Assembly (NCBI GenBank): GCA_025060615.1
Contig: JANXBS010000014.1
Span: forward strand, 1 to 64,000
Direction of reading: 5' to 3'
DNA from: Anaerolineae bacterium
GTDB taxonomy: Bacteria; Chloroflexota; Anaerolineae; DUEN01
Length of the DNA: 64,000 nucleotides
The translations under genes were made by a program, and so were the position numbers. Shown piece by piece: positions 1 through 64,000 of this stretch; position 1 is the first letter of the stretch; the number at the start of each line of letters is the position of its first letter. Under the pieces are notes generated by a model. That model had not been told where the DNA came from. It did not search any database and saw only the letters and a list, made by a program, of their open reading frames with translations.

Positions 1-493
1 CATCGTCAAACGTCACCGTCGGCTTGTCCCCCGTGAACATCCGCGCCCGGCTCTTCCCAAACGCAATGGCCTGATTGTTGCTCCCTTGGGCCTGCCGCAG
101 CAGGAAGAAGAAAAGCGCGCCCACGAAGACCAGGGGCAACAAACTGCCCAGTAACGCTAGCCAGTTGCCCAACTGCCCTATCGGCTCTACCTGGAGATCG
201 AGGCTTTTCAACTGCTCTGGTGATACGCCGAGTGCCAAGAGCGTTTTAGTCAGGCCAACTCCTGGCTCCTTGCGTGAGAGGACAGGCTGGACGCTGCCTC
301 GCCGCTTAATGAGCAATTCATCCCCTCTGATTCGAATCGCCTCTACGTCGCCGCGCTTGATCCACTCGGCTACGGTGGTGAGCTCGACCGCCTGAGATTG
401 ATCTCCCTGAGGGAAGATGCTGAAAAACAACGCAGCAGCAGCCACCAGGATTAACAGGTATACAAAACCATTCTTCGTCCATCCCGTGCTCAC
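1..493 (-). CDS. ftsH: FtsH membrane-anchored AAA+ zinc protease, N-terminal part
   Basis: This is the first 164 codons of the ATP-dependent membrane protease that degrades misfolded membrane and regulatory proteins; the ATPase and protease domains lie outside the window. Seen: a short cytoplasmic start, a membrane helix at about residues 9-26, an extracytoplasmic domain of about 80 residues, and a second helix at about 109-128. After that comes the hallmark linker (SRARMFTGDKPTVTFDDV) that leads into the AAA domain. The start is GTG at 491-493 because GGAGG sits 7 nt upstream. The external domain contains an AEWIKRGDVEAI segment typical of the FtsH extracellular family. Truncated only by the window edge. 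Confidence 0.95.
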   Translation of the reverse strand, partial: MSTGWTKNGFVYLLILVAAAALFFSIFPQGDQSQAVELTTVAEWIKRGDVEAIRIRGDELLIKRRGSVQPVLSRKEPGVGLTKTLLALGVSPEQLKSLDLQVEPIGQLGNWLALLGSLLPLVFVGALFFFLLRQAQGSNNQAIAFGKSRARMFTGDKPTVTFDD

Positions 494-543
494 TGCAGCC
501 TCCGAAACCCGTGAGAGCTATTTTAAGCTTACCATCACCTTAA

Positions 544-549
544 ATTATA
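544..549 (-). promoter_or_regulatory. -10 element of the ftsH promoter
   Basis: A perfect TATAAT on the minus strand lies about 50 nt upstream of the ftsH GTG start. No good -35 hexamer is seen at 16-18 nt, so the assignment rests on the -10 and its position. Confidence 0.45.
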
Positions 550-684
550 CTCAACCGGACAAAACGCGCCACTTAGCCATTAGGGATTATGTCATGTACT
601 GGTGCACCCTCTATTTATCTTAACCGATCTGGGGAGATTTCGTATGTGAGGAGGGATGCCAAGTCACCTGCCGGCTACTAAGGG

Positions 685-3678
685 CTACAGCAAGTCCACA
701 GGGTCTACATCAACACGCCAAGCGAGCGAAAGGGGCAAGCCCCGGATCCACTCCACCGGATCCTCAGCACTAATAAGGAGCTGCCAACGATAGCGGCCCC
801 GATGACGGGCGAAGAAACACGGTGCCGGCCCAATCAATCTGACGTCTTCACGATCTCCAATCCGCTGCCATAACCGTTGGGCCATTTGCATTGCGTTCGC
901 CTCGGCGCGAGCCGCATCGCTGTCGACATAGATCAGGCGGGCCAGCCGGGCGAAAGGCGGATACCACTGCTCGCGGCGGAACCGCATCTCCTGACGATAG
1001 AAGCTCTCAAAGTCGTGCCGGCTAGCGGCCACGATCGCGTAATGGTCCGGCGTGTAAGTCTGCACAATGACGCGCCCTCCCAACGGGCTGCGGCCCGCGC
1101 GGCCAGCCACCTGCGAGAGCAATTGGAATGTGCGTTCAGCTGCGCGGAAATCAGGCAAATACAGCCCCACGTCCGCCGAGACGACGCCTACCAACGTCAC
1201 CAGCGGCAGATCCAGCCCTTTAGCGATCATTTGCGTCCCTACTAGCACATCGGCTTCGTGTTCGAGGAATTGTGCCCAGATTCGCTCGTGGGCTTTGCCA
1301 CGGCCTGCCACATCTCGGTCCCAGCGTACCACGCGCGCTTGAGGGAAGAGCCGCTTCACCTCCTCCACCACCCGTTGTGTTCCGGCGCCGAAGTAGCGAA
1401 TGCGAGGCCCTCCACATCGCGGGCATGCGCGTGGGCTGGACACCCGGCGGTTACAGTGATGGCAGACTAACAGGCCATATTCACTGGGGAAAGTAACCTC
1501 CACCGACGGCTCATGGTAGATCAAGGGGACCTCGCAGCGAGGACAGCGCAACACCAGCCCACAATCTCGACAGATGACAAAGGTCGCCGTGCCGCGACGG
1601 TTCAGGAATAGAATCGCTTGCTGGCCCTGGTCTAGCGTCTGCGCCAGCGCCTCTTGTAGCTTCCGGCTGAAGATGGAACGGTTGCCAGCGCGCAGTTCCT
1701 GTCGAAGGTCTACGATCTCTACCTGGGGCAGGCTGACATAGCCAGCATCCGTTTCCGATGGTTGCGGCGCAATAGCCTCAACTACTCCGCGCCGGGATCG
1801 GCCGGTTACGGCCACCTGGTGAGCCAGCACACGGCGCGGCAGGGCGATCAGGTGGACACGGCCCTGACGCGCAGCCCAGTAGCTTTCGAGTGACGGGGTG
1901 GCACTCCCAAGGATCACAGGCGCACCGGTGATGCGGCCTAGTGCCAGTGCGACCTCTCGCGCGTGGTAGCGAGGAGCTCGTTCCTGTTTGTACGCTGGCT
2001 CATGCTCCTCGTCCATCACGATCAGCCCTAGCCTGGGGAGCGGCACGAACAACGCTGACCGCGAGCCGACGACCACATCCACACCGCCGTTACGCATGCG
2101 ACGCCATAGGTCAAAGCGCTCCCCGTGGGATAGGGCGCTGTGCCAGACCGCCACGCGGCCAGGAAAGCGGCCGGCGAAGCGTTGCACTGCTTGCGGGGTC
2201 AGCGCAATCTCAGGAACCAACACGATCGCCTGACGGTGATGGGCCAGGGCTTCTGCGATTGCCCGTAAGTAGAGCTCGGTCTTGCCCGATCCAGTGACAC
2301 CGTAGATAAGGTAGATTGGAGGGGATGATCCACTCTGGCCCTGTGAACCAGAAGATAGCTCGCTCCAGGCCTGACGCAAACCGGCGCGCAGCGTCTCCCA
2401 GGCGGCTTGTTGATCACTTGACAGCTCAAGAGGATGATACGGCGCAAAAACCTGGCCTTGGAGCGGATCGCGCACAGCTTCTGCCGTCTCCAGTGAGACC
2501 AGTCCTGCCGCCTCCAAATCTCGTAACACCGCCCGATCACAGCCAGCCTCTGCATATAGATAACCCACCCATGCCTCGCCGCCGGCCTTCTGCAGGGCAT
2601 CCAGCGCCTTGCGATGCCGTTCCAGGCCGCGCAGGGCAATAATCGCTTCGGCTGCTTGCTCACGGCTTAGGGTCAGGATCACGGCTGGTAACTCCTGATG
2701 ACGGCGGATGAGCCCACGTGCTTCCAGCGCCCGCAAGATCTCAGGCCGCACACCCTGGCTCCGACGGAAGGCGACCTCGTCCACGGGCTGCGGCTGCTTC
2801 AGTAGCGCGGCCAGCGCGGCAGCCTGGGCTGGCGCGCGCGCCAACGTGGTCTCGAGTGCAGCGCGCGCCGTGGCCAGATCAGGAATAACCAACATCTGGC
2901 GACGTGGAGTGATCTCAACCCAACCTCGGGCGACCAAGCTCTCGATCACGCTTACATGACATCCCACCGCTATGCACACGTCCGTCAATGCAGGCAGCGG
3001 GTCCTGTGAACTCATCAGCCAGCAGAGCACATCGGCCTGACGAGAGGGATGACCCAGGGTGGGTAGAACGCGCTCGATGGTGGCTACGTCAGCGATCAGG
3101 CGTACCCGGTGGACCACGCGTGGCCGGGCAGCCGACTCGATAATCGCCTGTCCCTTTGTGATCAAGCCACGTCGCAACAGCGGCGCCACCACAGAGCGTC
3201 GCGCCAGCTCAGGCGCGCGCCGGCGAAGCCGGCGAAGCGTAAAAGGCCGCTGCTGCAAAAGCGCAATCAGCCGATGCTGTTCGGGAGTGAGATCAGATGG
3301 AAAGGGGGGGGCAGCCACAAGCTCGAGCAGCGTGTCCACGCGCTGGGCCACGCCGGATGGAAACATCAGGCGAATGCATTGCATAAGAGGAGCTAGGTAG
3401 TACTGGCTCAGCCAGCGGGCCAGGGCAAGTTGATGAGAAGTGACCACCGGATGAGGACGCGCCAACGCCTCAATCGGGCGGACAGGGGCGGGAGGGGGCT
3501 GATCAGTGAAGCCGATGACGACCCCCTGTAAGCGCCGATTTGCGAAGGGAATCCACACCAGATGGCCTGGCTGCAGGCGTGCACACAGCGACTCAGGCAC
3601 CGCGTAGGTGAAGATGCTCGCTCCTGGATCGCTTCCTGGCTGGCCTACGGCTACGTCGACTGCCACCTCGGCAAACAT
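685..3678 (-). CDS. priA: Primosomal protein N' (replication restart helicase PriA)
   Basis: PriA is a 3'-to-5' superfamily 2 helicase that recognises stalled forks and reloads the replicative helicase. Seen: Walker A GVTGSGKTE at 460-468, the DEEH box at 556-559, and eight zinc-binding cysteines in CxxC pairs (703/706, 712/715, 739/742, 752/755). The motif VI region QVAGRAGR lies near 856-863. At 997 residues it is about 250 longer than the usual ~730. The extra length lies between the N-terminal 3'-end-binding domain (about 1-105) and the Walker A motif, and contains winged-helix-like Arg-rich helical segments. The ATG start has GGAGGGAGC directly upstream. Its own promoter is suggested by an extended -10. 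Confidence 0.95.
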   Translation of the reverse strand: MFAEVAVDVAVGQPGSDPGASIFTYAVPESLCARLQPGHLVWIPFANRRLQGVVIGFTDQPPPAPVRPIEALARPHPVVTSHQLALARWLSQYYLAPLMQCIRLMFPSGVAQRVDTLLELVAAPPFPSDLTPEQHRLIALLQQRPFTLRRLRRRAPELARRSVVAPLLRRGLITKGQAIIESAARPRVVHRVRLIADVATIERVLPTLGHPSRQADVLCWLMSSQDPLPALTDVCIAVGCHVSVIESLVARGWVEITPRRQMLVIPDLATARAALETTLARAPAQAAALAALLKQPQPVDEVAFRRSQGVRPEILRALEARGLIRRHQELPAVILTLSREQAAEAIIALRGLERHRKALDALQKAGGEAWVGYLYAEAGCDRAVLRDLEAAGLVSLETAEAVRDPLQGQVFAPYHPLELSSDQQAAWETLRAGLRQAWSELSSGSQGQSGSSPPIYLIYGVTGSGKTELYLRAIAEALAHHRQAIVLVPEIALTPQAVQRFAGRFPGRVAVWHSALSHGERFDLWRRMRNGGVDVVVGSRSALFVPLPRLGLIVMDEEHEPAYKQERAPRYHAREVALALGRITGAPVILGSATPSLESYWAARQGRVHLIALPRRVLAHQVAVTGRSRRGVVEAIAPQPSETDAGYVSLPQVEIVDLRQELRAGNRSIFSRKLQEALAQTLDQGQQAILFLNRRGTATFVICRDCGLVLRCPRCEVPLIYHEPSVEVTFPSEYGLLVCHHCNRRVSSPRACPRCGGPRIRYFGAGTQRVVEEVKRLFPQARVVRWDRDVAGRGKAHERIWAQFLEHEADVLVGTQMIAKGLDLPLVTLVGVVSADVGLYLPDFRAAERTFQLLSQVAGRAGRSPLGGRVIVQTYTPDHYAIVAASRHDFESFYRQEMRFRREQWYPPFARLARLIYVDSDAARAEANAMQMAQRLWQRIGDREDVRLIGPAPCFFARHRGRYRWQLLISAEDPVEWIRGLPLSLAWRVDVDPVDLL

Positions 3679-3695
3679 GCTCCCTCCAAGCGGGG

Positions 3696-3704
3696 ATTAT
3701 ATCA
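3696..3704 (-). promoter_or_regulatory. Extended -10 promoter of priA
   Basis: TGATATAAT on the minus strand, an extended -10, ends 18 nt before the priA ATG. The predicted mRNA leader is only about 10 nt and holds little more than the ribosome binding site. No clear -35 is visible, which is normal for extended -10 promoters. Confidence 0.5.
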
Positions 3705-3815
3705 CAGATGGCAGCCGCCAGCGCTCGCCAAGGCCAACGCGATCCCATCCTTCCTTGTCATCGCTATGAGATCGTCCAGCGCAGCACGTCCGCCAGGACA
3801 CCCTGCGGTAGACGT

Positions 3816-4448
3816 TTATTCGGAGATGACCACCTCTGCAGGAGCCGGGCGTTCAAAGGATTGCACCTGGAACACGTATACCTCTGTTCCGGGTTCCTCA
3901 TAGACCGAGGGAGATAAGCCTGCTTTGAGGGCGACATGAGCCAGGAACTCCTCGCAGGAGGGGATCTGCCGCCACACCTGAGGGAGCAAGAGCCCTCGGT
4001 GCCACCCTCGCTTCACCAGGACGCCATCTATGCCAGGCCGAATTTTCTGCACCAGCTCCGACATATCTTGATACTGCACTAGTTGGAGAGGGCCTAGCAC
4101 AGAAATCTCGATCGCTGTAAACGGCAGCTCCTCGGGCAGCAGCGGGGGAAAGCGCGGGTCGTTTAAGGCCGCGCTCACCGCGTTAGCTGCCACGTCGAGC
4201 GCCAATGGCCTCACCGGGATCACCGTGCCGATGCACCCATGCAGTTCGCCATGGGTATGAAGCGTAACGAAGCTGCTGCCGAGCTCCTGTAGCTTCGGTG
4301 GCAGTTGACTTAGGTCTGGCTTCCACTCTCGATCGTGGCAGACGGCCTCTTCCAGCGAACGAGAAGCGATCCGCAGCAACTCTTCTTCTTCCGCCTGGCC
4401 AATGTAAGCCACTGACGCCTGGCAGAGCTCCTCTTTCCCTGTGCTCAC
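3816..4448 (-). CDS. amrA: AMMECR1 domain protein (AmmeMemoRadiSam system protein A)
   Basis: A 210-residue AMMECR1-family protein. Seen: the family core with an LHGCIG segment (usual form LRGCIG) at about 68-73, and the conserved DPRFPPLLPEEL and EISVLGPL blocks. The far end carries KRGWHRGLLLPQV and the PSCEEFL segment. In prokaryotes this family travels with a Memo protein and a radical SAM protein (AmrA/AmrB/AmrS). The biochemical role is not settled; the conserved Cys in the GCIG loop is thought to be important. It follows the Memo gene by 39 nt on the same strand, so the two are probably co-transcribed. No radical SAM partner is in this window. Confidence 0.9.
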   Translation of the reverse strand: MSTGKEELCQASVAYIGQAEEEELLRIASRSLEEAVCHDREWKPDLSQLPPKLQELGSSFVTLHTHGELHGCIGTVIPVRPLALDVAANAVSAALNDPRFPPLLPEELPFTAIEISVLGPLQLVQYQDMSELVQKIRPGIDGVLVKRGWHRGLLLPQVWRQIPSCEEFLAHVALKAGLSPSVYEEPGTEVYVFQVQSFERPAPAEVVISE

Positions 4449-4487
4449 AGCTTACGCTCCTCGGCCTGCCGATCTGGCAGGCCTCTC

Positions 4488-5312
4488 TCACGCCGTATAC
4501 GCCACCGCCCCGTATCCCACCACCCGTGCGCGGTCGCCCGCTGTATCGCCGGAGTTCCGGTAATCGAGGATATGTGCCTTCCATCTCATTTGGCGCGCGA
4601 TGGCCATCAGGGCAAGGATGGGCAACATACCACAGGCCTCTCCCCTCGCCACCTCCTCAGGAACCCCACGTTCGACCGCGCTGAGCAGCTCGGTGTCCAT
4701 CTTGCGGGCTACCTCGTACGGATAGTAATGGCTCAGATCCGAGCTGATCACCAACAGCAAAGAGGGGTCTTCCTGGATCAACGGTAGGAGCGCCGCGGCG
4801 ACCAGCTCTGGATCCACCTCCCCGAATAGCAAAGGCACCAGACGGACCGAGTCGCCCATCACCAGTTGTAGGAAGGGAAGTTGCACCTCTAAGCTATGCT
4901 CCGGCAGGTGGGCTTGCAGGTCTCGGACGAAGGGTCTCCCCTGTTGCAACAACCGCTCTACCAGCTCCTGGGACACGGGGATTTGGCCCAGTGGGGTGCG
5001 AAAGGCTGCGAAGGCGCCCACGGCCACCCCGAACACTGCGGCGCGATGAGCCGGCCCCAGCAATAGCACGGTGTAGGAGCCCGGAGGCAGCTTGCGCAAT
5101 GCTCGATATCCGTATCCCGCGATAGGCCCTGAATAAATGTAGCCAGCATGTGGCACGATAAGGGCGCGCGGAGGGCTTGGCAACTCCGGCAAGCGCGCCT
5201 GCTCCACGAACGAACTCACCATCTCTCGCAGGAGGGCCGGCTGAGCCGGGTAGAACATGCCCGCCACCGCTTCCGGCCGCACTAGATTCTCGCCATTAAA
5301 TCTCCTACTCAT
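4488..5312 (-). CDS. amrB: Memo-family protein (AmmeMemoRadiSam system protein B)
   Basis: A 274-residue Memo homologue, related in fold to class III extradiol dioxygenases with a His-based metal pocket. Seen: the N-terminal signature RPEAVAGMFYPA, PHAGYIYSGPIAGYGY near residues 50-65, LLGPAHR near 84-90, and EHSLEVQLPFLQ with ISSDLSHYYPYE further on. These are the conserved family blocks that place the His residues. The ATG has GGGAGGTGAG upstream. It is the first gene of a two-gene unit with the AMMECR1 protein. The substrate is unknown. Confidence 0.92.
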   Translation of the reverse strand: MSRRFNGENLVRPEAVAGMFYPAQPALLREMVSSFVEQARLPELPSPPRALIVPHAGYIYSGPIAGYGYRALRKLPPGSYTVLLLGPAHRAAVFGVAVGAFAAFRTPLGQIPVSQELVERLLQQGRPFVRDLQAHLPEHSLEVQLPFLQLVMGDSVRLVPLLFGEVDPELVAAALLPLIQEDPSLLLVISSDLSHYYPYEVARKMDTELLSAVERGVPEEVARGEACGMLPILALMAIARQMRWKAHILDYRNSGDTAGDRARVVGYGAVAYTA

Positions 5313-5509
5313 GTCGGCTCACCTCCCTGATTACGCCAGATTAGCAGCGCCAGGCTTGGTCTTTCGCATGGCTGGGATGAACGCGTCAGAGGTGAGAAAA
5401 AGAGTGACAGAGAAGGGGAATCGGGCCACCAAATGCTTTTCTTGTAGCCGGCGCGCTAGTAATCCGCCCAAGACAGCCTGTAAACAAAGTGTAACTCAAA
5501 ATGCCCATA

Positions 5510-5538
5510 TTGGCAACGCGCGTAGGGAATGGTATAAT
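5510..5538 (+). promoter_or_regulatory. Sigma70-type promoter of the GH57 gene
   Basis: TTGGCA at 5510-5515 and TATAAT at 5533-5538 are separated by exactly 17 nt. The start of transcription would be near 5545, leaving an unusually long leader of about 130 nt before the GH57 gene. Confidence 0.75.
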
Positions 5539-5544
5539 GTCCCT

Positions 5545-5675
5545 GCCCCTGATCCTCCTATTCAGACAAGAGATGGCTGTAGCTGAAAGGGGACAAAGTC
5601 CCTGAAAGGACAGGGGCGGAGCGGGCAGAGTTTTTCATGTTCTTTTTGCCAGATGAGAGTCACTAGGGGGGAAAT
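5545..5675 (+). promoter_or_regulatory. Structured 5' leader RNA, possible cis-regulatory element
   Basis: The leader contains pairings that exclude one another. GGGAC 5590-5594 can pair with GTCCC 5598-5602 over an AAA loop. Alternatively GTCCCTG 5598-5604 can pair with CAGGGGC 5611-5617 over a hexaloop (one G-U pair). That same CAGGGGC is also the perfect complement of GCCCCTG 5545-5551. Such switching is typical of riboswitches or attenuators, but I cannot match it to a known class. The end of the leader holds a run of six G (5666-5671) that serves as ribosome binding site for the GH57 gene. Confidence 0.4.
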
Positions 5676-7595
5676 ATGGCCGAGAAGGTCGGAGCTTGCG
5701 TGTTCGTTTTACATACCCATCTCCCCTACGTTCGAGGAGCAGGGCTTTGGCCTCATGGGGAGGAAATGGTACATGAAGCTATGGCAGAGACATACATCCC
5801 ACTTCTCAACGCCTTATACGATCTAGTGGAAGCGGGCGAACAGCCTCGGCTAACCATCGGCCTTACCCCCATCCTGCTGGAACAGATCGCCGATCCCGAT
5901 GTGTGCGATCATTTCGATGCCTATCTGAAGCAGCGGCTGGCCCTAGCCGAGGGAGACATCCAGCGCTTCAGCCGTTCGATTCTGGAGGAATGGCAGGCTG
6001 CACATGATGCAGCGCTGGCACGTCGTCAGGCAGCCCTGGCCCAACGCCGCCAGGCGCTGCTGGCCACGATCCAGGCACAAGGGTTAGACGAGGAGGACGA
6101 TTCGATCCAGCAGAAGCTTGCCGAACTGGAGGATGCTCCCGATTTACCGCCGCCTCCTATCCCTGTGGACGAAAAGGCGGCGGAGATCGCCCAGAAGCAA
6201 CGCGATCACCTCCTATATTTGGCGCAGTGGTATCGAGACTGGTATCGAGGGATTCAGCGCTCGTTCCAGGAACGATATCACAGAGACTTGGTGGGAGCTT
6301 TTCGCCGGCTACAGGAGATGGGGGTGCTGGACGTTCTCACCTCGATGGCCACCCACTGTTACACTCCGCTCTTGGAGCGCGATTCAAGCATCTACGGCCA
6401 GTTGCGCACCGGTGTCGAGACTACACGCCGACATATGGGACAGTTCGCCCGCGGGATTTGGCTACCGGAGTGCGGCTATCGCCCGGCTTATCTCAAAGAA
6501 GGCGATCATAGTTATGTCAAGCCAGGTATCGAAGAGTTCCTGGCCGACTTCAACCTCCTCTACTTTTTCACTGACACCCACGTGATCGAAGGCGGTGAAG
6601 TAGTGGGCAAGGCCGCAGGGGACGTCATCGGCCCCTACAACGCCATCCCCAAGCGCCGGTTGATCGTGCGCGAATACGAGCGGCCGCGCGCCCGTGTAGG
6701 CACGACCTTCCGTCCCTACTATGTGCATGGGGTTCAGGTCGCCGTTTTCGGACGCGACGAAAAGACTGGGATGCAGGTTTGGTCGGCCAGCTATGGCTAC
6801 CCCGGGGAATTCCTATATCGAGAATTCCACCGCAAAGACGATGTCTCGGGCTTGCAGTACTGGCGCATCACTGGGGCCAAAGTTGACCTGGGCCAGAAGG
6901 AGCTATATGATCCCTATCCGGCCTTCCAGCATGTGAACTTACACGCCGACCATTTCGTCAACCTGGTGCGCGATCGGTTGGCCGAGTACCACCAGCGCAC
7001 GGGCGAATACGGTGTGATCGTCTCAGCCTACGATACAGAGCTGTTCGGGCACTGGTGGTTCGAGGGGATTGCCTGGCTAAAGGAGGTATTGCGCCGCTTG
7101 GGACGACATCCAGAAGTCGAGCTGACGACGGCGCGGGCTTACCTGGAGGCGCATCCGCCGGAGGAGGTCCTGGACATTCCGGAGAGTTCCTGGGGCAACG
7201 GCGGCGGGCACTGGACCTGGTTGAATCCGGACACGGAATGGATGTGGCCGCTGATCCATGCCGCTGAACGTACCATGGAAGAACTGGTGGACCGCTATCC
7301 GGATGCCCAGGGCGAGATGGCCGAGCTGCTCAACCAGGCCGCACGCGAGTTGCTGCTGTTGGAATCCAGCGACTGGCCGTTTCTAGTGACTACGAGACAG
7401 GCCAGGGAGTACGCCGTGAACCGCTTTCAAGAGCATCTGGCGCGCTTTAACCACCTAGCTGCTGTCGCTCGGCGTGGTCATCTCACGGATGAGGATCGCC
7501 GTTACTTGGAGGAAGTCCGGAAAGCTGATAACCCTTTCCCCTTCATTGACTATCGCGCCTTTCGAGAGCGCGAACAGATCGAACGCCATGGGTAA
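5676..7595 (+). CDS. GH57 1,4-alpha-glucan branching enzyme
   Basis: A family 57 glycoside hydrolase, most likely a glycogen branching enzyme that moves alpha-1,4 chains to alpha-1,6 positions. Seen: motif HTHLPYVRG at 13-21, GIWLPECGY at 260-268 with the nucleophile Glu265, and SAYDTELFGHWW near 450-461 with the acid/base Asp453. The HGEE and GHWW surroundings match the branching-enzyme branch rather than amylopullulanases. Its 639 residues exceed the ~520-570 of well-known GH57 branching enzymes. About 80 extra residues (100-185) form a charged, Gln/Arg-rich coil and a Pro-rich turn. It is the first gene of an operon with an ArsA-like ATPase, 11 nt downstream. Confidence 0.9.
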   Translation: MAEKVGACVFVLHTHLPYVRGAGLWPHGEEMVHEAMAETYIPLLNALYDLVEAGEQPRLTIGLTPILLEQIADPDVCDHFDAYLKQRLALAEGDIQRFSRSILEEWQAAHDAALARRQAALAQRRQALLATIQAQGLDEEDDSIQQKLAELEDAPDLPPPPIPVDEKAAEIAQKQRDHLLYLAQWYRDWYRGIQRSFQERYHRDLVGAFRRLQEMGVLDVLTSMATHCYTPLLERDSSIYGQLRTGVETTRRHMGQFARGIWLPECGYRPAYLKEGDHSYVKPGIEEFLADFNLLYFFTDTHVIEGGEVVGKAAGDVIGPYNAIPKRRLIVREYERPRARVGTTFRPYYVHGVQVAVFGRDEKTGMQVWSASYGYPGEFLYREFHRKDDVSGLQYWRITGAKVDLGQKELYDPYPAFQHVNLHADHFVNLVRDRLAEYHQRTGEYGVIVSAYDTELFGHWWFEGIAWLKEVLRRLGRHPEVELTTARAYLEAHPPEEVLDIPESSWGNGGGHWTWLNPDTEWMWPLIHAAERTMEELVDRYPDAQGEMAELLNQAARELLLLESSDWPFLVTTRQAREYAVNRFQEHLARFNHLAAVARRGHLTDEDRRYLEEVRKADNPFPFIDYRAFREREQIERHG

Positions 7596-7606
7596 AGGTG
7601 GTGACG

Positions 7607-8860
7607 GTGAGCAAGAGAAACGAACGGGCACGTATCATACTGTACACGGGCAAGGGAGGTGTTGGAAAGACCAGCGTGAGCGCAGCGACAGCCGTCCGTT
7701 GTGCTGAGCTGGGCTACCGTACAGTGGTGGTGAGCACCGATGCAGCCCATAGCCTTGCCGATAGCTTCGACCTGTCCCTGGGGCCGGAGCCGACGCCTAT
7801 CGCCCCGAACCTATGGGGACAGGAGATAGACCTCCTGTATCAGATGGAAAAATACTGGGGCAAGGTCCAGGAATACCTGACAGCCATCTTCGCCTGGCGT
7901 GGCATGGACGAGTTGGTGGCGGAGGAGACCAGTGTCCTGCCCGGCATGGAGGAGCTGGCCAGCCTGATGCAGATCACCTACCTCAATGATCTAGGCGAGT
8001 TTGATGTGATCATCGTAGACTGCGCGCCCACAGGCGCTACGCTTCAACTATTGGCCTTCCCCGAGATGGCGCGCTGGTATCTGGAGAAGATCTTCCCTAT
8101 TGAGCGCAAGGCCATGCAACTAGCCCGTCCCATCCTGAAGGCGGTGGTAGACATGCCCTTGCCGGACGACGAGCTGTTCGACACCGTGGCCGAGCTGATC
8201 CGGCAGCTCGATCGCATGCACGGCCTCCTGAGCGATCCGGATCGCACGACGGCTCGCCTAGTGCTGAACCCGGAGAAGATGGTGATCAAGGAGGCACAAC
8301 GTGCCTTTACCTATCTCAACCTGTATGGTTACGCCACCGACCTCATCATCTGTAACCGGATGATCCCCGGCCAGGTCTCTGATGGCTATTTCTCCTCCTG
8401 GAAGGAGATTCAGAGCCGTTATCATCAGATGGTCGAGGAGGCCTTCAGTCCGCTGCCGATCTTAGACGTCCCGCTCTTCGATCAGGAGGTCGTGGGGCTA
8501 GAGATGCTGCGGAAGATGGCCCTAGCGATCTTCGGGGATCAGGATCCCGCCCAGGTGTTCTACCGGGGCAAGACCCAGCAGATCATCAAGAAGGATCAGC
8601 ATTACCAGTTGAGCTTGCCGCTGCCGCTGGTAGACCGCTCTCGCATCCACCTCACCAAAACCGCTCATGATGAACTGGTCATCCGCATCGGCAACTGGAA
8701 ACGCAATCTGCTGCTGCCGCGCGTGCTGGCAGGGCTGGAGGTGGCCGGCGCCCGTTATGAGGGCGACCAGCTCATCGTCACCTTCGTCTCCAGCGATGGA
8801 CAGCCACCTAAGGTTAGCGATGAGCTGCTCCCATCACCCGTCTCCGAGCCCTCAAGCTGA
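7607..8860 (+). CDS. ArsA/Get3-family ATPase with C-terminal HSP20-like domain
   Basis: A soluble P-loop ATPase of the ArsA/Get3 type. Seen: deviant Walker [11 protein letters not shown] near residues 12-21, switch I DAAHSLADSF, and switch II DCAPTGATLQLL. A final domain of about 80 residues resembles the HSP20-like domain fused to many bacterial ArsA-like proteins. Family members move arsenite or handle tail-anchored membrane proteins; bacterial single-domain forms are poorly understood. No arsenic genes are nearby. GTG starts exist at 7598, 7601 and 7607; I prefer 7607 because AAAGG lies 8 nt before it. The coding region begins immediately after the GH57 stop. Confidence 0.88.
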   Translation: MSKRNERARIILYTGKGGVGKTSVSAATAVRCAELGYRTVVVSTDAAHSLADSFDLSLGPEPTPIAPNLWGQEIDLLYQMEKYWGKVQEYLTAIFAWRGMDELVAEETSVLPGMEELASLMQITYLNDLGEFDVIIVDCAPTGATLQLLAFPEMARWYLEKIFPIERKAMQLARPILKAVVDMPLPDDELFDTVAELIRQLDRMHGLLSDPDRTTARLVLNPEKMVIKEAQRAFTYLNLYGYATDLIICNRMIPGQVSDGYFSSWKEIQSRYHQMVEEAFSPLPILDVPLFDQEVVGLEMLRKMALAIFGDQDPAQVFYRGKTQQIIKKDQHYQLSLPLPLVDRSRIHLTKTAHDELVIRIGNWKRNLLLPRVLAGLEVAGARYEGDQLIVTFVSSDGQPPKVSDELLPSPVSEPSS

Positions 8861-9695
8861 GCCGGCCTGGAAACGCTACCTGACCGACTACAACGAGGGC
8901 CTGGGACTAGTCTACGAACGCTTCGTCCTGAATGACTTCCTAGAGCAGTTGCGTCAACGCTATAGCATCCGCAGCGTGCTCGAGGCGCCGCTCTTCGGCA
9001 TGGCCGGCGTCAGCGGCATCAACAGCGTGATCCTGGCCCGTGCCGGCTGCAATGTCACTTTAGTGGACGACGAGCCAGAACGCCTGGCCGGCGTTCGGCG
9101 CATCTGGTGTGAGCTAAAACTTCCTGTGACGTTGGTCCAGGTAAGCCGATGGGGCTGGTGTTCGCTTCCCTTCGCCGATCGTAGTTTTGACCTTTGCTGG
9201 CAGTGGGCGGGGCTATGGCACCTGGCGGATGCGGCCGGCTTGCTGCGCGAGCTGGTGCGCTGCGCCCGTCGGGCCATCTTTGTGGCGATGCCGAACCGCT
9301 GGCAGGTGGGCTACCTCCTGCGCAAGCTGGTGATAGACCGGCCCTTCTTTCGGACGGTGGATGAGCGCTGGGCTCAGATCGGCCGCATCCGCTGGATACT
9401 TGAAGCAGCGGGGGCTCAGGTGGTTGAGCAGGGGGTGCTTGATGTGCCCCCTTGGCCCGACACGGTGATGCCGGCCGCGGAGGTACTAGGGCGGCTGGGC
9501 ATCCGGTCGCGCTGGCTGAAGAAGCGATTCAGCGGGAGCAACTGGCATTGGTCCACCATGGCCTACTATCTAGGGCAGGCGCCCAAGCTCTACGATCGAG
9601 TAATGCGCTATGCCTGGCTTGAGCGTGCGCCCCTGCCCTGGCCTCTTAAAGCGATGTGGGGACATCATCGCTACCTGATCGCCATCCCCAGTTGA
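8820..9695 (+). CDS. Class I SAM-dependent methyltransferase-like protein
   Basis: A 291-residue protein with a Rossmann methyltransferase layout: a glycine-rich loop (FGMAGVSGINS) near residue 50, an acidic end of strand 2 (VTLVDDEPERLAGV), and a DLCWQWAGLWHLADA segment after strand 4. The substrate is unknown. The start ATG at 8820 overlaps the ArsA-like gene by 41 nt and has AAGG about 8 nt upstream; reading further upstream gives low-complexity sequence and is rejected. The overlap points to translational coupling with the ArsA-like ATPase. Confidence 0.75.
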   Translation: MSCSHHPSPSPQAEPAWKRYLTDYNEGLGLVYERFVLNDFLEQLRQRYSIRSVLEAPLFGMAGVSGINSVILARAGCNVTLVDDEPERLAGVRRIWCELKLPVTLVQVSRWGWCSLPFADRSFDLCWQWAGLWHLADAAGLLRELVRCARRAIFVAMPNRWQVGYLLRKLVIDRPFFRTVDERWAQIGRIRWILEAAGAQVVEQGVLDVPPWPDTVMPAAEVLGRLGIRSRWLKKRFSGSNWHWSTMAYYLGQAPKLYDRVMRYAWLERAPLPWPLKAMWGHHRYLIAIPS

Positions 9696-9783
9696 TCGCG
9701 CCATAGGCGTCGCCGTCGGCCACCATCTCTTAGCCATCGGCTCTCAGCGACCAACCATTAGCCACTAGCCATCGGGGGCTGTC

Positions 9784-12204
9784 ATGGGTATCTTACGTCG
9801 CTCTCAACCACTTCATCCATCACCTCTCGTCCCTCGCTCCCTTTCCCTTCTACTTTTACTGTTCGTCGCCGCCGCCTTCCGGCTTTGGCAAATCGGAGCC
9901 ATCCCCCCTGGCCTCTTCGGCGATGAGGCGGTAAACGGCCTGGATGCGCTCGATGTACTGGCCGGCCGCCCGCAAGTGTTCTTCCCCGCCAACTACGGAC
10001 GTGAGGGCCTGCATATGTTCCTGGTGGCCTTTAGTTTCCTCGTCTTCGGCGTCAATGAGTTCGCGTTGCGGTTCCCCTCTATCATCGCCGGCCTAGTGAC
10101 AGTGCCGCTGACATATCAGCTAGGGAAAGAGCTGCTGCGGCACACCCCGCTGGAGAACACGCCGGTCCCTTTGCTCAGCGCGGCTTTCCTGGCCACCAGC
10201 TTCTGGCACGTGCACTTCAGCCGATTCGGCGTGCGCGGAGTATTCACCCCGCTGATGACCGCGCTAGCGTTTTGGGCTCTTTGGCGCGGGGTCAACCGCC
10301 GTGATCTGCGCTGGCTAGTAGGGGCCGGGATAGCGCTGGGCATCAACTTGTATTTCTATACAGCGGCGCGCCTAGTGCCTATTTTTCTGGCCTTATATCT
10401 GGCCCTGGAATGGTGGATCAACCGACGCGCCCGGCGCTCGCCGATCCTGCGCAGCCAGTTTTTAGGCATTGTCGCTCTCTATACCACTGCCGCAGTGGTC
10501 TTCGTGCCCTTGTTCGTCTACTTCGTACAGCATCCTGGCGCCTTCACCGCCCGAGCCAGCGAGGTATTCGTTGGGAACCCGCGTGTGAGCGAGGGCAATC
10601 CGATCATCAAGTCGCTACTGGCGCTCTTCGCCAGCGTGCTCCAGTTTTTCGTGGCAGGCCTGGGAGATCGCGATTGGTTTTATAACTTGCCCGGCCGCCC
10701 GGTCTTCGACGTAGTGACCGGCGCCCTGACGATCATCGGCGTGCTGGCTCTGCTTCCACGGTGGCGCAACCAGCGTTATCTGTTCCTACTCCTATGGTGG
10801 CCGGTGATGCTGATCCCAACGTTCCTGGCCGTAGACCGCATCCCGGCCCTGCCGCGGGCATTGGGCGTGCTCCCTGGCCTGTACTTCTTCCCAGCGATCG
10901 GCGCATGGCAACTAGTCGAACGGGTGCGCACTCGCCTGAGCCGGCAAGATCAACGACAGGCGATCGCGTTGGCGCTGGCCGGCCCACTGATCTTGCACGC
11001 CACCGTGAACTGGTGGGGCTATTTCGTATCCTGGGGACGTTCTGCCGGCGCGTTTGACGCCTTCGACGGAGATGTGGTCGCCGCCGCTCATTGGCTTAGG
11101 GATCATCGGCCTGATCGGCTGGCCTATCTCTCAGCCGACATCTATCGCCATCCATCCTTTATGCTGTTGTATGAGCAAGTGCCCCTTACCCGCTTTTTCG
11201 AGGTGCGCAACCCCCGCCTGCGCTGGTTTGACGCCCGCTATGCATTGTTAATGCCGCCACCTGGAGGCGCCATCTATCTGCTGGGCAACTCGGCGATGCC
11301 CGATCGCGATCGGCTGCGCCGCCTTCTGCCCGTGATGACCCCGCTGGCCATCGTAGTCGGCCCCGGTGGCCCAGGGCTGGAAGTCTACCAGGTGGATAAA
11401 GGGGGGCCGCCACCGCGCACGCAAGGGCTGCCCGGCCAGGGTCTGCCCCGCCTAGTAGGGTATGGGATTGTGGGTGAAGCGCGGCCTGGCGGCATGTTGG
11501 AGGTGACGCTATACTGGCTGGTGGGCGATGCGGTCGACGCGCCGGCGGCCGAAGCGCCCAACCTGCGCGTGGCAGTCGAGGACGCGACGGGCGTCGAGCG
11601 CGGCGCCTGGACGGGAATCTTTCCCTATCGGTATGGCGAGTGGCATGCCGGTGACGTGGTAGCCACCTGGCACCAGGTGGCGATCGCTCAGGACGCCCCA
11701 CTCGGCCATTATAGCGTGCGCGTGGCGATGGAGGTGCCCGGTAGCCCGGTCACGCGGCTGACGCCTGGCGGTCTGGCTCCTGACTTCTCACTTCCCCAGG
11801 TGATCCCCACCGAGTTCAGCAACGGTATTCAGATGCTGGACATCCAAACCCGGCCGGCCATCGGCGATCGAGCACGGGTGATCATTGACTTGGTCTGGCG
11901 TCTGATCCGGCCCGCAGAGACCTCTTACACGCTATTCGTGCATTTGCTCAACGCAAACGGCGAGCTGGTAGCGCAAGCGGACACGATCCCCGTCGCAGGT
12001 CTCTTTCCCACAGATGCTTGGCCTATAGGTGTGCCCGTGCGTGATCAGGTCGAGATCGCGCTGCCCCCAGGTGCTCTCCCCGGACGTTATACCCTCGTGC
12101 TGGGCTGGTACGACTGGCGCACCGGCGAGCGGTTCCCAGTGACAGACCTCGCCGGCCAGCCGCTCACGGATCGGATCGAGCTGCCGGTGGAGATGAAGCC
12201 ATGA
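9784..12204 (+). CDS. Family 39-type (GT-C) membrane glycosyltransferase
   Basis: A polytopic membrane protein of 806 residues of the PMT/ArnT-like GT-C class, which transfers sugars from polyprenyl-phosphate donors at the outer face of the membrane. Seen: a first helix near 15-33, then the loop PPGLFGDEAVN with the acidic Asp-Glu pair typical of the active site. About ten more hydrophobic segments follow up to about residue 420, then a soluble C-terminal region (about 500-806) rich in beta-strand-like sequence. It is followed by a second large membrane protein with a 4-nt ATGA overlap. The acceptor is unknown; envelope glycan or glycoprotein work is an inference. Confidence 0.82.
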   Translation: MGILRRSQPLHPSPLVPRSLSLLLLLFVAAAFRLWQIGAIPPGLFGDEAVNGLDALDVLAGRPQVFFPANYGREGLHMFLVAFSFLVFGVNEFALRFPSIIAGLVTVPLTYQLGKELLRHTPLENTPVPLLSAAFLATSFWHVHFSRFGVRGVFTPLMTALAFWALWRGVNRRDLRWLVGAGIALGINLYFYTAARLVPIFLALYLALEWWINRRARRSPILRSQFLGIVALYTTAAVVFVPLFVYFVQHPGAFTARASEVFVGNPRVSEGNPIIKSLLALFASVLQFFVAGLGDRDWFYNLPGRPVFDVVTGALTIIGVLALLPRWRNQRYLFLLLWWPVMLIPTFLAVDRIPALPRALGVLPGLYFFPAIGAWQLVERVRTRLSRQDQRQAIALALAGPLILHATVNWWGYFVSWGRSAGAFDAFDGDVVAAAHWLRDHRPDRLAYLSADIYRHPSFMLLYEQVPLTRFFEVRNPRLRWFDARYALLMPPPGGAIYLLGNSAMPDRDRLRRLLPVMTPLAIVVGPGGPGLEVYQVDKGGPPPRTQGLPGQGLPRLVGYGIVGEARPGGMLEVTLYWLVGDAVDAPAAEAPNLRVAVEDATGVERGAWTGIFPYRYGEWHAGDVVATWHQVAIAQDAPLGHYSVRVAMEVPGSPVTRLTPGGLAPDFSLPQVIPTEFSNGIQMLDIQTRPAIGDRARVIIDLVWRLIRPAETSYTLFVHLLNANGELVAQADTIPVAGLFPTDAWPIGVPVRDQVEIALPPGALPGRYTLVLGWYDWRTGERFPVTDLAGQPLTDRIELPVEMKP

Positions 12205-15059
12205 ATGGAACGAGGGGTCTCCGCTTTCTGGTCCAGTATCCATTGTCAGAGCGCTGGCGAGCGCATGCCCTCGTAGTCGCCCTGTTTGTTGTGTTGGCTT
12301 TCGGCCTAAGTTATCCGCTGCCTCTGCGGTTCACGACCCATACGCCGGGGACTGCCACCTGGGCCTTCGATGAGTCCACATTTCTATGGAACATCTGGTA
12401 TTTCAAACACGCCCTTCTCAATCTGGGCACCTCGCCTTTGCACAGCGAGCTTATCTGGTATCCGCTGGGCATCGACCTGATCCTGCACACGTACAATTTC
12501 TTTAATGCGCTACTGGCCTTTCCGCTGCAACTGGCATGGGGGCTGGTCCCAGCCTCGAACAGCACATTGATCTTCGCCACGGCGCTTAGCGGGTATGGAG
12601 CCTATCTGTTGGCACGCCAGCTCCTGAGGGACTGGCATCTTCTCCCCTCCGGGTCAGTGGGCCACCTGCCTCCTCTGTTGGCCGGGCTGATCTACGCTTT
12701 CGGTTCGAATCGAGCAGTCTACCTCGCCCTAGGCCATTACGACATGGTGACCACCGGTTGCATTCCCCTGTATGCGCTGTATTTGGTGCGTTCACTGCGC
12801 GCGTCCGGCCCCATGCGCCGCTCAGACTGGCATAACGCAACGATGGCTGGACTTTTCTTCGCCCTCGCCGCGCTGGCCGAGATGATCTTCGCCGTCTTCC
12901 TGGCGTTGCTGACCCTCATCTTCGCCATCACCGCGCTCCAATTCTCGTCGGCCTCCCATTGGCCTTTCGTCCTTCGCCTCACCTCTGTGCTCAAACGCCT
13001 GGCCGTCATCGCGCTCGTCGCCGCTTTGCTCTGGGGCCCAGTGTTCATCCCTATCGTCCGAGAATTCATCAGTGGCGATTACGCCTTAGAAGGATGGGGC
13101 GAGGGGCTCAAACTCAGCACCGATCTGCTTGGATTCATCACGCCCACTGCGCTACATCCGATCTGGGGAGAGAACTGGCAACGAGCGCTGCGCGCAGTGG
13201 AGGAGGGGACGGCGCGCTTCTCGGACGTGAACACTGTCTTCATAGGATGGGTCACACTGGCATTGGCGCTGATCGGCGCCCTAGTGAGTGGATGGCGGGG
13301 CCGTCCCTGGCGTTGGACGGCGCTGCTCTTCGGCCTCTTTTGCCTAGGGCCGCTGCTCCAGATCAATGGTCGCTACGAGTTTAGCCTGGATCGGCTGTTG
13401 GGCGAGCGCGGCGTCACGTTCCCTATGCCGTTCGCCTTGCTTCACTACATCCCCTTTGTCAAGGCCAACCGCGCGCCTAACCGCAACAGCGTCGTCCTGA
13501 TGTTAGGGATAGCCGTACTGGCCGCGTTGGCCGTGGCCTGGATCACCACTGCTCGACGCCAAAATGCGCTGCTTGCAAGAGGGATGAGGCGGATTGGTAA
13601 CCTCTTGTCTGTAGTCCTAGCTGTGGCGATCCTATTCGAACACGCAGCTATCCCGATGCCGCTTACCGACGCGCGTGTACCCGCCATATACCGACAGATC
13701 GCCGCTGAACCGGACGAGTTCGCTATCCTGCAACTGCCGTTAGGGTGGCGCAACTCTTTCGGCGTCTTCGGCTCGGAATGGACGCAGGTGCAGTTTTACC
13801 AGACGGTGCACGGTAAGCCAATGCTGGGCGGCAATATCAGCCGCGCCCCCAGCTTTAAGATGGAGTACTTCCGCCGCCTGCCGCTATTCCAGGCGATCGC
13901 CGAGGTCGAGTTTGGCCAACCAGTGTCCCCCGAGGTGGATGCAGCTGCGCGAGCGCAGGCCGCTGAGCTGATGTACCTGTACGATGTACGTTATCTGGTC
14001 ATCCTCCCCCCCATCCCCGGCCGCTACCCGTATATCGATACCTATGCAGCGACCCGCGAGTACGTGCTCAGCCTGTTGCCCGTAGAGCCTAAGCCATTTT
14101 ACGACGAAGGGGGCGTACAGGCTTATCGGATCTTACAGCCGGCCGGACGAGCCGATTTCGAGCTGGACCTGGGCACCGGCCATTCGGCCGCTTACCGGGG
14201 CGAAGGCTGGCACGAGGATGAGCAGCCGTTTGGAACTACTGCCACCTGGGCTGGTGCTAGACAGGTTCGCCTGTTCTTGCCTGTGCGCGTTCAATCTCCC
14301 TCCCCGGCCTATCGGCTCTCCTTACGAGTTCATCCGTTCGCGTATCCGGGCGCGCCGATACAGCGAGTGCAGGCGTTTGTCAATGGCCGCCCGCTGGGCG
14401 AGCCTGCCCCACTGGAGGCGGGCTGGAGCGTCGTCCAATTCGACGTGCCGGCTGGCGCTGTGCGCGATGGGCTCAACCGGATCACGCTGGCCTTCGACTG
14501 GACGGCAAGGCCACGTGACGTGCTCCCAGCCGATGCCCGCATAGGCCAGACCGGCGTGGAAACTCCGGTGGACATCGAGATCAACGCCACCGCCGAGTTC
14601 GCTTACATCACCCTGGAGGACGACCGGGGCGCTCGCGTGGATGGCTCGGCTGGCCGACGAGGATACAACGTGGCGGTGATAAATCCACATAGCGGCCGCC
14701 TGTTAGAGCGGCGCGGCTTCGACACGGCGGCCAATGCCTACGAGGCAGAGCGGTTGGCGCAGTTCCTCCAAGAGATACCGGAAGGTCTTATCGTGGTAGC
14801 AGCCACCCGCGGGCCGGGCACAGCTCATCTGACCGATCAGGCTTGGGCGGCTTTACAAGAGATCGGAGCCGGGCAAGATCCGCGGGGGATACCTGGCGTA
14901 TCCCACGCAATCATCGGCGTGAAAGGCGCTCTCCCCGGCAGTGCCGTTGAGGTCGTGCGGACCGGTGGCGCCTATCTGCGCATCGGGCGAAACCCGGATC
15001 GGCGGTCATTAGCTGCCGCAGTAGACTGGGTCCGGTTGGAACCAACACAGACAAGGTGA
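12201..15059 (+). CDS. Large GT-C-like membrane protein with C-terminal FAM3/ILEI-type domain
   Basis: A 952-residue membrane protein. The first half has about ten hydrophobic helices and a DEST motif in the first external loop ([14 protein letters not shown]), as in GT-C glycosyltransferases. Residues 500-790 are a soluble, beta-rich region. Residues from about 790 to 945 look like an interleukin-like EMT inducer (ILEI/FAM3) domain. They show a GYNVAVINP strand, [19 protein letters not shown], a [16 protein letters not shown] block, and [10 protein letters not shown]. This domain is known from vertebrate FAM3 cytokines and the POMGnT1 stem, where it binds carbohydrate. ATG overlaps the previous stop, so the two act as a pair. 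Confidence 0.75.
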
Positions 15060-15122
15060 GCGCCCTCTCCTCGCTTGACCTTCTCCTGTGGTGAGTTACC
15101 GGTACGTTAGACGTGATACACT

Positions 15123-17507
15123 ATGGTTGTATGGTCCCAACTCAACGCGTCTCAAAGACAGGGGATAACGTCTTCTGTCTATGAGAATAGCAACCATCCA
15201 GCATATCTGCTTCCCTTCTCGTTGGCGAGAAAAGGGAGAAAAACCGGCATGCTCTGTATATCGGTCAATGCCCAGTCGCTCATCCATACAAAGCGTGAGC
15301 TTCGTGCGGTACGGAATGAACAGTTATTGTCCCCTGAAGTACTGGGACGAGGAACCGAGCTCGCCAGACTGCAGGATTACTATGCTGCGGCTCTAAGGGG
15401 TAACGCGCCCATCGTTATGATAGAGGGAGAGGCGGGCACAGGGAAAACGCACTTATTGCGTTTGTTTGCGGCCTGGGCGGAACGTCAGGGCGCCCGCGTG
15501 CTTTCGGTCACGTGTTATGAGGTGGAAACGCAAGTCCCCTATGGAAGTCTGATACGCACCCTACAAGCCTTCCTCAGTGACAATGGCCTAACCTGGGATC
15601 CCTCTATTGCTGCCCTACTGGGGCTTCCCCATCAAGTGCCCACATTAATGCGGCTCATGTCGTTTTGGACGTGGGATCTCGAGCGGATAGGGGGCGAAAC
15701 ACGGGCAGTGCCTGCGCCGCCCGTACGTCCCGCGCAATCGGCGCAGGTGCTCTTCCATCCCGGCCAAGTACGTGAGGAGATGATTCAGCTCTTCAAGGCG
15801 CTGGCCAAGCATACCCCCCTGGTGATCATCCTGGACGACCTGCACTGGGCAGATACCGCTACGCTGGAGCTGTGGAGTGCAGCGTATAGGCAACTGCGTG
15901 GGCTGCCAGTGCTCATCCTCGGCAGTTACTGCCCAGAAGAAGTAGATCAGGCCCATCCATTATACCGACTCAACTTTCGGCTATCCCGTCTAGTTCCGTT
16001 CGTTTATGAGGGAGGAGAAACGGGAGGCCCTGAGACCTTCCTCGTCCGGATTCGCCTGCGGCCGTTAGAAAAAGAGGCGATCCAGCGACTAGTAGCCGCC
16101 TTCGCCCCGGATAAGGAAATCCCCAAAGATTGGATCGAAAAGCGGCGACAGTACGGGGATGAACCACTTGCCTTCTGGACCGCCTGGGCGCGATGGATCG
16201 CCTCTTCCGATTCGCTGGACTTGGCTTCTGCTAACTTAGATGAACTTCATAAAAGGCTGATAGAGGTGCTGGATCCTGCGGCCCGTTCCATCCTGGAGGC
16301 CGCTGCTGTGCTAGGATCAGAGGCTGAAGGAGAGTTGCTGGCTTTTGTAGCTGGGCTGTCGGACGAAGAGGCGGCTCGAGCTTTACGGCGATTGGCCGAC
16401 GACGGGTTATTGGACGATCGCAGTGGGAAATACAAGATCGCCAATACGCTGCTCATCCGCACGATATACGAGGGACTGAGCGAGGGACGACGGAACGAGC
16501 TACATCGGCGGGTAGGCCAGGGTTTGGAACACTTTTACCCTTATCGGCTGAATGCAATGGCCGCTGTGCTGGCCAGGCATTACAAAGCAGCTGGTGAGCT
16601 CAACCTGGCACTGCGCTATCTCATGAAAGCAGGGGCCTGGGCATATCGCCTAGCCGCCTTAAAGGAAGCCGGCGAACTCTATTGGGATGCCCTTTCGCTG
16701 GCGGTGTTGGCCGGGGACGCTCACGCCCAAGTGCTCATCCATGAGGCATTGGGCGATATCCACATGCAGATGGGGGATCATCGGGCCGCACAGGGCCATT
16801 TCCACGCAGCGTTAGGAGGAGCGCATTCCGCCTCGCAGCAAGCATTGATTCGAGTACGGATGGCTCGTAGCTTGGGCGCAACTGGCCAGTATGAACAGGC
16901 TCGAACTGCCCTACGTCAGGCCTTGCAAGCATTAATCGGCGAACATAACCTTCAGGCTCAAGGCATCGTCTGGCTTCACTTGGCATGGATAGAGGAGCTG
17001 TTAGGCAATCGAGTGGCGGCCCTGTTTGCGGCCAATCACGCCCGCGCCGCCGCCATCCAAACGGACGATCCGGCATTGAAGGCGGATGCGGCCCTCGCAT
17101 TGGCGCTTCTGTACTGGCACCAGCCTGCAGTCAAAGCACAACGAGACCTCGAACAGGCGCGTGAATTGTGCCGATTGAGCATCCAGATCCGAGAACAGAT
17201 GGGAGACGTAGCCGGGTGCGCTCGTGCTTGGGCCTATCTGGGCATGATCGAACGCGACCAAGGGCATTTATCCGCGGCCTGTCAATGCTTTGCGAAGAGC
17301 GCAGAGGCCTATCGCCAGATTGGCGATTGGTTATCGGAGGCAACTATCCGGGCACGATGGGGAGAGGCTAGCGCGGCTGCCGGAAACCTGATCGAATCAG
17401 TAACGCAGTTCCGACGAGCGTTCGAGCTGCATCGTGAACTCCAAAACGTGGATAACGCTTTCGACCCGCCCCTTTGGACCCATCCCCTCTTCAATGGTGA
17501 ACCGTGA
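15123..17507 (+). CDS. STAND/AAA-type signalling ATPase with TPR-like repeats
   Basis: A soluble protein with an AAA_16-like NTPase module: GRGTELARL at the start, Walker A GEAGTGKTH near residue 102, and Walker B VIILDDLHWAD near 234. A winged-helix-like region near 375-450 follows, and the last 300 residues are helical TPR-like repeats. This is the plan of MalT/AfsR-like regulators, but no terminal DNA-binding domain (LuxR HTH or BTAD) is visible. The true start may be ATG 15249, 42 codons downstream, which has GGGAG 10 nt before it; the extra N-terminus looks non-conserved. It is expressed alone, convergent with the DUF1786 operon. Confidence 0.75.
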   Translation: MVVWSQLNASQRQGITSSVYENSNHPAYLLPFSLARKGRKTGMLCISVNAQSLIHTKRELRAVRNEQLLSPEVLGRGTELARLQDYYAAALRGNAPIVMIEGEAGTGKTHLLRLFAAWAERQGARVLSVTCYEVETQVPYGSLIRTLQAFLSDNGLTWDPSIAALLGLPHQVPTLMRLMSFWTWDLERIGGETRAVPAPPVRPAQSAQVLFHPGQVREEMIQLFKALAKHTPLVIILDDLHWADTATLELWSAAYRQLRGLPVLILGSYCPEEVDQAHPLYRLNFRLSRLVPFVYEGGETGGPETFLVRIRLRPLEKEAIQRLVAAFAPDKEIPKDWIEKRRQYGDEPLAFWTAWARWIASSDSLDLASANLDELHKRLIEVLDPAARSILEAAAVLGSEAEGELLAFVAGLSDEEAARALRRLADDGLLDDRSGKYKIANTLLIRTIYEGLSEGRRNELHRRVGQGLEHFYPYRLNAMAAVLARHYKAAGELNLALRYLMKAGAWAYRLAALKEAGELYWDALSLAVLAGDAHAQVLIHEALGDIHMQMGDHRAAQGHFHAALGGAHSASQQALIRVRMARSLGATGQYEQARTALRQALQALIGEHNLQAQGIVWLHLAWIEELLGNRVAALFAANHARAAAIQTDDPALKADAALALALLYWHQPAVKAQRDLEQARELCRLSIQIREQMGDVAGCARAWAYLGMIERDQGHLSAACQCFAKSAEAYRQIGDWLSEATIRARWGEASAAAGNLIESVTQFRRAFELHRELQNVDNAFDPPLWTHPLFNGEP

Positions 17508-17557
17508 ATAGCGAAAGGCTAATTCGCCATCTCTGCGGCCTTTCAACTGGTCGACGA

Positions 17558-18688
17558 TCACCATAAACTGCAGCCCCTATGGCCGCGATTCAATGCCGCG
17601 GCGATCCGCTCGGCCCAACCAGGCTCCAGATCGGCTATAGCCCGGATCAAGCCGAAACAGCCAGCCATCATCTGATCTCCATGAGGCGCTGCCAAATAAA
17701 CTGGCAATTCGCCATCTAGCAGGAGACCCCGCCGCGGCCCAGTGACGGCCAGGAAGTCAAGCAGCTGAGGGGTCGAATCCAGGATCAAGGCGCCGTGGCC
17801 ATGTTCGGCGAACACTTGCTCATGGGTGATACTGCCATCAGCTAGAGCAACCAACCAACGCTTCAGGCGAGCCCGATCCAACAAGCCGGTGTGATGCTCG
17901 AACAGCCGGGCGATCTGGCCGTCTCTGAACTGAAAGGCCAGACAGTGAAAGTTGCCCACGTTGACAACCTGTGCGTTCGGCCGAGCCCGTACGACGGGGT
18001 CCTCCAGCGCGCCTAGAATCGCAGCTGGGGCTGTGTCCATCACATAGATAGGCAGCCCGCTTTGCTGAGCAGCTGTGTCGGCCACGGCTCGCAGACGCGT
18101 CATGATTCCAGGGATCGCATCAGCGCGAAAGGCGAAGGTGGACAGACGTGGGTTTATCTTCAGCCGTTCGGCCAGGTAATCCAGGCGGAACTGGCGATCG
18201 CTGATGGCAGGGGGCGCGTTACCGTGATCGAATACAGCGACGGCCAGCGCATCCGGGTGCAGCTCTACACCGAAGGCAGCAAAGGCGCTGCGAATAGCTG
18301 GGTAATCTAGATCGCGCATCTCCACGTGCACAAACCTGTCCCGCCGCACCAGCGCCATAGCCTCATCATCCGAAACGAGCCGAACGCCCAAGTCCCGCTG
18401 CACTGCGTCCAGGTCATCGTTGAACGAGCGGGCGGCGTCCGGCGTGGCATAGATGGGCAGGCCGGCTTTGTAATGGTCCTCCGCAGCCCAGGCGCTGGGG
18501 CCACCGCCCATGGTGACGCCGGTGAGCACAAGGCCACGGCGTTCGATGGTCGCCTGGCGCATTCGTTTGGCCACCAATAACGTCGGCGACGGCATGACCA
18601 TCTTTAGGCAATTTTCGGGATCGCGCTCGCTGTCAAACAACAGGATGTCCTGAGTTCCCGTCCCAACGTCGACGGCTAAGATCTGCAT
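17558..18688 (-). CDS. DUF1786 protein (actin/HSP70-like ATPase fold)
   Basis: A 376-residue member of DUF1786, annotated in some databases as a putative pyruvate formate-lyase activating enzyme, without experimental support I know of. Seen: the phosphate 1 motif of the ASKHA fold at the very start (MQILAVDVGTGTQDILLFD) and a conserved GVTMGGGPSAWA block. A second glycine-rich strand pair (VVNVGNFHCLAFQFRDG) resembles phosphate 2. It ends a six-gene operon and starts 15 nt after lipA. The role is unknown; an ATP-dependent activation or repair function would fit the fold. Confidence 0.8.
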   Translation of the reverse strand: MQILAVDVGTGTQDILLFDSERDPENCLKMVMPSPTLLVAKRMRQATIERRGLVLTGVTMGGGPSAWAAEDHYKAGLPIYATPDAARSFNDDLDAVQRDLGVRLVSDDEAMALVRRDRFVHVEMRDLDYPAIRSAFAAFGVELHPDALAVAVFDHGNAPPAISDRQFRLDYLAERLKINPRLSTFAFRADAIPGIMTRLRAVADTAAQQSGLPIYVMDTAPAAILGALEDPVVRARPNAQVVNVGNFHCLAFQFRDGQIARLFEHHTGLLDRARLKRWLVALADGSITHEQVFAEHGHGALILDSTPQLLDFLAVTGPRRGLLLDGELPVYLAAPHGDQMMAGCFGLIRAIADLEPGWAERIAAALNRGHRGCSLW

Positions 18689-18703
18689 CTGTCGGCCTCA
18701 ACG

Positions 18704-19636
18704 TCAAGCACGAAGAGGCGCGGTATGGCCCGCGGCCTGTTCAGCGTGATAGCTGGAGCGCACCAACGGCCCCGACTCCACCCAACGAAAGCCCCGCGAG
18801 AGCCCCTCCGAGCGCAGCAACTCGAACTCCTCGGGCGTGTAATATCGGACGATGGGCAGATGAAACCGCGATGGCTGGAGATACTGGCCGATAGTCAGGA
18901 TGTCCACATCCTGCACGCGCAGGTCGTCCATTACCTGAAGCAGCTCATTCCATTCCTCGCCTAATCCCACCATGATGCCCGACTTGGTAAGCACGGTAGG
19001 GGCCATCTCCCGGGCGCGACGCAACAGTTCCAGCGAGCGCTCGTACTTGGCCTGAGGGCGCACAGTCCGGTAGAGGCGAGGCACCGTCTCCACGTTGTGG
19101 TTCAGGACCTCCGGGCGGGCATCCATCACCGTCTTCAGAGCGTCCCAGTTTCCCTTGAAATCAGGGATCAGTACCTCGATCGTACAGCCGGGCACCAGCT
19201 CACGAATCCAACGGATGGCCTCGGCGAACACCCAGGCACCACCGTCCGGCTGCTCATCCCGGTTGACCGAGGTGAGCACAGCGTGGCGCAGGTGCATCGC
19301 CTTCACCACCTCTGCTACCCGGCGCGGCTCATCGGGATCGAGCGGGGCTGGCCGCCCGGTTTTGATCTTGCAAAAGCCGCATGAACGGGTACAGGTATCG
19401 CCCATCAAAAGGAAAGTAGCCGTCCCGCGCCCCCAGCACTCGCTGATATTGGGACAGCCGGCCTCTTCACACACCGTATGCAGGGACTGCCCCCGCATCA
19501 GGCTCCGAATGCGACGATAGCTGGATGTTTCCTGCCAGCGCACGCGCAGCCAGGGCGGCCGCCGGCCCCGGGTTAAGTGCCCAGCATCCTCGGTAACCGA
19601 CGTCTCCGAGTACAACGGGATCGTCTGGACAGGCAT
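18704..19636 (-). CDS. lipA: Lipoyl synthase
   Basis: A radical SAM enzyme that inserts two sulfurs into protein-bound octanoyl chains to make lipoyl groups. Seen: the auxiliary cluster motif [12 protein letters not shown] (CX4CX5C), the radical SAM motif CTRSCGFC (CX3CX2C), and the C-terminal RSSYHA whose Ser ligates the auxiliary cluster. The 310-residue length is normal. The start ATG at 19636 follows CGGAGCGAG; an upstream reading of 41 more codons lies mostly inside lpd and is not real. lpd ends 11 nt before it, so both lipoyl-related genes are coupled. No lipB/lplA or E2 gene is in the window. Confidence 0.95.
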
Positions 19637-19647
19637 GACTCGCTCCG

Positions 19648-21045
19648 TTACATGTGAATCGCCTGGCCCAACACGGCATGGGCCGCTTCCATTAAAGCCT
19701 CTGACAGCGTCGGATGCGAATGGACAGACCGCGCGATCTCCTCCACGGTCAGCTCCCATGTGCGCGCCAACACCAGCTCTGGCAACAGCTCAGTCACCTC
19801 TGGGCCGATCAGGTGGGCGCCCAGAATCTCGCCGTACTTCGCATCGGCGATGATCTTAACGAAGCCCTCACGCTCGCCTAACCCTAGCGCCTTGCCATTC
19901 GCGATAAAGCTGAACTTGCCGACCTTGACCTCGTAGCCCCGCTCGCGAGCCTGTGCCTCGGTCAAGCCCAGGGACGCTACTTGGGGCTGGCAGTAGATGC
20001 AGCGCGGCATCCAGACGTAATCCTCGATCGGTCTCGTCTCATAGCCAGCGATGTGCTCGGCAGCCACGATCCCCTGCGCGGATGCCACGTGCGCCAGAGG
20101 CATCTTGCCGGTCAGATCGCCGATAGCGTAGATACCGGGGACATTGGTCCGCATGTAGCCATCTACGACGACCGCCCCGCGCTCGACTTTCACGCCAACC
20201 TTCTCCAGCCCCAAGCCTTCGGAATTGGGCTGGACTCCGATGGCGACCAGGACGACATCAGCCTCAAGTTGCCGTGTGCCATCGGGGGTTACGATGCTCA
20301 CGGCCGCTCCCTGATCCGTCGGCTCGACCTTTTCCACGCGGCTGTCGGTGAGCAACTGGATGCCGCGGCGTTCGTATGCTCTTGTCAGCTCCTTGCTGAT
20401 CTCCTCGTCCTCCAGCGGCGCGATGCGAGACAGCATCTCCACGATCGTCACCTGGGCCCCGTAGGATCGGTAGATGTGGGCGAATTCCAAACCGATAGGG
20501 CCAGCGCCCACTATGATGATGTGGTCGGGTACTTCAGTGCGCTCTAGCGCCTCTCGGCTGGTGATCACACGCTGGCTATCAACGGTCACGCCGGGGATCG
20601 CTCGTGGCCGGGCGCCGGTAGCCAGGATGATATTTTTGGCGGCCAACACTTTGCCACCCGGCTCCACCACCACGCGGTTGGCGCTCTCCAGCCGGCCAGT
20701 CCCCTCCACAACCTCGATGTTATTCTTGCGCATCAGGAAGCTGACGCCACGCACAAGCCGCTGAGCGACCTCGCGGCTGCGTTGGATGGCCCGGCCGTAG
20801 TCCAGCTTCAGGTTCTCGAAGCTGAATCCGAACTCCTGACCTCGCCGCAATAGATCTGCGATCTCGGCATTGCGCAGCAGCGCTTTAGTCGGGATGCAGC
20901 CCCAGTTGAGACAAATGCCGCCCAGCGCTTCGCGCTCGACAACGGCGGATTTAAGCCCCAATTGGGCCGCCCGAATCGCGGCTACGTAGCCGCCTGGCCC
21001 TCCACCGATGACGACGACGTCGTAGGTGTTGGCAGGGGTTGCCAT
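19648..21045 (-). CDS. lpd: Dihydrolipoyl dehydrogenase
   Basis: The FAD flavoenzyme (E3) that reoxidises dihydrolipoamide with NAD+. Seen: N-terminal FAD motif [21 protein letters not shown], redox disulfide [13 protein letters not shown] (residues ~42-54), NAD motif [11 protein letters not shown], the second FAD site [14 protein letters not shown], and the C-terminal [10 protein letters not shown] with the catalytic His. Length 465 is normal. The ATG start has AAGGAGGAG upstream. It sits between a sulfite-oxidase-like gene and lipA. Its lipoyl protein partner (2-oxoacid dehydrogenase or glycine cleavage) must be encoded elsewhere. Confidence 0.96.
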
Positions 21046-21087
21046 ACACTGCTCCTCCTTGCTCTGAAGCGACTATCTTCGGGAAGG

Positions 21088-22182
21088 CTAAACCGCCACG
21101 CTCACGACCACCTTGTGGATAGCGCTGGTCCCATCAGGGAACACGCCGCTCAGAAATCGCGCGCCCGAGTCCTGTTGGGTTACGCCATCCCCATCGGTGA
21201 CGCGCGCCTGAATCGTCACCCGCTCACCAGCGGGGTCTTCCCAATCCCAATGCCAAAGTGTCCACACATAAGGTTGAAACGCCTTCGTCCGCACGCGCGT
21301 CAACGTCGCCTCATGCCAGGTCTGGCCTCCATCTACGCTCACCTCGACCTTAGCGACACCTGAGCGTCCGGCGAATGCCCGCCCGCTGATCCGATACGGC
21401 TTCGTGGTGATCTGCTCGCCGGACTTGGGCCGCTCGATCTGGGAGTTGGGCTTGATGAAGGCGTCATTACTCCACCCCTGTTGCTCCCAGTAACCCAAAT
21501 GATAGCCAGTGATCACCTCGATGCTCACAATCCATTTGGGCTGCTTCATGCCGTAACGTCCAGGCCACAGCGCTCGCAGGGGCGCTCCGTGCTTAACCGG
21601 CAATGGCTCGTCGTTCATCCTGTACACCAGCAATGAGCGCTCATCCTGGGCTAGCTCGATGGGGATAGCCGTGTGGAACTCATCGGCACTGCGGATGACG
21701 ATCTCCTGGGCACCTGGCTTGACGCCAGCTTGCTTCAACAGGTCGGCCATGCGGATGCCCTCCCACACGGCGTTGCTGATCAAATCGCCGCCCACCGGGT
21801 TGGAAATGCATTGCAATGTCCGCATCTCTTTGATGGCAGGCATGCTCTGAATGTCCGCCAATGAGAGCGTGAGCTCACGCTCGACATGGCCGAAAACTCT
21901 CAGGCGCCATGCATCCTGGTTCACCTGAACCTCAGGCACTTTGTAGTACACGGCATAAAAATCTGCGTTGGTGGTGACTCGAATCCCATCCACGATGGGC
22001 CCAACTTCAATGGAGCCGCCTTCGACGGCAGGCGTGACAGCCTGCGGCTCCGGCCCTGTTAAGACCGGTCCGGCCGAGCCTTCGTCCGAAGAGGACGCTG
22101 ACGGCTGACAAGCGGCCAACCATATCCCTGCGATGCTGACTCCCATCACTCTGAACCATTCCCGACGCGTTAACCTGTCCAT
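21088..22182 (-). CDS. Exported sulfite oxidase-family molybdopterin protein
   Basis: A molybdenum cofactor oxidoreductase of the sulfite oxidase family. Seen: a Tat-like start (LTRREWFRVMG) with a lipobox-like LAAC, so it is probably exported folded and lipid-anchored. Further on are the Mo-ligand Cys in TLQCISNPVGG (about 125-135), a PLRALWPGRYGMK block, and a C-terminal Ig-like dimerisation domain. The haem domain of animal sulfite oxidase is absent, so electrons must leave to another carrier. I use ATG 22182 (GGAG 8 nt upstream) rather than GTG 22191. It lies 50 nt after glcD in the same operon. The substrate could be sulfite or an organic S/N-oxide. Confidence 0.85.
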   Translation of the reverse strand: MDRLTRREWFRVMGVSIAGIWLAACQPSASSSDEGSAGPVLTGPEPQAVTPAVEGGSIEVGPIVDGIRVTTNADFYAVYYKVPEVQVNQDAWRLRVFGHVERELTLSLADIQSMPAIKEMRTLQCISNPVGGDLISNAVWEGIRMADLLKQAGVKPGAQEIVIRSADEFHTAIPIELAQDERSLLVYRMNDEPLPVKHGAPLRALWPGRYGMKQPKWIVSIEVITGYHLGYWEQQGWSNDAFIKPNSQIERPKSGEQITTKPYRISGRAFAGRSGVAKVEVSVDGGQTWHEATLTRVRTKAFQPYVWTLWHWDWEDPAGERVTIQARVTDGDGVTQQDSGARFLSGVFPDGTSAIHKVVVSVAV

Positions 22183-22232
22183 GGCCCACACTCCATACCC
22201 ACCATGACCGAACCCGCTACAAAACCCACGAC

Positions 22233-23612
22233 TTAACCTGGAAACACCTTTCCCGGGTTCATGATCCCGTTAGGATCGAACACCCGCTTGATCTCCAGCA
22301 TCTTACGGATCGCTAATTCGTCCAGCTCCTTGGGGAGGAACTCCTTCTTCAACAGGCCGATGCCATGCTCGCCGGAGAGGGTACCGCCCAACTCGATGGC
22401 CGCCTGGAACACCGCCTCCGCCGCCAGCGCCACGCGCCGCATCTCATCCGCATCACGGCGATCACACATGATGTCGGGATGGAGATTGCCGTCGCCGATG
22501 TGGCCGAAGGTGGGGATCATCACGTCGTACTCGCGGGCGATGGCCTGGATGCGCCGGATCATCTCAGGGATCTTAGAGCGAGGCACAGCGATGTCCTCGG
22601 TGAGGCGGCTGGGCTTGAGCAGCGATAGAGCAGGGGAAACGCTGCGCCGAGCGATCCACAGCCGCTCTTCCTCCTCTGGCGTGGTGGCGATTCGGATCGG
22701 GTCTGCGTACATCTTGCGACACACTTCGGCCACGCGGTAGATCTGCGACCTCACCGCCTCTGGTTCGCCATCCACGGCGATCAGCATGAGCGCCTCGGCC
22801 TCGACCGGCAGGCCGATCTTGAGCTTTTGCTCGACCACGCGGATGCACATCTGATCCATGAGCTCCGTCGTCAGCGGCAGGATGCCCGCCCCGAGGATGG
22901 CATTTACCGTGTGGGCAGCATCTTCCAGGCGGGCATAGGCGGCCATTACTGTAGCAGTGGCAGCCGGCGCCGGCAACAGGCGCAAAATGACCTCGGTGAT
23001 CACACCCAGCGTGCCCTCGGACCCGACGAAAAGCTGGGTTAAATTGTATCCGGTCACGTTCTTGATCTGACGTCCGCCGGTGCGCAACACGTAGCCGCCT
23101 GGCAACACCACCTCCAACCCCAAGACGTAGTCTTTAGTTACGCCGTATTTCAGGCAACGTGGCCCGCCCGCGTTGGTGGCTACGTTGCCACCAATGGTGG
23201 ACATGTACAAGCTGGCGGGATCAGGCGGATACATTAGCCCATACGGTTTGAGCGCGTCCTGCAGCGTCTGATTGATCACGCCCGGCTCGACTATGGCCAC
23301 CATATCATCTGGGGAGATCTCCCGGATGCGGTTCATACACGCCAGATTCAGGACGATGCCCTGCAAAGGTACAGAGCCGCCCGCCAGGCCGGTGCCGGCT
23401 CCACGCGGCACGACCGGGATACGCTCTCGATCAGCGATGCGCAAGACGGCAGCTACCTGCTCCGTGGTCAGCGGGTTCACCACGACGTCGGGGTGTCCGT
23501 CTGCCCAAGTGCCATCGTAGGCATAAACGACCAACTCTTCCGGACGGGTGAGGACCTGTTGAGGACTGAGCGCCTCTCGCAGTTCATTCAACACATGAGT
23601 GGAGATCGTCAT
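22233..23612 (-). CDS. glcD: Glycolate oxidase FAD subunit GlcD (FAD-linked oxidase)
   Basis: An FAD-binding 2-hydroxyacid dehydrogenase subunit. Seen: the PP-loop FAD segment PRGAGTGLAGGSVP at about 70-83, the GGPRCLKYGVTKDYVLGLEVV stretch split over residues 147-167, and the C-terminal EHGIGLLKKEFL with the conserved His. Length 459 is standard. Together with the Fe-S subunit just upstream it should oxidise glycolate or lactate and pass electrons to the respiratory chain. The gap to glcF is 8 nt. D-lactate dehydrogenase is an alternative function. Confidence 0.9.
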   Translation of the reverse strand: MTISTHVLNELREALSPQQVLTRPEELVVYAYDGTWADGHPDVVVNPLTTEQVAAVLRIADRERIPVVPRGAGTGLAGGSVPLQGIVLNLACMNRIREISPDDMVAIVEPGVINQTLQDALKPYGLMYPPDPASLYMSTIGGNVATNAGGPRCLKYGVTKDYVLGLEVVLPGGYVLRTGGRQIKNVTGYNLTQLFVGSEGTLGVITEVILRLLPAPAATATVMAAYARLEDAAHTVNAILGAGILPLTTELMDQMCIRVVEQKLKIGLPVEAEALMLIAVDGEPEAVRSQIYRVAEVCRKMYADPIRIATTPEEEERLWIARRSVSPALSLLKPSRLTEDIAVPRSKIPEMIRRIQAIAREYDVMIPTFGHIGDGNLHPDIMCDRRDADEMRRVALAAEAVFQAAIELGGTLSGEHGIGLLKKEFLPKELDELAIRKMLEIKRVFDPNGIMNPGKVFPG

Positions 23613-23620
23613 TTTAACCC

Positions 23621-24955
23621 CTAATCCCTTTCCGCTCTTCGATAGGCCTCGTCCAGAAGTTCCGTCAAATGCCGCACTTCCACAAGTATACCATGTTCGC
23701 GCACGCCCATCTGCAGTTGCAGAAGACAGCCCGGGTTTCCGGTGACGACTGTGTCCGCACCCGTGCTGGCGATCTTGCGGATTTTGTCCTCCAGCAACTG
23801 ATCCGCCATCTTGGGATGAGTCAGGTTATAAATGCCGGCGCTTCCGCAACATCGAGTGCTGTCGGATAAGGGCTTGAGCTTCAAGCATGGGATGCGGCTT
23901 AGCACCTTGATCGGCTGATGACGAATGCCCTGCACGTTCGCCAGGTGACACGGCTCGTGATAAGTAACGGTGCGTCCTGTGGGTGCCAGAGGGATGGAGT
24001 CGTCCATGATCGCTGCCAGCCACTCGCTCACATCGCGCGCGCGCCTAGCCATCGCTAAGGCCCGTGGATAATAGGCCGGATCATCATGCAGGAGATGCGG
24101 ATATTCTTTGAGCATGCCAGCGCAGGCAGCGCAATCGGCTACGATCACGTCTAGGTCGCCATACCGTTCGAACAGCTCGATGTTGCGGCGGGCCAGCTCG
24201 CGGGCCAGGCGCTTGTTCCCTTGGTCGTCGTGCGGGGCACCACAACACATCTGCCCGCGCGGCGTGACGACCTCGCAGCCGTTGCGCGTGAGGACGTTCA
24301 CTGTGGCCTGGCTGACGTCAGCCAAGACTTGGCTCATCATGCAACCCAGGAAAAAGCCGACGCGATACCGACGATCGCCACGAGCTGGGACCACCTCCGG
24401 CAGCCGAGCGTGCAACGGCTGAGAGGGAAGCCTGGGCAGCAATCCCTCCATGTGAAAAGCCAAGTTGAAAAGGGCATGGCGATCTTTGAGGGCTCGCAAG
24501 AGAGGGCGCACAAGCCGGGACACCCCCAGCCGCTGATAGAGCCGCGCCAGCTTCATGATCGGCTCCATTGCCTGCGCTGAGGTCAGGAAACGGTCGAGGG
24601 CGAGGCGCGCCCACCAGGGCCGTCCCGCCTGCTCCGCATAGGCCGCCCGCCCCTGTAGGATCAGCTCACCGATGGGGATGCCGGGTGGGCAGACGGTGTT
24701 GCAAGCGCGACAGTCCAGACAGTGATACAGGTGCTCGGCTACCCCTTCCGTGAATTCGAGCCGGGCATCTTCGACTGCCCGCAGCAAGGCCAGCCGGCCA
24801 CGCGGTGAAAACATCTCCAACGTCGTTTCTTGATACGTCGGGCAGACAGGTAGGCAGCGCCCGCAGCGAATGCACTCCTGTAACTCGTCATAATCAGGTA
24901 GCTCCGGTCCCATCACCTGCTGCCCGGGAATTGTCTGTTGCAGAAATGAGGACAT
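23621..24955 (-). CDS. glcF: Glycolate oxidase iron-sulfur subunit GlcF
   Basis: The Fe-S partner of GlcD, 444 residues. Seen: two 4Fe-4S motifs (CIRCGRCLPVCP near 28-39 and CLDCRACNTVCP near 79-90), then two CCG domains with CCGAPHDDQG and CCGSAGIYNL. These domains bind further cofactors in related dehydrogenases and heterodisulfide reductases. It is the first gene of the operon. The ATG has GAGG about 9 nt upstream, and a promoter lies 45-75 nt before it. Confidence 0.92.
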   Translation of the reverse strand: MSSFLQQTIPGQQVMGPELPDYDELQECIRCGRCLPVCPTYQETTLEMFSPRGRLALLRAVEDARLEFTEGVAEHLYHCLDCRACNTVCPPGIPIGELILQGRAAYAEQAGRPWWARLALDRFLTSAQAMEPIMKLARLYQRLGVSRLVRPLLRALKDRHALFNLAFHMEGLLPRLPSQPLHARLPEVVPARGDRRYRVGFFLGCMMSQVLADVSQATVNVLTRNGCEVVTPRGQMCCGAPHDDQGNKRLARELARRNIELFERYGDLDVIVADCAACAGMLKEYPHLLHDDPAYYPRALAMARRARDVSEWLAAIMDDSIPLAPTGRTVTYHEPCHLANVQGIRHQPIKVLSRIPCLKLKPLSDSTRCCGSAGIYNLTHPKMADQLLEDKIRKIASTGADTVVTGNPGCLLQLQMGVREHGILVEVRHLTELLDEAYRRAERD

Positions 24956-24974
24956 CCGTTTGACCTCAAGACGG

Positions 24975-25029
24975 GTATCATCAAGTCCGTAGTGTGTTCA
25001 TGATACGCCAGGCAATCTGTTCTGTCCAA
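24975..25029 (-). promoter_or_regulatory. glcF operon promoter with inverted repeat
   Basis: On the minus strand TTGGAC (25029-25024) and TATCAT (25005-25000) are 18 nt apart. The -10 is one arm of a perfect 7-bp inverted repeat: GTATCAT 24975-24981 and ATGATAC 25000-25006. A repressor bound there would cover the -10 and start site. Confidence 0.5.
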
Positions 25030-25044
25030 CGCAGACGAAAGGAT

Positions 25045-25077
25045 AAAATCAGGCGGACGAAGGCTCGCCCGCCTGAT
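25045..25077 (-). terminator. Rho-independent terminator after the nuo-mrp operon
   Basis: Perfect 9-bp stem ATCAGGCGG 25048-25056 / CCGCCTGAT 25069-25077 with a 12-nt loop. On the minus strand it is followed by TTTT. It lies 74 nt beyond the mrp stop and upstream of the glcF promoter. Confidence 0.75.
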
Positions 25078-25150
25078 CCTGGCTCATCGCCTTGGCTATA
25101 GTTGCAACCTTTTCGCACCGTGAGGCTTGTCAAAGCGATTGCAACGGCTC

Positions 25151-26209
25151 CTAGCTGATCTGAAGCGTCAGATCCGGCGCGAAAGACATCACACTCACGC
25201 GAGCGGCGACCGTTTCGGCCAGCTTGCGGAACGCCCGCGCCGACTCTGACTCCGGCGCGAAGGCGACGATGGGGCGTCCAGTATCGCCTCCCTTGCGGAT
25301 CTCTGCGTCTAGATAAATCCGCCCTAGGAAAGGCACGCCGAGCTCGCGAGCTGCTGCTTCGCCCCCTCCCTCGCCAAAGATCGGACCGGCCATGTTCTCC
25401 ACGATGCCCAAAATGGGCACATCCAGCCGCTGAAAGGCGGTGATCCCCCGACGCGCATCCGCCAGGGCGACCTCCTGCGGCTGGGTCACGATAACGCCAC
25501 CGGTAACCGGCACCGACTGCGCCAGCGACAATTGGGCATCCCCTGTGCCGGGAGGTAGGTCTACTACCAGATAATCCAGGTCTCCCCAGTCCACATCGGT
25601 GAACAGTTGCCGGATCGCCGAGTGCAGCATGGGACCGCGCCAGATCACTGCCTGATCCCGAGGGATCAGAAAGCCCATGGACATCACCTCGACCCCGTAA
25701 GCTTTGGGGGGCACCAGCTTGCCATCACGAGTGGGCGGCAGCTTCGAGAGACCCATCATGATCGGCACATTGGGGCCATAAATGTCGGCATCTAGAATGC
25801 CAGTACGAGCTCCCAACTGCGCTAGAGCTACAGCCAGATTCACCGCCACGGTGGTCTTGCCTACCCCACCCTTACCCGAGGCCACGGCCAAGATGTTTTT
25901 GATAGGAATCTGGAGCCGGCCGATAATGCGCTGATCTGAGCGTACGTTGGCATCTAACCGCACATTCACCTGCTTCACCCCCGGCAGTGCCATCACCGCG
26001 GCACGGGCTTCCTGCTCGATCTGCGTACGCAAAGGGCAAGCTGGAGTGGTCAACATGATCGTAAAGCTGACCACTCCCTCGTCAATGCGGATATCTCGGA
26101 TCATATTCAGGCTGACCAGGTCCCGGTGCAGCTCTGGCTCCTGGACCTTGCTCAACGCTTGCAGGATGGCCTGCTCGGTAAGCGGGCCATATGGCTGCTG
26201 TTGATTCAT
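25151..26209 (-). CDS. mrp: Mrp/NBP35-family Fe-S carrier ATPase with N-terminal MIP18 (DUF59) domain
   Basis: A P-loop ATPase of the Mrp/ApbC/Ind1 family that carries Fe-S clusters to targets. Seen: a DUF59 domain (about 15-90) with its conserved Cys in TTPACP, then the deviant Walker [12 protein letters not shown] near 110-120, [10 protein letters not shown], and [10 protein letters not shown]. Unusual: the C-terminal CxxC pair that bridges a cluster in most relatives is missing; after IVENMAG there is PIFGEGGG. The only Cys in the protein is in the DUF59 part. It is the last gene of the nuoB-CD-I operon, and the mitochondrial relative Ind1 is a complex I assembly factor. The start ATG 26209 has AAGGGG upstream. 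Confidence 0.9.
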
Positions 26210-26309
26210 CTTGAACACCCCTTATCTCTATCCGAAAAACCGCCGTGCGGCCTTTCGCTCACCGGAGGAAGGCAAGCCAAGGCCCGCATTTCACGGCTTG
26301 GGCGAATAC

Positions 26310-26660
26310 TCACGCCGCCTGCCCGAGCTTCTCAGACTCAGACAGGTAACAGTTTACCTCAGCGAGCGAACGACGATACATGCGCAACAGCTCGGCATCG
26401 GTGCCCTTAAACTGCATTACCGTCTGACGTGCACAGGCCAGGCAGCCGCGCATAAACTTGAAACTGCCGTTGGTACACTTCAAACAGCCGTCCAGCCGGA
26501 TCATCATCAAACTGAAGGCCAGGCTGTCCGGATGTGTCTCCGGCAACTCGGCCACGCGGGCGACCAGCTCTTGCCACTCTGGCCCTCGCAGGTCTTTGAG
26601 CTCAGCGATCAAGCGGGACGGGAAAAGGATCTCCGCTTTGGGATAGACAAACACAGGCAT
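26310..26660 (-). CDS. Small double-CxxC protein in the nuo operon
   Basis: A 116-residue protein I do not recognise. Seen: four cysteines as CLKC-X10-CLAC in the middle, fit for one zinc or one Fe-S cluster; a helical C-terminus with one more Cys; no signal peptide or membrane helix. The start ATG 26660 has GAGGCGAGG before it. It lies 60 nt after nuoI and 100 nt before mrp. The position between a complex I subunit and a cysteine-poor Fe-S carrier suggests a part in cluster assembly, which is inference. Confidence 0.75.
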   Translation of the reverse strand: MPVFVYPKAEILFPSRLIAELKDLRGPEWQELVARVAELPETHPDSLAFSLMMIRLDGCLKCTNGSFKFMRGCLACARQTVMQFKGTDAELLRMYRRSLAEVNCYLSESEKLGQAA

Positions 26661-26720
26661 GGTCCCTCGCCTCAACTGGACAAACGAAAGGCAAACGGCC
26701 GTGCGTTTCCTTCTGAACGA

Positions 26721-27461
26721 TCAGGCCTCATTTTCCTCTGACGTTTGGCGTTGAGCCCGTCGAGCCGCCGCTTCAGCCTTGCGGCGTTCGATCTCCTCGG
26801 GCGTCAGCCTGGGCCTGGGAGAGGCCGCAACAGATGCTACCTGCTCAGGGGAGGGAGCAAGGGCTTCGGTTTTGCGTTCGGCCCTTTCCGCCTTGGCCTT
26901 CTCCTTTTCCGCCCGGGCTGCTTCTTCCGCCGCGTACTGATTGGGATACAGGGCAGCGTAATAGCTCACCGGCACGCTCAACGCCTGCTTGTCATAGATC
27001 AACTGCGGATATCGGCTGTACACAGACAACTCAAAGTCGTGATTCATCTTGATGGCGTCAAACGGGCAGAACTCGGCGCAGAAACCGCAGCTCATGCAGA
27101 TGGACACGTCGATGTAAAATTCGGCTGGCCGGGTGATCGGCTTGCCGTGCTCATCTTGATCCCGCACGATCCAGATGCATTGAGGCGGACAGACTTTGGC
27201 GCAGATGCCACACGCCGTACAGCGATCCTCTCCCGTCTCCGGATCAAACAGGAGCATCGGGATGTAGCGAAAACGCTCCGGGATCAGCCGTTTCTCTTCT
27301 GGATACTGGATGGTGAAGATCCCTTCCTCATCTGGCATCTGGCGAACGATCTGCCGTCCGCCGGCATAGCGGCTGGGGATCTTGCGTACGTCATCCACAT
27401 ACGTCTCAATTAGATGCTTCATGGTCACGCCCAGCCCCTTTAAGACGCCGATCCCAAACAT
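26721..27461 (-). CDS. nuoI: NADH-quinone oxidoreductase subunit I with charged C-terminal tail
   Basis: The peripheral-arm subunit carrying clusters N6a and N6b. Seen: two 4Fe-4S motifs, Cys 81/84/87/91 and Cys 122/125/128/132, in a normal fold that ends near residue 175. A tail of about 70 residues follows, rich in Glu, Arg, Lys and Ala, and includes LTPEEIERRKAEAAARRAQ at 219-237. The same motif occurs twice at the end of NuoB in this operon. The tail is not part of the classical subunit (about 150-180 residues). The gene follows nuoCD by 32 nt. Confidence 0.93.
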   Translation of the reverse strand: MFGIGVLKGLGVTMKHLIETYVDDVRKIPSRYAGGRQIVRQMPDEEGIFTIQYPEEKRLIPERFRYIPMLLFDPETGEDRCTACGICAKVCPPQCIWIVRDQDEHGKPITRPAEFYIDVSICMSCGFCAEFCPFDAIKMNHDFELSVYSRYPQLIYDKQALSVPVSYYAALYPNQYAAEEAARAEKEKAKAERAERKTEALAPSPEQVASVAASPRPRLTPEEIERRKAEAAARRAQRQTSEENEA

Positions 27462-27493
27462 CCTCTCCTCCTACGTTTGACACTCCGAACGCG

Positions 27494-29248
27494 TCAACGG
27501 TCCGTCTCACCTAGCACGATGTCAATCGACCCCAAGTTGATGATTGCGTCCGCTACCTTGTACCCGACCGACATCGGTCCCAACGCGGTCAGGTTGATGA
27601 AGCTAGGCGCGCGTATGTGGTATCGGAACGGGTTCGGGCTGCCGTCGCTGACGATGTAGAAGCCCAATTCCCCCTTGGGCGCTTCGATGCGGCTATACAC
27701 CTCCCCCGGTGGCACGCGGAAGGTGTATTGCTTCTTGCCGCTCTGGATCTCGCCCTGCGGGATGTCCGCCAGCGCCTGCTTCAGAATCCGCACCGACTGC
27801 CGCATCTCCTCCACACGCACCCGATAGCGATCGTACACGTCACATCCGTAGAACACCGGGATGTCGAACTCAAAGCGGTCATAGATGCAGTACGGCTCCG
27901 CTTTGCGCACATCGTACTGCACGCCCGAGGCGCGCAGGACCGGCCCGGTGACGCTCAAAGCGACCGCGTCCTCTGGAGACAGATAGCCGATCCCCTTGCA
28001 ACGGGAGATCAGGATCTCGTTCTCAGTTAGCAGCCGCTCCATCTCGTCAATCGCCCTGGGCAGCCGATGATGCACGAGACGGCGACATCGCTCCAACCAC
28101 TCGTCAGACACGTCATAGGCCACACCACCGAACCTCATGTAGTTGCACATCATCCGGCTGCCGGCGGCTGCCTCAAACAGGTCCAGGATCAGCTCTCGCT
28201 CCTCGATGGCATACAGAGCCGGGGTGAAATAGGCGCCTAAGTCGTTGAGCAGGAAGCCAATCGCCCAAAAGTGGTTAACGATACGGGTGAGTTCAACCAT
28301 GATGATGCGAAGGTACTGAGCTCGCTCCGGGACTTCCAGCCCCATCAGCTTTTCCACAGCTAACGCATAGCCCAGGTTGTTGGACATGGAGCAGATATAA
28401 TCCAGGCGATCGGTATACGGCATATTCATCAGGTATGTGTTCCGCTCGCCGATCTTCTCGTGGTTGCGATGGAGATACCCCATCTCCGGCTCCAGCGCCA
28501 CGACAGTCTCCCCTTCCAAGGTCACGATCATGCGGAACACGCCATGCGTACTGGGATGCTGGGGCCCTATGTTGACCACAATACGCTCGGTTTTCAGCCC
28601 CTCCACGGCCGCCTCTGGCAACTCGGTCGGCAAGCGATACTGGACGATGGGCTGCTGCCAGGTGGTCGGATCCCAGCCCTCGGGATAGAGCACGTTATCA
28701 TGCCAGGGAACGCGATCCTCGGCCCAGGTATGATGCCCCGCCGGATGGCGGCTGCGGAAGGGCTTGTGATCCTCCTCATAATAGGCCTCGTGCCAATCTT
28801 TGCGCATAGGATGGCCCTGGAAGCCCTCCCAGAGCAGGATACGTCGCAGATTGGGATGGCCGATAAAGCGGATGCCGTACAGGTCCCAGATCTCGCGCTC
28901 CTGCAGCTCGGCACCAGGCCACACCGGCACCACTGACGGTACCTGAGGCGACGCCTCCGGCATGCGCACCTTGAGCACCAACGGCCCGCCGCCACGCCGG
29001 GTGGAGTACAGATGATAGACTACCTCAAAGCGGTTGGTGGCATCACGCCCCTTGTAGCCCAGGTAATCTACGCCGGTCACGCTGGAAAGCAGGTCATATC
29101 CCTCGTGATCGCGCAGGTATCGCCCAAGCTGCAACAGCTTATCAGCGGCCACCACTAGCGAGCCGTTCTCCAGCTGCTCCAGGACCGCGCCAGGCACCAC
29201 ATCATTGTATGGCAACGCCTCTCGGATCTCAACGGTTGCTTCAGGCAT
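27494..29248 (-). CDS. nuoCD: Fused NADH-quinone oxidoreductase subunits C and D
   Basis: NuoC (about residues 1-190) joined to NuoD (about 220-584) in one chain, as in E. coli and some other lineages. Seen in the C part: [16 protein letters not shown] and HPMRKDWHE. Seen in the D part: [15 protein letters not shown] with the quinone-site His, [13 protein letters not shown], and the C-terminal [13 protein letters not shown] and DIVLGETDR. NuoD with NuoB forms the quinone site. The start is ATG 29248 (GAGGG 5 nt upstream) or ATG 29260. The gap from nuoB is about 50 nt. Confidence 0.93.
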
Positions 29249-29298
29249 ATCATCCCTCATCACGAGCGCTTCTTCACTGCTTTCCAGTCATAGATAAC

Positions 29299-30195
29299 TT
29301 AAGATTTCCCCTCTTCCGCCCGCTTTCGCTTCTCCAGGATCTCAGCCCTCCGACGGAGCGCCTCTTGCCGGCGCTGCTCGATCTCCTCCGGCGTTAGCTT
29401 GGCACCGGAAGGCGCAGGACTTGTCTCTCCCGCGGCTGGCTCCCTCTGCTGGGCTTGAGCTCGCCGCGCCAACGCCTCTTGCCGACGACGCTCGATCTCT
29501 TCCGGGCTGAGCCGGCCGCCTGGTCGGGCTGCCGGGGCTGTCACTGCAGGTTCGGCCCCTCCAGCGACAGCTTCCTTCACGGCCAGGGTGCGTTCCTTGA
29601 TCTCCGGAATTCGACGGGGGTCGAAGATATCCGGCCCTAACACCGGCACAGGGATGAAATCTTGGGCATCTCTGCGATACCAGGGCACCTGCGTGATGGA
29701 CTGACGAGAGATCTTCTCGTGTAGCTTCATGATGCCATGCAAGAGCGCCTCTGGCGTAGGAGGGCAGCCAGGCACATACACGTCCACCGGCAAGAATTTG
29801 TCAATACCGGAGACAACATTGTATCCCTCCTTGAAAGGGCCGCCACCTGTAGCACAGGCTCCCATAGAGATCACATAGCGCGGCTCGGCCATCTGGTTGT
29901 AAATGCGCACGATTTGCGGCACCATCTTCTTAGTCACCGTGCCGGAGACGATCATGAGATCGCTCTGGCGGGGAGAGGGCCGCATGATCTCCATGCCGAA
30001 GCGGGCTAGATCGAAACGGCTGGCCGCCGTGCAGATCATCTCAATCGCGCAGCATGCCAGCCCAAACATGAGCGGCCACATGGAGGTCCTGCGCACAAGG
30101 TTGTAAAGATAATCCACAGAGGTCAGAAACACGTTGTGTCGCAGCTCGGCCGGGACCTGATCATCGAAGCCGATCGCCGCCCCATGGGTATCCAT
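29299..30195 (-). CDS. nuoB: NADH-quinone oxidoreductase subunit B with repeated charged tail
   Basis: The subunit holding cluster N2. Seen: ligands Cys48/Cys49 (LACCAIE), Cys114 (GACATGG) and Cys144 (PGCPPTPEA), and the conserved [12 protein letters not shown] segment. The normal domain ends near residue 205. The remaining 90 residues are low-complexity and hold two copies of a motif: [19 protein letters not shown] at 229-247 and [19 protein letters not shown] at 267-285. These resemble the single copy in NuoI. It is the first gene of the operon, with AGGAGAG before the ATG. No nuoA is adjacent. Confidence 0.94.
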
Positions 30196-30369
30196 TGGTT
30201 CTCTCCTATCCCAGTAGACTCAGCCGACTTTGTGCCATCGTTCTCGATCGGATGATAGCAGACGGCATGGGCGTTGGGGTGTAGGCTCAATTCCGATCAT
30301 TTTTATCTCACTAATTAATCCATCTTGCTGGCACAGACGAGATATCCTGGGCTCGGATAAGCCGCTCTC

Positions 30370-30397
30370 TTCGCAAAAGATGAGCCAATTGTATAAT
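30370..30397 (+). promoter_or_regulatory. Promoter of the DCC-family gene
   Basis: TTCGCA at 30370-30375 and a perfect TATAAT at 30392-30397 are separated by 16 nt. The predicted leader is about 45 nt long. The -35 matches the consensus at four of six positions. Confidence 0.5.
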
Positions 30398-30449
30398 AGA
30401 GTGGTAGCCAATGCAAGCTGACCAGAGGCGAGATAGGGCATTCTGAAAC

Positions 30450-30848
30450 ATGGGTGATCCTACGGCAGGGCGGCTAACGCTGATCTTCGATGGGAGCTGT
30501 GGCTTTTGCACGTGGGCCGCTCGGTGGGTGCAGCGTCTTGACCGTCATAATCGCGTGCTGATCGTTCCATTCCAGAAGCCCGGTATCCCTGAGCAGGCCG
30601 GCCTTACACGCGAGCAGTGCGAGGAGGCCGCCTGGGCTGTGGAGCCAGATGGCACCCAGCATCGTGGGGCAGCAGCCATCCTTGCGGCGCTGGCGTGGGG
30701 GCTAGGCTTTCCACCGTTACAGCACCTATATGATTTGCCAGTCATCCGACCGATAGCAGATGCCCTCTACGCGTGGGTCTCTGTCAGCCGAAGGTGGCTT
30801 CCGGGCATCATCCCCTATTGCGAGCAACACCCAGAGGAATGCCGCTAG
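30450..30848 (+). CDS. DCC-family thiol-disulfide oxidoreductase (DUF393)
   Basis: A 132-residue protein of the DCC family (DUF393, YuxK-like). Seen: the family signature DGSCGFC at about residues 13-19, with a CxxC redox pair after an Asp. A hydrophobic middle and a C-terminal YRxx-like helix follow, and late cysteines sit in YCEQHPEEC. Members are small thioredoxin-like proteins of unknown substrate. It is transcribed alone, divergent from the nuo operon. No strong ribosome binding site is visible. Confidence 0.85.
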   Translation: MGDPTAGRLTLIFDGSCGFCTWAARWVQRLDRHNRVLIVPFQKPGIPEQAGLTREQCEEAAWAVEPDGTQHRGAAAILAALAWGLGFPPLQHLYDLPVIRPIADALYAWVSVSRRWLPGIIPYCEQHPEECR

Positions 30849-31034
30849 GAGAGTCTCTAAAAAGCCTTAATCAGCTCCTTTCCTGCCTGGGCTTCGTCGC
30901 AGGCGCCAAAAGGACAATCTGCCTCACCAAGGATGCTTCCAGCTTCATCATAGGCTGGTTGATTTCTCGCCCAAGCGGATTTTCATGACACCCTCTAACA
31001 AAGCTGCCAATCTCCATGGTTGATCATCGTACAC

Positions 31035-31919
31035 TCACCGCGGTGAGCCCACCCATACTGGCTGTGTCCAGGCCGAACGTCCTTCGAAATCCACCACCTC
31101 GATGCGGAAATACTCCTGTTGGCGGTGCAGTTGCACCGTCACCTCAGTGAGGGGCTGGCCATCCCAGGCATGTACGGCGTTTGGGCAATAATTATAATTG
31201 CCCGTCACATACACGGAGCGGACCGGCGCACATCGTACGGTGACTTCCCGCCCATCTAGTGCTACATCGTAGACTTGTGGGCCCATGCTGCAGTAGAAAT
31301 GTCCGGCTCGCAAGGCGGAGAGGATGGCCCTGGGCGTATTCTCCTGTGCCCGGACCATCACCCATCCCTTGCCATGATCCGGATACTCCCAGTGGCAATC
31401 ATCCACAGCGAAGCCCCAAATGCGCTGGCCACGCCGGAGTAACAAGTCCCAATGTACCAACGAGTGTCCCTTTTGGATCTCCAGCCAACAGCCAGCGTTA
31501 AAGATTTCAATCCCGGCGTGCCCACGCAGAAACAACAGATCCTCTAGCGAGTGGTCATGCCAATATGGATGAGCCACAAACGCTAAGCCACCAGCCGCGT
31601 TAATCGCGTCGATGATAATCTGTGGATCCCCACCTGGGGGTAACGGCATTTCGCTAATGCCTAGAGCGACAATGTGATACTCTACCCCGTTGCGAAATGC
31701 GCTGATCTCAGCACCTGAGATCAGAGTCAACGGCCAGCCCTCAGTCGAGAACGATACCACCTGGTCATGATCCGTAATGGCTAGGAAGTCATAGCCGTGC
31801 GTTGCGAACCATCCCACCGCTCCCTCTAGGCTGACCTTACCGTCCGATACAGTGGTATGGGTGTGTAAATTGCCTCTCAACCATACACCGGGGAGGCCAA
31901 AAGGCGGAATGGACGACAT
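31035..31919 (-). CDS. PHP-domain metal-dependent phosphoesterase
   Basis: A 294-residue PHP-domain protein. Seen: metal motif LRGNLHTHTTVSDG near residues 14-27, FLAITDHDQV, AHPYWHD in the middle, and a DCHW motif later; these supply the His/Asp metal ligands. The last 60 residues are beta-rich. PHP enzymes cleave phosphate esters (for example nucleoside 3',5'-bisphosphate or histidinol phosphate); the substrate here is unknown. ATG 31919 is chosen for AGAGAGG upstream; an upstream in-frame start gives a non-conserved Pro-rich stretch. It is last in a probable unit with the OsmC gene. Confidence 0.85.
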   Translation of the reverse strand: MSSIPPFGLPGVWLRGNLHTHTTVSDGKVSLEGAVGWFATHGYDFLAITDHDQVVSFSTEGWPLTLISGAEISAFRNGVEYHIVALGISEMPLPPGGDPQIIIDAINAAGGLAFVAHPYWHDHSLEDLLFLRGHAGIEIFNAGCWLEIQKGHSLVHWDLLLRRGQRIWGFAVDDCHWEYPDHGKGWVMVRAQENTPRAILSALRAGHFYCSMGPQVYDVALDGREVTVRCAPVRSVYVTGNYNYCPNAVHAWDGQPLTEVTVQLHRQQEYFRIEVVDFEGRSAWTQPVWVGSPR

Positions 31920-32050
31920 TTGAACCTCTCTAGGATTAGGGAATACTACACTGTCGATCGCACCGCCAGGGAGCCAGCAGTTTGGCGGCCCAGGTAGCAT
32001 CCTCGCCCTCCAGAGGAGACGCCGGCTCCTGCCGACAGTCTACGCTCAGA

Positions 32051-32314
32051 TCATAAGCCGGCGCGATCGTACAACTCGTACAGCAGCCGGCCTAGGTCCA
32101 CCAGAGGCTCCCCGTATCCACGACGCAGGTGTAGTCTGAAGATAGGGATCGGCTCTCGGACACTGAAGATGTACAAGTCAGCGCGCGGGCGACGGTAGCT
32201 TCGGCTCACTGGGATGCGGCAATAGGCTTGCCGGCTGATGACCGTCACTACTTCGCCGCCGCGCATATCGCGCACTCCCAGATAGCCCTCCTCGATCAGA
32301 TCCGGGACCGACAC
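32051..32314 (-). CDS. Small hypothetical protein
   Basis: An 87-residue basic protein I do not recognise. It begins at a GTG and has an N-terminal segment (DLIEEGYLGVRD) followed by a beta-rich, Arg-rich core and a DLGRLLYELYDRAGL helix at the end. No motif identifies a function. A GGAGG lies about 18 nt before the GTG, which is long, so the start is uncertain. It sits 39 nt after the OsmC gene. DUF4058-like or nuclease-like family membership can be neither claimed nor excluded. Confidence 0.5.
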   Translation of the reverse strand: MSVPDLIEEGYLGVRDMRGGEVVTVISRQAYCRIPVSRSYRRPRADLYIFSVREPIPIFRLHLRRGYGEPLVDLGRLLYELYDRAGL

Positions 32315-32353
32315 ATGGACGGTGAGCGGTTGCCTCCAGGAAGGGGCATCGTT

Positions 32354-32884
32354 TCACTCTTCCTGGTAATTCAGCCGCGTCTCGAAGGGGATGGCGTGGG
32401 CTATACAGTAGACGCCTGGGCAGCGCTGAATGGCCAATCGCTCTATCTCCTCGAGCCGCTCTCGCGGCGCATCGCTCTCCACGTGCAAGGTCAGGCGTAC
32501 CCCTTCAATGATAGGTGCCTCAGCCAAACCGAAAACGGGAGCGAAGTTCACATCGCTCTCAGCGATGACGCGCAGGCCCTTCAGTTCCACACCCATCATG
32601 GCCGCCACAGTAGCAAAGGTGGCAGTATAACAGGAGGCTAGCCCGTAAAGGCAATAGAGCATAGGGCCAGGCCGCGACCCACCTCCACCCTGCGCCGTGG
32701 GCTGATCCGCTTCCAGGGTTAGCTGCCCGCCCTCAAAGGCTAAGCGAGCTGTAAACTGGGGCTGTCCCGCCTCTAGGTTCCAGACACCCTCCACCCGATT
32801 GGTCTTGCGCGCCTGAGCGGGATCCGCCCGAAAAGTCTCCAAGGTGCGCTCTAGGTTCTCTAGGGATACGTTATTCCGCTTCAT
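32354..32884 (-). CDS. OsmC-family peroxiredoxin-like protein
   Basis: An OsmC/Ohr superfamily protein of 176 residues, a type that reduces organic peroxides with paired cysteines. Seen: the helix-start Cys in GLASCYTATF (near 90) and a second Cys in RCPGVYC (near 155), matching the usual two-Cys layout. A segment rich in Gly (AQGGGGSRPGPM) precedes the first. ATG 32884 has a perfect AAAGGAGG upstream; a start eight codons earlier is rejected. It heads a small unit with the hypothetical protein and PHP genes. Confidence 0.85.
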   Translation of the reverse strand: MKRNNVSLENLERTLETFRADPAQARKTNRVEGVWNLEAGQPQFTARLAFEGGQLTLEADQPTAQGGGGSRPGPMLYCLYGLASCYTATFATVAAMMGVELKGLRVIAESDVNFAPVFGLAEAPIIEGVRLTLHVESDAPRERLEEIERLAIQRCPGVYCIAHAIPFETRLNYQEE

Positions 32885-33100
32885 CGGATCCTCCTTTCTA
32901 CTTTGCAAGGTCTTAACCGCTCAGCCGGTAATGTTTCCGATTAGATCTTATCCTGTTTCCTTGTCCGCATAGGGATTCAGCCCACAAAAGTTGATCTTTT
33001 GTCCTCCCGAATTACCAAATGTAACGGCTGGCGCATCACGCGCAGGCAGGCCAAGTGGAACGAGGCGAAACCTCTTGGGTGGTCGGGGAAGCGAGCGGAA

Positions 33101-33430
33101 TCAACGTCTCGGCCAGTACATAATCACAAAGACACCGGTTAGGGCAATAAGACCACCGAGCAGGTCAAACGCGTCTGGCGTATTCTTATCAATCTTCCAG
33201 CCCCAGAGGATGGACAGAACTACAAAAATCCCACCATACGCCGCATACACGCGTCCAAAATTGGCCGGCTGTAGGGTTGGGATGACGCCATAAAGCACTA
33301 GCACGACCGCCCCTAGGAGAGCGAACAAAATGCTCTTCCCTTCCCGAAGCCAAAGCCACACCAGATATCCACCGCCGATTTCACATAGGCCTGCTAATAC
33401 GAAGTAGAAAAGCGATCTTAGAATCTCCAT
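33101..33430 (-). CDS. YnfA/UPF0060-family small membrane protein
   Basis: A 109-residue protein with four hydrophobic helices (about 5-25, 32-50, 62-80, 90-106). It matches the YnfA family by its [19 protein letters not shown] start and [18 protein letters not shown] centre. The family is related to small multidrug resistance (SMR) transporters; a transport role is inferred from the fold. The start ATG has AAAGGACAG upstream. It stands alone on the minus strand. Confidence 0.88.
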
Positions 33431-33891
33431 CCGCTGTCCTTTCTAAAGTGTATATGTTGATGTTTATACGCTCTTGAGAGAGATCATCATAAGTTCCTGA
33501 ACGGCACAACTGCCCCCTACAACACTTGCGGCTGGCTGTGACAGGCGGGCAAAAAGGGAATGTCGTTTATCACCCTTGCGATATCAGGCTCAGGCGGGTT
33601 AGAGAGCCAATTGCGTGCCAGGGAGATGATAAGTCCATTTGAGAGCTGTCATGTTCCGAATCGGCCGAAGGTCTAGCTTTACACACATTCCATTGTGGCA
33701 TTCTCCAAAACCGGTGAACCACCGAGGCCTTTGGACCGGGTAGTGGTAGTCCAATCTCTCGTCTGGATTTATGTCTATATGCGACTGGTAAAAGAATTTC
33801 CGTAGTAAGGTTGTCTAGATTATAGCAGGATTTGTCTCCTTTGGGGAGAGCGTAGAGGTTTGCAGTGGACTCATCCCAACATCCGGCGTGA
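33431..33891. other. Non-coding stretch without recognised feature
   Basis: About 460 bp between ynfA and the rnpB promoter. It is more AT-rich than the genes around it. I see no coding frame with a ribosome binding site, no tRNA or known RNA motif, and no convincing repeat. The end near ynfA contains that gene's leader. Confidence 0.6.
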
Positions 33892-33920
33892 TTGACATCT
33901 GATGTCCGCTATGTTATAAT
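33892..33920 (+). promoter_or_regulatory. Consensus sigma70 promoter of rnpB and the tRNA cluster
   Basis: A perfect TTGACA (33892-33897), 17-nt spacer and perfect TATAAT (33915-33920). Transcription would start near 33927, about 45 nt before the predicted P1 helix of RNase P RNA. Confidence 0.9.
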
Positions 33921-33970
33921 TCGGCTCGCCGGAACCGAGCGCGCCTTAAAAGTGCAAATGAATCGAATGC

Positions 33971-34376
<406 letters not shown>

Positions 34377-34397
34377 TGCATTTGAGGTTTCCAGGTT

Positions 34398-34480
34398 GCC
34401 GACGTGGCGGAATTGGCAGACGCTGCAGACTTAGGATCTGCTGCCCTTTGGGCGTGGAGGTTCGAGTCCTCTCGTCGGCA
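34398..34480 (+). tRNA. tRNA-Leu (anticodon TAG)
   Basis: An 83-nt class II tRNA with acceptor stem GCCGACG/CGTCGGC, discriminator A and a long variable arm. The anticodon loop CTTAGGA gives anticodon TAG. No CCA is encoded. First tRNA after rnpB. Confidence 0.96.
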
Positions 34481-34508
34481 TCACACTACGGCTAAGCGCC
34501 TGGGCGAA

Positions 34509-34581
<73 letters not shown>

Positions 34582-34650
34582 CGAGCTGATCAAGAATGGG
34601 ATAGGGGAGGGTTAGCCAGAGCTCTTCGTCTGATGTCTCGATGAAAGCAA

Positions 34651-34722
34651 GCGGGCGTAGTTTAGTGGTAGAACATCTCCTTGCCAAGGAGAAGGCCGTG
34701 GGTTCGAATCCCATCGCCCGCT
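34651..34722 (+). tRNA. tRNA-Gly (anticodon GCC)
   Basis: A 72-nt cloverleaf; acceptor GCGGGCG/CGCCCGC, anticodon loop TTGCCAA, hence GCC. Discriminator T. CCA is not encoded. Confidence 0.96.
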
Positions 34723-34809
34723 CCTGAAGCCAATAGCCTGTGGCTGGCGGCTGGAGAGGTGGTGAGCATCATCAGGTGCTTCGAGGGCTTAGCCAGTGTG
34801 CTTCCATTC

Positions 34810-34883
<74 letters not shown>

Positions 34884-34905
34884 TCGTATGGCCATCAGTA
34901 TACGA

Positions 34906-34979
34906 TCGGGGATCGTCTAATGGCAGGACAGGAGACTTTGGATCTCCTTATCGAGGTTCGAATCCTCGTCCCCGAGCCA
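34906..34979 (+). tRNA. tRNA-Gln (anticodon TTG), CCA encoded
   Basis: Acceptor TCGGGGA/TCCCCGA with the weak T1-A72 pair typical of tRNA-Gln. The anticodon loop CTTTGGA gives TTG. Discriminator G at 34976 is followed by an encoded CCA (34977-34979). Confidence 0.95.
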
Positions 34980-35051
34980 AGAGCTATGACGCTTCCGTAA
35001 CCGTTCCCGCGGGAGGTGTTCCAGTGGACGTCACTGTGTAGATTAGATTAT

Positions 35052-35129
35052 GGTGACCATAGCTCAAGTGGACAGAGCATCTGGTTGTGGCCCAGAAGGT
35101 TGTGGGTTCGAGTCCCACTGGTCACCCCA
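35052..35129 (+). tRNA. tRNA-His (anticodon GTG), CCA encoded
   Basis: The anticodon loop TTGTGGC gives GTG. The first base is the extra G(-1), paired with discriminator C73, the His identity pair. The 7-bp acceptor that follows is GTGACCA/TGGTCAC. CCA is encoded at 35127-35129. Confidence 0.95.
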
Positions 35130-35134
35130 CTCAG

Positions 35135-35166
35135 CGCCCGGCTCTTGGTCGGAGTCGGGCGTCTTT
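35135..35166 (+). terminator. Terminator of the rnpB-tRNA transcript
   Basis: A 10-bp stem (CGCCCGGCTC 35135-35144 with GAGTCGGGCG 35152-35161, one G-U pair), 7-nt loop, then TCTTT. It begins 6 nt after tRNA-His and ends 24 nt before the HNH gene. Confidence 0.65.
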
Positions 35167-35189
35167 GTATCCAGGGGGCGAATTTCTCG

Positions 35190-35690
35190 ATGCAAAGCGT
35201 CCTGGTTCTCAACGCGAGCTATGAACCCCTCAGCATCATCTCTCTGAAGCGGGCCGTCATCCTCCTGTTGAAGGAGAAAGCCGAGATCATCGAGGCTGCC
35301 GAAGCGGTGCTCCGTTCTGAGCACATCGAGTTGCCTGTCCCGTTGGTGATCCGGCTGGTCTACTACGTGCGTATCCCCCGTCGCCTAGGGCTGCCGCTTT
35401 CCCGCCGCACGGTGATGGCGCGCGATCAATACACGTGCCAATATTGCGGGGCGCAGCCAGGGCGGGCAGAGCTGACGCTGGATCACGTAGTCCCTCGCTC
35501 GCTGGGTGGGGAGACCATATGGGAGAATGTGGTCACCGCCTGTCGGCCATGTAACCAGCGCAAGGGGAATCGGCTGCCGGCTCAGGCTGGTTTGCGCTTG
35601 CGCAGCGAGCCGCGGCGGCCTCAATATGTGGCGCTGGCCTTCATGGGCGAGTCCACGCAGCACCATGTGTGGAGAAAGTATCTCGGTTAG
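35190..35690 (+). CDS. HNH endonuclease domain protein
   Basis: A 166-residue protein with a C-terminal HNH nuclease module: CQYCG near 94-98, LDHVVPRSLGGETIWENVV, and CRPCNQRKG. The two CxxC pairs bind zinc, and the His in LDH with the following Asn and His/Lys residues forms the metal finger. The first 80 residues (LNASYEPLSIISLKRAV) are the usual N-terminal part of this widespread bacterial HNH family. Its true role is unknown; such proteins are often chromosomal, not mobile. The start ATG 35190 follows GGGGGCG. It lies downstream of the tRNA cluster. Confidence 0.88.
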   Translation: MQSVLVLNASYEPLSIISLKRAVILLLKEKAEIIEAAEAVLRSEHIELPVPLVIRLVYYVRIPRRLGLPLSRRTVMARDQYTCQYCGAQPGRAELTLDHVVPRSLGGETIWENVVTACRPCNQRKGNRLPAQAGLRLRSEPRRPQYVALAFMGESTQHHVWRKYLG

Positions 35691-35743
35691 ATAGAGACGC
35701 CCGCTGAGATGCCTGATAGAGATACCTAGTGGAGCGTCTCTAT
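35691..35743. terminator. Inverted repeat between convergent genes
   Basis: ATAGAGACGC 35691-35700 and GCGTCTCTAT 35734-35743 form perfect 10-bp arms, with further pairing inside. The repeat spans the whole gap between the HNH stop and the GH31 stop, so it may end transcription from both sides. There is no clear T-run. Confidence 0.45.
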
Positions 35744-38700
35744 TGCCATGAGGTATAGCGGAGCTCTTTTACTGGCACGCCGGCCTCATCCACGAAGCGG
35801 AAATAAAAGCCGAACATCCGTCCGCTGAACTCCTCCTGCGGGCCCCGGGTAGCCTTGACCAACACTGTATTCCATCCTATTTGAAGCTTCACCGGCTCGC
35901 GTTGCGGCTCTGTTAAGCGCGGCCTCTCGGAAGCGAGCACCAGTGAGCCATTGCACCACAGCTTGAGCTGTTCCTCGCCTAAGAGCTCCGCCCAAACGAT
36001 CCGCTCATCCGGCGACCAAACCCTGCACGCCGCATAGGCTACTGCATCCCTCACTGGCTGCAAGACCCCTGGCGACAGCAGCGCGGTGAAGTCCACGTAG
36101 CCAAAGCTATCGTGCAGATCGAGAGGCCGCCAGCGCACCTCGCCATCTCTGCCGATCATCACCGCCTGGGGATCCACTCCCTGCTCCGGCGGATAAGCGA
36201 TCTCGAAGCCTTTGCCGCCGTTGGGGAAGGGCCCGACCACCAGCCAGGACGAGGCATAGGCATGGGTCAGGAGTGCCTGGCCGTGCAGCGTGATCGTCTC
36301 ATCGCCCAGGATGACGCGGGCCGTAGCCTCGACGGTCGGCGCGCACACGGTAGGGCCTGGCTCCGGGGTTAGCTCCCACCAGGCATCGGCGATGCCACCT
36401 CCTGTCGCCCTGGGACGCCTCTGGCTTGTCGGCTGGGCCTGCCAGCCCGGCGGCGCTGTCAGCGCGAAATCGGCCGTCAGATCTGGATTGCGCAGCGGAT
36501 TGCGCACGTACGCCCTTACCCGCCATCGTCCAGGCTCGGCAGCCGGTCCCACTTCCACTTCCAATTCAGGTGGTAGCACAGGCGCCGCAAGCGACACCGT
36601 CTGCGCTACTACCGTCACGGTGACGGCTTCGTTCGTTGGGTGCTGGCCCAAGTGAACCGTGAGGGTGCGCGCGGCCGCGTCGTAAGTCCAGCCCGCGCCC
36701 TCGGTCAGGACGAGATCACCTACCTGCACGAGGGCAGGCGGATGGCTGTCGTGAAAGGCCAGGGTCCACGTTCGCGTGGCTGGCAAGCCGTCCAACTGAC
36801 CTCGCGCGGCCGTGATCGTCACCCGCCGCATCGCCCCATCGCTGTAGAGGAGCTGCGTTTTGGCATAGGCGCCGCGCTCAAAGGCGAAGGTGTCGCCATC
36901 GTCCTCATACAGCTCAAAAGCCGCATCACCACCGGGGTAGATGTGCAGAGTGATCTCATCAAGAGGTCGCTGATCGGCGAAGAGCACCTCTGGCCCCATG
37001 GGAACCAAGCTGCCCCCGCGCACGAAGAGCGGGATCGTATCGAGCGGCGCTTCCACGGTCACCCAACGGCCCCCTTCTAGCCGCTCGTCGGTCCAGAAAT
37101 CATACCAGATGCCCCGGGGCAGATACACCTCCCGTTGACGAGCGCCAAGTTTGACCACCGGGGCGACGAGCAAGGCTGGCCCGAAGGTGAATTGATGCTC
37201 GGCGGCCACGGCTTGAGCGTCATCGCCGAAGTCCATTACCATCGCCCGCATGAAGGGCTGGCCGCTCTCATAGGTCCGACGGGCGCAGGCGTAGATATAT
37301 GGCAGCAGCCGGTAACGGAGTCGGATGTAGCGGGCGCAGATGGCCTCGACCTGTGGTCCAAAGGTCCATGGCTCGTTGCCCGGCCGTGTCCCGTGGGTGC
37401 GGAAGATCGGGCAAAAGGTCCCCCACTCGAACCAGCGAACGTACAGTTCGGGGCTGAAACCCGTCGTTGTAAAGAAACCGCCGATATCGGTGGTCCAGTA
37501 CGGCTGGCCGGACAGGCAGACCTCCTGGCCGACGACGACCTGATCGCGCAGCACCTCCCACTCAGTGGCGATGTCGCCGGACCACATAAGGGTGCCGTAG
37601 CGAGGAATACCGGCCCAGGCGGTGCGGGCCAGCGCGCACACACGCAGGTCGCTCTCCCGCCGCTGGTTCTCGTACAGCCCCTTCGACCACAGCAGTGAGT
37701 AGACGTTGTGGACGCGCTCACGAGAGCCTAAGAAGTGCTGCGCGCCAATCGGATGGATCTCCGCCTCGCCCATGTCGGTCCAGAAGGCGCGAATGCCCTG
37801 CCGCCAGATAGGGCGGAAGCGTGTCCACCAGGCGGCCCGGGCCTGTGGGTTCGAGTGATCATACAACATGCGATGATCATTGGGGATGTCCACCAGAAAG
37901 CCACGGCGGTGAAACTCGTGAAATGTACGCGCTCGCTTCTCAACGAATGGGTGTTGGGCCTGCATGACGCGAAAGCCCATCTCGCGCAACTCGCGCATGG
38001 TCGCCGCTGGATCAGGCCAGTCCTTTTCTACCCAAGCCAAGTCGCCGAAATGCTCGAACCAGTGCCAGTCAATTACTAGCACATCGCACGGGAGGCCGCG
38101 CCGGCGATACTCGCGAGCGATATAAGTCAGCTCCTCTGCGCTGCGGTAGCGGTTTTTGCATTGGATCAGCCCCAGCGCCCAGCGTGGCGGCAGGGACGGC
38201 TGGCCGGTAAGCATCGTGTAGCTCGCCAGAATGCGATCAAAGTCCGGCCCATATAGGAAGAAGATGTCCAGCTCGCCGCCGTCGAGAAGGATCGTCAAGC
38301 GCTCAGGATGTCCTTCGCCGGAGGGCTCACCGTGAGGCCAGGGGCAGGGAGCCCACTCAGGGCGCATCGGAGCCGGTGCCGGCTCTCCCTCACCGATCAC
38401 CCAGCGGGATGGCCAGGACGAGTTCAACAGCAGGCCGTAGCCCGCAGTGGTCAGCATTAGAGGGATGCCAGCGTTCCCACTGTGGCGGAAGCCGTTCCAT
38501 TCTTGCCACATGCGCCGTTCGAGGCCGCGCAGGTTCAAACGGGAAAACGCCCCTTGGCCCAGGCCATAGACGCCCACGCCTGGCGGCAAAGCCAACCGTT
38601 GCACGCGTCGGGCGCCGTCCCATTCAATGGCGGGCACATCGGCTGGCGTGGCGGCGATCAGGCGGCCCTGCGCATCCAGCAGACGCAGCGTGAAGGGATG

Positions 38701-38955
38701 ACGGATGATCTCCGCCCGTAGCTCGCCAGTGGTGATAGTGATGGCCGCATCGGTGGCGATAAAGGTGGCCGCAGCGTACGGCATCGGCTCATGGGCCAGG
38801 GTGAACGTCTCCTCCTCGCGAAACTCGCCGCCAGGGGCCAGGCGGACGCGCAACACATTGGCAGCGACAAAACGCATCTCCAACAACGCGTCATCCACTT
38901 CTATTAGCGCGCCGCCAATTACAGGGATGCTTCCAGAGACGCTCGCGGTCTTCAT
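35740..38955 (-). CDS. GH31 family alpha-glycosidase with long C-terminal region
   Basis: A family 31 glycoside hydrolase (alpha-glucosidase or alpha-xylosidase type). Seen: an N-terminal beta-sandwich (1-250), then the TIM barrel with VIDWHWFEHFGD near 295-305. The catalytic nucleophile Asp394 is in FWTDMGEAEI, the acid/base Asp461 in MWSGDIATEW, and YWTTDIGGFF follows at ~486. The proximal beta domain ends near 770. The last 300 residues form extra beta-rich domains not needed for catalysis. There is no signal peptide, so it is likely intracellular. It follows the GH32 gene by 44 nt. Substrate is not predictable from the sequence. Confidence 0.9.
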   Translation of the reverse strand: MKTASVSGSIPVIGGALIEVDDALLEMRFVAANVLRVRLAPGGEFREEETFTLAHEPMPYAAATFIATDAAITITTGELRAEIIRHPFTLRLLDAQGRLIAATPADVPAIEWDGARRVQRLALPPGVGVYGLGQGAFSRLNLRGLERRMWQEWNGFRHSGNAGIPLMLTTAGYGLLLNSSWPSRWVIGEGEPAPAPMRPEWAPCPWPHGEPSGEGHPERLTILLDGGELDIFFLYGPDFDRILASYTMLTGQPSLPPRWALGLIQCKNRYRSAEELTYIAREYRRRGLPCDVLVIDWHWFEHFGDLAWVEKDWPDPAATMRELREMGFRVMQAQHPFVEKRARTFHEFHRRGFLVDIPNDHRMLYDHSNPQARAAWWTRFRPIWRQGIRAFWTDMGEAEIHPIGAQHFLGSRERVHNVYSLLWSKGLYENQRRESDLRVCALARTAWAGIPRYGTLMWSGDIATEWEVLRDQVVVGQEVCLSGQPYWTTDIGGFFTTTGFSPELYVRWFEWGTFCPIFRTHGTRPGNEPWTFGPQVEAICARYIRLRYRLLPYIYACARRTYESGQPFMRAMVMDFGDDAQAVAAEHQFTFGPALLVAPVVKLGARQREVYLPRGIWYDFWTDERLEGGRWVTVEAPLDTIPLFVRGGSLVPMGPEVLFADQRPLDEITLHIYPGGDAAFELYEDDGDTFAFERGAYAKTQLLYSDGAMRRVTITAARGQLDGLPATRTWTLAFHDSHPPALVQVGDLVLTEGAGWTYDAAARTLTVHLGQHPTNEAVTVTVVAQTVSLAAPVLPPELEVEVGPAAEPGRWRVRAYVRNPLRNPDLTADFALTAPPGWQAQPTSQRRPRATGGGIADAWWELTPEPGPTVCAPTVEATARVILGDETITLHGQALLTHAYASSWLVVGPFPNGGKGFEIAYPPEQGVDPQAVMIGRDGEVRWRPLDLHDSFGYVDFTALLSPGVLQPVRDAVAYAACRVWSPDERIVWAELLGEEQLKLWCNGSLVLASERPRLTEPQREPVKLQIGWNTVLVKATRGPQEEFSGRMFGFYFRFVDEAGVPVKELRYTSWQ

Positions 38956-38999
38956 GGCAAAAACTCCTTCTTGCGGTATGGTCTTTAGCTCAATGCCGG

Positions 39000-40391
39000 C
39001 TATCTAGAGATCGAACCCATCTCCCAGACGTCCAGTGACTTCAGCCTGACGCTGCCATTCCGCGCGAACAAACCAAGGCCCAGGCTATCAGCCCGAGTGG
39101 GGTAGATCCGACTGGCGAGACAGGCCTGATCGTCTGCGAACACTTCCACTACGGAACGATCTAGGAAGATGCGCAGGGTCAGCCTCTCGTTCACGGCGAG
39201 CTTGAGCGGGGCGGCGAAAGTATCTCGATGAGCCGCAGGGTCCAGACTTGACCGCTCTCGGCTCACAACCAGCTGACTTCTCGGACGATCGCAGACGATC
39301 TCCGTCTGTTCGGCCCCGTCGGGCGAACGGCACACCCGGATCCCGAACTCGGCGGCATCACCGAATTCGAATTCAGCGAGGATCTCCAACGCATCTCCCT
39401 GGACGTCGCTTAAGATGTCCGCAGAGGCCGGCGATACCTCAACGCCTTCGAAGCGCCAGTGCTGTTTCCGTAGGCCCTCTATTTCCGGCGCTGGAACCTG
39501 GCTCAGCCGGCCATCCGAGCGTAGGGACAGCACCCGCGGCAACGACATCACGCCGGCCCAGCCGGCTGCCTGACACGCCTCACTACTGCGCCCTTCCCAC
39601 AGCCAGCCGAACAGGATGCGGCGGCGCTGATCGTCCCAGAACGATTGTGGGGCGTAGAAGTGTCCACCCCAATCCACAGTGCCTTGAACTTCTGGAGTGA
39701 ACTTGTGATCGGCGTACGTGCCGATGAAGTAGATCGCCTTGCGGAGGGGAATCGGCGAGACGATCAGTACATGTTTGTCGCCCAGCGAGAAGAAATCCGG
39801 GCACTCCCACATCTCGCCGGTTTCCTCTCGGCGGCCGATGCACAGCGGGCCTAGGTATTCCCAACGTCGCAGGTCCGGGGAGCGATAGAGCAGCACGGTA
39901 CCTCCGACGCCCTGGATGCCTGAGCCGACGAGCTGGTACCAGATGTCCCCTTCCTGCCACACGCTGTGGTCGCGAAAGCCGACCACCTCTAGCCCTGCTG
40001 GAGGAGCGGCGATCACCGGGTTGCCGACATACTTCTCCCACGTGAGCAGGTCATCATCCCTGCTTATAGCGAGGCAAGGTCGTTGGTTTCCCTCACGCAC
40101 ACCCGTGTAGATCAGAGTCGCCGTGCCGCGATCGTCCACAGCGCAGCCTGACCAGCAACCGTCCTGATCCGGGCCACCGGGTGTCGGAGCAAGGGCGATC
40201 GGGAGATGTCGCCAGTGCACCAGGTCCTCACTCACAGCGTGGCCCCAGTGCATCAGGCCCCAGGTGGCGGCAACGGGGTTATGCTGGTAGAAGAGGTGGT
40301 ATTTTCCTTTCCACTGGATCAGCCCATTCGGATCGTTCATCCAGTGAGCCGGCGGAAGAAAGTGATAGCATGGGCGATGAGGATCGTTCAT
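39000..40391 (-). CDS. GH32 family fructosidase (sucrose hydrolase/levanase type)
   Basis: A family 32 beta-fructosidase of 463 residues. Seen: five-bladed propeller start WMNDPNG with nucleophile Asp20, FYQHNP and WGLMHWGHAVSEDLVHW, the acid/base motif ECPDF with Glu196, and a C-terminal beta-sandwich ending in FLDRSVVEVF. The conserved RDP motif that positions the fructosyl unit reads RDH at 140-142. No signal peptide, so sucrose or short fructans would be split inside the cell. The ATG has GAGG about 8 nt before it. It lies between a small membrane protein and GH31. Confidence 0.9.
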   Translation of the reverse strand: MNDPHRPCYHFLPPAHWMNDPNGLIQWKGKYHLFYQHNPVAATWGLMHWGHAVSEDLVHWRHLPIALAPTPGGPDQDGCWSGCAVDDRGTATLIYTGVREGNQRPCLAISRDDDLLTWEKYVGNPVIAAPPAGLEVVGFRDHSVWQEGDIWYQLVGSGIQGVGGTVLLYRSPDLRRWEYLGPLCIGRREETGEMWECPDFFSLGDKHVLIVSPIPLRKAIYFIGTYADHKFTPEVQGTVDWGGHFYAPQSFWDDQRRRILFGWLWEGRSSEACQAAGWAGVMSLPRVLSLRSDGRLSQVPAPEIEGLRKQHWRFEGVEVSPASADILSDVQGDALEILAEFEFGDAAEFGIRVCRSPDGAEQTEIVCDRPRSQLVVSRERSSLDPAAHRDTFAAPLKLAVNERLTLRIFLDRSVVEVFADDQACLASRIYPTRADSLGLGLFARNGSVRLKSLDVWEMGSISR

Positions 40392-40560
40392 TCTTGAGCC
40401 TCAAGTAGGGTGACCTGGCCAGCTTCATCCCTGAAGATATGAATGATTTGCACTGCGCGGCCACAACTTCGCCAGAGAGCACATGCAAGTGGACGCAGCT
40501 GATTCACTCGTTCTTCCCATATGCCGGCCTGGAGCGAATTAAAAGGCAAAAAGCAGTTGT

Positions 40561-41121
40561 CTAACGGTTGTTAGTGGCTTGTTGAAACTCAGCGATGGGC
40601 TTTCCGCCCATCTCAGCCAGGAGGACATTCAGCCGTGCCCCAATGGGGACCAGACAAGAGTCGGACTTCCGTCCCGTCGTGTTCCAGTCCACTGCTGTCA
40701 GATAAGCCGCACCAAAGGCGATCTTAGCGCGCCATTGCTCGCCGTATAGCGCGATCAGCTCTACGGGCGCCGTGTTGGGGTGTGTAAGCCAGTCCAGGTG
40801 TTGGAGGAGAGCTCGCTGGCGGTTAGGGTGAAGCTCATCGCAGGCCTGAACCAGAGCGCGAAGCTCCTCATACGGGAGCGCCTCCTCTGGTGAGAGCGTA
40901 GGCAGCCGACGCACCGCAGTCACTGTAGCTGCAATCCCCGGCAACGGCGTTGCCCATCGAAAAGGGCCCCTATTTTCGGCCGTATTAAACACGTAAAGGC
41001 CGGCTCCCCATAGCGCTGCCAATGCCAACGCAACGCCCAGGGCCAGCCAGAGACGGCTCTGAGACGAGCGCCTTTGGGGGCGCCCGGGCTTAGCGCTGCG
41101 AGAGCGACCGGATATAGGCAT
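40561..41121 (-). CDS. Membrane-anchored hypothetical protein
   Basis: A 186-residue protein with a basic, Ser/Arg-rich start (1-22), one membrane helix (about 24-47) and a soluble helical domain outside. I recognise no family. A conserved-looking SCLVPIGARLNVLLAEMGGK segment lies near the end. The start ATG overlaps the end of the cytochrome c gene by 32 nt in another frame, with GAAGG 6 nt upstream, so the two are probably coupled. A role near the cytochrome at the outer face is inference. Confidence 0.65.
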   Translation of the reverse strand: MPISGRSRSAKPGRPQRRSSQSRLWLALGVALALAALWGAGLYVFNTAENRGPFRWATPLPGIAATVTAVRRLPTLSPEEALPYEELRALVQACDELHPNRQRALLQHLDWLTHPNTAPVELIALYGEQWRAKIAFGAAYLTAVDWNTTGRKSDSCLVPIGARLNVLLAEMGGKPIAEFQQATNNR

Positions 41122-41557
41122 AGATCGCCTTCACCCCAGAGGGGCTGATCTTCTGAGGGCCGAAGATGTGCTCATTCCCCAGCTTGCCTGATCCGCCGGT
41201 GCGCAGGATATCTGTGAACTCCTGCTCAGTCAGAGAAGTTCCCGCCAGCCCCTTTGCCTTGCCAGGTACCCCTTCCCCCTGCACGCCGTGGCATCCTGAG
41301 CATCCCTTAGACTCGTAAAGCTGCTTCCCCCGCTCTAAATCTACCACTGGTTTCGGAGTGGGGGTTGTCGTAGCTACCACTGTGATCATCGTGGTAGGCT
41401 GCTCAAACTTCGCTTGCAAGGGCGTGACTGCCAAGGGGGCAGTAGGGCTCTTCGCTGCAGGGGAAGCCTCCTGCCGCCGGCCACAAGTGGGCAGCAAGAG
41501 TATGATCAAGATCCAGATCAGAATCAGCCCTCTCCTTAAAAATGGCTTATCTTTCAT
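41090..41557 (-). CDS. Small lipoprotein cytochrome c
   Basis: A 155-residue monohaem cytochrome c. Seen: a membrane helix with lipobox-like LLLPTC25, a Pro/Thr-rich linker (to residue ~72), and the haem motif CSGCH at 86-90 with Gly-rich surroundings. No Met follows the haem motif, although most class I cytochromes use a distal Met; a His in NEHIFG may serve, or the iron is five-coordinate. It lies 18 nt after the OppC-type permease gene, an unusual place for a cytochrome. Confidence 0.85.
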   Translation of the reverse strand: MKDKPFLRRGLILIWILIILLLPTCGRRQEASPAAKSPTAPLAVTPLQAKFEQPTTMITVVATTTPTPKPVVDLERGKQLYESKGCSGCHGVQGEGVPGKAKGLAGTSLTEQEFTDILRTGGSGKLGNEHIFGPQKISPSGVKAIYAYIRSLSQR

Positions 41558-41575
41558 CCTTCCTCCCTTATCCCT

Positions 41576-42487
41576 TCACTCGACTAATCGCGGATCTAAG
41601 GCATCGCGCAATCCATCGCCCATGAAGGTGAACCCGAGCATGGTCAGTGCGATCAGAATCGTAGGGAAGAGGGCCAGATGCCAATACACACGGACATAAG
41701 CACTGCTCACCCCTACCATCTTACCCCAACTGGGCAGTGGATCATTGATCCCAATGCCCAAGAAGCTCAAACCTGCCTCCCCGAAGATCGCCGCCGGAAT
41801 GCCGAAACTCACAGCAACCAACAGTGGAGAGATAGCGTTAGGAAGCAGATGCCTCCAGATGATGCGCCATTCTGAAGCGCCAATACAGCGTGCTGCCTCT
41901 ATGTACTCCTTCTCTCGCAAGGAGAGCAATTGCCCTCGCATTAGGCGTGCGATCCCCAGCCAGCTCGTCACACCAAGGATCAAGATCACCTTCTCCAGGC
42001 CCCCGCCGAAGACCGTGATCAAGAAGATGGCGAAGAGAAGCCCTGGAAAGGCCGTCATCACATCAATCAAGCGAGAGATCAGGAAGTCCGTACGGCCTCC
42101 GCGAAAGCCAGCCAGCGCTCCTAAAGGCACGCCGATGCTGAGCGCAATTAGCTGAACGGAGATTCCTACTGTCATGGATGTGCGGGCGCCGTAGATGAGC
42201 CGGCTCAGGTAATCACGCCCCACCTCGTCCGTGCCCAATGGGAAATTGGGATCCACAAAGGGGAACAGCAGCACTTTATCAAAGTGTACTTTATCATATG
42301 GATACGGTGCCAGCCAATCGGCGAAGATAGCCAGGAACAGAAAGCAAAGAACGATCGCCAGCCCCAGGATGGCTAGACGATTTTTGAAGAAGCGACGAGC
42401 AGCATCTCGCCACAGGCTGCGATGTCGCAGTGCGGGCGCGGCCGGTGTCAGAGAGATCACAGCGACTTGGGTGGTACTCTGCGCCAT
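41576..42487 (-). CDS. Dpp/Opp-type ABC transporter permease (C subunit)
   Basis: A 303-residue inner-membrane permease. Seen: an N-terminal OppC_N segment with a first helix (FFKNRLAILGLAIVL), the segment PFVDPNFPLGTDEVGRDYLSRLIYGAR, and the EAA loop EYIEAARCIGASEWRIIWRHLLPN that docks to the ATPase. Six membrane helices. The start ATG overlaps the stop of the B permease (TGATG), which couples translation. The transported compound is likely a peptide or oligosaccharide; see the binding protein. Confidence 0.92.
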   Translation of the reverse strand: MAQSTTQVAVISLTPAAPALRHRSLWRDAARRFFKNRLAILGLAIVLCFLFLAIFADWLAPYPYDKVHFDKVLLFPFVDPNFPLGTDEVGRDYLSRLIYGARTSMTVGISVQLIALSIGVPLGALAGFRGGRTDFLISRLIDVMTAFPGLLFAIFLITVFGGGLEKVILILGVTSWLGIARLMRGQLLSLREKEYIEAARCIGASEWRIIWRHLLPNAISPLLVAVSFGIPAAIFGEAGLSFLGIGINDPLPSWGKMVGVSSAYVRVYWHLALFPTILIALTMLGFTFMGDGLRDALDPRLVE

Positions 42488-43458
42488 CACACACCTCTCC
42501 CGGCGGCCCCGCCTAATCGCACCCGTGGGTCAATCCAAGTGTATACGATGTCGGTCAGCAGATAGGTCAGCCCCCACAGGGCCGCGATGAGCAAGACCAA
42601 GGCCATGATCATCGGATAATCGCGGTTAAACGTGCTCGTCACGAAAAACTTGCCCAACCCCGGGATGCGGAAGGTCGCTTCGATAAAGATCGAACCAGTG
42701 AGCAGGTTGGGGATCTCGGGCCCCAGCGCCGTCACCATCGGGATCAGCGAGTTTTTGAGCACGTGACGGAAGAGGATGACGCGTTCGGAAAGCCCCTTAG
42801 CGCGGGCCGTGCGCACGTAGTCGGCGCGGATGGACTCCAGCACGCTAGCGCGCGTATAACGGGCCACCAGCGAGAAAGGGGCTAGTGAGTACGCCAGAAC
42901 CGGCAGGATCCAGTCCTTGGAGAACACCCCTGGGATCACCCAGTGTTGCGGCTCGCTCCAGCCGCCCGAGGGCAGCACCTTGAGCCGCACTGAGAAGATT
43001 AGGATCAGCCATAAAGCCACCACGAAGTTGGGCACCGTGATTCCCAGCATCGCCGTAAACGTGACGACGTTGTCAATCCATGAGTTCTGATAATAGGCTG
43101 CCAACATGCCTGCGATCAACCCCAGCCCAAACGATAAGACGATCGTCATCGCACCCACCTGAGCAGTGATCTTCCAGGTGTCGGCGATCAATTGGGCCAC
43201 AGTAGTGTTGGGGACCTGGTACGGGATCCCGAAATCGAAATGCAGTGCATTCCACATATACTTGAGATATTGCTTCCACACCGGCTGATCCAGTCCATAC
43301 TTGCGCAGGATATTCGCTTTGGCCGCCGGGGGCAGACGTTGTTTCTCCTCGTCAAAAGGCCCCCCAGGCACCGAATGCATTAGCACAAAAGTGATGATGG
43401 AGACCACCAAAAGCACAAAAAGAAGGGAAATCAGCCGACCTACGATGTACCGAGTCAT
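42487..43458 (-). CDS. Dpp/Opp-type ABC transporter permease (B subunit)
   Basis: A 323-residue permease of the DppB/OppB family. Seen: N-terminal helix ([22 protein letters not shown], split at the domain edge), the [12 protein letters not shown] region, and the EAA loop [25 protein letters not shown]. It ends with the family-typical RVRLGG. It pairs with the C permease just downstream. AAAAGGTG precedes the ATG. Upstream, between this gene and the binding protein, lies a strong hairpin. Confidence 0.93.
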
Positions 43459-43482
43459 TTTTCACCTTTTGCAGCGCAAGTG

Positions 43483-43513
43483 AGGTGGCAGAAGGCAATG
43501 CCTTCTGCCACCT
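43483..43513 (-). other. Strong intercistronic hairpin between binding protein and permease genes
   Basis: A perfect inverted repeat: AGGTGGCAGAAGG 43483-43495 with CCTTCTGCCACCT 43501-43513 around a 5-nt loop. It is in the gap between the binding-protein stop and the first permease, 25 nt before the permease start. There is no T-run, so it is more likely an RNA stabiliser or processing site than a full terminator. Confidence 0.7.
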
Positions 43514-43553
43514 AAGAAGCCAGCTCCTGGCATGAGGACGGCTTCCGAGCTGA

Positions 43554-45410
43554 TCACTGGCCGAGGAGCTGGTTCCGGTAGGTTGTGTAGTTCATCACAT
43601 CCTTGGAGATGTAAATGTTGCCCCAGACCCAATCGTTGCCCCAGTGCCAAGCGGCGATGCCCTGGGAGTCCGGCTCACGGATGCCATCCCCTTGGATGTA
43701 GGGCTGGAATAGATCGCCCTGCCACCGATGGGCAATGAAGATGCCGCCCACGTCGTCTACCAGGATGCGCTCTGCCTCCTGGAACATCGCCTTACGTCGC
43801 TCGGGATCGCCCGTCAGGCTGCTGGCCTCACGCACTAGGCGGTCGAATTCGTCGTTCTTCCAGGAGTGACGACCAGTGGAGAGCCAGATACCCAGCATAT
43901 TAGACGGGTCTAGGAAGTCCATCCCATAGGAGACGGCGCCGAACTGAAGCTGGGTAGGCTTAGCGTTGAGGGCGTCCATATAGACCTTGAAGTCCTTGTT
44001 GGAGACCTCGATCTGGATATTCAGGCACTCAGAGATGGACGCCGCCACAGCCTGGAAGACGGCTTGCATCGCCGGGCCTTCGCTGCGCAGCCACATCTCC
44101 AGCTTCGGGAAGCCCTGGCCATTGGGGTAGCCCGCCTTAGCCAGATAGTCCCTGGCCAGCTCGCAGTCGTACTTCTGATACTCTTTGAGCTTGCCCTCGG
44201 TGTCCGACGCGGGGAAGCCGGGCATCAGGAACGAGTAGGCAGGCATGGCCTTGATCTCGCCATAGACGTTCTTCACGATGGACTCGCGATCTACCGCATG
44301 GGCGAACGCCTTACGCACATTGAGATCGTTGAAGGGCGGGTTGTACGTGTCGAAGAGGAGATAATCCGTCCGGAAGTCGCCATAGTGCCGCAAGTAGTTG
44401 GCCTTTAGCACCGGGTCTGACTGGATGATCGCAAAGTCCGCTGGGGTGAGCCACTCGTAGCCGACCTGGTCTATTTCATGGTTTTGGAAAGCGATGAAGG
44501 CAGTGCTCATATCCATGTACTCGGCGATCAGCCGCTTCAGCCGTGGCTTGCGGAACCCCTTATACATCGGATTCGCCACTAGCTCGATGCGCTTGCCTGG
44601 CTCTAGCACCTCCAGCTTGAAGGGTCCGGCTGAGACCGAGGTCTCTACCTTGCTGTTGTAGAGCGGTCCGTGCTGCTCCAGCGCCTTCTTCTGCATTACG
44701 AACGAGAACTGCATCATAGCCGGCAGCGGCGGCCACGGCGTCTGGGTGGTGATCTGCAGCGTGAGGTCGTCCAACGCCTTCACGCCCAGCTCCGTAGGAG
44801 GCAGCTCGCCGGCGATGATCTCGTCCCAGTTCTTCAACACGCCCGAATAGAACCAGGCGAAGTCCCACGCGTGCTTGGGGTCCGCGATCATCTGATACGT
44901 GGCCTCCCAGTCATAAGCTGTCAGCGGCGTCCCATCCGACCACTGGAGGCCCGGCTTAATGTAGAAGGTCCAGGTCAGCCCATCCTCCGACACTTCCCAG
45001 CGCTCAGCGGACGCCGGGATGACATTGAAGTCCTTATCCAGGTTCACCAATTGATCCTGGAAGAGGTCGCTGAGGCAGAAACGCTGATAGACGGCCACCT
45101 GGAAGTCGAAGGTGATATGGTTGCCCTTAATGTCGCAGGGGACCTTATAGATCTGCCAGTCGTACGGAGCTGCATCCTCCGGCAGCCGCTCGCCGTAGAT
45201 GGTCGTATACGCCTCCTCTGGGATGGGGACGGGCGTTGGAGTGGGCTCTTCAGGCTTCGGCGCCGGGGTCGGTGTAGCTACCTCCGCTACAGGGGGCTGC
45301 TCCGTAGGCGGGACTGGCGTCGGCGCGGGCTGAGGGGCGCAGGCGGCCACCAGCATCCCCATGACGACGAGCACCCCTAGAACTGTAAACCACGTCTGCT
45401 TTGCGCTCAT
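43554..45410 (-). CDS. Family 5 extracellular solute-binding lipoprotein
   Basis: A 618-residue binding protein of the DppA/OppA class that delivers a ligand to the two permeases. Seen: a signal peptide with lipobox LVAAC24, a long Pro/Thr/Glu linker (to ~65), then the SBP_bac_5 fold with RWEVSEDGLTWTFYIKPGLQWSDGTPLTAYDWEATY split over its first domain. RKAFAHAVDRESIV follows further on. The class takes peptides, but some members in thermophiles take oligosaccharides, which would fit the glycosidases downstream. The ATG has AAAGGAGGAG. No ATPase genes lie beside it. Confidence 0.92.
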   Translation of the reverse strand: MSAKQTWFTVLGVLVVMGMLVAACAPQPAPTPVPPTEQPPVAEVATPTPAPKPEEPTPTPVPIPEEAYTTIYGERLPEDAAPYDWQIYKVPCDIKGNHITFDFQVAVYQRFCLSDLFQDQLVNLDKDFNVIPASAERWEVSEDGLTWTFYIKPGLQWSDGTPLTAYDWEATYQMIADPKHAWDFAWFYSGVLKNWDEIIAGELPPTELGVKALDDLTLQITTQTPWPPLPAMMQFSFVMQKKALEQHGPLYNSKVETSVSAGPFKLEVLEPGKRIELVANPMYKGFRKPRLKRLIAEYMDMSTAFIAFQNHEIDQVGYEWLTPADFAIIQSDPVLKANYLRHYGDFRTDYLLFDTYNPPFNDLNVRKAFAHAVDRESIVKNVYGEIKAMPAYSFLMPGFPASDTEGKLKEYQKYDCELARDYLAKAGYPNGQGFPKLEMWLRSEGPAMQAVFQAVAASISECLNIQIEVSNKDFKVYMDALNAKPTQLQFGAVSYGMDFLDPSNMLGIWLSTGRHSWKNDEFDRLVREASSLTGDPERRKAMFQEAERILVDDVGGIFIAHRWQGDLFQPYIQGDGIREPDSQGIAAWHWGNDWVWGNIYISKDVMNYTTYRNQLLGQ

Positions 45411-45511
45411 AGTCTCCTCCTTTTACCAGCGATAGAATTGCCGAGGCAGGCACAACGGGGCCAATGCCTGCCGACGATGCGAGCTTAGCCGGCCATTTGC
45501 GCAGCGCTCAC

Positions 45512-46339
45512 TTAATCAATGTGGTGATCACCCCCTTCCTCACAGGCAGCCTCGCGTTCATTCTGGCTGGATGCCGCCTGATGGCTATGGCGAGGCAGGC
45601 CGAAGCTGAGAGATTCCCTCGCCGAGAAGCTCGGGAACACGCCGTATTTGGAGCACAGCCCTAACAGGTGCTGGTCCACTAACTCACGGGTATGGCTTAG
45701 GTCGCGGCGTTTAATGGCGTCTAGGTAAGCCGCGTGGATCTCGACCAGGTCCGTGCGCTTAGCCTCCTCGGTGAACTGGATGCGTCCTGTGTTGCCTAGA
45801 ATCCAAAAGGTGTTGAAGAGGGGCAAACCGATGTTGAGCAATAGACGATTCCCTGAAGCCCTCAACATGGCCTGGTGAAACAGCTTGTGCGTTGGAGAAT
45901 CCATGCCCAGCGGAGGAGGATCACGGCGCATCTGCTGCAAAATTTGCTCCAGCTCCTCGATCGCCTTGGGGGTAGCACGCATGATACAAGCCTCCAGCAC
46001 GGCCAGATCGAGCATAGCACGGGCTTCCACCACCTCCGGCAAAGTGAACTTGCCCTGCGAGGGATCGCTGATGAGAAAGTCGAGGAAGTCCGCCCCCTCC
46101 AGGCCACAAACAAATGTGCCACGCCCCTGCTGCACCTCCACCAGTCCTAGCGCCTGCAGAGCTTGAAATGCCTCCCGCACGACCACGATACTCACGCCTA
46201 ATAACTCAGCCCACTCCTGCTGGGAAGGCAACCGATCGCCAGGCCCCAGCTGGTTGTCTAGAATATACCGGCGAATGCTTTCCAGGCATTGCCGAGTGAG
46301 GCTGATTCGCGAGGGGCGAGAGACGGCTTGTACGTTCAC
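45512..46339 (-). CDS. GntR-family regulator, FadR/FCD subfamily
   Basis: A one-component regulator of 275 residues. Seen: an N-terminal winged helix with LPSQQEWAELLGVSIVVVREAFQ (about 38-60) and a GLVEVQQGRGTFV wing. An FCD ligand domain (about 90-240) carries the metal-site residues (LFHQAMLRASGN, ...EIHAAYLDAIKRRD, ...HL). FCD regulators sense small organic acids or sugar acids. The start is GTG 46339 with GGAG 9 nt before it. It is first in the transport/glycosidase set, 100 nt before the binding-protein gene. Confidence 0.88.
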   Translation of the reverse strand: MNVQAVSRPSRISLTRQCLESIRRYILDNQLGPGDRLPSQQEWAELLGVSIVVVREAFQALQALGLVEVQQGRGTFVCGLEGADFLDFLISDPSQGKFTLPEVVEARAMLDLAVLEACIMRATPKAIEELEQILQQMRRDPPPLGMDSPTHKLFHQAMLRASGNRLLLNIGLPLFNTFWILGNTGRIQFTEEAKRTDLVEIHAAYLDAIKRRDLSHTRELVDQHLLGLCSKYGVFPSFSARESLSFGLPRHSHQAASSQNEREAACEEGGDHHID

Positions 46340-46450
46340 CGACAGCTCTCCGATCCGAGGCCTAAGCTCATCAGATGATATGAAGAGTACACCTCGATAA
46401 AAGCACTTTAAATGCCACTCTAGAGAACGAGGAACCCACTAGGAACTGCC

Positions 46451-46503
46451 AGCCAGCAAGGCTGGCTATATTCAATTATAGCCTAAGCTGACGGAGAGGT
46501 CAA
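46451..46503 (-). promoter_or_regulatory. Promoter of the gntR-transport locus with dyad at the start site
   Basis: On the minus strand TTGACC (46503-46498) and TATAAT (46480-46475) are 17 nt apart. Immediately downstream, at about the start site, AGCCAGC 46451-46457 and GCTGGCT 46461-46467 form a perfect 7-bp inverted repeat, a candidate operator for the GntR protein or an RNA hairpin. Confidence 0.7.
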
Positions 46504-46625
46504 CAGATTTTTGCTTGCACTCGTCTTAAATCTTCTTCGGCCCGTGTTCAGTCGGGCTCCAATGCCAGGTTTCAGCTCAAACATGATAGAATGACGAGCA
46601 AATCCGTGAGGGGCCATAACCTCCT

Positions 46626-47549
46626 ATGCTGATCGAGATCTTTTGGAACGTTCTGACGCCCATCTTCCTCGTGGCTGGCGTCGGTTTTTGGGGGCGACGC
46701 CGGCTGGCGCTCGATGGCCACACCTTCTCAGCGGCCGTCTTTTATATTTTGACCCCTTGTCTGGTTTTCACCTCACTGTATCACTTACAGGTCGAATGGC
46801 GGGATGTGGTTCGCGTTATGGGATTTTATTTGTCTATGGCCGTAGCATTAGCGAGCCTAGGCTTTGTGATAGCCCTCGCCCTGCGCTGGGAACGGGCGAT
46901 GGCCAGCGCGTTTGTAATGACGCTGGTGTTGCTCAACAACGGCAACTACGGCATCCCCCTTAACCGCTTTGCTTTTGGCGAGGTCGGGGCACAATTCGCC
47001 GTTCTTTACTATGCCCTCAGCGCGATCCTCGGGAACACGGCGGGGATATTGATCGCCCGCAGCGGCAGCACCAGCCTGATGACGGCGCTCAAGGGATTGC
47101 GACGCGTGCCGTTGATCTACGCGACTGCCCTCGCGATCTTGTTGCGATTGTCGGGAATGCCACCCCCATCACCGCTTCTGCGTGCGGCGGGACTGCTGGG
47201 CGAGGCGGCGGTGCCTGTAATGTTGATGATTTTGGGCATGCAGCTTGCCAGCATCGAGGTGAGCAGCGATATGAGGCCGACGTGGATGGCCGCTGTGATT
47301 CGCCTGGTGCTCTCTCCGCTGTTGGCCACTGTAATGACCAGCGCCTGGGGGCTGCAAGGAATGGCGAGAATGGTCGGCATCACCCAGTGGGGAGTGCCGA
47401 CGGCGGTGCTCTCCGCGGTATTGGCCACCCAGTATGATTGCAAGCCACGTTACGTAGCAACGGTTGTCTTGATCACCACGCTGCTCAGCGCGATCACAAT
47501 GTCAGTGTTACTCAGCTTAATCGGGACAGGAGCTCTAACGCACATGTAA
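46626..47549 (+). CDS. AEC-family (auxin efflux carrier-type) transporter
   Basis: A 307-residue polytopic membrane protein with about ten helices. Seen: the start FWNVLTPIFLVAGVGFWGRRR, the segment VLLNNGNYGIPLNRFAFGE (family-typical, with conserved Asn and Gly in broken helix 4), and a repeated second half ending in ATQYDCKPRYVATVVL. Bacterial AEC proteins export or import malate, malonate and other organic acids; the substrate is not clear here. It is transcribed divergently from the gntR locus, with a GAGGGG about 12 nt before the ATG. Confidence 0.88.
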   Translation: MLIEIFWNVLTPIFLVAGVGFWGRRRLALDGHTFSAAVFYILTPCLVFTSLYHLQVEWRDVVRVMGFYLSMAVALASLGFVIALALRWERAMASAFVMTLVLLNNGNYGIPLNRFAFGEVGAQFAVLYYALSAILGNTAGILIARSGSTSLMTALKGLRRVPLIYATALAILLRLSGMPPPSPLLRAAGLLGEAAVPVMLMILGMQLASIEVSSDMRPTWMAAVIRLVLSPLLATVMTSAWGLQGMARMVGITQWGVPTAVLSAVLATQYDCKPRYVATVVLITTLLSAITMSVLLSLIGTGALTHM

Positions 47550-47587
47550 GCCCTTACCGAAGAGAAAGTCGTTTGACTTCGCCTTTG

Positions 47588-48505
47588 TTAATTCGTGTCG
47601 AAGTCAATGATGGCTTGTTGGCACTTCCCCGGCCCGGTCTGACTGTCCGTGCGAAGATGGGCGATGACCGAGATCCGTCTCCCGCTCTCGTCCACCAGCC
47701 AGAAATACCAATCGCCACCGCGGGGACCATGCGCCCCGATGATGTGGGAGTAAAATCCAGGACCCCAGTCAGGATACCCAGGGTGAGGTCCTGTGATCAC
47801 CGGCTGCGTCACCCAGGGGCCATCGGGGGAGTAGGAGTAGACAACCCGCACGCCGTTCTGAGGCTGGCGGTTACGGTACACGGTCCCGTTCACGTAGGTC
47901 GTACCCGCGTTCGGATCGCAGCGTTGCACCACTGCCTTGTTATACTCATACTGCGGTGGAGGCGGCACGGTGGGCGTGGGCACCGGAGTTGGTGTGGGCG
48001 TTGGCGGTGGAGGGATGTTGGCGGCAACCCGCACCTGAGCTACATTTCCTTGGGTCTCCGTGAGCGGCGCGTAGAGCCATCCGGCGCGCCCGTTGTAGTC
48101 AATCTGCCACCAGTCGCCGCGCGGGTTCTTACCGGTGATCTCGTACACTTGGCCAGCGCGAGCCGCCCCGATTACCGGATAGACCGTGCCCGGCCCCTGG
48201 CGCACGTTCATGTTCCTGGATGGGATCGCGCCCGGGACGGTGGGGGTTGGCGTAGGAGTGGGGAGGGCTGGCGTCTTCGTCGAGGTAGGGGTCGGCGAGG
48301 CCAAGGCAGACGTCTCCTGAGGCGCGGCCTGGATCGTCACCGGGGTAGGTGTAAACGTGGGACGTAGAGGCCGCGTCGGCGTTGGAGAAGGGGTAGGCGT
48401 CGGCGCAAAGCTGATCTGCACTGTGCAGGCAGTGAACCCGGCCACCCATAAGAGAGCCACTAGAGCGATCGCAAAAGGTCCTCTCCAGTGATGAAATCGG
48501 CGCAT
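47588..48505 (-). CDS. SH3-domain surface lipoprotein with Pro/Thr linkers
   Basis: A 305-residue exported protein. Seen: a signal peptide with lipobox-like GFTAC near 27, then a Pro/Thr linker (about 33-95). Next comes a bacterial SH3 domain (about 97-155) with the MNVRQGPGTVYPVIG start and WWQIDYNGRAGWLYAPL, then a second Pro/Thr linker and a C-terminal beta-rich domain of unknown kind (about 185-305). Such domains bind cell wall or surface partners. ATG 48505 is used (GAGGAAG upstream); an in-frame start 14 codons earlier is rejected. Confidence 0.85.
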   Translation of the reverse strand: MRRFHHWRGPFAIALVALLWVAGFTACTVQISFAPTPTPSPTPTRPLRPTFTPTPVTIQAAPQETSALASPTPTSTKTPALPTPTPTPTVPGAIPSRNMNVRQGPGTVYPVIGAARAGQVYEITGKNPRGDWWQIDYNGRAGWLYAPLTETQGNVAQVRVAANIPPPPTPTPTPVPTPTVPPPPQYEYNKAVVQRCDPNAGTTYVNGTVYRNRQPQNGVRVVYSYSPDGPWVTQPVITGPHPGYPDWGPGFYSHIIGAHGPRGGDWYFWLVDESGRRISVIAHLRTDSQTGPGKCQQAIIDFDTN

Positions 48506-48598
48506 GATCTTCCTCGAAAGGGCCAGAGTTGTTTGGGGCGGTTGCATCGGATCATCCCGCTCACCGAAGGGCTCGTAGGATAAACGTCGCCGCGCGGG

Positions 48599-50035
48599 CT
48601 ATGGTTCCCGCGATGCTCGTCGTTTCTTGCCGCTTGTCGGGTATGTCGAGGGGCCGCGATAGGCGGGAGCCTCGATCACGAACACCTTGCACCGCGTGGG
48701 ATCCAGCATACGCGTCCGCAGGCGCGGCTCGATCTTGTCAATGGGGTCAGAAGAGGTGATGACCGTCGGCAACTGGGCCACATAGCGATAGTTGAGGAGC
48801 TGGAACAGCTTCTCCCGCGCCCATGGAGTGGCGCTCTCAGTGCCCAAGTCGTCCAAGATGAGAAGAGGGGTTGTGCGCACCTCGTCAAATCGCTTGTCGT
48901 AAGAGACCAGGCTGGCGGGGCTGAACGCAGCGCGCAGGTGATCCAAGAGGTCAGGCACGACGACGAACATCGGGGTATCGCGCCCTAGGGCTACCTGTCG
49001 GTTGGCGATGGCCGCCGCCAGATGCGTCTTCCCACAGCCAAAAGTGCCGAGGAGCACCAGCCATCCCTTCGGAGACTCGGCGTACGCCTCGGCCAGAGCG
49101 ACGGCCCGTTGCAAGTTGTCATACTCGGCTGCAGTGAGCTCCTGCGCGCGCAGATCGAAGGTCTCAAATGTCTGATGGCTGTGCAGGTTCAGCGAGCTCA
49201 GCTCAGACTGAAACTGGTCTACGCCCGATCGGCGAAAGTCGGGAGCTAAGATGGGCACGATCTGGACTAGAGTGGGATCAGACAGGCGGGAGCGCACTCG
49301 GATCTCGATCTCGTCTAGTCGCTGGTTAGTGGTGATCACGGTAGGCAGCCGCGCGTTGTAGCGATAGTTGAAGAGCTGGAAGAGCTTTTCCTGAGCCCAC
49401 GGTGTGCTGGCCTGCGCTCCCAGGTCGTCCAGGATGAGTAAGGGGGCCTGACGGATCGCCTCAAACTGCTCATCATAGCCAACGTCGCTGGTGGGGCTAA
49501 AAGTGGCGCGCAGGTAATCCAACAGATCAGGGACGGCGATGAAGAGCACGGTGTCGCCGCGGGCTAGACGTTCGTTGGCGATGGCAGCGGCCAGGTGGGT
49601 CTTACCGCACCCATAGCCCCCCATGAGCAGCAGCCACCCCTCCGGCTGCTCCGCGAAGCGCCGCGCGGCCTCATAGGCGCTGCACAGGTTGCGCCGACGC
49701 TCCTCTGAAAGGCCGATCCCCTCGGGGCGGAAGGTCTCGAAGGTCATGTGCTGCAGAGCGTCCAGGTTACTGGCCGTACGCAGTCGGGCCAATCGGCGCC
49801 GTCGAATCTCCTCCTCTTTACAGCGACACGGCACGGCGCGCCCGAAGTCGGGATGACCAACGGGCACATCCCGCACGATCCAGCCTCTGCCTCGGCAGAC
49901 GGGACAGCTCTCCTCAGGGCGCCTTCGCCCTTCAGGCGGAGGAACATCTGCCTTAGTGCTCGATGAGGTCGGCGTATTCGTCGGGGATGTAGCGCCGACG
50001 TCGAGCCTCTGGAGAATCTCGTCCAGCGATTTCAT
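48599..50035 (-). CDS. DnaC/DnaI-type helicase loader with two tandem AAA+ domains and a zinc finger
   Basis: A 478-residue helicase-loader homologue. Seen in order: a flexible N-terminus; a zinc-finger-like CPVC...CRC segment (Cys 44/47/70/72); AAA+ domain 1 (about 97-265) with Walker [10 protein letters not shown] 139-147 and Walker B LLILDDLG 199-206; and AAA+ domain 2 (about 288-458) with GTFGCGKTH 330-338 and LLILDDLG 392-399. Both have Arg-rich sensor segments ([18 protein letters not shown]). Ordinary DnaC/DnaI proteins (about 230-330 residues) have one domain. The copies are strongly similar, so this is an internal duplication. It is third in the dnaB-dnaD cluster and its start overlaps the DnaD gene by 83 nt. 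Confidence 0.9.
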
Positions 50036-50690
50036 CGCCCTTCCCCTCAGCGGCCCACCGCTTCAAGATGGCCAACACGTACCGCCAACTGCGCTTGTTC
50101 AGATGCACGGCTTCGCGGAAAGCCGCCTCGATCCACTCGGGCGGATATGTGCGCTCGGCATCTCGCAACTCTTCGGCGATCAGCGGCTGTAGCACACCGA
50201 TATTTTGCTCATACAGGTTGAAGATGTTGGGGCGTTCTGCATGCAGACGGGCAGCCGTCTCCGCCGGAACCTGGCCAGCGAGGTCAGCCATCTCCCCAGC
50301 TTGGATCCGGGAGACGATCTCCCGGCTGTGGGCGGTGTTCATGAACAGCAATTCCTCTTGGGGCTGATTGTCCGCTTGCACATACACGCGCAACAACGTT
50401 CCCCGCGCCACTGCGCGATCAATGGCATCGGCTAGAGCAGTGGCAGAAGCGCCTCCCACGCCTCCCAGGGCCTTCGCCAGTTGCTCATCCCTCTCTAGGT
50501 CAGACCGCCGTAGGCAGCGAAGACTTCCCTGTTGGCGGCCCAGTTGCCAGAAACAGTATAGGGTCAACTTCAGCTCGGCCAAATCGTCTATGATCGGCAG
50601 CAGCTCGGTGAAGAACGGGTCGGGGAGCTTCGTCTGCCGCACTTTTCCAGCTGGGAATCCGGTGAATCCGCGCATCCTCTGCGCGCCCAT
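49953..50690 (-). CDS. DnaD-domain replication protein
   Basis: A 245-residue protein with a DnaD/DnaB_2-like C-terminal domain: [20 protein letters not shown] at about 158-177, then [20 protein letters not shown] at about 196-215. In Bacillus DnaD helps load the replicative helicase with DnaB and DnaI. The N-terminal half is winged-helix-like and less conserved, starting with FTGFPAG. The ATG at 50690 shares bases with the dnaB stop (TGATG). It is followed by the loader gene with an overlap of 83 nt in another frame. Confidence 0.8.
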
Positions 50691-52045
50691 CACTCGATCT
50701 CCTCGACGGCGAGCTCCTCGCGATACAGCTCCAGCTCCAGGAACTGGGTTAGCTCCTTTTTGAAATAGAGCGAGACGACGCCAGTGGGGCCATTGCGGTG
50801 CTTAGCCACGATCACATCGGCGATGTTCTGGCGGTCCGTGTCCTCGTCGTACATATCCTCCCGATAGATGAAGAGGACCACATCTGCATCCTGCTCGATG
50901 GAACCGCTCTCGCGCAGGTCTGAGAGCATTGGGCGCTTGTCCGGCCGCGACTCGACCGCGCGCGAGAGCTGAGACAAGGCCAGGACAGGCACATTCAGCT
51001 CGCGAGCCAGCCACTTAAGCGCACGCGAGATGTACGAGATCTCCTGCACCCGATTCTCCGAGCGGGTGTCCCCGCGCATGAGCTGGAGATAGTCCACGAC
51101 GATGAAGTCTAGCCCGTGCTCAGCGTGGATGCGCCGGGCTTTGGTACGTAGTTCCAGAGCCGAGAGAGCCGGGGTGTCGTCAATGAACATCATGGTGTTA
51201 GAGAGCACACCCGCTGCTTCCATCAACAACGGCCACTCCTCCTCTCGGATCTGCCCCAAACGCAGCCGTTGCTGGTCAATGCCGGTCTCTGCAGCGAGCA
51301 GGCGCTGCACCAGTTGCTCGGCGGACATCTCCAGCGAGAAGAAGGCGACGCGCTGGCCGTATCGCTTGGCCGCGTTGGCGGCGATGTTGAGCGCCAGGCT
51401 GGTCTTGCCGACGGACGGCCGGGCGGCCAGGATGATGAGATCGGACTTCTGAAAGCCTCCCAGCAGCTTGTCCAACAAGCGAAAGCCGGTGGGGACACCC
51501 AGGAGCTCGCCTTGGTGGCTGGCCAGGTAGTCAATGCGGGTGATGACCTCGTTCATCACCTGGCGAATCGGCACCAGGAACCGCTGTAGCCGGTGCTCGG
51601 AGACGCCGAAGACGATCTCCTCGGCCCGATCTACGATCTCATCTATCTCGCCTTTATCTTCGTAGGCGAGCTGGGCGATCTGACCTGCGGCGGAGATCAG
51701 CCGTCGCAGGATCGAGGTGCGCTCTACGATGGAAGCGTAGTGCTCGACGTGGAAGGCCGTAGGGACCGCGTTGATCAACTCGGTGATATACGCTGGCCCA
51801 CCTACCTCCTGCAACTGGCCGCGCCGCTCCAGCTCATCGCAAATAGTGATGAAATCCGGCGGCTGACGCCGCTCATACAGGTCCAGGGCCGCTTGGTAGA
51901 TCCAACGATGCTTTTCCAGGTAGAAATCATCGGCGCGCAAAGTTGGCGCGACCTTGATGATAGCGTCCGGGTCAATCAAGATCGAGCCAAGGACGGCCTC
52001 CTCGGCCTCTGGGTTGGCAGGGACCATCCGTTCTGTAGCGCTCAT
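50690..52045 (-). CDS. dnaB: Replicative DNA helicase DnaB
   Basis: The hexameric 5'-to-3' helicase of the fork, 451 residues. Seen: the N-terminal domain ([21 protein letters not shown], split at the end) and the RecA-like domain with Walker [16 protein letters not shown] near 208-222. After these come [15 protein letters not shown], Walker [14 protein letters not shown] and the [17 protein letters not shown] loop. There is no intein. It is first in the dnaB-DnaD-loader cluster. A long palindrome lies just upstream. Confidence 0.96.
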
Positions 52046-52063
52046 TGCGACTCAGCGAAAGCG

Positions 52064-52089
52064 ACGGCGAGGCCCATGGGCCTCGCCGT
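52064..52089. repeat. 26-bp perfect palindrome upstream of dnaB
   Basis: ACGGCGAGGCCCA and its exact complement form a perfect 26-bp palindrome centred on 52076/52077. It lies 19 nt before the dnaB start, between dnaB and the bifunctional-nuclease gene, both on the minus strand. It can fold to a 10-bp stem with a CCATGG loop. There is no T-run, so it is probably a hairpin for stability or an operator. Confidence 0.7.
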
Positions 52090-52144
52090 GGGATGTAGCT
52101 GATGTCTGAAAGAGCCAGCGTCGCTTCGGGCCAGGGAAAGGGGG

Positions 52145-52684
52145 TCAGTCTTCGTCGTCGCCCAGACCTTCCAAGTCTAGCCCCTCCACAAACTCGCGGA
52201 AGACCTCCAGATCCTCATCGGAGGGCTCCTCTTCCAGATCCTCTCCCTCGTTTTCTATCACTTCTGAGAGTTCTTGGATGTCCTTCTCTGGGACGACGCC
52301 GGCGCGATCCATCACCTCTTCGGCCACATACATGGCTACCTTAGCGCGCACAGCCAGGGCGATGGCATCGGATGGCCGGGAGTCTACTTCGATTTCCTCG
52401 CCGTCCACATCCAATGCAATGCGAGCATAGAAGGTGTCGTTCTGCAGGTCATTGACGACCACATGAGAGACGCGAGCACCGAGGGTTTCGATCATGCGCT
52501 TAAGAAGGTCATGAGTGAGAGGACGAGCTACTTCTACACCCTGCAACTCGATGGTGATGGCGTCCGCCTCGAAGGGGCCAATGTAGATCGGTAAATAGCG
52601 TTCGCCGCCCACCTCTTTCAACACCACAATGCGATGCTGGGACACCAAGCTCACGCGTACACTGTCAATTGTTACTTCTATCAT
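52145..52684 (-). CDS. Bifunctional nuclease family protein (DUF151/BFN)
   Basis: A 179-residue protein of the BFN (DUF151) family. Seen: the start [21 protein letters not shown], the signature [13 protein letters not shown], an [15 protein letters not shown] helix and the [11 protein letters not shown] block, typical of the domain (about 1-135). The tail is very acidic and low-complexity (about 140-179). Plant relatives cut DNA and RNA; the bacterial role is uncertain. The ATG has GGAGG. It precedes dnaB on the same strand by about 100 nt. Confidence 0.88.
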
Positions 52685-52744
52685 GCACGACCTCCAACCT
52701 GCGGCGACTGATGGGACAGTACCGGGCTGACCTGTCTAAAGACG

Positions 52745-52772
52745 ATTATACCACAACAACGGGCAAGGGCAA
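52745..52772 (-). promoter_or_regulatory. Promoter of the bifunctional nuclease gene
   Basis: On the minus strand TTGCCC (52772-52767) and a perfect TATAAT (52750-52745) with a 16-nt spacer, about 60 nt before the ATG. Confidence 0.6.
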
Positions 52773-53112
52773 GTGGTGTTTTTGAACGAGTGTGTGCATG
52801 ATTGAGTCATGCAAAGGCTATCTTGCGAAGGGGAAGATCTAGAGGTATGAAATGCCCTTCCAGGGAAACCCTTTTTAGCCTTTTACCTGCTATCTTGGCT
52901 TTCCATCTCCGGATGAAGCCGGACATAGGCGGGTAAGAGATAAAAACAAGGTTTTGTGAAGATGGACCCTCCACGCCATGCCGTTTGGTCAGAGAAAGAC
53001 TATTGGAAAAGCTTATTTTATGAGTTCTCCGTCCCTCCCTTGCTAATACAAACGAGGAGTACTATGAAGACCCACTGACAAATCATGCATGCATCCTCTT
53101 AGATCAGTTTGG
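52773..53112. other. Non-coding divergent region
   Basis: About 340 bp between the promoters of the nuclease gene (minus) and the MarR gene (plus). The stretch is AT-rich compared with its surroundings. I see no gene, repeat or known RNA in it. Confidence 0.6.
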
Positions 53113-53169
53113 TTGACAAAAGAACACGCCAGTGCTATACTTAGCTAGCTAAAATTTAGCCTACTAAGT
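53113..53169 (+). promoter_or_regulatory. Promoter and MarR-type operator of the exporter locus
   Basis: Perfect TTGACA 53113-53118, 17-nt spacer, TATACT 53136-53141. Overlapping the -10 and start site is a 31-bp imperfect inverted repeat (53139-53153 and 53155-53169, 12 of 15 positions paired, axis at 53154). It includes the short palindrome TTAGCTAGCTAA. This is the usual layout for an operator bound by the first gene product, a MarR regulator. Confidence 0.8.
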
Positions 53170-53208
53170 AATTTCTCGCCCTCTTGTGAAGTGGGAAAGG
53201 AACATTTG

Positions 53209-53691
53209 ATGCCTCAATCCGCTGAGCTAGAGACGCTGGGCCACCTGCTGGTACAGATCTGTCGCCTTCACTATGCCAGAGCCCATGTGCTCTTGGAGGC
53301 TATCGGCCTGTACCGCGGCCAACCACCCGTGCTGCGCGCCCTTTGGGAGCAGGAGGGGTTAACCCACACGGAGCTCGCTGACCGCTTGTGCATCACACCG
53401 GCGACCCTCACCAAGATACTGCAGCGCATGGAGCGAGCCGGCTTTATCCTGCGAAAGCCCGATCCTGAGGATCAGCGCATCTCCCGCGTCTACCTGACCG
53501 AAGCCGGGCGCGCGATCCAAGCCAGGGTACAAGCGGTGTTGGACGCGCTAGAGGTGGAGACGTTTGCCGGCCTCACTCAGGAGGAGTGCCTCCTGTTGCG
53601 CCGCTACCTGCTTCAAATCCGTGACAACCTGCTACGCGCGGCTGATGAGAAGTCTCCCCTGCCGAAAGGCCGCCGCAGAGGGTGCTTATAA
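53209..53691 (+). CDS. MarR-family transcriptional regulator
   Basis: A 160-residue winged-helix repressor. Seen: helical start, then LTHTELADRLCITPATLTKILQRME (about 53-77), the wing KPDPEDQRISRVYLT, and a final dimer helix. MarR proteins bind drugs or phenolics and release DNA. The start ATG 53209 has AAAGGA 8 nt upstream. It is followed by two half-transporter genes, so it probably controls them and itself. Confidence 0.92.
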   Translation: MPQSAELETLGHLLVQICRLHYARAHVLLEAIGLYRGQPPVLRALWEQEGLTHTELADRLCITPATLTKILQRMERAGFILRKPDPEDQRISRVYLTEAGRAIQARVQAVLDALEVETFAGLTQEECLLLRRYLLQIRDNLLRAADEKSPLPKGRRRGCL

Positions 53692-53744
53692 GCCGCCTCG
53701 CGGCTCGAACCCCTAATGATAAAAGCTTAGGTGAGAAAGACGCG

Positions 53745-55514
53745 ATGAGATCAGCACTTCAACTTGCTAGATTCTTAAAGCCTTATTGGCATTGGGTCGT
53801 CTTAGCTCCGTTGCTGATGTTGCTGGAAGTCGTGATGGACCTGATGCAGCCCAGGATGGTTGAGCGCATCGTGGACGAGGGGATTGCCCGCTCGGATTTG
53901 ACGTTAGTCATCCAAACTGGGCTGCTCATGGTTGGCCTGGCGATGATCGGCGCATTGGGCGGCATGAGCAACGGCATTTTCGCCGAGATGACGGTTCAAG
54001 GGTTCGGCGCCGACCTGCGGGAAGCCCTCTTTCGCAAGGTGCAAACTCTCTCATTTAGTAACCTCGACAGGTTGGGGACCGGGCAGCTCATCACCAACCT
54101 CACCAACGACGTCACCCAGCTACAAGAGGCGATCTTGCTGATGCTTCGCATCCTGGTGCGCGCTCCGCTGCTGCTGGTGGGGAGCCTGGTGATGGCCATC
54201 ATCACCAGCCCGCGCTTAGCCTTCCTTCCCCTTGTGCTGATGCCAATCGAGTTGTTAGCCGTCATCTGGGTGGTCAGCAAGGCAACACCGCTGTACGCCC
54301 GAGTTCAGGAGAAATTGGACGCGCTCAACACGGTCATGCAGGAAAACCTGGCCGGCGTGCGCGTGGTCAAGGCCTTTGTGCGCGCCCGCCACGAGGAAGT
54401 GCGCTTCAGGCGCGTCAACGACGGCCTGGCCAATCAAGCGATCCAAGCGGCTCGCACCGTTGCCATCATGCCATCGTTCATGATGCTGACCATGAACCTG
54501 GGGATCGTAGGCGTCCTCTGGTTTGGAGGTGTGCAAACTGTCCAAGGGAATATGCAGGTTGGACAGATCATCGCCTTCGTGAATTACCTGGTGACCACGC
54601 TTTTCTCGCTGATGATGGTGAGCCAACTGGTCATCCAGGTAGCGCGAGCGGAGGCCTCGGCGAGGCGCATTCAGCGCGTGTTCGAGGAGGAGCCCGTAGT
54701 GAAGGATCATCCCGCAGCGAAAAAGGGCATGCCCATCCAGGGCCGGATCACCTTCGAAGATGTCACCTTCAGCTACGATGGTGACGAGGCCACACCACTG
54801 CTGAAGCATATCAGCTTCACGGTCGAGCCAGGGCAGAAGATGGCCATCCTAGGCACCACAGGAGCCGGCAAATCGAGCTTGGTCCATCTCATCCCGCGCT
54901 TTTATGACGTGACCTCCGGAAGGGTGTTAGTGGACGGAATGGATGTGCGCGAGCTGGATCAGGGCTTCCTGCGCCGGAATATCGGCATCGTCCTCCAGGA
55001 GACCCTCCTGTTCAGTGGCACGATCCGGGATAACATCCGTTATGGGCGACCTGACGCCACGGACGAAGAGGTGATCGCTGCCGCCAAGGCCGCCCAGGCC
55101 CATGATTTCATTATGGCTTTACCCAATGGCTACGATACCATGCTGGGCCAGCGCGGCGTGAACCTTTCAGGCGGACAAAAACAGCGCATCGCCCTCGCGC
55201 GGGCGCTCTTGCTCCAGCCGGCCATCCTCATCCTAGACGACAGCACGAGCGCGGTGGATGTGGAGACAGAGGCGAGGATCCAGAGTGCCCTGGAAGTTAT
55301 CCGGCGACAGCGCGCGCGTTCCCCTATTGGGCCGGGGACCTGTTTGCTCATCGCCCAACGCATCAGCACGGTACTCCATGCTGACAAAATCCTGGTCCTG
55401 GACAATGGGCAGATCGTAGCAGAAGGGACTCACGAGGAATTGCTTGCCTCCAGCCCGATCTACCGTGAGATTTACGAATCACAGCTTGGCAACGGGGCGG
55501 TGAATGATGTCTAA
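53745..55514 (+). CDS. Heterodimeric ABC exporter, half with degenerate ATP site
   Basis: A half transporter of 589 residues with six membrane helices and an ATPase domain. Seen: Walker A LGTTGAGKSSL, signature LSGGQKQR, and Walker B ILILDDSTSAVD. The catalytic Glu after Walker B is Asp, as in the regulatory halves TM287 and BmrC. The partner downstream has the canonical Glu. Drug export is the family role. The start ATG 53745 is preferred over a longer reading starting inside the MarR gene. The next gene overlaps its end by 11 nt. Confidence 0.9.
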   Translation: MRSALQLARFLKPYWHWVVLAPLLMLLEVVMDLMQPRMVERIVDEGIARSDLTLVIQTGLLMVGLAMIGALGGMSNGIFAEMTVQGFGADLREALFRKVQTLSFSNLDRLGTGQLITNLTNDVTQLQEAILLMLRILVRAPLLLVGSLVMAIITSPRLAFLPLVLMPIELLAVIWVVSKATPLYARVQEKLDALNTVMQENLAGVRVVKAFVRARHEEVRFRRVNDGLANQAIQAARTVAIMPSFMMLTMNLGIVGVLWFGGVQTVQGNMQVGQIIAFVNYLVTTLFSLMMVSQLVIQVARAEASARRIQRVFEEEPVVKDHPAAKKGMPIQGRITFEDVTFSYDGDEATPLLKHISFTVEPGQKMAILGTTGAGKSSLVHLIPRFYDVTSGRVLVDGMDVRELDQGFLRRNIGIVLQETLLFSGTIRDNIRYGRPDATDEEVIAAAKAAQAHDFIMALPNGYDTMLGQRGVNLSGGQKQRIALARALLLQPAILILDDSTSAVDVETEARIQSALEVIRRQRARSPIGPGTCLLIAQRISTVLHADKILVLDNGQIVAEGTHEELLASSPIYREIYESQLGNGAVNDV

Positions 55515-57402
55515 GCCATCGCGAGGCTCCGACGGCTCCCGCCCGTCCTTGGAAAGCCAGCCAGTCCCGCCGTTTGCCTTCCGGCCGGGCGGGGGCCCCA
55601 TAGGGATCCTGAGAGAAGTGGAAAAATCCAAAGACGCGCGCGGCACGCTGCTGCGCCTGTGGGGATACCTTCGCCCACAGTTTTGGCTCTTGGTAGGCAC
55701 AGCCTTCCTGGTGTTGGTTACTTCAGCAGTGGAGCTGCTAGGACCGTATCTCATGGGCAAGGCCATTGACCTTTATATCACTCATGGCGATCTAAGAGGA
55801 CTCGCCCGCCTATCCGGGCTGATGATCGCCTCGTACGCTGTAGCAGCGGCAGGCACCTGGCTGCAAACGTACATCATGGCCGGGGTTGCCCAGCGCGCCG
55901 TGCGAGACCTGCGCAAGGACCTCTTCGCCCACCTACAGGCCCTCCCACTGCGCTTCTTTGACCGGCATCCACATGGTGAGCTGATGAGCCGTCTGACGAA
56001 TGACATCGAGAACATCAGCAACATCCTGGCCTCTAGCTTCAGCCAGTTGGTCTCTAGCATGTTGGATCTGGCCGGCGTGATCGTCCTCATGTTCATGCTC
56101 AACGTGCCGTTAGCCGTGGTGAGCTTGGCGATCATGCCCTTGACCTACGGGCTCACCCGCGCGGTCGCCCATCGTACCCGAAAAGGGTTCCGCGAAACAC
56201 AACAGACGCTGGGCGTGCTCAATGGCATTATCGAGGAGACCATCACCGGGCAGCGGGTTGTGAAGGCCTTCGTGCGTGAAGAGGCAGCCATCGCTGAATT
56301 CTCGAAAGTCAATCGCCGCCTGCAGAAAGTCGCGCTGCGAGCGCGCATCTTCGCTAGCTTTATGGGCCCCCTCATGAACATGGTGAACAATCTGGGCCTG
56401 GCCATCGTCGCCTGCGCAGGGGGTTGGCTGGCCGTATACAGCCTAGCCACCGTCGGAGAGATCGCCACCTTCGTCAACTACTCGCGACGGCTGGGCCGTC
56501 CCCTGAATCAGATCGCGCAGTTGTTCAACTCCATCCAATCGGCGCTAGCCGGCGCCGAGCGGGTTTTCGAGGTGCTGGATGAGGCACCGGAGTTCCAGGA
56601 CGCCCCGGATGCTAAGCCGCTGGAGCGAATCCAAGGAGATGTGGTGTTTGACGACGTGTGTTTCAGTTATGAGCAAGGTGTTCCTGTCCTTAAGCATGTG
56701 AGCCTGCACGCGCGACCTGGCCAGATGATCGCCCTGGTAGGGCCTACGGGCGCGGGCAAGACCACTATTGCCAATTTGCTCACCCGCTTCTATGATGTGG
56801 ACAGCGGCTCGATCCGCATAGATGGCGTAGATATCCGACACGTGCGGAAGGATGATCTACGGCGACGGGTGGGCTTGGTGCTCCAAGACAACTTCCTCTT
56901 CGCCGACACCGTGATGGAGAATATCCGTTACGGCCGGCTGGACGCGACCGACGAAGAAGTGATCGCGGCAGCTCGGCTCGCCAATGCCGATTCATTCATC
57001 CGCCGCTTACCGCAGGGATACCAAACGGTGCTTACCGAACGAGGCAGCAACCTCAGCCAGGGCCAGCGTCAACTCTTGGCCATCGCCCGCGCCATCCTAG
57101 CCGACCCTGATATCCTGATCCTTGACGAGGCCACCAGCAACGTGGACACCCGCACTGAAAAACACTTGCAGGAGGCGCTCTTGCGGTTGATGAAGGGGCG
57201 GACCAGCTTCGTCATTGCCCATCGGCTGAGCACTATTCGCGACGCGGATCAAGTGCTGGTCATCCGAGATGGCGAGATCATCGAGCGCGGCACGCATGAG
57301 AGTTTGCTCGCTCAGCGCGGCTTCTATTATCATCTCTACATGCGCCAGTTCCGAGGAGCGCTTGGCCCGCTGGTTCCAGAGGACCTCGCAACCGTCACCT
57401 AA
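55504..57402 (+). CDS. Heterodimeric ABC exporter, catalytic half
   Basis: A 632-residue half transporter. Seen: a Gly/Pro-rich N-terminal cytoplasmic segment (1-45), six helices, an ATPase with Walker A GPTGAGKTT, signature LSQGQRQLLAIARA, and Walker B ILILDEATSNVD with catalytic Glu. The LSQGQRQ form is typical of the TM288-type subunit that pairs with a degenerate half. Start ATG at 55504 or 55507 inside the previous gene. Together the halves probably export lipophilic drugs or lipids. Confidence 0.92.
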   Translation: MMSKPSRGSDGSRPSLESQPVPPFAFRPGGGPIGILREVEKSKDARGTLLRLWGYLRPQFWLLVGTAFLVLVTSAVELLGPYLMGKAIDLYITHGDLRGLARLSGLMIASYAVAAAGTWLQTYIMAGVAQRAVRDLRKDLFAHLQALPLRFFDRHPHGELMSRLTNDIENISNILASSFSQLVSSMLDLAGVIVLMFMLNVPLAVVSLAIMPLTYGLTRAVAHRTRKGFRETQQTLGVLNGIIEETITGQRVVKAFVREEAAIAEFSKVNRRLQKVALRARIFASFMGPLMNMVNNLGLAIVACAGGWLAVYSLATVGEIATFVNYSRRLGRPLNQIAQLFNSIQSALAGAERVFEVLDEAPEFQDAPDAKPLERIQGDVVFDDVCFSYEQGVPVLKHVSLHARPGQMIALVGPTGAGKTTIANLLTRFYDVDSGSIRIDGVDIRHVRKDDLRRRVGLVLQDNFLFADTVMENIRYGRLDATDEEVIAAARLANADSFIRRLPQGYQTVLTERGSNLSQGQRQLLAIARAILADPDILILDEATSNVDTRTEKHLQEALLRLMKGRTSFVIAHRLSTIRDADQVLVIRDGEIIERGTHESLLAQRGFYYHLYMRQFRGALGPLVPEDLATVT

Positions 57403-57459
57403 AGAGGCCGGGGCTCCCATCAATAGCCGACCGCCGCCCGAGGATCACTGAGGAGAAGT

Positions 57460-58332
57460 ATGCCGATTTTATCTCTCGATCAACTGCAGGCTTATCGCAT
57501 CCGCACCTTTCGCCTGCTCCCTGAGCTGCGGTTACGCTCTCAAGCAGATGCCATCGCCTTCGTGAACGAGCGTGGGTTTGTCTACTTCTGGCCAATCCGG
57601 GGCATCACACTGCCCAGCCTGTGGGTCGCCGTGGCAGGGGACCGCCCTGTCGCCGCTGAACATGACGACCCTGGCCATGTGACTTGGAGATGGAAAGATG
57701 ATTTACTAGACAAACGGCAATGGTATTACGCCAAAGTGCTGCGCGGCAAGGCCACCATGATCTCCTTAGAGGTTGTACCTTACTTCTATGCCCTTAGCGA
57801 AAACTACGGCGATCCGGAGCATGACTATCTCGAGTTGTACGAGGATGGAAGGCTCTCTCTGGCGGCTAAGTTGATTTACGAGGCCCTGCTGAGCGAGGGT
57901 CCTCTCGATACGGTGAATCTGCGGCGGGCAATCCGGATGACCAGCCGATCCAGCGACAGCCCTTTCGAGCGAGGGCTAACCGAGCTACAGCGCGATTTCA
58001 AGATCTTGCCGGTGGGCGTGGCCGAGACAGGCGCCTGGCGGTATAGCTTTGTTTACGAGCTAGTACACCGCTACTATCCTGACCTGCCCGAGGCCGCCTG
58101 CCCGATCACGCGTAAGGCAGCCCGCCAGAAGCTGGCCTCACTCTATCTTGATTCGGTAGGGGCTGCGACAGCAGACGACCTATGCCGGCTCTTCCAATGG
58201 GAGGCGGAGGAAGCCTTAGCCACCTTGAGAGGGCTGGTGAGCTCCGGCCAGGCACAGCCTGGCTATCAGCTTCCGAATCAACCCGACGAGCATTTCGTGA
58301 CGATAAAACTGCTCTCGTCCATCGCCACTTGA
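57460..58332 (+). CDS. HTH_42 (YcaQ/AlkZ-related) winged-helix protein
   Basis: A 290-residue protein that resembles the HTH_42/YcaQ family of DNA glycosylases for bulky or crosslinked bases. Seen: the family-like start (LSLDQLQAYRIRTFRLL), then a FWPIRGITLPSLW segment where catalytic members carry the GLQAQ motif with essential Gln residues. Three winged-helix-like repeats and a WRYSFVYELVHRYYPDLPEAA segment follow. Because the Gln pair is not visible at this position, the enzymatic role is doubtful. TGAGGAG precedes the ATG. It follows the exporter by 57 nt, so it may be in the same unit. Confidence 0.6.
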   Translation: MPILSLDQLQAYRIRTFRLLPELRLRSQADAIAFVNERGFVYFWPIRGITLPSLWVAVAGDRPVAAEHDDPGHVTWRWKDDLLDKRQWYYAKVLRGKATMISLEVVPYFYALSENYGDPEHDYLELYEDGRLSLAAKLIYEALLSEGPLDTVNLRRAIRMTSRSSDSPFERGLTELQRDFKILPVGVAETGAWRYSFVYELVHRYYPDLPEAACPITRKAARQKLASLYLDSVGAATADDLCRLFQWEAEEALATLRGLVSSGQAQPGYQLPNQPDEHFVTIKLLSSIAT

Positions 58333-58430
58333 CTTTCGAGCTATCTCGTATTACTGTAGCGTTGCATCGCGCGTCATATCCGGCAAGGTTTAACGAGCCA
58401 CTAACACACCACAAACAGGGAGGTACTGCC

Positions 58431-59774
58431 ATGAAAACGTCCAGTGTCCGGTTGCTTGCCATTGTGCTGAGCGCAGCACTATTAGCCGCGATGGTGCCAT
58501 GGGCTGCTGCGGAGAGCACAACACCGGTATGGCTCACGACGGAAGATGTGCCTGCTGGGTTTGTAGGCAGCACGGCAACGCCTGCCCAGATCGGGCTGAT
58601 CCCCTTGCCCTCTTTGGGCCTGGAGCGCCAGTACGCCTACTTTAACACGGCGGGTGAGATCATCATGGGGTGGACGATTGCCCCCAAGAATCCCCTGATC
58701 CAGTCCATGGTACTGAGCGCCATACCTACAGGCAACTTCGATCCCTCGCTGTTCCTGGCCTCAGGCGGGGAGATGATTCTCGACATGATCGCCAATGCGC
58801 TGGCGCAGGCTGGCTTCCCAGGTGGGCCGGCCAGAGGCGCCATACCTAGGCCCGTCGAGGGTTGGAGTCCCGTCGGCGAACGCTCGGGCGCCGTGGCGAT
58901 GGACATTCAGCTCTATAACCAGGTGATGACCGTGGAGCTGGCGCTGGTCCAGCGAGGGCCGTTTGTCGGCGGGATCCAGGTGATGTATCCGAAGGGTGTT
59001 CAGCCTTCAACCGGCGTGGCCTCTCTGGCCCAGAAGTTGGACGCTCGCTTCGAGGCTGCGCTGAGAGCTGGCGCGCATGCCCCTACACCGGCGCCTTCGA
59101 AGGTCGCGCTGGAGGCCTTGGACGGGGCAACGGTGAGCGGTTTCGCTGTCCACAAAGGCGACACCTTTACCATCTACACGCCGGAGACGTGGACCGAGCT
59201 GCCGGTGAGCATCAAGACGCTGGGCGTGGACCTCTGGCTGCAGATGAGCCCATCCGATCTGATCAGTTTGATCTTCATGACGTTGGCAGGCTCCGGCATA
59301 CCTTTGACCCCTGAAATGCTGGCCAGCCAAGGGCTGGATGAGGCTACTTTGGAGCAAACGGTGGCAGCCGGTGTGGAAGCGATCAAGGCGCTCGACAGCT
59401 ATGCGCCCTCGTTCATCAAGCTATGGGCTGTGGATTCTGCCTCGGCCACTGGGATCAACCAGATGGTGTTAGGGCAGTATGCAGCCAAGGCATATGGCGG
59501 CCCTGGTGACTTCGTGCAGATCATCAGTGACGCAGCGACAAGTGCTGGTGTGATGACGGTCAACCTGCGGCCTAACATGGAGATCGGCGGCAAGCCGGCC
59601 GCAAATGTCGCGTTAGATGCCTCGGCGTGGGGCCTGCCCTTGAAGGGGAGCGTGTACTTCATCCAGGATCAGGAAGACGGATACATCTGGACGGTGGTGG
59701 CCTTCCTGACCGATGACCTGGATCGGGATGCCGATACCTTTGACACGGTCGTTCGCACGTTGACCATCCCGTGA
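58431..59774 (+). CDS. Secreted protein of unknown function
   Basis: A 447-residue exported protein: signal peptide (about 1-28, ending WAAAES), then two probably alpha/beta domains. The second half ends with a YIWTVVAFLTDDLDRDADTF segment, a pattern seen at the end of PsbP/DcrB-like domains, which is only a hint. No catalytic motif is visible. The start ATG has GGGAGG upstream. A strong terminator follows, so the transcript ends here. Confidence 0.75.
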   Translation: MKTSSVRLLAIVLSAALLAAMVPWAAAESTTPVWLTTEDVPAGFVGSTATPAQIGLIPLPSLGLERQYAYFNTAGEIIMGWTIAPKNPLIQSMVLSAIPTGNFDPSLFLASGGEMILDMIANALAQAGFPGGPARGAIPRPVEGWSPVGERSGAVAMDIQLYNQVMTVELALVQRGPFVGGIQVMYPKGVQPSTGVASLAQKLDARFEAALRAGAHAPTPAPSKVALEALDGATVSGFAVHKGDTFTIYTPETWTELPVSIKTLGVDLWLQMSPSDLISLIFMTLAGSGIPLTPEMLASQGLDEATLEQTVAAGVEAIKALDSYAPSFIKLWAVDSASATGINQMVLGQYAAKAYGGPGDFVQIISDAATSAGVMTVNLRPNMEIGGKPAANVALDASAWGLPLKGSVYFIQDQEDGYIWTVVAFLTDDLDRDADTFDTVVRTLTIP

Positions 59775-59804
59775 GCCTCTAAAATGCTGGGTTCGGTCGA
59801 AAAG

Positions 59805-59839
59805 AAAAGGCACAAAGGCTCATACCTTTGTGCCTTTTT
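59805..59839 (+). terminator. Rho-independent terminator
   Basis: Perfect 14-bp stem AAAAGGCACAAAGG 59805-59818 with CCTTTGTGCCTTTT 59825-59838, 6-nt loop, ending in a run of five T. It lies 30 nt after the secreted-protein stop; the A-rich left side gives it partial activity in the other direction as well. Confidence 0.92.
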
Positions 59840-59888
59840 CGCGCCTATAGCCTCGCGTTTGATCTACTTTACATCCGTTCACCTTCGG

Positions 59889-60782
59889 CTATTTGCCGCC
59901 TTCGGTGCGGCAGGGATTGCTCATGGCGCCGATGCCCTCGATCTCTACAGTCACTACGTCGCCATCACGCAGGTAGCGCGGGGGCTTGCGAAAGTGGCCA
60001 ACGCCAGGGGGCGTGCCGGTTAGAATGACATCGCCAGGCAACAGGGTGAAGGCGCGAGAGATAAACTCGATCAAATACGGGATGCGGAAGATCATCTGAT
60101 CGGTGCAGGAGCTTTGCATGAGCTCACCGTTGACCTTACAGCGGATAGCTAGGCGATGCGGGTCAGGGATCTCATCGCAGGTGACAATCCAAGGACCTAG
60201 AGGGCAGAAGGTGTCCAACGATTTGCTGCGTACCCACTGGCCATCGCCGAACTGTAGGTCACGGGCGCTGACGTCATTAGCGATGGTGTAGCCGAAGATG
60301 TACTCGTACGCCTGCTCGGCTGGCACGCGACGGGCCGGTCGCCCGACGACAACCGCCAGCTCAACCTCCCAGTCTACTTGTTCGGTCAGCTCCGGATCCC
60401 AGCGGATCTCATCGTCAGGGCCGATGACGGAAGTAGGGAATTTGGTGAAGATGATCGGGCGATCCGGGATCGGCGCGTTCTGCTCGCGCACATGATCGAG
60501 GTAATTTTGGCCGATCGCTACCACTTTGGAAGGGTTAGGGATCGGAGCGAGCAGCCGGACGCCGGATAGCGGTTGGGCAAAGGGCGACAAATCGGGCACA
60601 GCGAGGGTGCGCTCGGCCTCCGTCCAGGCATCCGGCCCCGCCTCAAGAAAGGCCCGCATCTCAGTGGGAAGGTGATAACCACCGATGTGCGCCTGATGGG
60701 CTGCTGCCAGGTCAATCACCTGGTCTCCTATGACGCCACCCAACCGCTCACGCCCGTCTTGAACAAACGTTACCAATCGCAT
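59889..60782 (-). CDS. Fumarylacetoacetate hydrolase family protein
   Basis: A 297-residue FAH-fold hydrolase. Seen: an N-terminal domain (about 1-70) and the catalytic domain starting KVVAIGQNYLDH. The metal ligands are in WEVELAVVVG (Glu-x-Glu) and NDVSARDLQ (Asp), and the C-terminal block GDVILTGTPPGVG is present. The family cuts C-C bonds in 2-oxo acids or decarboxylates oxaloacetate; the substrate is not clear. A perfect AGGAGG precedes the ATG. It stands alone. Confidence 0.92.
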   Translation of the reverse strand: MRLVTFVQDGRERLGGVIGDQVIDLAAAHQAHIGGYHLPTEMRAFLEAGPDAWTEAERTLAVPDLSPFAQPLSGVRLLAPIPNPSKVVAIGQNYLDHVREQNAPIPDRPIIFTKFPTSVIGPDDEIRWDPELTEQVDWEVELAVVVGRPARRVPAEQAYEYIFGYTIANDVSARDLQFGDGQWVRSKSLDTFCPLGPWIVTCDEIPDPHRLAIRCKVNGELMQSSCTDQMIFRIPYLIEFISRAFTLLPGDVILTGTPPGVGHFRKPPRYLRDGDVVTVEIEGIGAMSNPCRTEGGK

Positions 60783-60981
60783 AAACTGTACCTCCTATGG
60801 CGCTCTTAACCGCCGACCGGCAGTCGAGAGCAGTATAGCTCACTCTAAAGAGGTGTCAAACCAACACCAACAAGGTGGGTACCCGAGCGATTGTCATTAG
60901 ACGACAGAAGGCAATACAGAAAGCAGCTGCGAGGCGCGGATTTCTGGCTATAGAGGCAAAAAGCGGAGAACTGTAACCGCC

Positions 60982-61596
60982 TCAAAGGAACTGCGAGAGC
61001 AACCCCAACGAGCCAGCTCCCAGCAGGGCGACGAGCGTGGCCTTAATCGTTTTCCCTATCCAGCAGGCTAGCAAAAATCGGCTGATTGGTAGGTTCAGCG
61101 CGCCAGCCGCAACGCCGACTAGATCGAACGTTGGATTAGGGATGATAGACATTAAGAGGATCACAAACAGCCCGTAACGGCGTGTCTTCGCCACCAGCTG
61201 TTGGTATCGCTCACGGTCCTGAATGATGGCTCGCCCGCTGGCTCCGGCTAGATAACCAGTTAGCTCACCTAGTGCCTCCCCTAAACCGGCGACCAATCCC
61301 ACGAGAATGGGATTGAGCACGCTGCCGGTGGCAAAGATCACGGCGATGCCAGGGGCTGGCAGGAAAACCGTCGCGCTACTCAGCATACTGATGACAAAGA
61401 CGCCTGGATAGCCATAGCGCCGTAGCGCGCTGAGCTTATCGCGCTCAAAGAGGATTGCGCCGCTGATGCCAATCACCAGGAGTAAGCCAGCGATTCGGAG
61501 CAAGCGCGTTCGCCAGTGAGCTGACAACCGGAGAGGCCGGATTTGCTGCTCCAGGGGTTGTTCAACTACATGTTGACCGCCCAACTCCGGGAACAC
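60982..61596 (-). CDS. VTT/DedA-like membrane protein
   Basis: A 204-residue VTT-domain (SNARE-associated, DedA/YqaA-like) protein with about five hydrophobic helices. Seen: the VFLPAPGIAVIFATGSVLNP block and the GLGEALGELTGYLAG segment, then SIIPNPTFDLVGVAAGA. The family scrambles or transports lipids. The start is GTG 61596 with AGGAGGG 6 nt upstream. It lies downstream of the WecA-type gene on the same strand. Confidence 0.85.
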   Translation of the reverse strand: MFPELGGQHVVEQPLEQQIRPLRLSAHWRTRLLRIAGLLLVIGISGAILFERDKLSALRRYGYPGVFVISMLSSATVFLPAPGIAVIFATGSVLNPILVGLVAGLGEALGELTGYLAGASGRAIIQDRERYQQLVAKTRRYGLFVILLMSIIPNPTFDLVGVAAGALNLPISRFLLACWIGKTIKATLVALLGAGSLGLLSQFL

Positions 61597-61709
61597 CCTT
61601 GCCCTCCTACTCCAAGGTCAAACCTCATTTCGATCGAGCCTCGGTTGCCTTACCATGGTGGCATATATGTAACGCTCCAACAGCCCTTCCGTCGCGCTGA
61701 CTTTATCCC

Positions 61710-62702
61710 CTAAACTATCTGCTCCAGCCGCCAGATCCCCCAGAGCGCAACGACGATTACCACCAGGGCAAGTGCATATCCCTCTATCAGGGATGCCTGA
61801 GTGACAAACAACGCGAGCATCCCTAGCATCCCTGCCAACAGATAGCAGATGAGCACCGCTTCCCGAGGTGAGGCCCCCATCTTGACCAGGCGATGGGAAA
61901 GGTGATCTTTGCCCGGCGTGCTGATGGGATTCAGCCCACGCCGTAGCCGTGAAATCACCACCAGCGTCATGTCGAAAATGGGCAGCCCCATCACGAGAAC
62001 AGGCACCATCCAGGTCACGAAATGCACATTGGCAGGAAAACGGAGCTTGATGCCCACGGCTGCCAAGACGAAGCCTAAAAAAAGCGCTCCGCTATCCCCC
62101 ATGAAGATACGGGCCGGGTTAAAGTTGTAGACCAGGAAGCCCAAGCAAGCCCCGAGCAGCGCGGCAGCCAATGCACCCACCAGGTATTGGCCGCTCATGA
62201 GGGCGATCAGCAAATAAAAGGCGGCGGCGATCGCAGCGATCCCTCCCGATAGCCCATCCATGTTGTCCAGGAAGTTGACCGCGTTGGTGATGCCCACCAC
62301 CCAGAACAACGTGACAGCTACATTGAGCCAGTTCCACGGGAAGAGATGTACCTGTACCCCTGAGAAGACCAGGATCAGCGCGGCGATGGTCTGCCCGACC
62401 AGCCGTAGCCACGGCGAAAGCTCCCGGCGATCATCCCATAGTCCCATGAACGACACCAACGTGGCGCCGAGGAAGATGCCCACCACCTGGTTGACGTAAA
62501 AGCGGTCGCCGAACAGGACCAATGCTAGGATGAAAGCGATATAGATGGCCACTCCCCCCATCAGCGGCACTGGACTGGTATGGACCTTGCGCGCGCTGGG
62601 ATGATCTATAACCCCCAGGCGTAGAGCAGCGCGCCGGGCGATAGGCGTGCCCCAGATCGCCAGCAACAACGCGCTGACTAGGATGAGCACATATCGGATC
62701 AT
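61710..62702 (-). CDS. Polyprenyl-phosphate sugar-1-phosphate transferase (WecA/MraY family)
   Basis: A 330-residue membrane enzyme that starts a glycan on undecaprenyl phosphate with a sugar-1-phosphate (GlcNAc type likely). Seen: helix bundle, [11 protein letters not shown], the [15 protein letters not shown] motif, [19 protein letters not shown] and the cytoplasmic loop [14 protein letters not shown]. The HxxHxxHR-like loop of MraY is reduced to HLSHR, nearer to WecA/TagO. Its start overlaps the stop of the TPR gene by 4 nt (ATGA). Confidence 0.9.
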
Positions 62703-64000
62703 TGCGGTTGAGCCAAACGCCTTTCTAACCGTGCGATCATCTGATCCAGGACCATCCGGTCTGCCCCGGGAGCGAGCTCTCGGGCTCGCCTCGCCTCGGC
62801 TAGAGCCTCGTGGGTGCGACCAGCCTGCTCGTAAAGCATGGCCAGGTTCCGACGAATGGTCGCGTCGTTGGGCTGATACCGTAGTGCCTCCTGGCTGGCG
62901 GCGATGGCATCATCCAGTCGGCCAAGTTGCGCGTACACAATTCCCAACGCGCTCCACACCTGCGGCTGTTTTGGTCGGAGCGCCAGCGCTTTTTCATAAG
63001 CTCCTGCGGCTTGAGATAGCTCCCCACGCGTGCGATAGAGATCGCCTAGCAACAGGTACGTCTGCGGGAACTCCTGATCTAATACCAGCGACCGTTCATA
63101 GCGGGCCAAGGCCTGATCCCATTGCCAGCGCGCTTCCTCGGAGCGACTCAGGCGCTGGTATAGATCGCCCAGCAGGAAATGGACTAGCCCCCATTCGTTA
63201 TACAGATGAGCGGCGTTCGGGCTAAGCCGAGTTGCCGTCTGGTAATAAGCTAGCGCTTGCTGCCACAGGCGCTCGCGTTCCTGCGCATCGGCCGTCAGCT
63301 CGCCCCAATTGCGGAAAAGCCGGGCCAGATTAGCCGTGTGATCGGTGTTGAGGGGGTTCAAACGCTGCGCCTCCAACAATGTCTGCAGGGCCTGACTCAG
63401 GAGCTGCTCCCTCGCTCCGGCATCCTGTAAGCGTCGCGCTTGTTCCAACTGAGCACGCCCTAGGAACAGGTAGTAGTAATCTTCGGCAGGAGCCAGCTCA
63501 ATCGCCCGCTGATGTAAGGCGATACTTTCTGCCCACCGATCCTCTGCCTCAAAGGCCTGCGCCTGCTTGTAGAGGATGTCAGCCTGAATAGGGTGAACGC
63601 TGATCGTGACGATGAGAAAGGCCACGACCCCCAGGGTCACTACCGTGATCACCGGGCTTAGCCTGTTCCGAAACCACGGCTCATACGGTGAACGCCCCTG
63701 CTCCCAGAGGGCGCGTTCGGCTCGCCAGAGCAAGGCGGCCAAGATAGCCATCCCAGCAAGGACGATCCCATCATACACAGCGATATGGTTGGCTACCAGG
63801 GCAAAGATATCCCCCTCCGGCATCGCACGCCAGACAAGTCGATTAGCCAAGTAGAGCCCGAAGATGAGAAAAGCCCCCCAGCAGCCCATCGTATACGCGC
63901 CGAAAACCCTTCCCGCCTGGCTGGGAATCCACTTTCGCTGTCCACGTCCGAGCTCGCCCACTGTCCACAGACCTCCGACCAGCCAGGTGAACATGACCAG
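62699..64000 (-). CDS. TPR membrane protein, start cut by the window edge
   Basis: At least 433 codons. Seen: about three membrane helices near the beginning ([20 protein letters not shown], a second near residue 70, a third near 118), then about six or seven TPR repeats (to the end) with the A-Y/L-G-A pattern. The reading frame is open up to the end of the window, so the gene probably begins upstream and may be an O-antigen-ligase-like or PilF-like membrane protein. It is coupled by a 4-nt overlap to the WecA-type transferase, which supports an envelope glycan role. Confidence 0.8.

Follow-up and report, generated by a model that had tools for sequence, protein, structure and literature searches.

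A contig from an Anaerolineae bacterium encodes a membrane protein of 952 amino acids (positions 12201..15059 on the forward strand of the window, by which we mean the whole stretch of 64,000 nucleotides that was analysed) whose C-terminus resembles a domain best known from vertebrate FAM3 proteins and from the stem of the glycosyltransferase POMGnT1. This raises the question of what such a domain could be doing at the end of a bacterial membrane protein, particularly as it is unclear how FAM3 proteins, which have been investigated as cytokine-like factors, act. The kind of domain is not new: FAM3, POMGnT1, TMEM2 and phage gp35 were reported to share it in 2006 under the name GG domain (cited in PMC10276149). 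We examined the identity of the domain and of the protein that carries it, their distribution in Chloroflexota, the conservation of the sugar-binding site and the genes in the neighborhood.

Identification of an ILEI/FAM3 domain

The ILEI profile (PF15711) was the sole Pfam match of the protein, aligning with residues 820-910 (14658..14930, forward strand) over the full profile (positions 1-90 of 90) with 63.2 bits (hmmscan, E 3e-17) against a cut-off of 27 bits. A six-frame search gave 68.7 bits, and none of 14 control genomes contained a match. When the single sequence was compared with PDB by phmmer, the POMGnT1 stem came first (E 4e-9), followed by FAM3C, FAM3A and FAM3B, and a profile of 13 bacterial ILEI sequences retrieved POMGnT1, the FAM3 set and TMEM2 (cell surface hyaluronidase) with E values from 2e-17 to 9e-12. 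A chance match can be excluded. The identity to the human POMGnT1 domain is only 22-24%.

An AlphaFold2 model based on 67 aligned sequences (mean pLDDT 93.3, pTM 0.90) shows a GT-C-like membrane core of many helices (residues 12-480, 12234..13640, forward strand), an alpha/beta linker, a beta sandwich (residues 656-775, 14166..14525, forward strand) and finally the ILEI/FAM3 (GG) domain (residues 781-948, 14541..15044, forward strand). In a Foldseek search with the full model, TM-scores normalized by target length reached 0.76 for the POMGnT1 stem, 0.68 for FAM3C and 0.64 for FAM3B, and the isolated domain model (residues 781-948) matched only POMGnT1, FAM3 and TMEM2 structures in PDB at E <0.001. 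The profile score and the predicted fold, which overlays those of FAM3 and POMGnT1, together confirm the ILEI/FAM3 domain that a preliminary description of this DNA had proposed for positions 14568-15059. The domain, which that description called best known from vertebrates, is not confined to them; phage tail proteins containing it are known (PMC10276149, PMC9437275). The beta sandwich in front of it, identified by its strands in the model, has no Pfam match and is the least conserved part of the protein; judging from the model, it is possibly a second carbohydrate-binding-like module.

A GT-C-like membrane core with a conserved acidic loop

Among PDB structures, the arabinofuranosyltransferase AftD was the best Foldseek match of the full model (E 3e-10). 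STT3/oligosaccharyltransferase, AglB and AftA came next, and then the POMGnT1 stem, with DPY19, PglB and ArnT among the matches after it. Global TM-scores between the model and these GT-C enzymes reach only 0.26-0.37 by query, in part owing to differences outside the core, and hence the assignment to GT-C is made at the level of the superfamily and not of a named family. None of the Pfam glycosyltransferase families matched the membrane core, including PMT (PF02366) and PMT_2 (PF13231), both searched at E 0.01, and YfhO (PF09586), so that the GT-C call rests on the structural match and on an acidic loop. This loop, the first on the outer side, contains D57-E58 (12369..12374, forward strand) within an F-D-E-S-T motif, a candidate GT-C catalytic or metal site. 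In the 72 homologues whose alignment rows cover these columns, D57 is always kept and residue 58 is always acidic (E in 60 and D in 12), in line with the earlier suggestion of a large membrane protein with a DEST loop typical of GT-C enzymes. Further residues of the core are invariant in the homologue alignment as well (D308, R424, R428, W516, R517, H537, N545, and R548). With its multi-pass core and acidic residues in the first outer loop, the protein is predicted to have a GT-C fold at superfamily level.

Besides the window protein and a second ILEI copy (see below), the same genome contains one more protein homologous to the membrane core (C4:94785-96599, L172). It is matched over residues 18-663, has a different acidic loop (GDSFDGW) and gave no PF15711 match.

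Distribution of the fusion in Chloroflexota

The fusion proved to be widespread in Chloroflexota, where the preliminary description had suggested looking for it. PF15711 was detected in 11 of 400 genomes across the phylum and in 136 of 396 genomes from the class (34%), many of the latter having two or three copies. A scan of named GTDB contigs, biased towards window-like proteins by its use of a full-length alignment, yielded 80 loci, the titles of which nearly all refer to Chloroflexota lineages (Anaerolineae or Caldilineae in most cases). The ILEI domain is retained at the C-terminus of almost every full-length homologue, at 33-75% identity, suggesting that the domain is probably under selection. 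Five homologues (L059, L062, L063, L069, and L086) lack it in spite of a contig or reading frame that continues or ends naturally, implying that the core does not depend on ILEI everywhere; one of them (L062) stops near the end of its contig and another (L069) is a clade-2 homologue (see below) on the complete chromosome CP070811.

The same domain was also found in YfhO-type proteins (L016, L017, L018, L019, L022, and L023), all six from other classes of the phylum, in which it forms an insert that precedes the C-terminal membrane segment; the Pfam YfhO match was confirmed for the two that were tested (L016 and L019). As blastp similarity between the window protein and these proteins is limited to the C-terminal part around ILEI, the same domain occurs on two different GT-C scaffolds. 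Origin of the domain from phages or plasmids was considered and rejected: tblastn with the ILEI domain of the window protein and with that of one YfhO-type protein returned nothing from 50,697 phages and 72,556 plasmids, and two scans of viral contigs revealed no relative. The phage GG domains of the literature must be too distant for these tblastn and viral-contig searches.

Divergence of the sugar-binding site between two clades

FAM3C, FAM3A and the POMGnT1 stem bind GlcNAc, and in POMGnT1 the direct sugar contacts are R129, D179 and R207 (PMC9802357). The three residues are as given in PMC9802357 and PMC9437275; the distances between them (50 from R to D and 28 from D to R) match the PDB chain exactly. 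Alignment with the POMGnT1 stem gives R820 (14658..14660), G871 (14811..14813) and G899 (14895..14897, all forward strand) as the equivalents in the window protein; only the first contact is kept and the other two are lost, so the POMGnT1-type triad is absent. However, a second ILEI copy in the same genome (C8:107108-107377, analyzed as locus L014) has all three contacts. Its gene lies at L014:9869-12604, and the domain covers approximately residues 745-911 of the product.

A tree built from the membrane core, the linker and the beta sandwich, with the ILEI columns left out, separates these paralogues. In this unrooted tree, the branches of clade 1 (12 rows, including L014) and clade 2 (63 rows, including the window protein) both received an SH-aLRT support of 100%. 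The equivalents of D179 and R207 are both present in 13 of 13 aligned clade-1 domains (the first position being R in 11 and K in 2), in 22 of 22 clade-1 copies typed from multi-copy genomes and in 14 of 14 from single-copy genomes, three sets that overlap because some copies recur. In contrast, no full triad was found in clade 2 among 59 aligned copies, 18 from multi-copy genomes or 5 from single-copy genomes, the first Arg being mostly the only contact retained. The column of D179 is 100% D in clade 1 and 62% G in clade 2, and that of R207 is 100% R in clade 1 and 75% G in clade 2. YfhO-type ILEI domains keep the D179 equivalent (YDEG, where FAM3C has YDDG) but not that of R207.

Clade 2 has a conserved set of its own, namely R819 (98%), N845 (94%), D933 (100%) and R935 (100%), which is not conserved in clade 1; at the columns of the D933-x-R935 pair (14997..15005, forward strand), clade 1 has T (0.64) and P (1.0). 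The mean frequency of the top residue across the ILEI domain is similar in both clades (0.60 vs 0.66), which together with this invariant set implies that clade 2 has not decayed, and from its sequence conservation clade 2 reads as having changed its ligand or role and not as having lost constraint. The proposal in the preliminary description of a sugar-recognition module is partly supported: the profile match, the predicted fold and the wide occurrence of the fusion agree with it, whereas POMGnT1-type sugar reading by the window copy itself is weakened, since two of its three contacts are Gly and are lost in most of clade 2. The paralogue L014 is a better candidate for GlcNAc-type recognition than the window protein.

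Pairing of the two clades within genomes

From the 396-genome class set, 18 multi-copy genomes were picked solely because two or three PF15711 matches were listed for them. Each of them has exactly one clade-2 copy: 14 of 14 two-copy genomes contain one copy per clade, and 4 of 4 three-copy genomes contain two clade-1 copies and one clade-2 copy. The typed genomes are related, and hence these counts are not independent trials. The one-plus-one pattern was also observed in the genome of the window and in G184. Twenty single-copy genomes were typed, several of them incomplete, with clade 1 only in 14, clade 2 only in 5 and the YfhO type in 1. The paired genes are located on different contigs in every two-copy genome that was typed, as they are in the genome of the window.

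Genes surrounding the two paralogues

Bacterial genes flank the window gene on both sides. Directly upstream is a glycosyltransferase gene (9784..12204, forward strand), the stop codon of which overlaps the start of the 12201-15059 gene by 4 bases (ATGA); its match to Pfam PMT_2/PMT agrees with the family 39-type neighbor reported in the preliminary description. Homologues of this GT39-type gene are separated from the downstream gene by no more than about 120 bases in L026, L035, L038 and L100, with an identity of 76% in L026 (which has the same arrangement) and 39-46% in the other three, and farther upstream in L037 and L068. Further upstream in the window is a SAM-dependent methyltransferase gene (Methyltransf_11; 8667..9695, forward strand), the listed start of which (8667) overlaps an ArsA ORF. 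Homologues of this gene were found in 6 loci, and a methyltransferase is the commonest type of neighbor in the scan of clade-2 genes, being directly upstream in 5 of 30. A fixed operon was ruled out because neighbors vary between loci.

The clade-1 paralogue lies beside a sugar cassette (L014:1335-9768, on contig C8 of the same genome). A GFO/IDH/MocA dehydrogenase and a hexapeptide acetyltransferase are encoded downstream of it and a DegT/DnrJ aminotransferase past two more genes, an order that is repeated in L105 and found in part in L020 and L096. We take this cassette to resemble the WbpB/WbpD/WbpE (WlbA/B/C) set, which converts a GlcNAc derivative into UDP-diacetamido-glucuronic acid. Such a cassette would fit a GlcNAc-like ligand of the intact triad in clade 1, as far as can be judged from 4 of 9 loci.

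Comparison with known systems

Mycobacterial AftD (the top Foldseek match) and EmbC combine a GT-C core with extracellular carbohydrate-binding modules, a design similar to that predicted for the window protein. To our knowledge, the carbohydrate-binding modules (CBMs) of AftD and EmbC have other folds, and neither protein has an ILEI domain. The C-terminal CBM of EmbC binds the acceptor (PMC3044687), and an extracellular CBM has been described on AftD and possibly on YfhO (PMC8035078). YfhO, the LTA/WTA GlcNAc transferase of Firmicutes, is also a GT-C enzyme with a supposed extracellular CBM (PMC8035078), and Chloroflexota YfhO-type proteins carry ILEI as an insert, but the window protein has no YfhO profile match. 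Human POMGnT1 (O-mannose beta-1,2-GlcNAc transferase) shares a homologous ILEI/GG fold (TM-score of the isolated stem 0.72-0.76 by target) on the outer or luminal side of a glycosyltransferase. However, POMGnT1 is held in the membrane by a single anchor and its catalytic domain is soluble, whereas the window protein would be a multi-pass GT-C transferase with ILEI at its C-terminus and without two of the three sugar contacts. FAM3A, FAM3B and FAM3C have the same fold (TM-scores 0.63-0.69 by target) but are free secreted proteins with no enzyme attached. Phage gp35 and Tal CBM_1 provide the same domain outside animals (PMC10276149, PMC9437275), although they belong to adhesion devices and are not enzymes; in a model of streptococcal phage Tal CBM_1, the R and D contacts are present (PMC9437275).

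No account of a bacterial ILEI-GT-C fusion or of the paired clades was found in the papers searched, most subscription journals lying outside that search. As far as these papers show, the GT-C fusion and the paired, asymmetric site are new; because the Pfam model detects these bacterial proteins directly, this means that they were not found described and not that nobody is aware of them.

Possible function of the fusion protein

While the domain identity, the GT-C-like fold of the model, the conserved fusion, the two clades and the residue changes are observations, the enzyme activity, donor, acceptor and ILEI ligand considered here for the window protein are inferred. The explanation that we prefer, and consider fairly probable, is an outward-facing GT-C transferase acting on a surface glycan, with ILEI as acceptor module. 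The enzyme would transfer to the glycan a sugar carried by a polyprenyl-phosphate donor, catalysis would involve the two acidic residues of the first outer loop, and the beta sandwich and ILEI domain outside the membrane would hold or position the acceptor glycan, similar to the CBM of EmbC (PMC3044687) and to what has been proposed for AftD and YfhO (PMC8035078). With its site rebuilt, the ILEI domain of the window copy would probably recognize something other than the ligand of the clade-1 paralogue, be it another sugar or a partner protein.

It is possible, if rather unlikely, that the clade-2 domain no longer binds sugar at all and has become a structural or protein-docking module, for instance towards a clade-1 partner or the neighboring GT39-type enzyme. 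That most of clade 2 has lost the equivalents of D179 and R207 would agree with this, as would the dimerization of FAM3C in crystals (5lc4), the presence of one clade-2 copy with one or two clade-1 copies in 18 of 18 genomes typed and the GT39 gene abutting the window-type gene at several loci. However, the location of the paired genes on different contigs speaks against docking, and the 94-100% conservation of R819, N845, D933 and R935 in clade 2 fits a new ligand site as well. That the window protein has no glycosyltransferase activity and is a catalytically dead, GT-C-like protein that scaffolds or regulates the assembly of surface glycans seems improbable: although its core matches no Pfam transferase family, the acidic pair is conserved in all 72 homologues, as are several core residues of charged or aromatic character, and the best structural matches are active transferases. 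Recent acquisition of the domain from a eukaryote, or contamination, might come to mind for a domain best known in vertebrate proteins, but we regard it as extremely improbable in view of the fusion being conserved in most of the 80 named contigs, the frequency of PF15711 in the class, the bacterial flanking genes, the low identity to the human POMGnT1 domain and the phage relatives already described (PMC9437275, PMC10276149).

Extending the preferred explanation of an acceptor-reading transferase, we tentatively propose that many Anaerolineae might possess a matched set of GT-C enzymes, in which the triad lets clade 1 recognize a GlcNAc-like sugar and a rebuilt site lets clade 2 recognize another sugar or a partner, so that one surface glycan is jointly built or ordered. 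If this is true, the FAM3 domain would be an ancient specificity module of glycosyltransferases and not an invention of cytokines. In any case, the retention of the sugar-contacting D and R in every clade-1 copy examined and their replacement in the sister clade, within a large bacterial family of predicted membrane glycosyltransferases, supports glycan recognition as the root function, and two copies in one cell offer a simple comparative system for examining what a FAM3-type domain reads. For Chloroflexota, whose machinery for surface glycans is poorly known, the domain is also a new candidate for a module that recognizes glycans.

Other genes near the two loci

Directly downstream of the window gene is an AAA_16 ATPase with TPR repeats (15123-17507), for which no homologue was found near related loci. 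It is followed by a DUF1786 protein (17558-18688, 244 bits), which adjoins a LipA-like radical SAM ORF and a dihydrolipoyl dehydrogenase-like ORF. At the clade-1 locus, a protein in which Reg_prop and Y_Y_Y propeller repeats are joined to a STAND-like AAA domain is encoded between the sugar genes (L014:3910-7116) and is followed by a second AAA protein (L014:2472-3833); homologues of these two proteins are also encoded alongside the clade-1 gene in L105 and L020.
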